A stretch of DNA of 34,300 nt from Nitrospiraceae bacterium. GTDB taxonomy: Bacteria; Nitrospirota; Thermodesulfovibrionia; UBA6902. Positions within the stretch are counted from its first letter, which is position 1, and each line of letters opens with the position of its first letter. Positions 1-34,300 of this stretch are shown one piece after another. The position numbers and the translations under genes were made by a program. The notes under the pieces are model-generated. The model saw only the letters and a list, made by a program, of their open reading frames with translations, was not told the origin of the DNA and searched no databases. The stretch lies in assembly GCA_003599505.1 (NCBI GenBank), contig QZKO01000048.1, positions 1 to 34,300 on the forward strand. Reading direction: 5' to 3'.

Positions 1-3
1 TAT

Positions 4-1587
4 ATGCTGAAAGCCGTCACCGCCGAAGAGATGCAATCGATTGACCGGATTACCATTGAGAAATATGGGATCGCCGGGGCGATTCTGATGGAGAGAGCGG
101 GACTTGCCGTTGCTCAAAAAATAAATGAACTGTTTTTTCAGAGCACAGAACACAGAACACAGAACACAGACAGGAAAACAATTGTCCTCTGCGGGGGTGG
201 AAATAACGGCGGTGACGGGCTTGTTGTCGCAAGGGTCCTGCACAATCAGGGTAGGGACGTTGAGGTCTATTTAACAGCGAATCCGAAGGATTTAAAAGGA
301 GACGCACGAATAGATTATTATGCCGCAAAAAAGTTCGGAGTGAGAATATTTCCAATAGATAAGTTTGTTGATCGCCCCTTGCCCCTTGCCTCTTGCCCCT
401 GTATTATTGTTGACGCCCTCCTCGGCACGGGTTTAAACAAGGACGTCAGACCGCCCCTGTCGGATGTCATCAGGAAAGTAAATGATCTTTCATTGCCGGT
501 TATTTCAATTGATATCCCTTCCGGCATTTCATCCGACACAGGGCAGATCATGGGCTGTGCCGTCAGGGCGAACGCTACTGTTACCTTCGGACTTCCGAAA
601 AGAGGTCACTACCTGTATCCCGGCGCTGAATATACAGGGGAATTATACATTGAAGATATTGGGTTTCCCTGTAAATTAATGGAATCGGGGAAGACCGGAG
701 TCAGCCTGCCGGAGAAGGACGACATACGCAAGTTGTTGCCTGAGAGGCCGAAATATTCCCATAAAGGATCATACGGTCATGTGCTTCTAATAGGGGGCTC
801 AAGAGGAAAGACAGGCGCCGCGCTTATGGCGGCAAGGGCATGTTTAAGGAGCGGAGCGGGGCTTGTGACCATAGGCCTGCCTGAAACGCTTGTAAGCTCT
901 TTTCAGTCAAGGGTTACGGAAGAGATGATACTTCCTCTGCCTGATAAAGGCAACGGCACGCTTTCGTACAAAGCGGTGGAAACGATTTTAAAATTTCTGA
1001 GAAAACGCGCTAACGTCCTTGCGGCAGGTCCGGGACTTTCTGCGGATGAAGAGATATCAAAGCTTGTTTGTCAGCTTGTCAAGGAATCAAAAGTCCCTGT
1101 TGTTCTTGATGCCGACGGATTAAACGCGATCGTCGGGAAAACAGGCATACTGAAAAAATCCGCTGCTCCGGTTGTTCTCACGCCGCATACGGGGGAAATG
1201 GCGAGACTTTTAAGAGGGGCAAGGGAAGAAGAGATAGAGGCGGACAGGATCGATACTGCATTATCGTTTTCTAAACAGACGAAGACATATCTTGTGCTCA
1301 AAGGCGCTCCGACTGTCATTGCTGCGCCCGATGGGAATGCCTTTATCAATCCCACAGGCAATCCCGGGATGGCGACTGCCGGGACAGGCGATGTGCTTAC
1401 GGGGATGATTTCCGCGTTGCTTGCCCAGAAACTGGGTCCCCGGGATGCCTCAATCCTCGGTGTGTATATGCATGGCCTGGCGGGTGATATAGCGGCGCAA
1501 AAAAAAGGTGAGCGCTCACTCATCGCGTCGGATATTATTAATGCTTTACCGGCGGTTTTCAGGGACGCGAAAGCATCTGATTGCTGA
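4..1587 (+). CDS. nnr: Bifunctional ADP-dependent NAD(P)HX dehydratase / NAD(P)HX epimerase
   Basis: This cytosolic metabolite-repair enzyme restores hydrated NADH and NADPH. The N-terminal YjeF_N epimerase domain (about residues 1-225) epimerises S/R-NAD(P)HX and shows the nucleotide loop GGGNNGGDG (64-72) and DALLGTG (137-143). The C-terminal ribokinase-like dehydratase domain (about 240-520) carries AGTGDVLTG near 459-467 with the catalytic Asp. The 527-residue length is normal for the two-domain fusion. The ATG lies three bases into the window, so its upstream signals are out of view. The epimerase domain carries two in-frame low-complexity inserts encoded by 7-nt repeats, at residues 47-57 and 124-133. 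They appear to lie in surface loops and the catalytic motifs are intact, so the enzyme is probably functional. Identification is firm. Confidence 0.96.
   Translation: MLKAVTAEEMQSIDRITIEKYGIAGAILMERAGLAVAQKINELFFQSTEHRTQNTDRKTIVLCGGGNNGGDGLVVARVLHNQGRDVEVYLTANPKDLKGDARIDYYAAKKFGVRIFPIDKFVDRPLPLASCPCIIVDALLGTGLNKDVRPPLSDVIRKVNDLSLPVISIDIPSGISSDTGQIMGCAVRANATVTFGLPKRGHYLYPGAEYTGELYIEDIGFPCKLMESGKTGVSLPEKDDIRKLLPERPKYSHKGSYGHVLLIGGSRGKTGAALMAARACLRSGAGLVTIGLPETLVSSFQSRVTEEMILPLPDKGNGTLSYKAVETILKFLRKRANVLAAGPGLSADEEISKLVCQLVKESKVPVVLDADGLNAIVGKTGILKKSAAPVVLTPHTGEMARLLRGAREEEIEADRIDTALSFSKQTKTYLVLKGAPTVIAAPDGNAFINPTGNPGMATAGTGDVLTGMISALLAQKLGPRDASILGVYMHGLAGDIAAQKKGERSLIASDIINALPAVFRDAKASDC
144..171 (+). 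repeat. In-frame heptamer repeat CACAGAA inside nnr
   Basis: Three perfect CACAGAA units plus one CACAGAC lie in register. They encode the STEHRTQNTDR stretch just before the GGGNNGGDG nucleotide loop of the epimerase domain. Confidence 0.85.
374..400 (+). repeat. In-frame heptamer repeat GCCCCTT inside nnr
   Basis: Units GCCCCTT, GCCCCTT, GCCTCTT and GCCCCT lie in register and encode RPLPLASCP between a beta strand and the DALLGTG motif. The reverse complement AAGGGGC matches units found at 5.5, 18.1 and 29.9 kb. Confidence 0.85.
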
Positions 1588-1599
1588 TAGTATTAAATT

Positions 1600-1627
1600 G
1601 CAGGGGCGATTCATGAATCGCCCCTGC
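1600..1627. repeat. Perfect 28-bp palindrome with GCAGGG/CCCTGC ends
   Basis: The half-site GCAGGGGCGATTCA is followed directly by its exact reverse complement. It sits between the convergent ends of nnr and the multicopper oxidase gene and could act as a bidirectional terminator, although no T-tract follows on either strand. A near-identical copy (25 of 28 bases) lies inside livF at 18187-18214. Confidence 0.9.
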
Positions 1628-1680
1628 ACAGCCTCAATTTGTTCAGGCTACGGCCTCATCATCTCGTTGTCTGCATGGCC

Positions 1681-2829
1681 TCACCGGATTGTGAACGTGG
1701 TCATCATGCCTGCGTCGAGATGATCGTTTACGTGGCAGTGAAACATCCACTTTCCGGGATTGTCGGTAAGCATTTCCAGCGTGGCCGTGGTAGCCGGAAA
1801 GATTCCGGTAACATCTTCCCGATGGCCGTTGCGGAGCAGTGTTACGCCGTGCCAGTGGGCTGTGTGCATATCGACTTCCGTACCCATGGCCATAATGTAC
1901 CAGCGCACTTTTTCCCCTGCCTGCATATTATAGCCGGTATTGTTTCCCCAGAGCAGGCCGTTCATGCCGTGCATGAGATTGCTTTCTTCAAACTCGTCCG
2001 GATCGACGCGCTTTGGGACCCCGTTGGGGAAGTTCGCATCAAAGAGAGCGCTTGCGTTTTCATTGAATATGGTAAACAGGGTAAAGAACTCCCGGAATCT
2101 TGTGACTATCGCTCCGGAGGCGTCAAAACCGACCGCATTGGGCCGGTAAATGACGATGGGTCCGATGAGTCCGGCGTTGGTGGAAGCGGTTTCCGGAGTA
2201 TGGGCATGGTACGGCCAGACAATGGAGCTGGCGTCGTTAGGGCCTGGCCCGGCACGGTCCGGAACTCCCCAGACATAGATATGCTCGCCACCGGGCGGCA
2301 CAACGTCGCCGGGGCCGGCCGGATCGCAGCCTGGATCGCCCGGATTACAGTTGTCTATGTATGGAGCGCCTTCTCCGGTCTTGTCATACAAAACTCCGTG
2401 CGGATGTACGCTGGTGTCAATACTGGTTTCATTTTTGAAGTGCACGACGATAGTGTCGCCGACTACGGCCCGGATCGCCGGCCCGGTTATACCCATATGC
2501 TCATTGGGCGCGCCAGGTTCCCGGGATGGCGCGAACGCGCCGTCGATCAATTGTTCGAACCCTTCGGTATACTGACGGTAGGCCGCCTTGGTGTATATCC
2601 TGCCTTTGGCGCCTGAAAAGGCATTCGGGTCCGTAAAAATGTCTCCCGTCATATCGCTGCCGTCCATAAGATTAAGCGGCCACGAAGGCATGAAATCCCA
2701 TTGCACTTCCTCCGCCTTGATCCAGTAATGGCGCTCGGCGGCAAGCGCATTGCCCGCCATGCCCAGCACAAAAAAGATTATGGCAGCCAGGGCAGCCAGT
2801 CCAAAAACTCTCTCTCTATTTGCTTTCAT
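1681..2829 (-). CDS. Secreted two-cupredoxin-domain multicopper oxidase
   Basis: Copper-dependent oxidase of about 382 residues, predicted to act in the periplasm. It has a signal peptide with cleavage after NALA (residue 30). All four copper-ligand clusters are visible: HPHG (142-145), HAH (208-210), HTAHWHG (322-328) and HCHVNDH...M (364-375). Complete type 1, 2 and 3 ligands imply an active laccase or ferroxidase-like enzyme. The segment around WPYHAHT and AGLIGP resembles ceruloplasmin-type oxidases. I place the start at the ATG ending at 2829 because AAGGAG lies seven bases upstream; an in-frame GTG at 2907 would put an unlikely 26-residue leader before the signal peptide. It is divergent from pgeF and convergent with nnr. 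The substrate is unknown; metal oxidation or copper tolerance are plausible. Confidence 0.9.
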   Translation of the reverse strand: MKANRERVFGLAALAAIIFFVLGMAGNALAAERHYWIKAEEVQWDFMPSWPLNLMDGSDMTGDIFTDPNAFSGAKGRIYTKAAYRQYTEGFEQLIDGAFAPSREPGAPNEHMGITGPAIRAVVGDTIVVHFKNETSIDTSVHPHGVLYDKTGEGAPYIDNCNPGDPGCDPAGPGDVVPPGGEHIYVWGVPDRAGPGPNDASSIVWPYHAHTPETASTNAGLIGPIVIYRPNAVGFDASGAIVTRFREFFTLFTIFNENASALFDANFPNGVPKRVDPDEFEESNLMHGMNGLLWGNNTGYNMQAGEKVRWYIMAMGTEVDMHTAHWHGVTLLRNGHREDVTGIFPATTATLEMLTDNPGKWMFHCHVNDHLDAGMMTTFTIR

Positions 2830-2934
2830 ATCCATTCTCCTTCTGAAGTTGTTTGGTTCCGCAATCTGCATTATCTTATCCGTGATATCATTAATGCCGT
2901 AACTCACCTCCTTTTGTCAGCCATCAGCCACTTA

Positions 2935-2969
2935 AAGGTCAGGCTATCACCGGATGCCCTGCCTGTCAA
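2935..2969 (-). promoter_or_regulatory. Possible sigma70 promoter for the multicopper oxidase
   Basis: Reading the minus strand, a perfect TTGACA is followed by a 17-nt spacer and a poor TAGCCT -10. If used, the mRNA has a leader of about 100 nt containing an orphan Shine-Dalgarno consensus near 2904-2915. Confidence 0.35.
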
Positions 2970-3017
2970 GCCGCGTATCGGGGAACGCCTTATGGCACTC
3001 AAACTTTCCATTGCAGG

Positions 3018-3734
3018 GTGAAATGTGTTACATTTTCTGAAACGGAAATGCTTATTGCACCGCCAAATTTTACTTCACCTTCTGTCAGGGCGTTTTTTAC
3101 TACAAAGCTTTTTGTAAATAACCATAATCACGTAAGTGAAGCCGTTGAGCGGGAATTCAATATTACAGGGGACAAAATTTATCTGCCGGTCCAAAAACAT
3201 ACAAACAGGATCCAGGTGCTCGAAGATGATACGGCGAAGGAAACGGCAGACGCAGTTGTAACAGACAGAAAGAATATATTTATCGGCGTATTGATCGCTG
3301 ACTGCGTCCCCGTACTTCTGCACGATAATAACACTGGAGTGATAGGGGCGGTCCATGCGGGATGGAGAGGGACCGCCGGACGGATTTTAAAGGAAACCAT
3401 TTCGGTAATGCAGGACAGGTTCGGCTCTTCTCCTGATGACATATCAATCGCGATAGGGCCGAGCATCAGGCAATGCAGTTACGAAGTCGACGAAGATGTA
3501 AAGGCGTCCGTACAGGAGGCAACAGGCGAAGGAGATTACTACAGGAGGGAAGGGAACAAATATTATATCGACCTTTCATCCGCGAACAGGATGCAGGCGT
3601 TAAGCATGCGGATTCCGCCCCGGAACATCTGGCAGTCCGGGGAATGCACCTTTTGCAATCCGGACAGGTTTTATTCGTACAGGCGCTCAAAAGGCTCAAA
3701 CGGCAGGCAGGGTGGTTTTATCGGGATATGGTAA
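3018..3734 (+). CDS. pgeF: Peptidoglycan editing factor PgeF (laccase-domain purine nucleoside phosphorylase family)
   Basis: Cytosolic YfiH/LACC1-family enzyme. Family members show purine nucleoside phosphorylase and adenosine deaminase activity, and E. coli PgeF prevents misincorporation of amino acids into peptidoglycan precursors. The expected zinc-site residues are visible: His61 in QKHTNRI, Cys96 in IADC and His113 in HAGWRGT, followed by GPSIRQCSYEV and the terminal FYSYRR. The length of 238 residues is typical. The GTG at 3018 lacks a clear ribosome site; the in-frame ATG at 3048 is a fair alternative and leaves the domain intact. It is divergent from the oxidase gene, and the CBS gene follows after a repeat-bearing gap. 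Confidence 0.92.
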   Translation: MKCVTFSETEMLIAPPNFTSPSVRAFFTTKLFVNNHNHVSEAVEREFNITGDKIYLPVQKHTNRIQVLEDDTAKETADAVVTDRKNIFIGVLIADCVPVLLHDNNTGVIGAVHAGWRGTAGRILKETISVMQDRFGSSPDDISIAIGPSIRQCSYEVDEDVKASVQEATGEGDYYRREGNKYYIDLSSANRMQALSMRIPPRNIWQSGECTFCNPDRFYSYRRSKGSNGRQGGFIGIW

Positions 3735-3752
3735 GATAAATAAGTTAAAAAT

Positions 3753-3785
3753 GGGAAGTGGGAAGTGGGAAGAAACTTCCCACTT
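3753..3785 (+). promoter_or_regulatory. Heptamer-derived hairpin just upstream of the CBS-gene ribosome site
   Basis: Two GGGAAGT units and a third GGGAAGA form a heptad run. AAGTGGGAAG (3763-3772) pairs perfectly with CTTCCCACTT (3776-3785) across an AAA loop. The stem ends six bases before the GGAGG at 3791-3795 that serves the ATG at 3800, so it could affect ribosome access or protect a 5' end. Confidence 0.7.
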
Positions 3786-3799
3786 AGATCGGAGGTATC

Positions 3800-4258
3800 A
3801 TGCTGAAGGCAAAGGATATCATGACAAAGGATGTTTTAACGGTCAACCCCGACGCGACCGTTGAGGACCTCGCAAGGGTCCTGATGGAACACAAAATCAG
3901 CGGGGTCCCTGTAGTTGACGACAACAGGCGTCTTGTCGGTATTGTAACGGAAAACGATCTGATAAGGAAGAACAAACGGCTGCATATCCCGACGGTAATA
4001 AGGCTTTTTGACGCTTTTATCCTGCTCGGCTCGGGACGGATGGAAGAGGAAATCAGGAAAATGGCCGCGGTCACTGTATCTGAAATCTGCGCAAAAAAGG
4101 TTGTATCCATAACTGAAGAGACTTCACTGGAGGAAATAGCGACAATAATGGCCGAGCAGCATATTCACCTGCTCCCGGTCCTCAAAGACAGCGTTGTTGT
4201 CGGTATAGTCGGGAAGGCCGACATGGTAAGAGCTATGCGGTATGAAGCTTCTCAGTAA
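3800..4258 (+). CDS. CBS-pair domain protein
   Basis: A 152-residue stand-alone Bateman module. CBS1 (about residues 4-57) begins KDIMTKDVLTVNPDATVEDL and continues with GVPVVDD and LVGIVTENDL. CBS2 (about 93-148) has ICAKKVVSITEETSLEEIATIM and HLLPVLKD. The two are separated by a helical linker. Such proteins bind adenine nucleotides or related ligands and usually regulate a partner; no effector domain is present here and the partner is unknown. GGAGG five bases upstream supports the ATG. Its 3' end overlaps tsaE by 17 nt, so the two are translationally linked. Confidence 0.9.
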   Translation: MLKAKDIMTKDVLTVNPDATVEDLARVLMEHKISGVPVVDDNRRLVGIVTENDLIRKNKRLHIPTVIRLFDAFILLGSGRMEEEIRKMAAVTVSEICAKKVVSITEETSLEEIATIMAEQHIHLLPVLKDSVVVGIVGKADMVRAMRYEASQ

Positions 4259-4658
4259 GAATGAGACGGAGACAAAAGACATAGGCCGCAGGCTCGGGGA
4301 AAAACTGGGCCCGGGGGATATCGTATGCCTTTACGGAGAACTGGGCGCGGGGAAAACCACAATGGTAAAGGGCATCGCTTCAGCCCTCGGCATCAACGAA
4401 CGCGATATAACCAGCGCGAGTTTTACAATTATCGCCGAATATGATGCGCCGGTCCCTTTTTACCATATAGACCTTTACAGGCTGACGCCTCAGGAGGTCG
4501 TGGAACTCGGGCTGCGTGATTATCTCGGCGGCGGCGTATCGGTGATCGAATGGGCGGAAAAGGCTGAAGGCGAGATTCCCCCGGAACATATCAGGGTCGA
4601 GTTGAATTACCTCGACGGGGATATGCGGGAAATTGAGATAGAAGGGATTGAGATATGA
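4242..4658 (+). CDS. tsaE: tRNA threonylcarbamoyladenosine biosynthesis ATPase TsaE
   Basis: P-loop ATPase that drives the TsaB-TsaD complex in forming t6A37 on ANN-decoding tRNAs. At 138 residues it has the family length. The Walker A is GELGAGKTT (32-40), followed by a switch-like SASFTI in place of the usual SPTF, then HIDLYRL and IEWAEKA near the end. The Pro-to-Ala change in the SPTF element is a minor variation. The start lies inside the end of the CBS gene, and its stop overlaps the nadK start by four bases (ATGA). Confidence 0.94.
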   Translation: MKLLSKNETETKDIGRRLGEKLGPGDIVCLYGELGAGKTTMVKGIASALGINERDITSASFTIIAEYDAPVPFYHIDLYRLTPQEVVELGLRDYLGGGVSVIEWAEKAEGEIPPEHIRVELNYLDGDMREIEIEGIEI

Positions 4659-5500
4659 AAAGGATAGGGATAGTCGCAAAGAGGGGAGAGCCTGAGGCTG
4701 TCAAAGCCGTCAGGGACTTTGTTCGGCGGCTGAAGGACCGGGACTTCAGATTTTATGTAGAAAAGGAAGCGGCTTCTATTCTCAGGATAAAAGGTTATCC
4801 GCGAGAGGACATCCCCGGGAAGTCCGATATCATTATTGTCTTCGGCGGTGACGGCACCATCTTAAGCGTCGCGCGGCTTGTGGGGAGCCTCGGGGTGCCG
4901 ATTCTCGGAGTGAACCTCGGGGGGCTCGGATTTATTACCGAGATCAGCAAGGAAGAAGTCGGAAGAGAAATCGGCAAGGTGTTTTCAGGCAAGTGCGGTT
5001 TTGAAGAAAGGATTATGCTGCTGGCCGATGTCTATCGCGGGCGCGGGAGGATTATTCAGCATAACGCCCTTAATGATGTGGTATTGAACAAGAGCGCCCT
5101 GTCAAGGATGTTCGAGCTTGATATCCGCGTCAACGGCAGGTTCGTAAGCACTTTCAGGGCGGATGGCCTGATCGTATCTACTCCCACGGGTTCCACGGCC
5201 CATTCTCTTTCAGCAGGAGGCCCTATACTGTATCCGACGCTGGAATCGTTCCTGATGACGCCGATATGTCCCCATACATTGACAAGCAGGCCTATAGTGA
5301 TGCCTGATACGTTCATACTGGAAGCGACTATTAAAAAAGGCGAGGATATCTATCTCACGCTCGACGGACAAGTCGGCTTCCCTCTTAAAGTCAACGACAG
5401 GATCAAGATCAGGAAGGCCGATTATAAAACCAGATTTATTGTCCTTCACGACAGGGACTATTTTCAGATATTGCGCACCAAACTGAAGTGGGGGGAGTAA
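4655..5500 (+). CDS. nadK: NAD kinase
   Basis: Phosphorylates NAD to NADP in the cytosol. The 281-residue protein shows the diagnostic FGGDGT (63-68, catalytic Asp66), NLGGLGFIT (88-96), the NALND segment near 136-140 and the TPTGSTAHSLSAGGP segment near 175-189. It overlaps tsaE by 4 nt in an apparent CBS-tsaE-nadK operon. Its TAA is followed within 6 bp by a heptamer-repeat array. Identification is firm. Confidence 0.97.
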   Translation: MKRIGIVAKRGEPEAVKAVRDFVRRLKDRDFRFYVEKEAASILRIKGYPREDIPGKSDIIIVFGGDGTILSVARLVGSLGVPILGVNLGGLGFITEISKEEVGREIGKVFSGKCGFEERIMLLADVYRGRGRIIQHNALNDVVLNKSALSRMFELDIRVNGRFVSTFRADGLIVSTPTGSTAHSLSAGGPILYPTLESFLMTPICPHTLTSRPIVMPDTFILEATIKKGEDIYLTLDGQVGFPLKVNDRIKIRKADYKTRFIVLHDRDYFQILRTKLKWGE

Positions 5501-5505
5501 AAGAC

Positions 5506-5568
5506 AGGGTCAAGGGGCAAGGGGCCGGGGTTCAAGGGTAAGAAAACTACGGAACTTGACTCTTGCCC
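5506..5568. repeat. Heptad repeat array with inverted halves between nadK and udg
   Basis: Units AGGGTCA, AGGGGCA, AGGGGCC, GGGGTTC and AAGGGTA run in 7-nt register from 5506. Complementary-type units CTTGACT and CTTGCCC follow at 5555-5568, so the transcript could fold imperfectly. This fills most of the nadK-udg gap. Confidence 0.8.
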
Positions 5569-5589
5569 TCCGTTTGAATGGAGTTCGAT

Positions 5590-6285
5590 ATGAATAATAG
5601 GGCGAAAATTATAGACGGCCTTAAGAAGGCCATGGAGTTTTACCGGGAACTCGGGTTTGAGTATCTGCCGGCGAAAATAGAGCAGAAGCGCTCCCCCCTG
5701 ACCCCTGACCCTTGCCCCTTGCCCCTGAATAAAGATATCGCGCTTCAGGCGCTGAGGGATGAAATCGGCGACTGCACGAGATGCAAGCTCAGCAGGAAGC
5801 GTACGAACCTTGTCTTCGGCGAAGGTCCGCACGACGCCGGGATCATGTTTATCGGCGAGGGTCCCGGAAGAGACGAAGATATCCAGGCAAGACCTTTTGT
5901 GGGGGAAGCGGGAAAACTGCTTACAAACCTGATAGTAAAACTGGGGCTAACGCGCGAAGAAGTATACATAGCAAATATCGTAAAATGCCGGCCGCCGAAC
6001 AACAGAGAGCCTGACGAGGAAGAAATCGCGACATGCATGCCTTTTGTTGAAAGGCAGGCAGAGATAATCAAACCCGGAGTGATCGTCAGTCTGGGCAGGA
6101 TATCAGCGCAGTCACTCCTGGGGACCAGGATTTCAATAAGCAAAATCAGGGGGAGATTTTTTGATTACAAGGGTATTCCCCTCATGCCCACTTTTCACCC
6201 GGCGTATCTTTTAAGAAACCCCAAGGATAAATGGCTGACGTGGGATGACATGAAGAAGGTGCTTGAGAAGTTGAAGGGAAATTGA
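5590..6285 (+). CDS. udg: Family 4 uracil-DNA glycosylase (4Fe-4S, SPO1-polymerase-related type)
   Basis: Removes uracil from DNA to start base-excision repair. The four cluster cysteines are present: C62 and C65 in DCTRCKL, then KCRPPNNREP and a fourth 16 residues later. GEGPGRDED (89-97) is the uracil-pocket motif and HPAYLLR (His203) the second catalytic motif. I prefer the ATG at 5590, with GGAG six bases upstream, over the in-frame ATG at 5578. Residues about 35-46 (RSPLTPDPCPLP) are encoded by an in-frame heptamer repeat in the linker before the Fe-S domain. The enzyme should be functional. Confidence 0.94.
   Translation: MNNRAKIIDGLKKAMEFYRELGFEYLPAKIEQKRSPLTPDPCPLPLNKDIALQALRDEIGDCTRCKLSRKRTNLVFGEGPHDAGIMFIGEGPGRDEDIQARPFVGEAGKLLTNLIVKLGLTREEVYIANIVKCRPPNNREPDEEEIATCMPFVERQAEIIKPGVIVSLGRISAQSLLGTRISISKIRGRFFDYKGIPLMPTFHPAYLLRNPKDKWLTWDDMKKVLEKLKGN
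5696..5726 (+). repeat. In-frame heptamer repeat (CCCTGAC/CCTTGCC) inside udg
   Basis: CCCTGAC twice, CCTTGCC twice and a partial unit lie in register. They encode a Pro-rich linker insert and are complementary in type to the GGGCAAG units in the adjacent nadK-udg gap. Confidence 0.85.
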
Positions 6286-6321
6286 CATATTTGCTCAAGT
6301 AGGTTTATATTGGTATGTTTT

Positions 6322-7170
6322 ATGCTGCCACAGTCAATGACAGGTTATGGAAGAGGGGTCGCCGGCAATATCAGGGTGGAGGCGCGCTCTTTCAATCACA
6401 AGTATCTCGATATCCAGATCAAGATACCTTTATTCCTTTATTATTATGAGAATGAGATAAGGAAGCTGGTAAAATCGAGGTTCAGCCGGGGCCACATTGA
6501 AATAAGCGTCGCCAGGACCGAGACGGACACCGTCCAGATCAGGATAAATAAACCTCTCGCCGTTGAATATTATAACGCGCTCGTTTCCCTGAAAAATGAA
6601 CTGTCGCTGTCCGGCGATATAGACATTAACGTCCTGGCCTCGCACAGGGATATTTTCCGTTCCGAAGAAGAGGCAAAGATCGAGTATATGAACGAGGCCC
6701 TGGAGGCCGCCCTGCTGGAGCTTGAGAAGATGCGGACGGAAGAAGGCAGGAACCTCATTGATGATATCGCGGGGAGGGTACAGCTTTTAAGCAGATACAT
6801 AGGCGATGTCGGGGAAAGAAGGAACGGTATAATAGCCGATACGCGGCAGAGTCTCCTTGAGAGGTTAAAAGAGTTTATAGGCGACATAACTATGGATGAA
6901 TCACGTCTGGTGCAGGAAGCGGCGGTACTGATCGAGAGGTCGGATATCACTGAAGAGATCGTCAGGTTCAGGAGTCATATCAGTCATATCGGAAACGTTT
7001 TGAAAACAGGCGACGCTATCGGTAAAAAACTGGACTTCCTGGTCCAGGAGCTCAGGAGAGAGGTCAATACCATAGGCTCCAAGACCAATGATATTGAAAT
7101 CGCGAACCACGTCATCGAGATGAAACACGAGATTGAAAAGATAAAGGAGCAGATACAGAACCTGCAGTAA
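6322..7170 (+). CDS. yicC: YicC family endoribonuclease
   Basis: Member of the YicC/YloC family, whose characterised homologues act as RNases and influence small-RNA turnover. The diagnostic N-terminus MTGYGRG and the C-terminal ELRREVNTIGSKTNDIEIANHVIEMK region (broken here by family variation only) are present, with long helices between. I set the start at the ATG of MLPQSMTGYG because family members begin a few residues before MTG(Y/F)GR; an in-frame TTG at 6310 would add four residues. No strong ribosome site is visible. It heads a yicC-remA-gmk-rpoZ-coaBC block whose order matches that of Bacillus (yloC-remA-gmk-rpoZ-coaBC). Confidence 0.93.
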   Translation: MLPQSMTGYGRGVAGNIRVEARSFNHKYLDIQIKIPLFLYYYENEIRKLVKSRFSRGHIEISVARTETDTVQIRINKPLAVEYYNALVSLKNELSLSGDIDINVLASHRDIFRSEEEAKIEYMNEALEAALLELEKMRTEEGRNLIDDIAGRVQLLSRYIGDVGERRNGIIADTRQSLLERLKEFIGDITMDESRLVQEAAVLIERSDITEEIVRFRSHISHIGNVLKTGDAIGKKLDFLVQELRREVNTIGSKTNDIEIANHVIEMKHEIEKIKEQIQNLQ

Positions 7171-7197
7171 AGGCGGGAAAAAGGAGCTTATCATAAA

Positions 7198-7449
7198 ATG
7201 ACGGAAAAAAGAGTGCCGCTTGTCAATATCGGCTTTGGAAATGTCGTATCGGCCTCGCGTGTGATCGCGATTGTTGACCCCGGCTCGTCGCCGATGAAGA
7301 GATTGCGTGAAGAAGCGAACGAAAGGGGAAAACTCATTGACGCGACGCAGGGAAGAAAGACACGGGCGATTATCGTCACGGACAGCGACCATGTGATCCT
7401 GTCCGCGCTTCAGGTGGAGACCGTTACACAGAGATTTACGGAAGAATGA
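7198..7449 (+). CDS. remA: RemA-like extracellular matrix regulator (DUF370)
   Basis: An 83-residue protein of the DUF370/RemA family. In Bacillus RemA is a DNA-binding activator of biofilm-matrix operons. [20 protein letters not shown] and [20 protein letters not shown] are the characteristic segments. AAGGAG lies about 11 bases upstream of the ATG. It sits between yicC and gmk as in Bacillus, and its stop overlaps the gmk start by four bases. Its target in this organism is unknown. Confidence 0.92.
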
Positions 7450-8054
7450 AGGAAGGAACCCTGTTCGTCATATCAGCCCCCTCCGGAGCCGGCAAATCTA
7501 CCCTCTGCCGGGAGCTGCTCCGCAAGGTTTCACGGCTTAAGCTCTCTGTATCTTACACCACCCGGCCGCCGAGAAAAGGGGAGGTCAACGATGTTCATTA
7601 CACCTTTGCAGGCGAGAAAAAATTCATGAATATGATACATAAGGGTGAGTTTGCCGAATGGGCGAAGGTCCACGGAAATTTTTACGGCACTTCCCTCAGG
7701 AGACTGAAAAAAATAAGTAAAGAAGGGTATGATATATTGCTTGACATCGATGTCCAGGGAGCGGGACAACTGAGAAAGACCTGCAGGAGCGCCGTTTATA
7801 TTTTTATTCTCCCTCCCTCGCTGAAGATACTGAAGCAGCGGCTTGCGGACAGGAAGACGGAGGATGAGGAAACGATAAGTATGCGCCTTGAAAGGGCAAA
7901 AGACGAGATCGCGGGCCATAAAGATTACGATTATGTTATTATTAACGACAAACTGGAGCGGGCTTACCGGGAGCTGGAGAGCATAATCATCGCGGAAAGA
8001 GCCCGGACGAAGCGCCTTGACCCTGAACGGATAAAGGGATTGATGCAGAAATGA
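7446..8054 (+). CDS. gmk: Guanylate kinase
   Basis: Converts GMP and ATP to GDP and ADP. The P-loop APSGAGKST (11-19), the GMP-binding [19 protein letters not shown] segment and LLDIDVQGA are all present in 202 residues, the usual size. It begins in an ATGA overlap with remA. Confidence 0.97.
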
Positions 8055-8087
8055 AAAATCCGGACCACAATTTCAAAGGAGGATTAA

Positions 8088-8468
8088 ATGGATATAATCT
8101 CACTGCCTATCGAATGTGAAAATAAAAATATTGACGGCAATTACCGTCTCGTTATCGCCGCGGTGCAGAGGGCGAAAGCCCTTTCATTGGGGGCGCTGCC
8201 GAAGATAACGTCCAGGGCGAAAAAAATTACGACCCTGGCCCTTGAAGAAGTTGCGGCGGGCGTCGTGCATATCCTGACCGGCGCAGAGGCTGTAACGGCC
8301 ACTGAAGAAGCTAAAAAACTTGTTCATAAACGCATGATGGACGAGGCGCAGCAGAAAGAGACCATGCCTGAAGACCTGACAGAGCTGGAAAAGGACCTCA
8401 AGGTTTATCTGAGCGAAAAGACCGAGTCCGAGCAGAAGAGGTCTATTGAGGACATTTTCGGGGAATAG
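8088..8468 (+). CDS. rpoZ: RNA polymerase omega subunit
   Basis: A 126-residue omega subunit that helps assemble RNA polymerase by binding beta-prime. The family core NYRLVIAAVQRAKAL and the later TTLALEEVAAG are visible, followed by an acidic, helical C-terminal extension of about 60 residues. AAAGGAGG stands five bases upstream of the ATG. Its position between gmk and coaBC supports the call. Confidence 0.92.
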   Translation: MDIISLPIECENKNIDGNYRLVIAAVQRAKALSLGALPKITSRAKKITTLALEEVAAGVVHILTGAEAVTATEEAKKLVHKRMMDEAQQKETMPEDLTELEKDLKVYLSEKTESEQKRSIEDIFGE

Positions 8469-8482
8469 CCGAAGGAAATTCT

Positions 8483-9652
8483 GTGAATGGGAAAAACATC
8501 CTCCTCTGCGTTACCGGCAGCATCGCCGCGTATAAATCCGTCGACATAGCGCGCCGGCTGATAGAAAACGGTTTCCGCGTGCAGGCCGTCATGACAAAGG
8601 CCGCCTGCAATTTCATAACGCCCCTCACCTTTGAAGCAGTGACCGGCAGGCCCGTCCTTACCGATGTATTCAGCGGTCCCTTCAGTCATATCAATCTTGC
8701 AAAAGAGGCGGCCCTTTTTATGATCGCCCCCGCGACTGCGAATACGATAAATAAATTGTCCTGCGGCATCGCGGACGACCTCCCCGGCAACCTCTGGCTG
8801 ACGCATGAGGGCCCGGCTTTAATCGCGCCTGCCATGAATTACAGAATGTACAAACATCCCTCGGTGCAAAAGAGCATAAGTGGGCTCAAAAAATCCGGGG
8901 TCGGATTTATCGGGCCTGTATCAGGCGGTCTTGCCTGTGGTGAAGAAGGCGAGGGAAGGATGGCGGACGTTGCGACAATTGTGGAAGCTGCAATATCCGC
9001 CCTGACACCGAAAGATTTAAAAAAGCAGAATATCCTCGTCACAGCCGGCCCGACACGGGAACCGATAGACCCTGTCAGATACATTTCAAACCGTTCATCC
9101 GGCAGGATGGGGTTCGCGATCGCCCGGGCCGCTTCAAGGCGGGGCGCAAAAGTGACATTAATAAGCGGACCGACTTCACTCATGCCGCCGGAAAATGTGT
9201 GTTTAATTCCTGTTCAGAGGGCCCCGGAGATGGAGGCCGCGGTGATGAAGCATCTTCCCGGCGCAACATCCGTCATCATGGCTGCCGCTGTAGCGGACTT
9301 TGCGCCTTCCGCAATGGAAAAATCAAAAATCAGGAAAGATGATATTTCAGCAATCACTTTAAAGAAGACCCCCGACATCCTCAGGAAGGTCGGCGCCCGG
9401 AAAGGCAGGCGCATCCTTGTAGGGTTTGCCGCTGAAACGGGAAAGGACATTGAGAGCGCGAAGAAGAAGCTCAGGGGGAAAAATCTCGATCTCATCGTTT
9501 TGAACGACATTACGCAGAAAGGCGCCGGATTCGACGTTGATACGAACGTTGTGACGATAATCGACAAAAAAGGTAAAATCACGGATTATCCCTTGATGAA
9601 GAAGCCCGAAGTTGCTAATATTATCCTTGACAGGATGCTGGAGATAAAATAA
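8483..9652 (+). CDS. coaBC: Bifunctional phosphopantothenoylcysteine decarboxylase / phosphopantothenate-cysteine ligase
   Basis: Catalyses two successive steps of coenzyme A synthesis. The N-terminal flavin decarboxylase (CoaC, about 1-180) shows LLCVTGSIAAYKS, the PAMNYRMYKHP active-site motif and the SGGLACGEEGEGRM clamp. The C-terminal ligase (CoaB, about 190-389) shows TAGPTREPIDPVRYISNRSS, GRMGFAIA, AAAVADFAP and the lysine-rich KIRKDD and LKKTPDIL elements. It starts at GTG with AAGGA a few bases upstream; the length is 389 residues. Confidence 0.96.
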   Translation: MNGKNILLCVTGSIAAYKSVDIARRLIENGFRVQAVMTKAACNFITPLTFEAVTGRPVLTDVFSGPFSHINLAKEAALFMIAPATANTINKLSCGIADDLPGNLWLTHEGPALIAPAMNYRMYKHPSVQKSISGLKKSGVGFIGPVSGGLACGEEGEGRMADVATIVEAAISALTPKDLKKQNILVTAGPTREPIDPVRYISNRSSGRMGFAIARAASRRGAKVTLISGPTSLMPPENVCLIPVQRAPEMEAAVMKHLPGATSVIMAAAVADFAPSAMEKSKIRKDDISAITLKKTPDILRKVGARKGRRILVGFAAETGKDIESAKKKLRGKNLDLIVLNDITQKGAGFDVDTNVVTIIDKKGKITDYPLMKKPEVANIILDRMLEIK

Positions 9653-9664
9653 AAAGGGGCGCAT

Positions 9665-10111
9665 ATGAAAATACTAATTATCCACGGACCGAACCTGAAC
9701 CTCCTCGGAAAGAGGGAGGCCGATATCTACGGCAAGAGCACGCTTGACGAGATCAATGCCATGATTACAAAGCTCGCGAAGGAGCTGAATTTTGAAGTCG
9801 ATATAAAACAGTCCAACCATGAAGGAGATATTGTGGACTGGATACAGAATTCAAAGGACTATTTCGCGCTTGTCATAAACCCCGCTGCTTATACTCACAC
9901 AAGCGTCGCGATCCGGGACGCGATAGCCGCGGTCCGGATCCCGGCTGTCGAGGTGCACCTGTCGAATATCCACCGCCGCGAAGAGTTCAGGCAAAAATCA
10001 CTTATCGCCCCTGTGGCATACGGACAAATCTCCGGCTTCGGTTCCGAGAGTTACCTGCTCGGTTTAAGGGCCGCGGTTTCAATTGCCAATGCATGCAAGG
10101 GCGCTTCTTAG
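9665..10111 (+). CDS. aroQ: 3-dehydroquinate dehydratase, type II
   Basis: Third step of the shikimate pathway. The 148-residue protein has [17 protein letters not shown] (catalytic Tyr), [42 protein letters not shown] and [12 protein letters not shown], all hallmarks of the dodecameric type II enzyme. An AAGGGG stretch precedes the ATG. Its 3' end overlaps the next gene by about 23 nt. Confidence 0.97.
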
Positions 10112-11150
10112 AAGGAAATTCCGTCAGCTCAGGGTTGACGGAATCCTTGTCACCGACCTCATCAACGTAAAATACCTCACCGGGTTCACAGGGTCCTCAG
10201 GCTACGCTTTCATCACGGGCAAAGACGCCGTTTTCGTGACGGACTTCCGTTATCAGGAGCAGGCCAAGCATGAAGTAAGAGGATTCAGGATCAGGATAGA
10301 GCGGGGCGAAAGGACCGGAGAGATAAAGGCGCTCTCCGATGAATGCGGTGTAAAGAGACTCGGGTTTGAAGACCACCACGTGGCCTATGGGTTTTACAGG
10401 AAATTATTAAAGAAGAAAATAAAACTCAAACCCCTTACCTGGATAATTGAAGAGATGAGGGTCATAAAATCCGCGACGGAGCTCGATCTTATTAAAAAAT
10501 CCGTGCAAAGGGCTGAAAGGGCTTTCAGGAAGTTGCAACCTTTTATAAAGGCCGGCGCGACAGAGCGGAAACTCGCGCTGAAACTTGAAGAATTGCTTAA
10601 GGATGAAGGTTGCAAAACGCTTCCTTTTGGAGTTATAGTAGCTTCTGGTTTTTTGTCCGCGCTTCCTCATGCCAGGCCCACCGGCAGGGTTGTAAGGAGA
10701 GGAGATTTCATTACCTTTGACTGGGGAGGCGAATATGAGGGGTATTACTCGGATATGACAAGGACCGTCGTGGTAAAAGGGAAAGACACCGCAAAACAAA
10801 AAGAAATTTATTCTATCGTCCTTGAAGCGCAGAAGAGGGCGATCGGGTCGGTCCGGGCAGGGATAAAGGCTAAAATTGTCGACGCGGCGGCAAGGGGTCA
10901 CATCAGTGAGAAAGGCTATGGAGAGGAATTCGGCCACGGTACGGGTCACGGCGTAGGGCTTGCCGTTCATGAGAAGCCGTATGTTTCGTGGCGCAGTAAG
11001 GACGTAATAAAAGAAAATATGGTATTTACCATTGAGCCCGGCATATATCTGCCGGGTTTCGGCGGAGTGAGGATAGAAGACATGGTGGTCGCAAAGAAGG
11101 ATGGGGTGGAGGTACTTACTCATCTGCCGAAGAAGTTCAGGGTGATATAG
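10089..11150 (+). CDS. M24 family Xaa-Pro aminopeptidase/dipeptidase
   Basis: Metallopeptidase with an N-terminal creatinase-like domain (about 1-125) and a C-terminal pita-bread M24 domain. The dinuclear metal ligands appear in order: [18 protein letters not shown] (two Asp), [14 protein letters not shown] (His), FTIEPGIY (Glu) and GVRIEDM (Glu). About 353 residues is normal. I take the ATG at 10089 rather than the TTG at 10083; both lie within aroQ. The aroQ-M24 peptidase-efp order is common in bacteria. Substrate preference (PepP or PepQ) cannot be told from sequence. Confidence 0.93.
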
Positions 11151-11161
11151 GAGGCTTTTAA

Positions 11162-11722
11162 TTGATATCTACAAGTGAGTTCAGAAAAGGCGCCAAGATA
11201 AAGTACAAGGACGCCCCGCATGAAATTGTCGAGTTCCATCACATTAAAATGGGCAGGGGCGGGGCGATTATAAGGACAAAGCTCAGGAACATGAAAACAG
11301 GGAGTATCTTTGAGGACACCTTCAAGGGCGGCGAGAAATTTGAGACCCCCGAGCTGGAAGAGAGGACCGCGCAGTACCTCTACAAGGAAGGTGAATTGTG
11401 CTATTTTATGGATAACGAAAGTTACGAGCAGTTCCCTTTGACGCCGGAACAGCTCGGAGACGCGAAGAAGTATATAAAGGAGAACATGGCGCTGAAGATC
11501 CTGTTCTGCAGCGGCTTGCCGCTGTCCGTTGAGATCCCCATGTTTGTCGAGCTGGCGATTGTGAAGACCGACCCCGGGATCAGGGGCGATACGGCAAGCG
11601 GAGGCAGCAAGCCCGCTGTCCTGGAATCGGGTGTGACCGTAAAAGTGCCGTTTCACCTTAATGAAGGGGATATTATAAAAGTGGACACAAGGACCGGAGA
11701 GTATATCGAAAGGGTGAGGTAG
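11162..11722 (+). CDS. efp: Translation elongation factor P
   Basis: Relieves ribosome stalling at polyproline. The 186-residue protein has the three expected beta-barrel domains and the C-terminal EGDIIKVDTRTGEYIERV signature. It starts at TTG (ISTSEFRKG matches the family N-terminus exactly), with AGGAGG about eight bases upstream overlapping the stop of the peptidase gene. The domain I loop tip reads KMGRGGA, so Arg32 takes the position of the beta-lysylated lysine in E. coli; no modification enzyme is encoded nearby. Confidence 0.96.
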   Translation: MISTSEFRKGAKIKYKDAPHEIVEFHHIKMGRGGAIIRTKLRNMKTGSIFEDTFKGGEKFETPELEERTAQYLYKEGELCYFMDNESYEQFPLTPEQLGDAKKYIKENMALKILFCSGLPLSVEIPMFVELAIVKTDPGIRGDTASGGSKPAVLESGVTVKVPFHLNEGDIIKVDTRTGEYIERVR

Positions 11723-11734
11723 GGAGGAAAAGGA

Positions 11735-12181
11735 ATGGAACTTGACGAGATAAAAAAACTCATTGAGCTTTTGAAAGAAACCGATGTTACGGAGCTCCAG
11801 GTTGAGAGGGAAGGCACAAAACTCAGGATCAGGAGAGAGAAGTTCCTGTCATCCTTTGAAGCATTCCAGCCTGCCAGACCGGCTGCGGTCCAGGGCGGGC
11901 AGGCGAAAGAAACTGCGGAAGCAGTTGTTGAAGAGAAAAAACTTGCGACCATTACTTCTCCCATCGTCGGCATATTCCACAGGTCGCCGTCGCCTGAATC
12001 CCCGCCGTTTGTCGAAGCCGGCAGCACGGTAAAAAAAGGACAGGCGCTATGCATAGTAGAGGCGATGAAACTCATGAATGAAATAGAGAGCGACACGGAC
12101 GGTGTCGTCTCAAAGATACTTGTTGAGAACGGCCAGCCCGTTGAGTACGGCGAACCTCTGTTTCTTATCGAACCGGCGTAA
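11735..12181 (+). CDS. accB: Biotin carboxyl carrier protein of acetyl-CoA carboxylase
   Basis: Carries the biotin that AccC carboxylates for malonyl-CoA synthesis. The biotin motif EAMKLMNEI places the modified lysine at K112, 36 residues from the C-terminus. The N-terminal helical segment (1-55) and a Pro/Ala/Glu-rich linker precede the biotinyl domain. AGGAGG-like and AAAGGA sites precede the ATG. It is paired with accC downstream. Confidence 0.96.
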
Positions 12182-12188
12182 GCGAACG

Positions 12189-12247
12189 AAAACCACTGAG
12201 GTCACAGAGAACGGCTTAAATTCGAAGCACGAAAAACGAAATTCGGG
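12189..12247 (+). repeat. Period-7 repeat in the accB-accC gap
   Basis: ATTCGAA, GCACGAA, AAACGAA and ATTCGGG run in register (12220-12247), preceded by a related CCACTGAGGTCACAGAGAAC stretch. The last unit merges into GGGGAG, the ribosome site for accC. Confidence 0.7.
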
Positions 12248-12257
12248 GAGATCGCAA

Positions 12258-13601
12258 TTGTTCAAAAAGATATTGATAGCAAACCGAGGCGAGATAGCGG
12301 TCAGGGTCATCAGGGCCTGTCATGAGCTGGACATTCCGACGGCCGTTGTCTATTCCGAAGCGGACCGTGAAGCGCTTCATGTAAGACTTGCCGATGAGGC
12401 GGTCTGCATCGGACCTGCTTCATCTGCGCAAAGCTATCTGAATATCCCCGCGGTAATCAGCGCCGCTGAAATAACCGACTCAACGGCGATCCATCCGGGT
12501 TATGGATTTCTTTCCGAGAACCCGCATTTCGTGGAGGCCTGTACCGCTTCAAGGATTACTTTTATAGGCCCTTCCGCGGAAAACATCCGCAGCGGGGGCG
12601 ATAAATCACGGGCGCGTCAGATAATGAAGAGAAAGGGAGTCCCGGTTGTTCCGGGCAGCGACAGCCCTGTGACTGATGAAGAAGACGCTTTGAAGGTCGC
12701 CAGAAAAATAGGCTTCCCTGTAATCCTGAAGGCGTCCGCCGGAGGGGGCGGCAGGGGCATGAGGATAGTGCAGGAAGAGAAAGACCTTTCATCGCTGTAT
12801 CACATGGCGCAGAAAGAGGCATTTGCCGCGTTCGGAAACGGCGATATGTATATTGAAAAATACATCCCGGAAATGAGGCATATAGAAGTCCAGATACTCG
12901 CCGACAACAAGGGGAGCATCGTTTACCTTGGAGAAAGGGAATGCTCCATCCAGCGAAGGCATCAGAAACTTGTCGAAGAAGCCCCTTATGTATTTACAAA
13001 CGCCAAGTTCAGAAAGAGGATAGGCGATATGGCGATAAAGGCGGCGAGGGCGTTCCGGTACAGAAATGCCGGGACCATCGAGTTCATTCTTGACAAAGAT
13101 GATCAGATATATTTCATGGAGATAAACACCAGGATACAGGTGGAGCACCCGGTTACCGAGATGATAACGGGCATAGATATCATAAAGGAACAGATAAAGA
13201 TTGCCGCCGGCGCGGCGCTCCCGTTCAAGCAGAACGAAGTAAAGTTTTCCGGTCACAGCATGGAATGCAGGATAAACGCTGAAGACCCCGATAAATTTAT
13301 CCCCTCGCCGGGGAGGATTTCACTGTTTATTCCTCCGGGAGGACCGGGAGTCAGGGTGGATACGGCGGCCTACTCGGGCTGGGTGGTGCCGGCTCACTAC
13401 GATTCTCTCATTGCCAAACTGATAGTCCACGGGAAAGACAGGGAAGAGGCGATCGCGAAAATGAAAAGGGCGTTGAGGGAATTTGTCGTGGAGGGAATAA
13501 AGACAACGATACCTTTCCACCTGAAAATCCTTGACGACCCTGATTTTATCACCGGGAAGTTCAATACCCATTTCCTGGAGAAAATGAATAAAACGGCGTA
13601 G
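12258..13601 (+). CDS. accC: Biotin carboxylase subunit of acetyl-CoA carboxylase
   Basis: ATP-grasp enzyme that carboxylates AccB-biotin with bicarbonate. The family N-terminus [20 protein letters not shown] dictates a TTG start at 12258, with GGGGAG seven bases upstream; reading further upstream in frame gives unrelated residues encoded by the repeat region. The glycine-rich loop [13 protein letters not shown] (about 158-170), the HIEVQIL and [12 protein letters not shown] segments and [14 protein letters not shown] (about 288-301) are all present. At 447 residues it is full length. The TAG stop lies within a palindromic repeat. Confidence 0.96.
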
Positions 13602-13625
13602 GGCCGGTCGTTAACCCGTCCCTGC
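13598..13625. repeat. Imperfect GTAGGG/CCCTGC palindrome carrying the accC stop codon
   Basis: GTAGGGCCGGTCGT is followed by TAACCCGTCCCTGC, giving an imperfect inverted repeat with strong outer pairing. Bases 2-4 (TAG) are the accC stop. The ends match the palindromes at 1600, 14991 and 17757 although the core differs. Confidence 0.65.
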
Positions 13626-13634
13626 ATCCTGATC

Positions 13635-14282
13635 ATGACCAAAATATTCCCCAACCCCCTCTATCTTATCACCGACACGGCCTTTGCGGGGCTTTCTCAT
13701 TCTCAAATAGCCCGCCGGGCCCTTGCCGCCGGGATCAGGACCCTGCAGATGAGAGAAAAGCGGATGTCGAAAAAAGAGCTCTTCCACGAGGCGCTTGCTT
13801 TGCGTTCGATCACGCGGAAGCACAGAGTGACTTTTATCATTAACGATTACATCGACATAGCGCTTGCTGTCGACGCTGACGGGGTCCATCTCGGACAGGA
13901 GGATATGCCGCTCAGGGAAGCGAGAAAGATAATGGGAAAGGAGAAGATCATCGGGATATCGACGCACACCCTGAAACAGGCAATTGAGGCCGGGCAGGCA
14001 GGCGCGGACTATATAGGATTCGGTCCTGTGTTTGCAACTGCGACAAAAGACGCCGGCGCGCCGAAGGGGCCTGGGAGATTGAAAGAAATCAGAAGGCATG
14101 TCAGGATACCGATAGTAGCGATCGGGGGGATAACCACGGAGAACGTGTCATCCGTTATGAAAGCCGGAGCGGACGGCGTTGCTGTTATGTCGGCGGTTTT
14201 AAAAGGAGACATCGGAGAGAACGTGAGGGAGCTCCTGACCGCGATAAATAATAATTTGCCCCCTCAGTGTCCCGACGGTTAA
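13635..14282 (+). CDS. thiE: Thiamine-phosphate synthase
   Basis: Joins HMP-diphosphate and thiazole phosphate to make thiamine phosphate. The TIM-barrel motifs are clear: LYLITD, LQMREKRMSKKEL (diphosphate site), INDYIDIALAVDADGVHLGQEDMP, GISTHTLKQA, ADYIGFGPVFATATKDAG, VAIGGIT and GADGVAVMSA. The length of 215 residues is typical. No TPP riboswitch or strong ribosome site is visible upstream; the gap to accC is only 33 nt and is mostly palindromic repeat. Confidence 0.95.
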   Translation: MTKIFPNPLYLITDTAFAGLSHSQIARRALAAGIRTLQMREKRMSKKELFHEALALRSITRKHRVTFIINDYIDIALAVDADGVHLGQEDMPLREARKIMGKEKIIGISTHTLKQAIEAGQAGADYIGFGPVFATATKDAGAPKGPGRLKEIRRHVRIPIVAIGGITTENVSSVMKAGADGVAVMSAVLKGDIGENVRELLTAINNNLPPQCPDG

Positions 14283-14297
14283 ATTTTTTAACGGGAC
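14269..14297 (+). terminator. Hairpin at the end of thiE
   Basis: GTCCC and GTTAAA on the left pair with TTTAAC and GGGAC on the right, with a small bulge and a T-rich loop. The thiE stop lies within the stem. No clean T-tract follows, so termination is only possible. Confidence 0.4.
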
Positions 14298-14312
14298 GGC
14301 TTAAAAAACTGC

Positions 14313-14339
14313 TTGAAAAAAATATTCTTATGATATAAT
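14313..14339 (+). promoter_or_regulatory. Extended -10 promoter for the RRM gene
   Basis: TGATATAAT is a perfect extended -10 (TGnTATAAT) with TATAAT at 14334-14339. TTGAAA stands 15 bases upstream of it. It lies about 44 bases before the RRM start codon. Confidence 0.65.
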
Positions 14340-14383
14340 GTGGCTATAGTTTTAAATATAAATCTTCAGAAAAAGGACAGAAC

Positions 14384-14689
14384 ATGGCAAAGAAACTTTA
14401 TGTAGGGAACATTTCTTTCAGGGCGACGGAAGAAGATATTCAGGAGCTCTTCTCAAAAACCGGAAATGTTGAATCAGTGAAATTGATAATCGATATGCAC
14501 ACCGGGCAGCCGAAAGGGTTCGGCTTTGTTGAAATGGCATCGGAAGAGGACGCCCGGAAAGCCATCGACGCCCTTAACGGGACGATGTTCATGGAAAGGG
14601 CCCTGACCGTTAATGAGGCGAGGCCGCAGCAGAGAGAAAAACGCGGCTTTGAAAGAAACAGGGGAGAGGGAAGGGGAAGAAGGAGCTGA
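14384..14689 (+). CDS. RRM-type RNA-binding protein
   Basis: A 101-residue single RRM protein like the glycine/arginine-rich RNA-binding proteins of cyanobacteria and other bacteria. RNP2 is LYVGNI (5-10) and RNP1 is KGFGFVEM (44-51). The C-terminus is a basic RNRGEGRGRRS tail. It has its own promoter, so it begins a new transcription unit, probably shared with khpA. Its RNA targets are unknown; cold-responsive RNA chaperoning is a family-based guess. Confidence 0.93.
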   Translation: MAKKLYVGNISFRATEEDIQELFSKTGNVESVKLIIDMHTGQPKGFGFVEMASEEDARKAIDALNGTMFMERALTVNEARPQQREKRGFERNRGEGRGRRS

Positions 14690-14710
14690 GTCGAAAACTT
14701 TTTTAACAAA

Positions 14711-14735
14711 CCGGGGCGCGCAATAAAGGCCCCGG
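14711..14735 (+). other. GC-rich hairpin between the RRM and KH genes
   Basis: CCGGGGC (14711-14717) pairs perfectly with GCCCCGG (14729-14735) across an 11-nt loop. It lies nine bases upstream of the GGAGG of khpA, with no T-tract, so an mRNA-processing or attenuating stem is more likely than a terminator. Confidence 0.5.
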
Positions 14736-14753
14736 ATTCAAACGGAGGTGGAA

Positions 14754-14984
14754 ATGAAATCACTTGTTGAACTCATGGCGAAGTCTCTGGTAGATAAGCC
14801 CGAGGAAGTCGCGGTGGCTGAGGTCGACGGAGAAAGAACCACAGTGTTTGAACTACGTGTTGCCGCGAGTGATATCGGGAAGGTCATCGGAAAACAGGGA
14901 AATACGGCGCGCGCGATGAGGACTATACTGAGCGCCGCAGGCAACAAGCTCGGCAAGCGTTTTGTCCTTGAAATACTTGAATAG
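14754..14984 (+). CDS. khpA: KH-domain RNA-binding protein KhpA
   Basis: A 76-residue single KH domain protein. The nucleic-acid-binding GxxG loop is GKQG (46-49) inside [19 protein letters not shown]. The N-terminal [16 protein letters not shown] is typical of KhpA (YlqC), which usually partners KhpB and often neighbours rpsP; neither is visible here. GGAGG five bases upstream fixes the ATG at 14754 over the in-frame GTG at 14748. Confidence 0.93.
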
Positions 14985-14990
14985 CTCTAT

Positions 14991-15012
14991 GCAGGGTCAG
15001 GTCTGACCCTGC
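14991..15012. repeat. Palindrome GCAGGGTCAG/CTGACCCTGC
   Basis: Two perfect 10-bp arms around GT, directly after khpA and 16 bases before livH. It shares the GCAGGG...CCCTGC ends with the other palindromes here. It could end the khpA transcript, but no T-run follows. Confidence 0.8.
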
Positions 15013-15027
15013 TCTACCTTCTCTAAT

Positions 15028-15930
15028 ATGTTTCTCCAGCAGATTATCAACGGTCTGACAGTCGGCGGCGTGTACGCGCTTATCGCCCTCGGCTACACGA
15101 TGGTTTACGGGATACTCGAGCTTATAAATTTCGCGCACGGCGAAATCTACATGATAGGCGCTTATCTCGGCATTATATTCCTCGGGATATTCACCACGGC
15201 GGGACTCACGCAGTACAGCCTTCCCCTTTCGCTTTTCCTGACCGTCGTCCTGTCCGTCCTGTTCTGTTCAGCCTATGGCTTTACCGTTGAGAAGCTCGCG
15301 TACAAGCCGCTCAGGAACGCGCCGAGACTCAATCCCCTGATAAGCGCGATCGGCGTCTCAATCTTTCTCCAGAATTATGTGATGCTCACGCAGGGAGCGA
15401 CCGACAAGGTATTCCCGCATGTACTGCCCGTCACGACGATTGAATTTTCCGGTATAACGATGACCTCGCTTCAAATCATCATCATCGTTGTTTCGCTGCT
15501 GCTTATGGCTGGACTTCATCTCTTTATCATGAAGACAAGGACCGGCAAGGCCATGAGGGCGGTCGCGCAGGACAAAGTAATGGCCTCGCTTCTGGGAATA
15601 GATATCGACAGGATAATTTCGGTAACGTTTATTATAGGCTCAGGACTTGCCGCCGTCGCCGGATTGATGGTGGCCATGTATTACGGCCTCGTGAATTACT
15701 CGATCGGGTATATAGCGGGCATAAAGGCCTTCACGGCAGCCGTGCTCGGAGGAATCGGGAGCGTCCCGGGGGCGATGATCGGAGGTTTTGTGCTCGGGCT
15801 TATCGAGAGCCTCGGCGCGGGTTATTTGTCGAGCGAATACAAGGACGCTTATGCCTTTATTGTGCTTATACTTATTCTCATGGTGAAACCGACCGGTCTG
15901 CTCGGCAAATCGGAAGGTCACAAGCCGTGA
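15028..15930 (+). CDS. livH: Branched-chain amino acid-type ABC transporter permease LivH
   Basis: Inner-membrane permease of 300 residues with about eight hydrophobic segments. The start FLQQIINGLTVGGVYALIAL, GYTMVYGILELINFAHGE and the later RAVAQDKVMASLLGIDID cytoplasmic loop (EAA-like) are characteristic of LivH. No ribosome site is visible before the ATG. It ends in a GTGA overlap with livM. Confidence 0.94.
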   Translation: MFLQQIINGLTVGGVYALIALGYTMVYGILELINFAHGEIYMIGAYLGIIFLGIFTTAGLTQYSLPLSLFLTVVLSVLFCSAYGFTVEKLAYKPLRNAPRLNPLISAIGVSIFLQNYVMLTQGATDKVFPHVLPVTTIEFSGITMTSLQIIIIVVSLLLMAGLHLFIMKTRTGKAMRAVAQDKVMASLLGIDIDRIISVTFIIGSGLAAVAGLMVAMYYGLVNYSIGYIAGIKAFTAAVLGGIGSVPGAMIGGFVLGLIESLGAGYLSSEYKDAYAFIVLILILMVKPTGLLGKSEGHKP

Positions 15931-17003
15931 CAAAGCTCCTCTTCATGCTTTGGTGCGCTCTCCTGTCCATGCCCTTTATGGGGATAAAAGGCGGCGCGTA
16001 CCTGTTTGTCGGGTTATGCGTCACCTATTCCGTTTTTATTCTTTTAACGCATACCTTCGGCAAGATAAGGAAACCGGTCATCCCGGCCAATACAACATTA
16101 TTGACGGTATTGTTAATAATCCCGGCTGTCGCTTTCCCTCTTCTGGCTGGGGACTACTATACCGATGTAGCGGTCCTCGCCGGGATATATATCATTCTCG
16201 CGCTCGGCGTTAATGTAGTGATAGGGTTCAGCGGACTTTTGCACCTCGGTTTCGCGGCATTTTACGGTCTCGGCGCGTATTCCAACGCCCTGCTTACGAC
16301 TGTCTTCGGACTCGGTTTCTGGAGCGCCCTCCCCTTGACCCTGGTTTTAACTTCCATCGCGGGATTTCTCCTTGCTTTTCCGGCGTTGAGGCTCAGGGGA
16401 GACTATCTGGCTATCGTCACCCTCGGTTTTGGAGAAATAATCCGTCTCGTGCTGAATAACTGGGACAGCGTGACGCGCGGGCCTAACGGGATATCGAACA
16501 TTCCCGCTCCTTTTATAGCGGGTTTTGAACTGGGCGGATTGATTTTTTATTATTACCTTGTTTCAGGTTTTGTGTTTATTGCCGCGTTTGTTGTGAAGCG
16601 GGTCCACCGTTCAAGGACCGGGAGGGCCTGGCTCGCGATCCGTGAAGATGAAACCGCGGCGGAGGCCATGGGGATCAATACGAGGAAATACAAGTTTATG
16701 GCACTGTCTTTCGGGGCGTTCTGGGCAGGGCTTGCGGGCGCCCTGTTTGCGAGCAAGATGCACTTTGTTTCACCGGAGAGCTTCACGTTCATGGAGTCGG
16801 TTTTTATAGTCTGTATGATTATTTTAGGCGGCATCGCAAGTGTCCCGGGCGTAATTTTCGGATCGCTGATACTCGTTTTCCTTCCGGAGGTGCTGAGGGA
16901 GTTCCAGTTATACAGGATGCTGGCGCTTGGCGCCGGTCTTGTTTTGATGATGATCTTCAGGCCTGAGGGGTTAGTGAAGAAGGGATACAAACATGATTCT
17001 TGA
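15927..17003 (+). CDS. livM: Branched-chain amino acid-type ABC transporter permease LivM
   Basis: Second permease, 358 residues, starting at GTG in a 4-nt overlap with livH. LGVNVVIGFSGLLHLGFAAFYGLGAY and LAIVTLGFGEIIRLVLNNWDSVTRGPNGI are LivM hallmarks, and the cytoplasmic loop AIREDETAAEAMGIN contacts the ATPases. It has about ten membrane segments, including an N-terminal extra pair. The livG start overlaps its last 11 bases. Confidence 0.94.
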   Translation: MTKLLFMLWCALLSMPFMGIKGGAYLFVGLCVTYSVFILLTHTFGKIRKPVIPANTTLLTVLLIIPAVAFPLLAGDYYTDVAVLAGIYIILALGVNVVIGFSGLLHLGFAAFYGLGAYSNALLTTVFGLGFWSALPLTLVLTSIAGFLLAFPALRLRGDYLAIVTLGFGEIIRLVLNNWDSVTRGPNGISNIPAPFIAGFELGGLIFYYYLVSGFVFIAAFVVKRVHRSRTGRAWLAIREDETAAEAMGINTRKYKFMALSFGAFWAGLAGALFASKMHFVSPESFTFMESVFIVCMIILGGIASVPGVIFGSLILVFLPEVLREFQLYRMLALGAGLVLMMIFRPEGLVKKGYKHDS

Positions 17004-17757
17004 AGTCAGGGATTTAACAAAGACCTTCGGAGGCCTCAAGGCAATTGAGGAAGTAAGCTTCAGGGTCAGACATGGAATAATTCTCAGCATCATAGGACCT
17101 AACGGCGCTGGAAAGACCACGTTGTTCAACTGTCTTACAGGCATACTCCCTCCGACAAAGGGGCGGATACTTTTTGAAAATGAGGACATCTCGAAAAAGA
17201 AGGCGTACGAGATCAGCGCGGGCGGCATTGCAAGGACCTTTCAGAATATCAGGGTGTTCGGTTCAATGAGCGTCCTTGAAAATGTCATGATCGGGCAGCA
17301 CAGCAGGTCCAGGGAGGGATTATTTACCGCGATATTAGGCACAGGCAGGTTTATCAGGGAAGAGGATGAGATAAGATCAAAGGCCCTTGAGTATCTTGAA
17401 TTTGCGGGCATCAGGGACTACGCGGACACCCTTGCGGAGAACCTCCCGTATGGAGACAGGAAGAGGCTCGAGATCGCGCGCGCCCTTGCCGCTGAGCCCA
17501 GGCTTCTTCTGCTTGATGAACCGGCAGCGGGCATGAACCCGCAGGAGACGCTGGAATTAATGGACCTTATAAACAGGATCAGGGAATGGGGAAAGACAGT
17601 AATAATAATTGAGCACGACATGAAAGTTGTTATGGGCATATCGGACTGGATTATCGTCCTTGATCACGGCGTGAAGATCGCCGAAGGGACGCCTGGAGAG
17701 ATACAGAATAACCCTTATGTGATAGAGGCGTACCTGGGGAAAGAGGAGGTTTTTTAG
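16993..17757 (+). CDS. livG: Branched-chain amino acid-type ABC transporter ATPase LivG
   Basis: Cytoplasmic ATPase of the importer, 254 residues. Walker A is GPNGAGKTT (35-43), the signature region reads LPYGDRKRLEIARAL as usual for LivG, and Walker B is LLLLDEPAAGMNP followed by the IIIEHDM switch. AGAAGGGA precedes the ATG. The TAG stop at 17755-17757 shares its G with the first base of a 29-bp palindrome. Confidence 0.95.
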   Translation: MILEVRDLTKTFGGLKAIEEVSFRVRHGIILSIIGPNGAGKTTLFNCLTGILPPTKGRILFENEDISKKKAYEISAGGIARTFQNIRVFGSMSVLENVMIGQHSRSREGLFTAILGTGRFIREEDEIRSKALEYLEFAGIRDYADTLAENLPYGDRKRLEIARALAAEPRLLLLDEPAAGMNPQETLELMDLINRIREWGKTVIIIEHDMKVVMGISDWIIVLDHGVKIAEGTPGEIQNNPYVIEAYLGKEEVF

Positions 17758-17785
17758 TAGGGGCGGGTTTCAAACCCGCCCCTAC
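17757..17785. repeat. Perfect 29-bp inverted repeat between livG and livF
   Basis: GTAGGGGCGGGTTT, a central C, then AAACCCGCCCCTAC: 14-bp perfect arms with a one-base centre. It begins inside the livG stop codon and ends 13 bases before the livF GTG. Its ends match the other GYAGGG/CCCTRC palindromes. Confidence 0.9.
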
Positions 17786-17798
17786 ATAAGAGAACACT

Positions 17799-18587
17799 GT
17801 GCTCAAACTCGAAAATATTCATACATCGTACGGACACATTGAGGCTGTCAGGGGGACAAACCTTGAAATCAGAAAAGGAGAGATCGTCTCTCTTATAGGG
17901 AGCAACGGCGCCGGCAAGAGCACGACCCTGATGACGATATCCGGAATACTCAGGCCCGTAAAAGGGAAAGTCATTTTTGAAGGCAGGGAGATCCAGGGAT
18001 TATCACCCCATAAAATTGTCTCCATGGGCGTATCGCAGGTCCCGGAAGGGAGGAGGATTTTCCCGAAACTTACAGTCAGGGAGAATCTTGAAATGGGAGC
18101 GTATTTAAAAGGCAAAGGGCAAAGGGCAAAGGGCAAAGGGTCAGGGGTCAAGGGGCAAGAAGCAAGAGGCAAGGGGGAAGACACGAGCAGGGGCGATTCA
18201 CGAATCGCTCTTGCGGAACAACTTGACCATATTTTCAATCTTTTCCCTGTCCTCAAAGAGCGTCAGAAACAGCTTGGCGGGACCCTGAGCGGCGGAGAAC
18301 AGCAGATGCTTGCAATCGGAAGGGCGCTTATGTCAGGACCGGAGCTTCTTTTGCTTGACGAGCCTTCTCTCGGGCTTGCGCCGATTATCGTCATCAAGAT
18401 TTTTAAAACCATCAGGGAGCTCAACGCTGGAGGTTTGACTATCCTCCTTGTCGAACAGAACGCGAAGGCCGCCCTGAGATTGGCTCACAGGGGATACGTA
18501 ATTGAATCCGGCAGGGTCACCAGGGAAGGCATCGGTAAAGAACTTCTCGACGATCCCGCTATAAAAAGGGCGTATTTAGGGGAGTAA
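17799..18587 (+). CDS. livF: Branched-chain amino acid-type ABC transporter ATPase LivF, with repeat-encoded insert
   Basis: Second ATPase of the importer. Walker A GSNGAGKST (34-42), Q-loop region VPEGRRIFPKLTVRENL, signature LSGGEQQMLAIGRALM, Walker B LLLLDEPSLGLAP and LLVEQNA are intact. At 262 residues it is roughly 25 longer than usual because residues about 105-139, between GAYL and LDHIFNLFP, are encoded by eleven heptamers plus a palindrome (KGKGQRAKGKGSGVKGQEAR and so on). The insert lies in the helical subdomain, in a region where homologues vary in length, so activity is likely retained. It starts at GTG with only a weak AAGAGA upstream, so its translation may depend on livG. Confidence 0.94.
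   Translation: MLKLENIHTSYGHIEAVRGTNLEIRKGEIVSLIGSNGAGKSTTLMTISGILRPVKGKVIFEGREIQGLSPHKIVSMGVSQVPEGRRIFPKLTVRENLEMGAYLKGKGQRAKGKGSGVKGQEARGKGEDTSRGDSRIALAEQLDHIFNLFPVLKERQKQLGGTLSGGEQQMLAIGRALMSGPELLLLDEPSLGLAPIIVIKIFKTIRELNAGGLTILLVEQNAKAALRLAHRGYVIESGRVTREGIGKELLDDPAIKRAYLGE
18111..18187 (+). repeat. Eleven-unit heptad repeat inside livF
   Basis: GGCAAAG four times, then GGTCAGG, GGTCAAG, GGGCAAG, AAGCAAG, AGGCAAG, GGGGAAG and ACACGAG: 77 bases in unbroken 7-nt register. It runs straight into the palindrome that starts at 18187. Confidence 0.88.
18187..18214. repeat. Palindromic element inside livF coding sequence
   Basis: GCAGGGGCGATTCA followed by CGAATCGCTCTTGC matches the perfect palindrome at 1600-1627 at 25 of 28 bases. 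It is translated as part of SRGDSRIALA. Confidence 0.85.
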
Positions 18588-18600
18588 ACCCCTGCAAGCT

Positions 18601-18630
18601 CTGACACCTTCCTTTTTTTAAGTGTATAAT
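18601..18630 (+). promoter_or_regulatory. Sigma70-type promoter for the binding protein-kinase pair
   Basis: CTGACA (five of six to TTGACA) at 18601-18606, an 18-nt spacer and a perfect TATAAT at 18625-18630. The leader of about 100 nt contains an ACCACAGAG-type heptad stretch (18639-18667). Confidence 0.65.
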
Positions 18631-18638
18631 AAACTGGA

Positions 18639-18667
18639 AACCACAGAGCCGCTGAGACACGGAGGAA
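18639..18667 (+). repeat. Degenerate ACCACAG/GAGACAC heptad stretch
   Basis: ACCACAG, AGCCGCT, GAGACAC and GGAGGAA run in a loose 7-nt register and resemble the stretch at 12189. It lies in the leader of the PstS-like gene. Confidence 0.5.
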
Positions 18668-18731
18668 GACATAAAAAATCCGAAGGTTCAAAACCTTGCC
18701 TGTTTGAACATGAAGGACGTGAGTTAGCAGC

Positions 18732-19550
18732 ATGAAATATATTTTTCTGATTATATTCCTGTCGGTATCCTGCCTTGTTTCTGTTTGTCCCCTGCGCGCC
18801 GAGCCCCTTGCGGGAAGCGGTTGCTCCGTGAGCAATACCGGTTATCTTGCCGAACTTGCAATAGAATACGAAAGACTGACAGGGGTAGAGGTGTTTGTCA
18901 AAGGCGGCGGGAGCGTGACAGGCATTGATGACCTCCGGTCAGGCAGGGTTGATTTCGCGGCGTCGTGCATGGACATAATGAAAGACAACCCGTTCAATAT
19001 CAGGTCCGTGCAGGTCGCGTGGGACGCGCTTGTGTTTATCGTCCATAAATCAAACCCTGTTGAGTCCCTCCCGATAAATAAAATAAGATCAATATACAGC
19101 GGAGAGATAAAAAACTGGAAACAGTTTAAAGGGGACAACGCGGTCATAACGGTCTTTATGTCCCAATCCCGTAAAGGCCTGAGCGGGGTTGATTCTTCAA
19201 CAAGAGAACTTGTATTGCAGGGCAGGGAACCCGGTATCGCGGGAAACATCGTCCCTCTCGCTTCTTCAGGCATAGTGGAGCAGATGGTTGAAAAGACCCC
19301 GGGGGGGTTCGCGGCAACCGGATTCTCAAGCGCGAGAAAGCGGGACGTGAAGATGCTGAAAATAGACGGCGTTAAACCGACCAAAGAAAATATAACAGCG
19401 GGGCGATATCCTTTCAGGAGACCCCTCTTTATTTTATTGCCTGAAAAGCCGAAAAAAGAAGTAGAGAAATTTGTAGGCTATGCTTTAAGCGCGGAAGGAC
19501 AGAAATTCATAAGTTCGCTCGGGGCTATTTCATTGACGGATATGGAATAG
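18732..19550 (+). CDS. PstS-like periplasmic substrate-binding protein
   Basis: A 272-residue secreted protein with a signal peptide (about 1-23, ending PLRA). The type II periplasmic binding fold of the PstS group is suggested by GSGCSVSNTGYLAELAIEYE, VKGGGSVTGIDDLRSGRVDFAASC, the VFIVHKSNPVESL strand and IYSGEIKNWKQF. No pst permease genes are near. A histidine kinase gene starts 21 nt downstream, so this protein may supply a ligand signal to that kinase rather than feed a transporter. The ligand could be phosphate or another oxyanion; I cannot tell. No clear ribosome site is visible. Confidence 0.82.
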   Translation: MKYIFLIIFLSVSCLVSVCPLRAEPLAGSGCSVSNTGYLAELAIEYERLTGVEVFVKGGGSVTGIDDLRSGRVDFAASCMDIMKDNPFNIRSVQVAWDALVFIVHKSNPVESLPINKIRSIYSGEIKNWKQFKGDNAVITVFMSQSRKGLSGVDSSTRELVLQGREPGIAGNIVPLASSGIVEQMVEKTPGGFAATGFSSARKRDVKMLKIDGVKPTKENITAGRYPFRRPLFILLPEKPKKEVEKFVGYALSAEGQKFISSLGAISLTDME

Positions 19551-19570
19551 ACATCCGGATAAATAATATT

Positions 19571-21784
19571 TTGAAGATATCCCTGCATCTGAAAATATTA
19601 ATACCTTTATCGCTGGTTATAATCTCAATCAGCTCTGTCAGTACATACTTTTTTGTGAACTCGCACAGACAGAGCATTGAAAAGCAGTTGATCGCCAGGG
19701 GAGGCGCCTTAAGCTATGCTATGTCCAAGGCCGCGGCCGAGGGAATAGCGAGGGAAGACCTTGACCTTATCAGAAAGGCGCAGCATATCATTAACGCGGA
19801 GGACGTCACCCTGGTCCAGGTTTACACAAACCTCTGGGACATGGTCGACTCATATCCTTTCAGCAGGTTCAGGAATCCGCCTGATTCCGACGCCATCGAC
19901 CACTTCAGGGAAAGCGATTTCCCCTTTTTCAGGGAATTCAAGGAAAACTACGATTTTTACGAGCCGATAACCTTCGCGCCGTTTACCGGTTCTCCTTCCG
20001 CAACGATAGGGTTCGTAAGGATATCACTGTCCACGTCGGGCATGAACAGGGAGATCAGGAAGTCCCTGTCCGCCCATATCACCGCATCGGTTATTACCGC
20101 TGTTATCTCCATAGCGGTCCTCAGTTTTCTCATAACGCGCATTATTACAAGACGCATCGGGGACCTCCGGAAAAACATATTGCTGTTCAGGGACGGCACG
20201 GCGGCAGGGGCCTTCAGGCCTGACCCATCCCGGTTTGCCGGAGATGAAATAGGCGATGTGTTCGCTGAGTTCGGACGGATGAGCAGGGATATCACGGAGA
20301 AGGAAGGCAGGCTGATAGAGTCAAAAGAGAAAACCGACGCCCTCTTTGACAGGGTAGAGCACGCGATCTTCAGGACCGACGACGAGGGCAGGATTATCGA
20401 GACCAACAAGAAATTCCGTGAGATGTTCGGAAGCGTTGAGAGGATCTGCGTCATAATGGAGGATGTGGATTGTATTATCAGGGCCTTTTTTGAGAAAAAG
20501 ATCAGCATGGAAAAAAAGGTCAAAGGGAAAGACGGCAGCGAATTCTTTATAGCGCTTTCTCTATACGCCGGTACGGACCGGGCAGGCAACGTCACGGGTT
20601 TTGACGGATATATCATGGACATGACACAGCAGAAAAGGCTTGAGGAAATCCTCTTGCACCGCCAGAAGATGGAAGCCGTCGGGACCCTGGCAGGCGGGGT
20701 GGCGCATGACTTTAATAATATCCTCACGGCGATAATCGGCTACGGGAACCTGCTGCTTATGAAAATGGGCAGGGAAGATCATCTGAAACATTACATAGAG
20801 CAGATATTGTCCGTTTCAAACAAGGCCGCGAACCTTACCAGGAACCTGCTCGCGTTCAGCAGGAAACAGGTCATTAATCCCAGGCCTGTGGACCTGAACA
20901 TGATTGTTAAAAACCTCGAAAATCTTCTCGCGAGGCTTATAGGCGAAGATATTGAGCTGAGGATAAGACTCACGGATGAAAATCTTGTGTTGACCGCGGA
21001 CTCATCGCAGATAGAGCAGGTATTGATGAACCTGGCGACCAACGCGAGGGACGCGATGCCCGGAGGCGGCACGCTTACAATAGAGACAGTCCCGGTTGTG
21101 ATAACCGGAGCGAACTGCAATATCTATGACCTGGAAGACCCCGGCGCTTACGCGATGATATCCGTGTCGGACAGCGGGACCGGGATGGATGAAATGACCA
21201 GGGAAAAAATCTTTGAACCGTTTTTCACCACAAAAGAGACGGGCAAGGGCACCGGGCTGGGTCTTTCCATCATTTACGGGATAATAAGGCAGCACAAAGG
21301 CAACATCAGCGTGTACAGCGAGCCGGGCAGGGGCACCACCTTTAAGATATACCTGCCGTTGAAGACCTCCGGGGCGCTGGAAACACAGACCGAGGACTTG
21401 TCTGAAATAAAGGGTGGAACAGAAACAATCCTCCTTGCCGAGGATGACGCCGCCGTAAGAAACACTGTCAGGGAAATGCTCGAGAGGTCCGGATACGACA
21501 TAATTGAAGCGCGGGACGGCGAAGAAGCTTCAAGGGTTTTTAAGGAGAATGCCGGCAGGATCAGGCTTGTCATTCTGGATGTGATCATGCCTAAAAAGAA
21601 CGGGAGAGAGGCGTACAGGGAAATAAGAGAACTGGCCCCGCATGTCAAGGCTGTTTTTATGAGCGGATATACCGATGACATAATTCACAGAAAAGGCATG
21701 ATTGAAGAGGGCCTTGAATACCTTCAGAAACCTTTCACGCCTGAGGCCCTGTTGAGGAAAGTCAGAGAGGCGCTGGATTCCTGA
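19571..21784 (+). CDS. Hybrid sensor histidine kinase with C-terminal receiver domain
   Basis: A 737-residue membrane kinase. TM1 (about 7-29), a periplasmic sensor of about 140 residues and TM2 (about 176-198) are followed by a HAMP-like segment, a PAS domain (about 255-360), HisKA with the phosphoacceptor His379 in [18 protein letters not shown], the HATPase boxes [14 protein letters not shown] and DSGTGMD...[19 protein letters not shown], and a receiver (about 615-737) with Asp670 in [10 protein letters not shown]. There is no DNA-binding output. The TTG start at 19571 is needed to include TM1; no ribosome site is evident. It is probably co-transcribed with the PstS-like gene, within the liv locus. 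Confidence 0.9.
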
Positions 21785-21785
21785 A

Positions 21786-21820
21786 ACCGTTTGAACCGCG
21801 GCGGTCCCAACGGTGTTTCT
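21786..21820 (+). terminator. Possible nested hairpin after the kinase gene
   Basis: ACCGTT (21786-21791) pairs with AACGGT (21809-21814), and ACCG with CGGT inside it, followed by GTTTCTT. The tail is only weakly T-rich. Confidence 0.35.
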
Positions 21821-21848
21821 TGTAAGCAATTTCTTTTTCTGCTAAAAT
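21820..21848 (+). promoter_or_regulatory. Promoter for the Liv binding protein
   Basis: TTGTAA, a 17-nt spacer and TAAAAT lie 30 bases before the start codon. GGAGG stands six bases upstream of the ATG at 21879. Confidence 0.55.
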
Positions 21849-21878
21849 TCCTGAAACTTACGGATCAGGGAGGAAGAG

Positions 21879-22988
21879 ATGACCAGAAAATTTCTATTAT
21901 TGCTGTTTGCGATTATTGTTTTATCCGGATGCGTGAACAAAGAAGACCTGACAATCAGGGTCGCCATCGCGGGTCCTATGACCGGCGACCAGGCGAAGAT
22001 GGGGATGGATTTCAGAAACGGCGTGACCCTTGCGGTGGATGAATGGAACGCAAGAGGCGGGGTCCTGGGGAAAAAGATAGAGCTTATCATCGGTGATGAC
22101 CAGAGGGACCCCAAACAGGCCGTCTCGGTTGCGAATAAATTCGTTACGCAGGGAGTAAAGGGCGTGATAGGGCATTTCAATTCAAGTTGTTCCATCCCGG
22201 CTTCGGATGTATATAACCGCGCCGGCATTCCCATGATAACCCCGGCGTCCACGAACCCGGAGCTCACTGAAAAAGGTTATCCCGGAGTTTTCAGGGTGTG
22301 CGGAAGGGACGACCAGCAGGGTAAGGTGGCCGCCGATTTCGTGATCACGCAGTTGAAACTGAAAAAGATAGCCGTCATTCACGACAAGACCACGTACGGG
22401 CAGGGGCTTGCCGGTGAGTTTAAAAAGTTCGTCGGCGACAAGGCTGAAATCGTTTACTACAGCGGCATCGTCCAGGGAGACAAGGATTTCAAGACCGTGC
22501 TTATATCCATCAGGGAGAAGAAGCCGGAGCTGATATTTTTCGGAGGGATATATCCCGAGGGCGGCCTGCTGGTTAAGCAGGCCCGGGAGGTCGGCATGAC
22601 CGTCCCGTTCATGAGCGGCGACGGGGTCATCGATCCCAAATTTGTGGAGATAGCGGGCGCTGAGCCGGCAGAGGGCACTTATCTGACTTTCAGTCCTGAT
22701 CCGAACTCCATCCCCACTGCGAAGGCATTTATTGAGCAGTACACGGAAAAATTCGGCGAGCTCGGTCCTTATTCCATTTACGCCTATGATGCCGCGAACA
22801 TAATGCTTAAGGCTATTGAGGCCGCGGGGACGACGGAAGGGAAGACTGTCATGGACAGGCTTCATTCAATGGAATTCAGCGGCGCCCTGGGCAGCATAAA
22901 GTTCGACGGGAAAGGCGACGTGACTGTCGCGCCCTATGTCATATGGGTCACAACGGGCGGCAAGTTTGTGGAATACTGGAAGCCGTAA
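21879..22988 (+). CDS. livK: Branched-chain amino acid-type ABC transporter substrate-binding lipoprotein
   Basis: A 369-residue type I periplasmic binding protein. The lipobox LSGC puts the lipidated cysteine at residue 18. IRVAIAGPMTGDQAKMGMDFRNGVTLAVDEWNARGGVLGKK (family N-domain, read in parts) and GVIGHFNSSCSIPASDVYNRAGIPMITPASTNPEL are typical Leu/Ile/Val-binding features. It most likely delivers substrate to LivHMGF encoded upstream, despite the 3-kb interruption, and has its own promoter. Ligand identity is not certain; the family also binds aromatic acids and amides. Confidence 0.93.
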   Translation: MTRKFLLLLFAIIVLSGCVNKEDLTIRVAIAGPMTGDQAKMGMDFRNGVTLAVDEWNARGGVLGKKIELIIGDDQRDPKQAVSVANKFVTQGVKGVIGHFNSSCSIPASDVYNRAGIPMITPASTNPELTEKGYPGVFRVCGRDDQQGKVAADFVITQLKLKKIAVIHDKTTYGQGLAGEFKKFVGDKAEIVYYSGIVQGDKDFKTVLISIREKKPELIFFGGIYPEGGLLVKQAREVGMTVPFMSGDGVIDPKFVEIAGAEPAEGTYLTFSPDPNSIPTAKAFIEQYTEKFGELGPYSIYAYDAANIMLKAIEAAGTTEGKTVMDRLHSMEFSGALGSIKFDGKGDVTVAPYVIWVTTGGKFVEYWKP

Positions 22989-23009
22989 AAGAAGGCAAGA
23001 GGCTATTGC

Positions 23010-23747
23010 ATGGTAAGAGTAAAGATAATCTTCCTCGTTATTGCCTCCTTCCTTATCTTTGCCTTCTCGCGGTATCCTTCCGTTGAAAGCGCGCACCCCG
23101 CCGATACGGAAAAGACAAGAGAGCAAAGACAATCAATGGTCCGGGAGCAGCTCGCGGCGCGGGGGATAAGAGACGAACGGGTCCTTGCCGCGATGTCGAA
23201 GGTCCCAAGACACCTGTTTGTTGAAGACTCGTTGCGAAGAAAAGCCTACGGCGACCACCCTCTTCCGATAGGCGAGGGGCAGACCATTTCACAGCCTTAT
23301 GTGGTTGCGCTCATGACAGAGGCGTTGAAACTTAAGCCTTCCGACAGGGTGCTTGAAATCGGCACAGGCTCCGGATATCAGGCGGCGGTCCTTGCGGAGA
23401 TGGTTAAGGAAGTTTATACAATTGAGATAAGAGAGCGGCTGAAGACCACAGCCGCCGGACTGCTCGGCGCTCTCGGCTATAAAAACATTAAAACAAAATA
23501 CGCGGACGGTTATTTCGGCTGGGAAGAATACGGGCCGTTTGACGCGGTAATCATAACCGCGTCCGCAAACCACATACCGCCGCCGCTTATGAAGCAATTG
23601 AAAGAAGGCGGCAGGCTTATCATCCCCCTCGGAAGCACGCTTTATTACCAGACATTGACCCTTATTACGAAAAAAGGGAAAGGACCTGAAGTCGAACAGA
23701 TGGGCGGCGTTGCCTTTGTGCCCATGACCGGAGAGGCGCGTAAATGA
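23010..23747 (+). CDS. pcm: Protein-L-isoaspartate O-methyltransferase with N-terminal signal peptide
   Basis: Methylates the free alpha-carboxyl of isoaspartyl residues using SAM, starting their repair. The PIMT core is complete: [47 protein letters not shown] motif [11 protein letters not shown] (114-123), VYTIEI and [24 protein letters not shown]. Unusually, residues 1-28 form a basic start, a hydrophobic stretch ([14 protein letters not shown]) and a cleavable-looking SVESA, which predicts export or membrane anchoring. SAM supply outside the cytoplasm would be a problem, so anchoring on the inner face is possible. AGAGG seven bases upstream supports the ATG. It overlaps the protease gene by 4 nt. 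Confidence 0.92.
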
Positions 23748-24256
23748 AGAAAAAGAACTTCAATCCTGCCGGCCCTGCCTTTTTGCTGCTGTTTGCCTCC
23801 TTCCTCCTTTTTTCCACAGAAGCGTCCGGGTCCCCGGAAAAGATAACAGTCGGCGAGGTCGAAGAAGTTATGCTGCTTCCATGGGGCGTAAGGCTCCCCG
23901 CGCGTATTGATACCGGGGCCGCGGTATCGTCTCTCGACGCGCGGCGCCTCCGGGTGAAGCAGGGGGTAGCGGAGTTCAGGTTGCCGGAGAAATACGGAGG
24001 ACTTTTTTTGAGGCTGCCTGTAAAGGAATGGCGCAATATAAAGACGGCCCGGGCTACGGAGCGCAGACCCGTCGTAACAGTAAAGCTCTGTCTGGGGCCC
24101 ATCGTCCTGGACACTGATGTCACATTAACCGACCGTTCAAAAGTCAAATATCCCGTGCTTATCGGCAGAAATGTCCTGAAGGACAATTTTGTCGTGGACT
24201 GCGCGGAATATATGTGCGCCGTCCCGAACTGCCCGATACCTCCATCTCAAAAGTAA
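23744..24256 (+). CDS. Secreted retropepsin-like (RimK-associated, PF05618-type) protease
   Basis: A 170-residue protein of the family annotated as putative ATP-dependent zinc protease, now seen as retropepsin-like. A signal peptide covers about 1-30. The single catalytic motif is [13 protein letters not shown] with D56-T57-G58, followed by RRPVVTVKL and a second conserved VLIGRNVL. Such enzymes work as homodimers. The C-terminus has three cysteines spaced C-x4-C-x4-C, possibly disulfide bonded in the periplasm. The start is in an ATGA overlap with pcm, so the two are translationally coupled. The gene family is genomically tied to RimK-like ligases, and one lies 2.5 kb downstream. Confidence 0.85.
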
Positions 24257-24283
24257 CAGCAATATCCCGCCGCATAATTTTTT

Positions 24284-24312
24284 TTGAAACCGGGTGGGAA
24301 CTCTGATAGAAT
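24284..24312 (+). promoter_or_regulatory. Sigma70-type promoter for the barrel gene
   Basis: TTGAAA at 24284-24289, a 17-nt spacer and TAGAAT at 24307-24312. The short leader contains an inverted repeat GACCGG/CCGGTC (24319-24335) that ends four bases before the ATG. Confidence 0.65.
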
Positions 24313-24339
24313 CTGATTGACCGGGAAAACCGGTCTAAT

Positions 24340-25515
24340 ATGAAACTCCTGAATATCTTTTACGCTGCGCCTGTTGTTTTTGTCGTCCTGTACGGGGACG
24401 TCTCCGCCTTTGAAAGAGAATATTCCATCAACGCGGAGACAGGAATAGGATACGACAGCAACGCCTTTCTCGCGCCCGGCAAGGACTACTTCGACCCCGT
24501 AGAGAACGGGACCATCAGGCCGGAAAGGCGACCGGGCTTCTTCATTCCCTTCTCTCTCGAAGGGGAATACGGCATAGGGTCAACGCGCGCAAAACTTGTT
24601 TCGGAGCTGGAGATGAGCAGGAGATTTTATCCGGGCCCACGCCTCAACAGCGCCGATACCTACAGCACCGGGCTTACAACGGGACTGGAATATCTTATGG
24701 GGAAGGAAGGTGTTTACAGAGACCGCGTATTTATCGGCCCCGCCGTTTTCTACAACAAGGAGACCTATGTCGACAGGGACACCGGAGAGGAGCGCAGGAC
24801 GGTAACGACAAGCGAGAGCCTGGCCGAAAGATTCACTTATTACGGATACGGCCTCAAGGCTTATCTCAGGGTGAGGACCACGCCGGTGAGATTTGCCGTC
24901 AGGGCTGATGTAAAGGAATATGATTACCGCGAGGTCCCGGTATTCTCATCGCTCGATTATCTGTACTACCGCGCGGGCGGCGGGGTCGAATTCGATATCT
25001 CTGAAAGCACATTGCTGGAATTGGATTATGACTACTACGCCCGTGATTTCCGGGACCGGGAATCACGCGATTTGCAGGGGGACCTTGCAGAAGGGACAGA
25101 CCGGAAATACGCTTACAACGAGGCCGGGATTTCTTTGAGGCAGGAGGTCGGGAGGTCCTGGAGAATATATTTTGACTCTTCGCGCCTCAGCAGGGATGAC
25201 AGGTTTGCCGGATATTATGATTATGTCCGCGACCGGTTCGGCGTCCGCGTCCGCTATGATGACCGGGAGGGGCTGAAGGTGAAGGCCGACGCTGCCTGGT
25301 GGGAGAGAGATTATCCCAATGCCTTTGCCTTTGATGACCCTGCCTTTCCACGGAAGTTTGACAAGGCGTGGGAGGGGAAGGCGGGGGTTGAGATGACGAC
25401 GTCAAAGACGTGGAAGTTCTGGTCTGAATATGAATATACGGACAGGGACTCAACAGACCCGAGATACGATTACAGGCGTCACCAGATATCCGCCGGAATA
25501 GGCGTGACGCTCTGA
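24340..25515 (+). CDS. Predicted outer-membrane beta-barrel protein of unknown function
   Basis: A 391-residue protein with a signal peptide (about 1-23, ending DVSA). The rest is a series of alternating hydrophobic and aromatic strands rich in Tyr, Asp and Arg (for example YSINAETGIGYDSNAFL, STLLELDYDYYARDF, WKFWSEYEYTDRDS) and ends SAGIGVTL, the type of aliphatic C-terminal strand used by barrel proteins. It resembles surface barrels annotated as outer membrane beta-barrel protein. I recognise no specific family. It lies between two retropepsin-like genes, so it may be the outer-membrane component of that system. There is no clear ribosome site; a small stem precedes the ATG. Confidence 0.75.
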   Translation: MKLLNIFYAAPVVFVVLYGDVSAFEREYSINAETGIGYDSNAFLAPGKDYFDPVENGTIRPERRPGFFIPFSLEGEYGIGSTRAKLVSELEMSRRFYPGPRLNSADTYSTGLTTGLEYLMGKEGVYRDRVFIGPAVFYNKETYVDRDTGEERRTVTTSESLAERFTYYGYGLKAYLRVRTTPVRFAVRADVKEYDYREVPVFSSLDYLYYRAGGGVEFDISESTLLELDYDYYARDFRDRESRDLQGDLAEGTDRKYAYNEAGISLRQEVGRSWRIYFDSSRLSRDDRFAGYYDYVRDRFGVRVRYDDREGLKVKADAAWWERDYPNAFAFDDPAFPRKFDKAWEGKAGVEMTTSKTWKFWSEYEYTDRDSTDPRYDYRRHQISAGIGVTL

Positions 25516-25532
25516 AGAGTCAGCCGCTGATT

Positions 25533-25624
25533 TGCGCGGATTGACGCGGATTTCTTTGAGGAGTCACAAGAAGTGAGTTGCTTTTATTCTATCCGTGGCT
25601 ATCTGTGTTCATCTGTGGCTATTA
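25533..25624. repeat. Period-10 repeats flanking a short spacer between the barrel and 7TM genes
   Basis: GATTTGCGCG, GATTGACGCG and GATTT on the left, and ATCCGTGGCT, ATCTGTGTTC and ATCTGTGGCT on the right, run in 10-nt register. The right array reversed (AGCCACAGAT) resembles the left in type. This fills the gap of about 130 bp. Confidence 0.65.
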
Positions 25625-25646
25625 ATTTTTATAGGTTAAAAGAAGA

Positions 25647-26735
25647 ATGAGAATGCACATCGGCCCGGTGGTTTTTATTGTCCTGACAGGAATCGCATTG
25701 TGGTCCCTGTTTCCGTCAGCGCCTGCGGCAGCGCAGGCACAAGTTATCGGCAGTCGCGAAAGGGTCAAAGTAATAGGGCCCGCCGGGACAGTTGAGGCAA
25801 TCGCCAGGATTGACACGGGAGCGGCATCATCGTCCATAGACGACGACTTTGCGAGCAGGATCGGCCTGAAGGTCGACCCTTTCAGAGAGCGTATCGTTAT
25901 AAGCGCTGCGGGCAGACACAGGCGTCCCGTAGTCGATATTACCGTTGTAATAGGGGGACGCACTATCTCGTCGACAGCGACAGTTGCGGAGAGGGGCACG
26001 CTTTCTACGGACATCCTTATCGGGAGGCGCGATCTCGGGGGCTTTACAATCGATCCCGCGAGGGAATTCCTTGCCGAGCCCGGAGAGGCGCGACAGCCTT
26101 CGTTAGTCTCCCGTTATTTAAGGGATGTGTTTAATGAGCCGGGAAGCAGGGAAATCGCGGTCTTTCCTGTAATGGCGTCGGCTATAGTGGTCCTGAGACT
26201 GATAGCCGGAGTGGCGACATTCGGGATCTTCGCGCCGACTGTCATAGCCTTCTCGCTTATAGAACTGGATATTCTTCAGGGCGCGCTCATTTACCTGTTT
26301 CTCGTTATCACCGGCATGGCGGTCAAACATATTGTTCTCAGGAGATTCAGGCTCCCGCACATCGCCGAGCTTTCGTTGATAATGTTTCTGCTTGTAATCT
26401 TGCTCATGGGGATCTCCGCGTTTCTGAGTGATGTTTCTCCCTCTTTTTCAAAGGTCTTTTTCCCTCTTATCATCACATCGTTTCTTATCGAACACGCCAC
26501 GAGGGCCGTTGAAGAGCACCGGGTCAGGGAGGCGGTACTGCTTCTCTTTTCGACCATTGCTACCGCGGTCCTCCTGGGTCTTGCCGGAAGGTTACTGGTT
26601 GTTCAGTCGTACGCAGTCATATCGGTTTCCTTCGTACTGGCTTTTATAACGGCGCTTATAGCGGGGAGATACCGGGGACTGCGCCTGACTGAACTGTTCC
26701 GTTTTCGTCTGCTGAGGCAGGGCCGTGGGCATTAA
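25647..26735 (+). CDS. Retropepsin-like protease domain fused to a 7TM (transglutaminase-associated) domain
   Basis: A 362-residue fusion. A signal peptide or anchor (about 1-30) is followed by a retropepsin-like domain (about 33-150) with [13 protein letters not shown] (D56-T57-G58, the same numbering as the upstream protease) and ILIGRRDL. Residues about 165-345 form seven membrane helices beginning AVFPVMASAIVVLRLIAGVATFGIFAPTVIAF (read in parts), matching the 7TM domain usually fused to an inactive transglutaminase (PF14402). Here the protease replaces the transglutaminase. The protease domain should face the periplasm. It overlaps the RimK-like gene by 11 nt, which indicates a tight functional link. 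Confidence 0.83.
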   Translation: MRMHIGPVVFIVLTGIALWSLFPSAPAAAQAQVIGSRERVKVIGPAGTVEAIARIDTGAASSSIDDDFASRIGLKVDPFRERIVISAAGRHRRPVVDITVVIGGRTISSTATVAERGTLSTDILIGRRDLGGFTIDPAREFLAEPGEARQPSLVSRYLRDVFNEPGSREIAVFPVMASAIVVLRLIAGVATFGIFAPTVIAFSLIELDILQGALIYLFLVITGMAVKHIVLRRFRLPHIAELSLIMFLLVILLMGISAFLSDVSPSFSKVFFPLIITSFLIEHATRAVEEHRVREAVLLLFSTIATAVLLGLAGRLLVVQSYAVISVSFVLAFITALIAGRYRGLRLTELFRFRLLRQGRGH

Positions 26736-27591
26736 CACATTTATGTTCCGCGAGCGGCCTCTCGGAATGAACCTGAGGAACTACCTGATCAGGGACCTGA
26801 ACCCTGAAGACGCTGTTGCGCGCGCCAGGGACAAAGCGCAATTCAAGCGCGTTCTCCGGGAGAACGGCATCCCCGCGCCCCTTACTTTATATGAAATATC
26901 GGACTACTCCGATATCGCGCGTCTCAGGACGCTTCCCGGGGAGTTCGTCATCAAGCCGAACCATGGAATGGGCGGCAACGGCATCCTCGTGGTCAAAAGA
27001 GAAGACGACGTGTTCATCAGCCCCGCGAACGAGCGATACACGCTTGAAGATGTCAGGGGGCATCTCAGGAAGATCGTGAACGGAGAATTTTCAGATAATA
27101 TCGAACGGGACCAGGCCCTGATAGAAGAGAGGATATATCCTTCCCCGGATCTTGTTTTCAGGTACGCGGCGGGCCTGCCGGATATCAGGGTCTTCTGTTT
27201 CCGCTCTGTTCCGGTGATGGCCATGGTCCGGTATTCCACGGAAATATCCAGGGGAAGGGCCAACCTCTCCCAGGGCGCGGTGGGCATGGGTCTCGATATG
27301 ATGACCGGCGGGATAACTCATATCCATGCAAAAAAGGAGACGGAGGATTATACTCCTGATTTTTTCGGCATCCCGGCGGACTTCCGGGTCCCCCGATGGG
27401 AAGAAATCAGGACGGTCGCCTCGGAAACGGCCCGGGTTTCAGGACTGAGCGTGGCGGGTGTGGACGTTGTCCTTAATTCGGCAGGACAGATTATGGTGCT
27501 TGAGGTCAACGGGCATCCGGGGATCGAGATCCAGAATATCAATGAGCGGTCTCTCCTTGAGGCGCTTCAGGGCGTTCATTATATCCTGTAA
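26725..27591 (+). CDS. RimK-related alpha-L-glutamate ligase-like ATP-grasp protein
   Basis: A 288-residue cytosolic ATP-grasp ligase of the TIGR02291 type found beside 7TM-transglutaminase genes. FVIKPNHGMGGNGILVV (75-90) is the ATP-binding lysine and glycine-rich loop, RVFCFRSVPVMAMVRY follows, and VLEVNGHPGIEIQN (Glu260, Asn262) is the metal site. The family is predicted to join an amino acid, often glutamate, to a peptide or small acceptor; the substrate is unknown. It starts at GTG inside the end of the 7TM gene. Its last 13 bases overlap the convergent GDT1-family gene. Confidence 0.88.
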   Translation: MGINTFMFRERPLGMNLRNYLIRDLNPEDAVARARDKAQFKRVLRENGIPAPLTLYEISDYSDIARLRTLPGEFVIKPNHGMGGNGILVVKREDDVFISPANERYTLEDVRGHLRKIVNGEFSDNIERDQALIEERIYPSPDLVFRYAAGLPDIRVFCFRSVPVMAMVRYSTEISRGRANLSQGAVGMGLDMMTGGITHIHAKKETEDYTPDFFGIPADFRVPRWEEIRTVASETARVSGLSVAGVDVVLNSAGQIMVLEVNGHPGIEIQNINERSLLEALQGVHYIL

Positions 27592-28130
27592 AGACCATAT
27601 ATGCCGTACGCTATGAATATCAGGGCCGCGGTCCATTTTATAAGTTTCTCCGGCAGGTTTTTTCCCATAACAACGCCGAAGGTTATCCCGACGGCGTTTG
27701 ATACAAGCATGCCGAGGGTAGTCCCCATCCATACGGTGAGTACCGTGTTGTATTGTACCGCGAGCGAGATGGTCGCGAGCTGGGTCTTGTCTCCCATTTC
27801 AGCAATGAAGAACGCGACAGCCACGGTCCGGAACGGGCTGAACTGAAACCGCCTGTCTTCACCATGGAGGGTGTCGCCCCGGAGGGTCCACAGGCCGAAG
27901 ATTATAAAAGACGCCGAGGCCGCGGCTTTTATATATTCCATCGGGACCACTGTAGCGAGATAATTCCCTGCCGCTGCCGCAAGGAGGTGGTTCAGCGCGG
28001 TCGCCCAGAAAACCGCCCACATTACGGTCTGCCAGCGGTATCTGCAGGCAAACGCCATGGCGAGGAGCTGGGTTTTATCGCCCATTTCGGCAAGGACGAC
28101 AAATATGAGTGAGGACAGGAAAGAGGTCAT
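27579..28130 (-). CDS. GDT1/TMEM165 (UPF0016) family cation exporter
   Basis: A 183-residue inner-membrane protein with six predicted helices in two homologous halves. Each half carries the family signature EMGDKT (15-20 and 111-116). Characterised relatives export Mn2+ or exchange Ca2+/Mn2+ for protons. The 3' end overlaps the RimK-like gene on the other strand. It starts 12 bases after the stop of the glycosyltransferase gene upstream on the minus strand, so the two may be co-transcribed. No manganese riboswitch (yybP-ykoY) is visible in that short gap. Confidence 0.93.
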   Translation of the reverse strand: MTSFLSSLIFVVLAEMGDKTQLLAMAFACRYRWQTVMWAVFWATALNHLLAAAAGNYLATVVPMEYIKAAASASFIIFGLWTLRGDTLHGEDRRFQFSPFRTVAVAFFIAEMGDKTQLATISLAVQYNTVLTVWMGTTLGMLVSNAVGITFGVVMGKNLPEKLIKWTAALIFIAYGIYGLYRI

Positions 28131-28141
28131 GGTTGTGCGGG

Positions 28142-29875
28142 TTAAATACTGCTCGCCTTTTTATAAACCCGGAAATACGTTTCAGCTCCGGATTCCCATG
28201 TGAACTTACTGATCTTTTTGAAGCCGCTGATAATCATTCTGTAGTAACTTTCAGGTTTGTATTGATACAGGTGGACGGCCTTCTTCAGGGTGTCATAAAG
28301 GTTGTCGGCCATGCTCTGTATCCAGGGGTTTGTTTTTCTTGCCTGTACGACGTCCCCTGTTTCGGCAAAGGCCCGTATATTTTCCGGCGTTGAAAAGACA
28401 GCGTCTTCCCTGAAAAGGAAACCGCATTCAGGGTCGATCTGGTCGATCAGCCCTCCGGTGGCCCTGCCTATGTTTACCGTGCCGCTTGCCATGTACTCCA
28501 CCGCGGCGCCGAAGGGTTCATAAATGGACGGCATGACCCCGAAGGTGGCGCCGGTCTGCAATTCATGATATCCTTTTTCAAGCCGGAGCGGGAGGACCGT
28601 CAGGTTGCCCCTGCATTTACAGGCCACCTCGTAAAAATAGTCCAGGTCGGAAGGCCGGACCGTCAGCGGGGTCATGATGACCTTTATCTCATCTTCATCA
28701 AATTTCTCGACGGCCCTGAGGAGCACGTCATAACCTTTTTGCAAAGGGTCATACCTTCCGCTCATTACCACAATGGGCACGTTGTCCGGCAGGTTTGATA
28801 TGGTCTTTCCTTTATACGTCAGGTCGCCGAAACGTTCTTCAGGCCTGTACGTCGACAGGATTTTTAAAAGGGCCTTGCGCTTCTTCAGCTTTATCTTGCG
28901 CGCTTCATCAACAGAGACGTCTCCGGCCCCGGCGTATTCGGGAGCTATGCCGGTAAACATCCCGTTATTTACCCCGTAGACTCCGCTGCTTCTGAATATA
29001 TTCTGAAGATGCGGCGCGAAATATCCGGTCTGCAGGACGTCGGTTGTGAATTCACCGGCAAAATGCTCGCTCACTGTGGTAACAGGGGCGTCGGTCAGTT
29101 GAAGGCCGATCTGATATGCCGTCAACCCCTCGTCGTGAAGCAGGGATATCTTCTGCCTCAGTGAATTGCCTGTAATTCCCGTCAGGAGATCGAAAGGTAT
29201 AAAAGAATCATATGAATTATGCATGGTCTGGGCCGCGCCGCAGGACTTCAGGGTGCCGTTCAGCATCGCCTCTTTTGAAGTCAGCGCGACCAGGGCGGTC
29301 TGCCATTCCTGCAGGTGAAAGACGATATTTTCCCGGAGGCCCAGCATATTCATCGCCTCAGGAACGGCCCTGCAAAAGAAGAGGGAGGATTCCCTCATGG
29401 CATCGTCATTCAAACTGCTGTTGTCTTCATGGTAGAGATAAGGGTCCCGCATCCTGTTGCGCGCCTTAAAGAAACCGTCGGCATTCAGGTAATACTCTTT
29501 CAGGCTGCCGCCGCGGGGCCTGCTGTAATTCCATACATATTCATATAATCCGGCGTTGATTTTCCTGTTCCTGTAAGGGACGTTGAAGGACGCGCCCGCG
29601 GGACGGAGTCTGCTTTTATCCATGATGTCCGGATAGAAGGGCGTCATCAGGATAACATTCGGGATATTGTTTACTTCTTTTAAATAAGGCAGGATATTCG
29701 TGGTGACCGCCGCCAGCCCGCCGCTTTTCGCGAACCTGTTTTCAAAAGAGCAGAAGACGACGTTCTCTACTTTCAGTCCCCTGAGCTTTTCCGATATAAG
29801 GGCGATTTCGTTGGCCCTGAAAAACCTGCTCATCAGGCCCCAGTCCTTGGTCCATTTGTCCAGGTTAACGTCCAT
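28142..29875 (-). CDS. GT5-like glycosyltransferase (glycogen synthase-related)
   Basis: A 577-residue GT-B fold glycosyltransferase. The ADP-glucose-type loop reads AKSGGLAAV (49-57, compare KTGGL in glycogen synthases), with FHLQEWQTAL in the N-domain. The C-domain has VMSGRYDPLQKGYDVLLRAV, the nucleotide-sugar motif MPSIYEPFGAAVEYM (near 445-460) and RATGGLIDQI. It is about 100 residues longer than standard GlgA, with an N-terminal helical extension before the first strand. Glycogen or another alpha-glucan is the likely product; I do not assign glgA because the N-domain diverges. No ribosome site is clear at the ATG at 29875; an internal ATG 14 codons in is possible. Upstream is a heptad repeat. 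Confidence 0.82.
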   Translation of the reverse strand: MDVNLDKWTKDWGLMSRFFRANEIALISEKLRGLKVENVVFCSFENRFAKSGGLAAVTTNILPYLKEVNNIPNVILMTPFYPDIMDKSRLRPAGASFNVPYRNRKINAGLYEYVWNYSRPRGGSLKEYYLNADGFFKARNRMRDPYLYHEDNSSLNDDAMRESSLFFCRAVPEAMNMLGLRENIVFHLQEWQTALVALTSKEAMLNGTLKSCGAAQTMHNSYDSFIPFDLLTGITGNSLRQKISLLHDEGLTAYQIGLQLTDAPVTTVSEHFAGEFTTDVLQTGYFAPHLQNIFRSSGVYGVNNGMFTGIAPEYAGAGDVSVDEARKIKLKKRKALLKILSTYRPEERFGDLTYKGKTISNLPDNVPIVVMSGRYDPLQKGYDVLLRAVEKFDEDEIKVIMTPLTVRPSDLDYFYEVACKCRGNLTVLPLRLEKGYHELQTGATFGVMPSIYEPFGAAVEYMASGTVNIGRATGGLIDQIDPECGFLFREDAVFSTPENIRAFAETGDVVQARKTNPWIQSMADNLYDTLKKAVHLYQYKPESYYRMIISGFKKISKFTWESGAETYFRVYKKASSI

Positions 29876-29897
29876 CAGTTATCAAGTATACATGAAA

Positions 29898-29959
29898 AAG
29901 GGGCAAAGGCGAAAGGCAAGAGTCAAGAGGCGAAAGGTGTAAGGTAAGTGGTCAGGGGG
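29898..29959. repeat. Nine-unit heptad repeat between glycosyltransferase and HD-GYP genes
   Basis: AAGGGGC, AAAGGCG, AAAGGCA, AGAGTCA, AGAGGCG, AAAGGTG, TAAGGTA, AGTGGTC and AGGGGG run in strict 7-nt register. The stop codon of the HD-GYP gene (29952-29954, TGA on the minus strand) lies inside it. GGCAAGAGTCAAG is shared, inverted, with the nadK-udg array at about 5.55 kb. Confidence 0.85.
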
Positions 29960-30914
29960 TTGGACGGCAGGTGAGGAAGATATCGACGAGCCGGGGTTCG
30001 AAAATGATCGTTTTCATGGACTGCATGATGGCAATTACCTTTTCTTCACTGAACCTGTCCCTGTACGGCCTGTCGGACGTAAGGGCGTCATACACATCAG
30101 CCACGGTCACTATCCTCGCTTCCAGTGGGATGTCAGGGCCTTTTATCCCCAAAGGGTAGCCGGTCCCGTCATATCTCTCATGGTGGTAGAGTATGATTTC
30201 CACAACGGTCTCAGGCAACTGCGCCTGACGCGCCACGTCGGCGCCCCAGCGCGGATGTTTTTTAATTATCTCGAATTCTTTCGGATCGAGGGTGCCCTTT
30301 TTGTTGAGGATATGTTCCGGCACGCCTATCTTCCCGCAGTCGTGCAGCCAGCAGCCGTATTTAAGGTCTTTCAGGGTCTTTTCGGGAAGGCCCAGCGCGT
30401 TTGCGATTATCAATGCATAAGTTGCCACGCGTTCACAGTGTCCGCGCGTGTAAGGGTCTTTCAGCTCGATAGTCTGCGCAATGGAAAGGAGTTTGGCTTC
30501 ATCCTGTTTTTTCAATGACAGGACGATCTGATAGCGGCTGACGGCTTCCTGCACGGCCCGCAGCAGCGCGTCGTCATCCCAGGGTTTTGTAATAAAGCGG
30601 AATACCTCGCCTTTATTTATCGCGTCGACGGCCACCGAGAGGTCCGCGTGCGCGGTCATTAATATTCGCAGGGTATCGGGCGAGATATCCCGGACCCTTG
30701 AAAGCAGCTCCGTCCCTTTTATCCCGGGCATCTGGTTGTCCGATACTATTACGGCTATTTCTTCTTTAGTAAACTTGTCAAGCGCCTCATCAGCGCTGGA
30801 GGCCCTGAGTATTTTCATGCTGCTGTCGAGAAAAAGCCTCTCTACAGAATTTAAGACATAGGCCTCATCATCAACGAACAATACCGCGGCATTATCGGAT
30901 CCATTATTCCCCAT
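29952..30914 (-). CDS. Response regulator with HD-GYP cyclic-di-GMP phosphodiesterase domain
   Basis: A 320-residue RpfG-like protein. The receiver (about 9-125) has acidic pocket DD15-16, phosphoacceptor Asp59 in VSDNQMPG and Lys110 in FRFITKPW. The HD-GYP domain (about 140-320) shows LHDCGKIGVP (His190, Asp191), KKHPRWGADV, HHERYDGTGYP (243-253) and VADVYDALTSDRPYR. All metal residues are present, so hydrolysis of c-di-GMP is expected on phosphorylation. The cognate kinase is unknown; the orphan hybrid kinase at 19.6 kb is one candidate. The start lacks a ribosome site and a GATAAT stands seven bases upstream of the ATG, so a leaderless message is possible. Confidence 0.93.
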   Translation of the reverse strand: MGNNGSDNAAVLFVDDEAYVLNSVERLFLDSSMKILRASSADEALDKFTKEEIAVIVSDNQMPGIKGTELLSRVRDISPDTLRILMTAHADLSVAVDAINKGEVFRFITKPWDDDALLRAVQEAVSRYQIVLSLKKQDEAKLLSIAQTIELKDPYTRGHCERVATYALIIANALGLPEKTLKDLKYGCWLHDCGKIGVPEHILNKKGTLDPKEFEIIKKHPRWGADVARQAQLPETVVEIILYHHERYDGTGYPLGIKGPDIPLEARIVTVADVYDALTSDRPYRDRFSEEKVIAIMQSMKTIIFEPRLVDIFLTCRPTP

Positions 30915-30957
30915 AATAAGTATTATCGGCTATTTTGACTATTTCTTGAATAAGGCC

Positions 30958-33303
30958 TTATTTTGTCATCCTTTTCAGGCAAACAAAGGCGGCAAGATAT
31001 ACCAGGGCGCTTAAATAGAGGACTGAATTAAACCCGGATACAAGGGCAATCATAATTGTTAATACGGGGGCCAGCACCGAGAAGCATGCGTTGACGGCCC
31101 AGGCCCATGGAATCAGCGCCTGATATTTTTCTCCCAGGAGCTTAATGCCTGCCGGAAACGGCAGGCCCATAAAAAATCCGAGTGGAAGCGCGGCAATAAA
31201 TATTATTAATATCCTGAGCAGAGGATTAAAAGACAACAGAAAGTGTGAAAACAGCGGATATGCCAGGCTGTAGACAACAATGAGAAAAGAAAGGATGAGG
31301 GGCGCAAAGGCAGGGCCTGTTTTTTGAAATCCGGGGCCGCAGAGGCTGCCGGTCCCGGAACCCATAAGGACCGAGGTAACAATAACTGCGACGGAATACG
31401 CAGGATTTTCAAGGAGCAGGATGGTTTTCTGAATAAACGCGACCTCGACGAACATGAACCCGAGACCGAGCATTGCAAAATAAACAAGGGCCGGTTTGAA
31501 CCGTTTGAACTGCCTGAAGCGTTTATGTAATAAGACCGGGACAATAATTATTACAGCGCTCAATATGAGAACGGTTATGAAGATAACCGGCAATAAATAT
31601 CCCTCTTCCAGAAAATAAAACCACTTCCGACCCATGGTATCGTAAATAGGTTTAATGTTTTTCAACCTGAGGAAGTAATGGAAAAAAGGATTATCGTCAT
31701 GGACCGGGCTGATATCAAAAAGATAATCGCGTATAAACGCCGGGCGTGTTTCACGGTTGAGAATATTCTGAAAACCGGTGAAATACTCATCTGAAGCCGA
31801 CGTTATATAACGGCCTGCTTCTGCTTCTTTAATCCCCGGGTAATAGAGAAGATCGAAGCGTCCCTTGCCGGAGAATCCCTTTATCCGTTCAATCTCCCGC
31901 GCCGTGAAAGGAGACTTTTTTACGAGAAGCGTCATGCTGTCCCAGCTCCTGATCGCGGCGAACCCCTGAGCGACGTCTTCAACGCCTGTCTTTTCGAGGG
32001 CGGCCGCGAGGGTCGTTAATACCCTGAGCTCGGTCCTCGGCGGCGGGACAAGATACATGGATATGCTCATTATTCCGTCGCTTTTCAGGGCGTTCAGATA
32101 TTGCGTGAAGGCCTCAACGGTAAACCGGTAATTTTCTGAAATGCCGAAGACGCCGGCTGCGGAGGCGTCCGTCATTGATAAATCAATCAGATCATAACCG
32201 GTTTCCTTATGCGACAGAAGAAAGCCGCGTCCGTATCCGGTCCATGTGTTATTCTCATAAATGCGTCCTGAAAAGTCATTGAAATTGTCCCTTATAACAT
32301 CGATGACCAGCGGGTCGCTTTCAACCTTATAAATCCGCCCTGAGCCGTAATATTCCGCTGTAAGCGCGCGGAGCCCCCCGCCCGGATCAAGGATAAGCGC
32401 GTCATTCCTGTTTCCAGTTTCATAAGCGGCAGAGGAAGGGAGAAACTCAAGAAACCGCAGCCCGGGTCTGTCGCGGGCGTCTGTTATAACATCTGTTTTG
32501 TCGCCGTCTGCGGCAAGTCCGGTCTGCTCCGGCAGGGGCCCGGAGTACAACAGGCTCAATCCGGGGGCGAATCTTATAGCAGGGCTTTTGAAGAGGTCTA
32601 TCTGTGAATATGAGCTGTAGTATGTTTTCAGATGTTCCGCTCCGGGAAATGTCAGGTAGACGGAAAGTCTCTTGTAAGGCGACATGGTTACTTTCGTAAA
32701 ATCCGGATGAAAGGCTGTCATTGACAGAGTTATCAGCGCGAACAGAAGCGATACGGCCTTAACATATTTTCTTCCTGTTATAAACGCCCCGGTCAAACAG
32801 AGCAGCGACGCGGAGAATACCGCATATTCGGGAGATAATAAATTCAGCAGAAAGAGGACCGCGAGCGACCCTGTTCCGGCCCCTGTGAGGTCGGAGCCGT
32901 AAATAAACCATGACCTTTCACTGTGAAGTGAAAATGCCGCGGCTATGAGCATCCCTGAGAAGAAGAACGGGACGCTCAATACAACGCAATATAAGGCTAT
33001 ATAGAAAATCTGCGCCCTGTCCCATGAAAATCTGACCGGGTCGAAAGGGATTTGATTGGAGACGATATAGCAGATGAGCATCGATATCCCGGCGAGTGCG
33101 GGGCTGATGCTGATTACAGACCGCGACCGTCCGGGGAAGACCGCAAGCGCGGTCCCCGCGGCCCCTATCCCCAGCATGGCTATGCTGACCACCATGAAGG
33201 CGAAGTGATACCACAGGTAGATTGAAAAAAGCCTCGTCAGGGAGATTTCAAACATAAGGGAGGCGCACGAGACTAAAAAGATGGTCGGGCAGAGGCGTTT
33301 CAT
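30958..33303 (-). CDS. Membrane-embedded spermidine synthase-like protein
   Basis: A 781-residue integral membrane protein. Six or seven N-terminal helices (about 1-215), starting with the family segment FLVSCASLMFEISLTRLFSI, are followed by a cytosolic Rossmann domain (about 300-470) with DALILDPGGGLRALTAEYYG, the acidic VESDPLVIDVIRDNF and DLIDLSMTD, then a further soluble part, and about seven C-terminal helices (about 550-775) with MLGLGFMFVEVAFIQK and LPLGFFMGLPFPAG. Spermidine-synthase-like membrane proteins of this build are widespread, with unknown substrate. Polyamine synthesis is not shown. The gene has an extended -10 eight bases before its ATG. Confidence 0.88.
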   Translation of the reverse strand: MKRLCPTIFLVSCASLMFEISLTRLFSIYLWYHFAFMVVSIAMLGIGAAGTALAVFPGRSRSVISISPALAGISMLICYIVSNQIPFDPVRFSWDRAQIFYIALYCVVLSVPFFFSGMLIAAAFSLHSERSWFIYGSDLTGAGTGSLAVLFLLNLLSPEYAVFSASLLCLTGAFITGRKYVKAVSLLFALITLSMTAFHPDFTKVTMSPYKRLSVYLTFPGAEHLKTYYSSYSQIDLFKSPAIRFAPGLSLLYSGPLPEQTGLAADGDKTDVITDARDRPGLRFLEFLPSSAAYETGNRNDALILDPGGGLRALTAEYYGSGRIYKVESDPLVIDVIRDNFNDFSGRIYENNTWTGYGRGFLLSHKETGYDLIDLSMTDASAAGVFGISENYRFTVEAFTQYLNALKSDGIMSISMYLVPPPRTELRVLTTLAAALEKTGVEDVAQGFAAIRSWDSMTLLVKKSPFTAREIERIKGFSGKGRFDLLYYPGIKEAEAGRYITSASDEYFTGFQNILNRETRPAFIRDYLFDISPVHDDNPFFHYFLRLKNIKPIYDTMGRKWFYFLEEGYLLPVIFITVLILSAVIIIVPVLLHKRFRQFKRFKPALVYFAMLGLGFMFVEVAFIQKTILLLENPAYSVAVIVTSVLMGSGTGSLCGPGFQKTGPAFAPLILSFLIVVYSLAYPLFSHFLLSFNPLLRILIIFIAALPLGFFMGLPFPAGIKLLGEKYQALIPWAWAVNACFSVLAPVLTIMIALVSGFNSVLYLSALVYLAAFVCLKRMTK

Positions 33304-33311
33304 TTTAAATA

Positions 33312-33320
33312 ATTATATCA
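33312..33320 (-). promoter_or_regulatory. Extended -10 promoter for the spermidine synthase-like gene (leaderless?)
   Basis: On the minus strand TGATATAAT is a perfect extended -10, and only eight bases separate its end from the ATG. Transcription would start at or next to the start codon, and there is no Shine-Dalgarno sequence. Confidence 0.55.
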
Positions 33321-33338
33321 CCCGTTCCTGTCCGCATC

Positions 33339-33360
33339 TATTTGCGCGTCCGCGCAAATA
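33339..33360. repeat. Inverted repeat TATTTGCGCG/CGCGCAAATA
   Basis: Perfect 10-bp arms with a TC centre lie between the divergent spermidine synthase-like and SpvB-like genes, 10 bases before the -35 of the latter. It may be an operator for either promoter or a repeat. Confidence 0.6.
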
Positions 33361-33370
33361 ACGATTTTCC

Positions 33371-33401
33371 TTGACAGCCGGCATATCGGTTGTGGTATAA
33401 A
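33371..33401 (+). promoter_or_regulatory. Promoter for the SpvB-like gene
   Basis: A perfect TTGACA at 33371-33376 and TGGTATAAA (extended -10, TATAAA at 33396-33401) are separated by 19 bases. The leader is about 145 nt and contains a TTTTAAA heptad pair at 33511-33524. Confidence 0.5.
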
Positions 33402-33510
33402 ATCGCATCACGTCTTAAGATCAGTTTTTCGGGAATTACAGTTTTTTGTGAGAGGGAGAAGACTGTATGGGGCAAATAATCTTCGGGCATCAATCCTTTT
33501 GAATCATGAA

Positions 33511-33524
33511 TTTTAAATTTTAAA
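33511..33524 (+). repeat. TTTTAAA heptamer pair
   Basis: Two perfect TTTTAAA units flanked by TCATGAA and TTCCGGC lie in the same 7-nt register, 30-40 bases upstream of the SpvB-like start. Apart from this and the promoter elements, I see nothing coding in 33304-33552. Confidence 0.6.
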
Positions 33525-33552
33525 TTCCGGCTGGGCCGGGCAGGAGGGGAAG

Positions 33553-34239
33553 ATGAAGAAGGGGCTATCGCTTTTAATAATTGTTTTGTCAGCCGCATTG
33601 CTGCTTTGTGGCATTAACCTTTACGCGCAGGATGGCAGCCTTGTCACAGAAGGCGGAGGAGGCGCTCCTGCGGTGGATACGGGCAATACTCCGCAAACTG
33701 CTCCAGTGGAAGTCGCCCTGTCCGAAGGAACGGACTCCGGATCTGAAAAGCCGTCATCAGGAGAGCCGGGTTCATCCGACGCGGCTTCTACTGAGAGTGT
33801 GGCAACTGCAACAGCGGAGACAGGCGGAACCGTAGATTTACAGCAGGGTATTTCGGATTTTAATCTAAAGCCTCTTCAGATATCACCGGCCGGCAACTCA
33901 GGGACGGCGGTGACGGGCATACCGATAATAGTCCCTCCCGGCAGGAAAGGCATGCAGCCGAATATTTCACTCAACTATAGTTCAAGCGGAGGAAACGGGT
34001 GGCTCGGGGTTGGTTGGAGTCTGGATATGGGAGCGATACAGAGGAATACGAAACGCGGAGTGAATTATAGCGCTGACGACTTTGTTGTAACAGTAAACGG
34101 GTCCTCTTCAGAGCTTGTTTATATAGGCACACCTCAGGTATATCAGCGGGAATACAGGACAAAAATTGAAGGAGCCTTTTCCAGATATATCAAGAGATTC
34201 GATTGTCCTAACAACCAGTTTATGATACCAAGGATTTAG
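33553..34239 (+). CDS. Truncated SpvB/RHS-type secreted protein (N-terminal part only)
   Basis: A 228-residue product with a signal peptide (about 1-26, ending LYAQ), an Ala/Ser/Glu/Thr-rich linker (27-90) and the start of an SpvB/TcaC N-terminal domain: ISPAGNSGTAVTGIPIIVPPG and the PNISLNYSSSGGNGWLGVGW and SLDMGAIQRNT segments. Homologues normally run on for over a thousand residues with RHS/YD repeats and a variable toxin-like C-terminus. Here the family similarity seems to end after FSRYIKRF and the frame stops 14 codons later at TAG 34237-34239. AGGAGGGG upstream supports the start. An inserted element or frameshift is the likely cause; see the adjacent inverted repeat. Confidence 0.8.
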   Translation: MKKGLSLLIIVLSAALLLCGINLYAQDGSLVTEGGGGAPAVDTGNTPQTAPVEVALSEGTDSGSEKPSSGEPGSSDAASTESVATATAETGGTVDLQQGISDFNLKPLQISPAGNSGTAVTGIPIIVPPGRKGMQPNISLNYSSSGGNGWLGVGWSLDMGAIQRNTKRGVNYSADDFVVTVNGSSSELVYIGTPQVYQREYRTKIEGAFSRYIKRFDCPNNQFMIPRI

Positions 34240-34249
34240 GGAAATAGGG

Positions 34250-34285
34250 TGACACTCCAAGTTTAGGTAAACGAAAGGAGTGTCA
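34250..34285. other. Inverted repeat TGACACTCC/GGAGTGTCA overlapping a ribosome site; possible insertion-sequence end
   Basis: Perfect 9-bp arms (34250-34258 and 34277-34285) span an 18-nt spacer. The right arm contains GGAG and the first base of an ATG, so a transcript entering from the left would hide the start site. Insertion sequences often carry this arrangement. Confidence 0.5.
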
Positions 34286-34300
34286 TGATGGAAGAAGTAA
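34285..34300 (+). CDS. Start of an unidentified gene cut by the window edge (possible transposase)
   Basis: ATGATGGAAGAAGTA begins a frame reading MMEEV, with AAAGGAG just upstream (four bases to the first ATG, seven to the second). Only five codons are visible, so identity is unknown; the context after a truncated gene suggests a transposase. Confidence 0.4.

Follow-up and report, generated by a model that had tools for sequence, protein, structure and literature searches.

Gene content of the locus

The window, a stretch of 34,300 nucleotides from a Nitrospiraceae bacterium (contig QZKO01000048.1), carries five adjacent plus-strand genes, whose positions we confirm as they were first described. 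These encode an exported-type Pcm (23010..23747), a secreted retropepsin (gene 2; 23744..24256), an outer-membrane beta-barrel (24340..25515), a retropepsin-7TM fusion (25647..26735), and a RimK-like ATP-grasp ligase (26725..27591). Judged by its encoded domains, the segment 23744-27591 (hereafter the cassette) is a four-gene variant of the Pseudomonas RloABC system (PMC12239564). The product of gene 2 is RloA-like (PF05618, 2e-22) with a signal-like N-terminus, the fusion (PF14402 + PF05618) has an RloB-like membrane part, and the ligase is RloC-like (PF14397, 3e-45; TIGR02291, 1.1e-51). The protease-7TM-ligase set proposed in the earlier note is therefore real, and of the RloABC kind. The GC content of the cassette (0.54-0.56) is too close to that of four neighbouring genes (0.50-0.54) to be informative on recent transfer, and composition was dropped as a sign of it.

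The Pcm gene is a neighbour of the cassette, apparently an unrelated protein-repair gene. It is coupled to gene 2 via ATGA, and the earlier note had counted it as a member of the system. All 18 relatives that we examined retain a Pcm whose N-terminus is hydrophobic, and every one of them lacks the cassette. Furthermore, a Pcm was found at none of the 140 loci fetched around system genes, 111 of them with a 7TM gene. Membership is rejected on both counts. Once Pcm is removed, the beta- or gamma-linked isopeptide product proposed alongside it is left unsupported, and we found nothing else in its favour. What stands of that envelope-system reading is the protease, the 7TM protein, the ligase, and the barrel.

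Retropepsin domains, membrane fusion, and ligase

The gene 2 product has its catalytic aspartate, D56, in a DTGA motif, and matches the RloA crystal structures 9g58 and 9g59, as well as 2pma. Its residues R54, R108, and R131, together with D56, are the equivalents of K46, R114, R137, and the catalytic Asp of RloA. The retropepsin domain of the fusion (25737..26090; residues 31-148) has the same set at R54, D56, R93, and R116. These positions are strongly conserved among 52 stand-alone relatives, where the Asp and R108 are each found in all 52, and R131 and a K or R at -2 in 51 each. Both retropepsin domains thus retain the polyglutamate-binding and -cutting residues of RloA. Both also have a hydrophobic N-terminus, and they are the only two PF05618 matches in the whole genome.

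In vitro, RloA cuts stretches of 8 or 10 glutamates, and its R114A and R137A variants give no rescue in vivo (PMC12239564). RimK and RimB, in turn, make poly-alpha-glutamate (PMC11957791). The retained arginines and the published RloA, RimB, and RimK data point to a putative alpha-linked polyglutamate rather than to beta or gamma links. Elsewhere, the retropepsin is fused to the ligase (P0028, P0031, and numerous loci in Patescibacteria). One scanned example also includes a MATCAP carboxypeptidase, and in animals the enzymes of this family shorten chains of polyglutamate (PMC10499314).

The membrane part of the fusion matches PF14402 over residues 168-356 (79.9 bits, cut-off 25). Its 7TM region (26145..26666) has helices between residues 167 and 340 (DSSP) in a model with a pLDDT of 90.5. 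The inactive transglutaminase domain PF14400 is absent from this protein and the retropepsin domain stands in that place, an arrangement that puts the cutter directly on the membrane protein. The DTGA motif is invariant across 12 homologues of the fusion, and the fusion itself occurs at 9 of 74 loci (one split by a frameshift), two sets that may overlap.

A PDB sequence search with the 7TM part returned no match, and there was no convincing fold for it among the Foldseek/VIA matches listed, which the retropepsin domain filled. Homology to PgsC/CapC (PF14102), suggested by a likeness seen by eye, gained no support from a comparison of profiles with 48 (A4) and 31 (A3) rows, at an hhalign probability of 0.9% over 19 columns; a missing match is no disproof. 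As neither the PDB, the fold matches, nor the PgsC profile provided a relative, a transport role for the 7TM part is something that we only infer.

The ligase starts at a GTG (26725) or an ATG (26743), and its N-terminus is not hydrophobic. Its score against TIGR02291 is 175.7 bits, below the cut-off of 314.2. In the ligase tree it groups with the ligases of three other retropepsin-7TM loci (support 100/100) and lies outside the RloABC-type clade (clade support 100/99). Within its branch (98/91), all three members from outer-membrane phyla (the window, L299, and L300) adjoin a barrel or barrel-like gene. No barrel was seen at the other nine members, which we take to be from single-membraned phyla. 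The genes at L299 and L300 are called barrel-like from the look of their sequences and sub-threshold Pfam hits, and reach only 7.0-7.5 bits against the barrel family of the window with filters off.

The outer-membrane barrel and related gene runs

The barrel has a signal-like N-terminus, and its AlphaFold2 model (pLDDT 89.3) has 16 strands. Foldseek ranked general porins first, mostly at an rmsd of 9 Å or more. A specific exporter fold was therefore dropped, and the assignment stops at a 16-strand porin-like protein. Its family comprises 50 database proteins, including that of the window, 11 of which have TPR repeats. The barrel homologues P0153-P0165 stand at 45-52% identity.

We find that this barrel is a genuine partner of the 7TM system. 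Among Nitrospirota, a 7TM gene is present in 6 of 6 genomes with a clear barrel hit, one of these hits (G029) being a fragment of 71 residues at the edge of a contig (E 1e-6), compared with 19 of 395 genomes overall (Fisher test, 5e-9). The same holds for Pseudomonadota (5 of 5 versus 48 of 299; Fisher test, 9e-5). In eight genomes, plus the window, barrel and 7TM gene share a contig and are no more than about 5 kb apart; in two others, contig ends interrupt the gene run and the two genes fall on separate contigs. Three weak hits (E 3e-4 to 7e-4) are in Nitrospirota genomes that lack a 7TM gene, and three others (E 5e-6 to 3e-5) are in Pseudomonadota genomes that have one, but on other contigs. 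The barrel was not found in any of the 13 genomes searched behind other loci with the same query that is positive elsewhere, and a survey by 7TM gene of 53 RloABC-type loci (13 Nitrospirota, 40 Pseudomonadota) showed no linked barrel of this family. At four retropepsin-7TM loci, the flanks are too short to exclude one. The linkage in Nitrospirota and Pseudomonadota thus extends beyond this genome, the point on which the earlier note had staked the membership of the barrel.

Alongside the cassette, the survey brought to light a gene run in Nitrospirota and Pseudomonadota that consists of a transglutaminase-7TM protein, a ligase, a TPR protein, and the barrel (L114-L118, L223-L227, and L298). 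We found no description of this run in the open-licence literature. It shares its barrel, 7TM, and ligase families with the cassette, but has an intact Cys-His-Asp transglutaminase instead of a retropepsin. It also has a TPR gene, which is absent from the cassette and accompanies the barrel family elsewhere. Retropepsin and intact triad never occur together at the surveyed loci, as would be expected if both do one job. Each arrangement is one clade, however, so their mutual exclusion represents one evolutionary split, and Fisher values overstate it.

Predicted function and comparison with known systems

We give roughly even odds (probability of about 0.5) to a reading in which the cassette makes, exports, trims, and releases a glutamate chain. 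The ligase would likely string glutamates into an acidic chain in the cytosol, and the 7TM protein may carry this chain across the inner membrane. Periplasmic trimming is the predicted role of the two retropepsins, and the barrel would let the product, presumably poly-alpha-glutamate, either free or on a carrier, out of the cell. In Pseudomonas, biofilm, tolerance of cell-wall drugs, and survival without salt in the medium are all under the control of Rlo. Cells that lack all three RloA proteases cannot grow in salt-free medium, and deletion of rloB or rloC restores their growth (PMC12239564). The proposed reading would account for these genetics: no barrel of the window's family is linked to RloABC-type loci, so an uncut polyanion in the Pseudomonas periplasm would be expected to swell it in dilute medium.

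More tentatively, the two arrangements might be forms of one envelope-spanning machine for the synthesis and secretion of non-ribosomal poly-alpha-glutamate, with a swappable cutter (retropepsin or transglutaminase) that sits in the periplasm on a 7TM platform for export, and, if there is an outer membrane, a dedicated barrel. With an ATP-grasp enzyme as its synthase, such a machine would parallel the synthase-dependent secretion of exopolysaccharides.

It is also conceivable, if doubtful, that the ligase puts glutamate tails on a carrier, which might be a protein of the envelope, a secreted protein, or a peptide linked to lipid or peptidoglycan. The retropepsins would then trim these tails and the 7TM protein would present the carrier, with the barrel as exit or target. 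The known target of RimK is a protein tail (PMC11957791), glutamylated proteins are among the options named by the Rlo authors (PMC12239564), and PF14397 is by name associated with sugar transfer. However, no recurrent carrier gene was seen by eye at the listed loci, although it could be encoded elsewhere.

The absence of a recognised transporter relative for the 7TM part, the generic fold of the barrel, and the osmotic and morphological Rlo phenotypes (PMC12239564) would suit a 7TM sensor or regulator next to a plain porin, which together tune osmotic and cell-wall homeostasis without an exported product. We consider this unlikely, as it leaves unexplained both the barrel + TPR gene run and the appearance of the barrel with an outer membrane in the window's ligase branch.

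It is improbable that the ligase decorates a polysaccharide or some other polymer that is then exported like alginate or cellulose. TPR-barrel proteins do occur within the barrel family, and the pairing of TPR with a 16-strand barrel resembles synthase-dependent exopolysaccharide secretion, but inspection of the TPR-barrel gene runs by eye showed no glycosyltransferase, and the retropepsin residues fit polyglutamate. Hardly credible is the idea that the ligase creates beta-linked sites for an exported Pcm to recognise, as part of isopeptide chemistry at the envelope. The exported type of the Pcm and its ATGA coupling are outweighed by the relatives that have it without the cassette and the system loci without Pcm.

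If the export of trimmed polyglutamate is right, it would provide a testable job for the recently named Rlo stress-tolerance system (PMC12239564). The linked barrel predicts that the product is released from the cell, and fusion and barrel together make it possible to ask directly what Rlo acts on and what RloB and RloC do.

Alginate (AlgK/AlgE), PgaA, and BcsC secretion use a periplasmic TPR scaffold beside a barrel of 16-18 strands; the cassette likewise has a predicted 16-strand barrel, but no TPR gene. The poly-gamma-glutamate synthase PgsBC/CapBC also combines an amide ligase with a small membrane protein and an acidic polyamino acid, but its ligase is from a different, Mur-like family, and PgsC has no detectable homology to the 7TM part. 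RimB and RimK, including the hybrid RimBK, share a retropepsin and a RimK-family ligase with the cassette, and make and cut poly-alpha-glutamate (PMC11957791). They are cytosolic proteins that lack a 7TM partner, whereas the cassette retropepsins have hydrophobic N-termini and one is fused to a 7TM protein. RloABC of P. aeruginosa shares with the cassette a secreted retropepsin that has the same catalytic and polyglutamate-binding residues, a PF14402 7TM protein, and an ATP-grasp ligase (PMC12239564). In contrast to RloABC, the cassette has a ligase from outside the RloABC-type clade, a second retropepsin where RloB has a transglutaminase domain, and a barrel gene of its own.

The barrel, but not Pcm, as a partner of the 7TM-ligase set

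The barrel encoded in the cassette (23744-27591, + strand: gene 2, a secreted retropepsin; the barrel; a retropepsin-7TM fusion; and a RimK-like ATP-grasp ligase) is a true partner of the system. The earlier note had joined it to the 7TM and ligase genes in this genome, and their co-occurrence extends to other Nitrospirota and to Pseudomonadota. Among 395 Nitrospirota genomes surveyed, 19 carry the 7TM family and nine the barrel; the six with a clear barrel, among them the window genome, all fall within the 19 (Fisher, 5e-9). The barrel lies downstream of the 7TM gene, within ~5 kb, in four of them (L114, L115, L117, and L118), and in a fifth (G029) the 7TM and a barrel piece are on two contigs ending inside the gene run (L116 and L204). 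Likewise, the five clear barrel genomes among 299 Pseudomonadota are all among the 48 with a 7TM gene (p 9e-5). Four have both on a single contig (L223, L224, L226, and L227), while G519 has them on two: a TPR piece and barrel on L225, and transglutaminase-7TM, ligase, and TPR piece on L298. The weak barrel matches, three per phylum, were not linked to a 7TM gene. The two phyla share one gene order (TPR-barrel loci): transglutaminase-7TM and ligase, then a TPR protein that has a hydrophobic stretch at its N-terminus, and last the barrel. TPR repeats lie within the barrel protein itself in 11 of the 50 barrel-family proteins listed (P0188, P0190-P0198, and P0201). Three of the Pseudomonadota runs also adjoin a PepSY_TM-like membrane gene, below the Pfam cut-off (L223:4016-4573, L226:4011-4568, and L224:4207-4980); in one screen, PepSY mutants and inactive-transglutaminase mutants both over-produced vesicles (PMC12096838).

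The exported-type Pcm encoded just upstream of gene 2 (23010-23747, + strand), also counted as a member by the earlier note, has to be removed from the system. No Pcm was found in 140 loci around system genes (111 with a 7TM gene; flanks of ~1 to 10 kb). The window Pcm is matched in 34 of the 37 genomes of the family, and we compared the surroundings of the 18 best matches besides its own (L186-L203). None of the four cassette genes was found on any of these 18 stretches, and other window genes are present on 16. All 18 Pcms have a hydrophobic N-terminal stretch (best 13-residue mean, 2.1 to 3.1; two shorter paralogues reach only 0.6 and 0.8). The order in the congener L193 is a branched-chain amino-acid binding protein, pcm, ~1 kb of unrelated sequence, GDT1, and a 577-residue glycogen-synthase-like gene (by eye); in L203, pcm directly adjoins the latter gene. 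Because these relatives' stretches lack the cassette and differ in order behind pcm, this site is a variable place. The ATGA overlap between pcm and gene 2 is thus most simply read as a junction that arose where the cassette came to lie. This Pcm is the sole full-length one found in the 95%-complete window genome; many relatives encode an additional, shorter Pcm that lacks the N-terminal stretch.

Further upstream, 15028-22988 holds apparent branched-chain amino-acid ABC transporter genes (by eye). The series is broken by two genes, also named by eye, one for a PstS-like binding protein (18732-19550) and one for a hybrid histidine kinase (19571-21784); the binding protein at 21879-22988 was named from a domain match. 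A strong gene 2 homologue (L073:5177-5734; 1.5e-57) lies behind an apparent cluster of the same kind, as does the cassette; the 15.7 kb of sequence around it has none of the 7TM, barrel, and ligase genes. The intergenic stretch before the fusion gene (25516-25640) resembles, by eye, an extragenic repetitive element.

Proposed alternative cutters and the placement of the cassette

Judging from sequence, retropepsin and transglutaminase are predicted to be two alternative cutters. The transglutaminase Cys-His-Asp triad is intact at 10/10 TPR-barrel loci (9/9 before L298 was added), and these loci are free of retropepsin genes out to 4.5 kb (L116 spans only 3.8 kb in all). The triad is lost in 19/19 RloABC-type loci, seven of which were found via the retropepsin pattern and hence were not blind picks. 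A retropepsin lies upstream in all 13 Nitrospirota loci of this type, including L102 with its split 7TM gene. A prediction for Pseudomonadota was drawn from these loci ahead of that survey's result, at a stage when four of the five triad-intact loci there had been found. A retropepsin stands immediately upstream in 39 of the 40 triad-less Pseudomonadota loci, L279 being the exception; the triad-intact loci have a retropepsin in 0/5 and TPR in 5/5. On the ligase tree (85 rows, with Pseudomonadota RloABC-type loci thinned to every third), the RloABC type (35 rows) and the TPR-barrel type (10 rows) each form a single clade (both 100/99), so their exclusivity reflects a single evolutionary split maintained ever since rather than repeated independent events. 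At three loci, a PKD domain replaces the transglutaminase or retropepsin ahead of the 7TM part (L018:4831-6429, L034:3377-4960, and L062:2583-4082).

The window ligase falls outside the TPR-barrel clade. It groups with ligases of the retropepsin-7TM loci L009-L011 (100/100), and with all nine such loci plus L299 and L300 (98/91). These last two have no transglutaminase. Each has a bare 7TM gene and a ligase downstream of a barrel-like gene from a different or highly diverged family; the three frames overlap in L300, and ~2 kb upstream L299 carries a retropepsin plus a weak ligase match. The window barrel, 34-35% identical to those of G041 and G139, belongs to the family of the TPR-barrel loci. 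Since these placements differ, barrel and 7TM-ligase set co-occur on two or more separate branches, which on this midpoint-rooted tree reflects either two recruitments or old inheritance. The phyla of the nine retropepsin-7TM loci (Chloroflexota, Thermomicrobiota, Actinomycetota, and Moraniibacteriota) are ones we take to be single-membraned. No barrel of the window barrel's family was seen at these loci (flanks are short in L009, L012, L013, and L014) or found in the whole genomes behind L009, L010, L011, and L015. All three members of the branch from outer-membrane phyla have a barrel or barrel-like gene. A product that exits the cell would need just such a distribution.

A predicted polyglutamate product and relation to RloABC

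In Pseudomonas aeruginosa RloA, R114 and R137 lie 23 residues apart; their loss is reported to affect cutting most and to abolish rescue (PMC12239564). Gene 2 R108 and R131 align with arginines 23 apart in the RloA crystal structure (9g58), and R93 and R116 of the fusion are invariant across 13 fusion proteins. Among 52 stand-alone retropepsin relatives from two phyla, the Asp and first Arg are present in all, the second Arg in 51, and a Lys/Arg two residues before the Asp in 51. These conserved residues point to polyglutamate as the predicted retropepsin substrate. RimK with RimB yields free poly-alpha-glutamate chains that reach 28-36 units (PMC11957791), and MATCAP/TMCP enzymes trim back tubulin polyglutamate chains (PMC10499314). 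Ligase-retropepsin fusions occur in Patescibacteria. One of the scanned fusions, adjoining a bare 7TM gene (L048:8936-11770), combines ATP-grasp ligase, retropepsin, and MATCAP, a deglutamylase-type carboxypeptidase; its ligase groups with Parcubacteria. Two other Nitrospirota carry PgsB-PgsC-like poly-gamma-glutamate synthase genes (L213 and L214; 2 of 148 genomes).

We propose that the ligase would assemble glutamate into an acidic chain in the cytosol and that the 7TM part would pass this chain through the inner membrane. Both retropepsins, fused and free, would cut the emerging chain, and the barrel would let it out of the cell. The product might instead be a glutamate tail bound to a carrier. 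The bacterium in which vesicle overproduction has been tied to an inactive transglutaminase-7TM gene is reportedly a Shewanella. Disruption of that gene increased vesicle production (PMC12096838), which shows an envelope role. P. aeruginosa lacking all three RloA proteases does not grow in salt-free medium, where sucrose helps partly and loss of rloB or rloC gives full rescue (PMC12239564). These observations would follow if an uncut chain, as a periplasmic polyanion, draws in water.

A literature search limited to open-licence papers found no description of the TPR-barrel gene run. The cassette is a variation on the Rlo theme but is not classed as RloABC, since it lacks the inactive transglutaminase. 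In RloABC, which has no linked barrel, the cut chain would remain in the periplasm.
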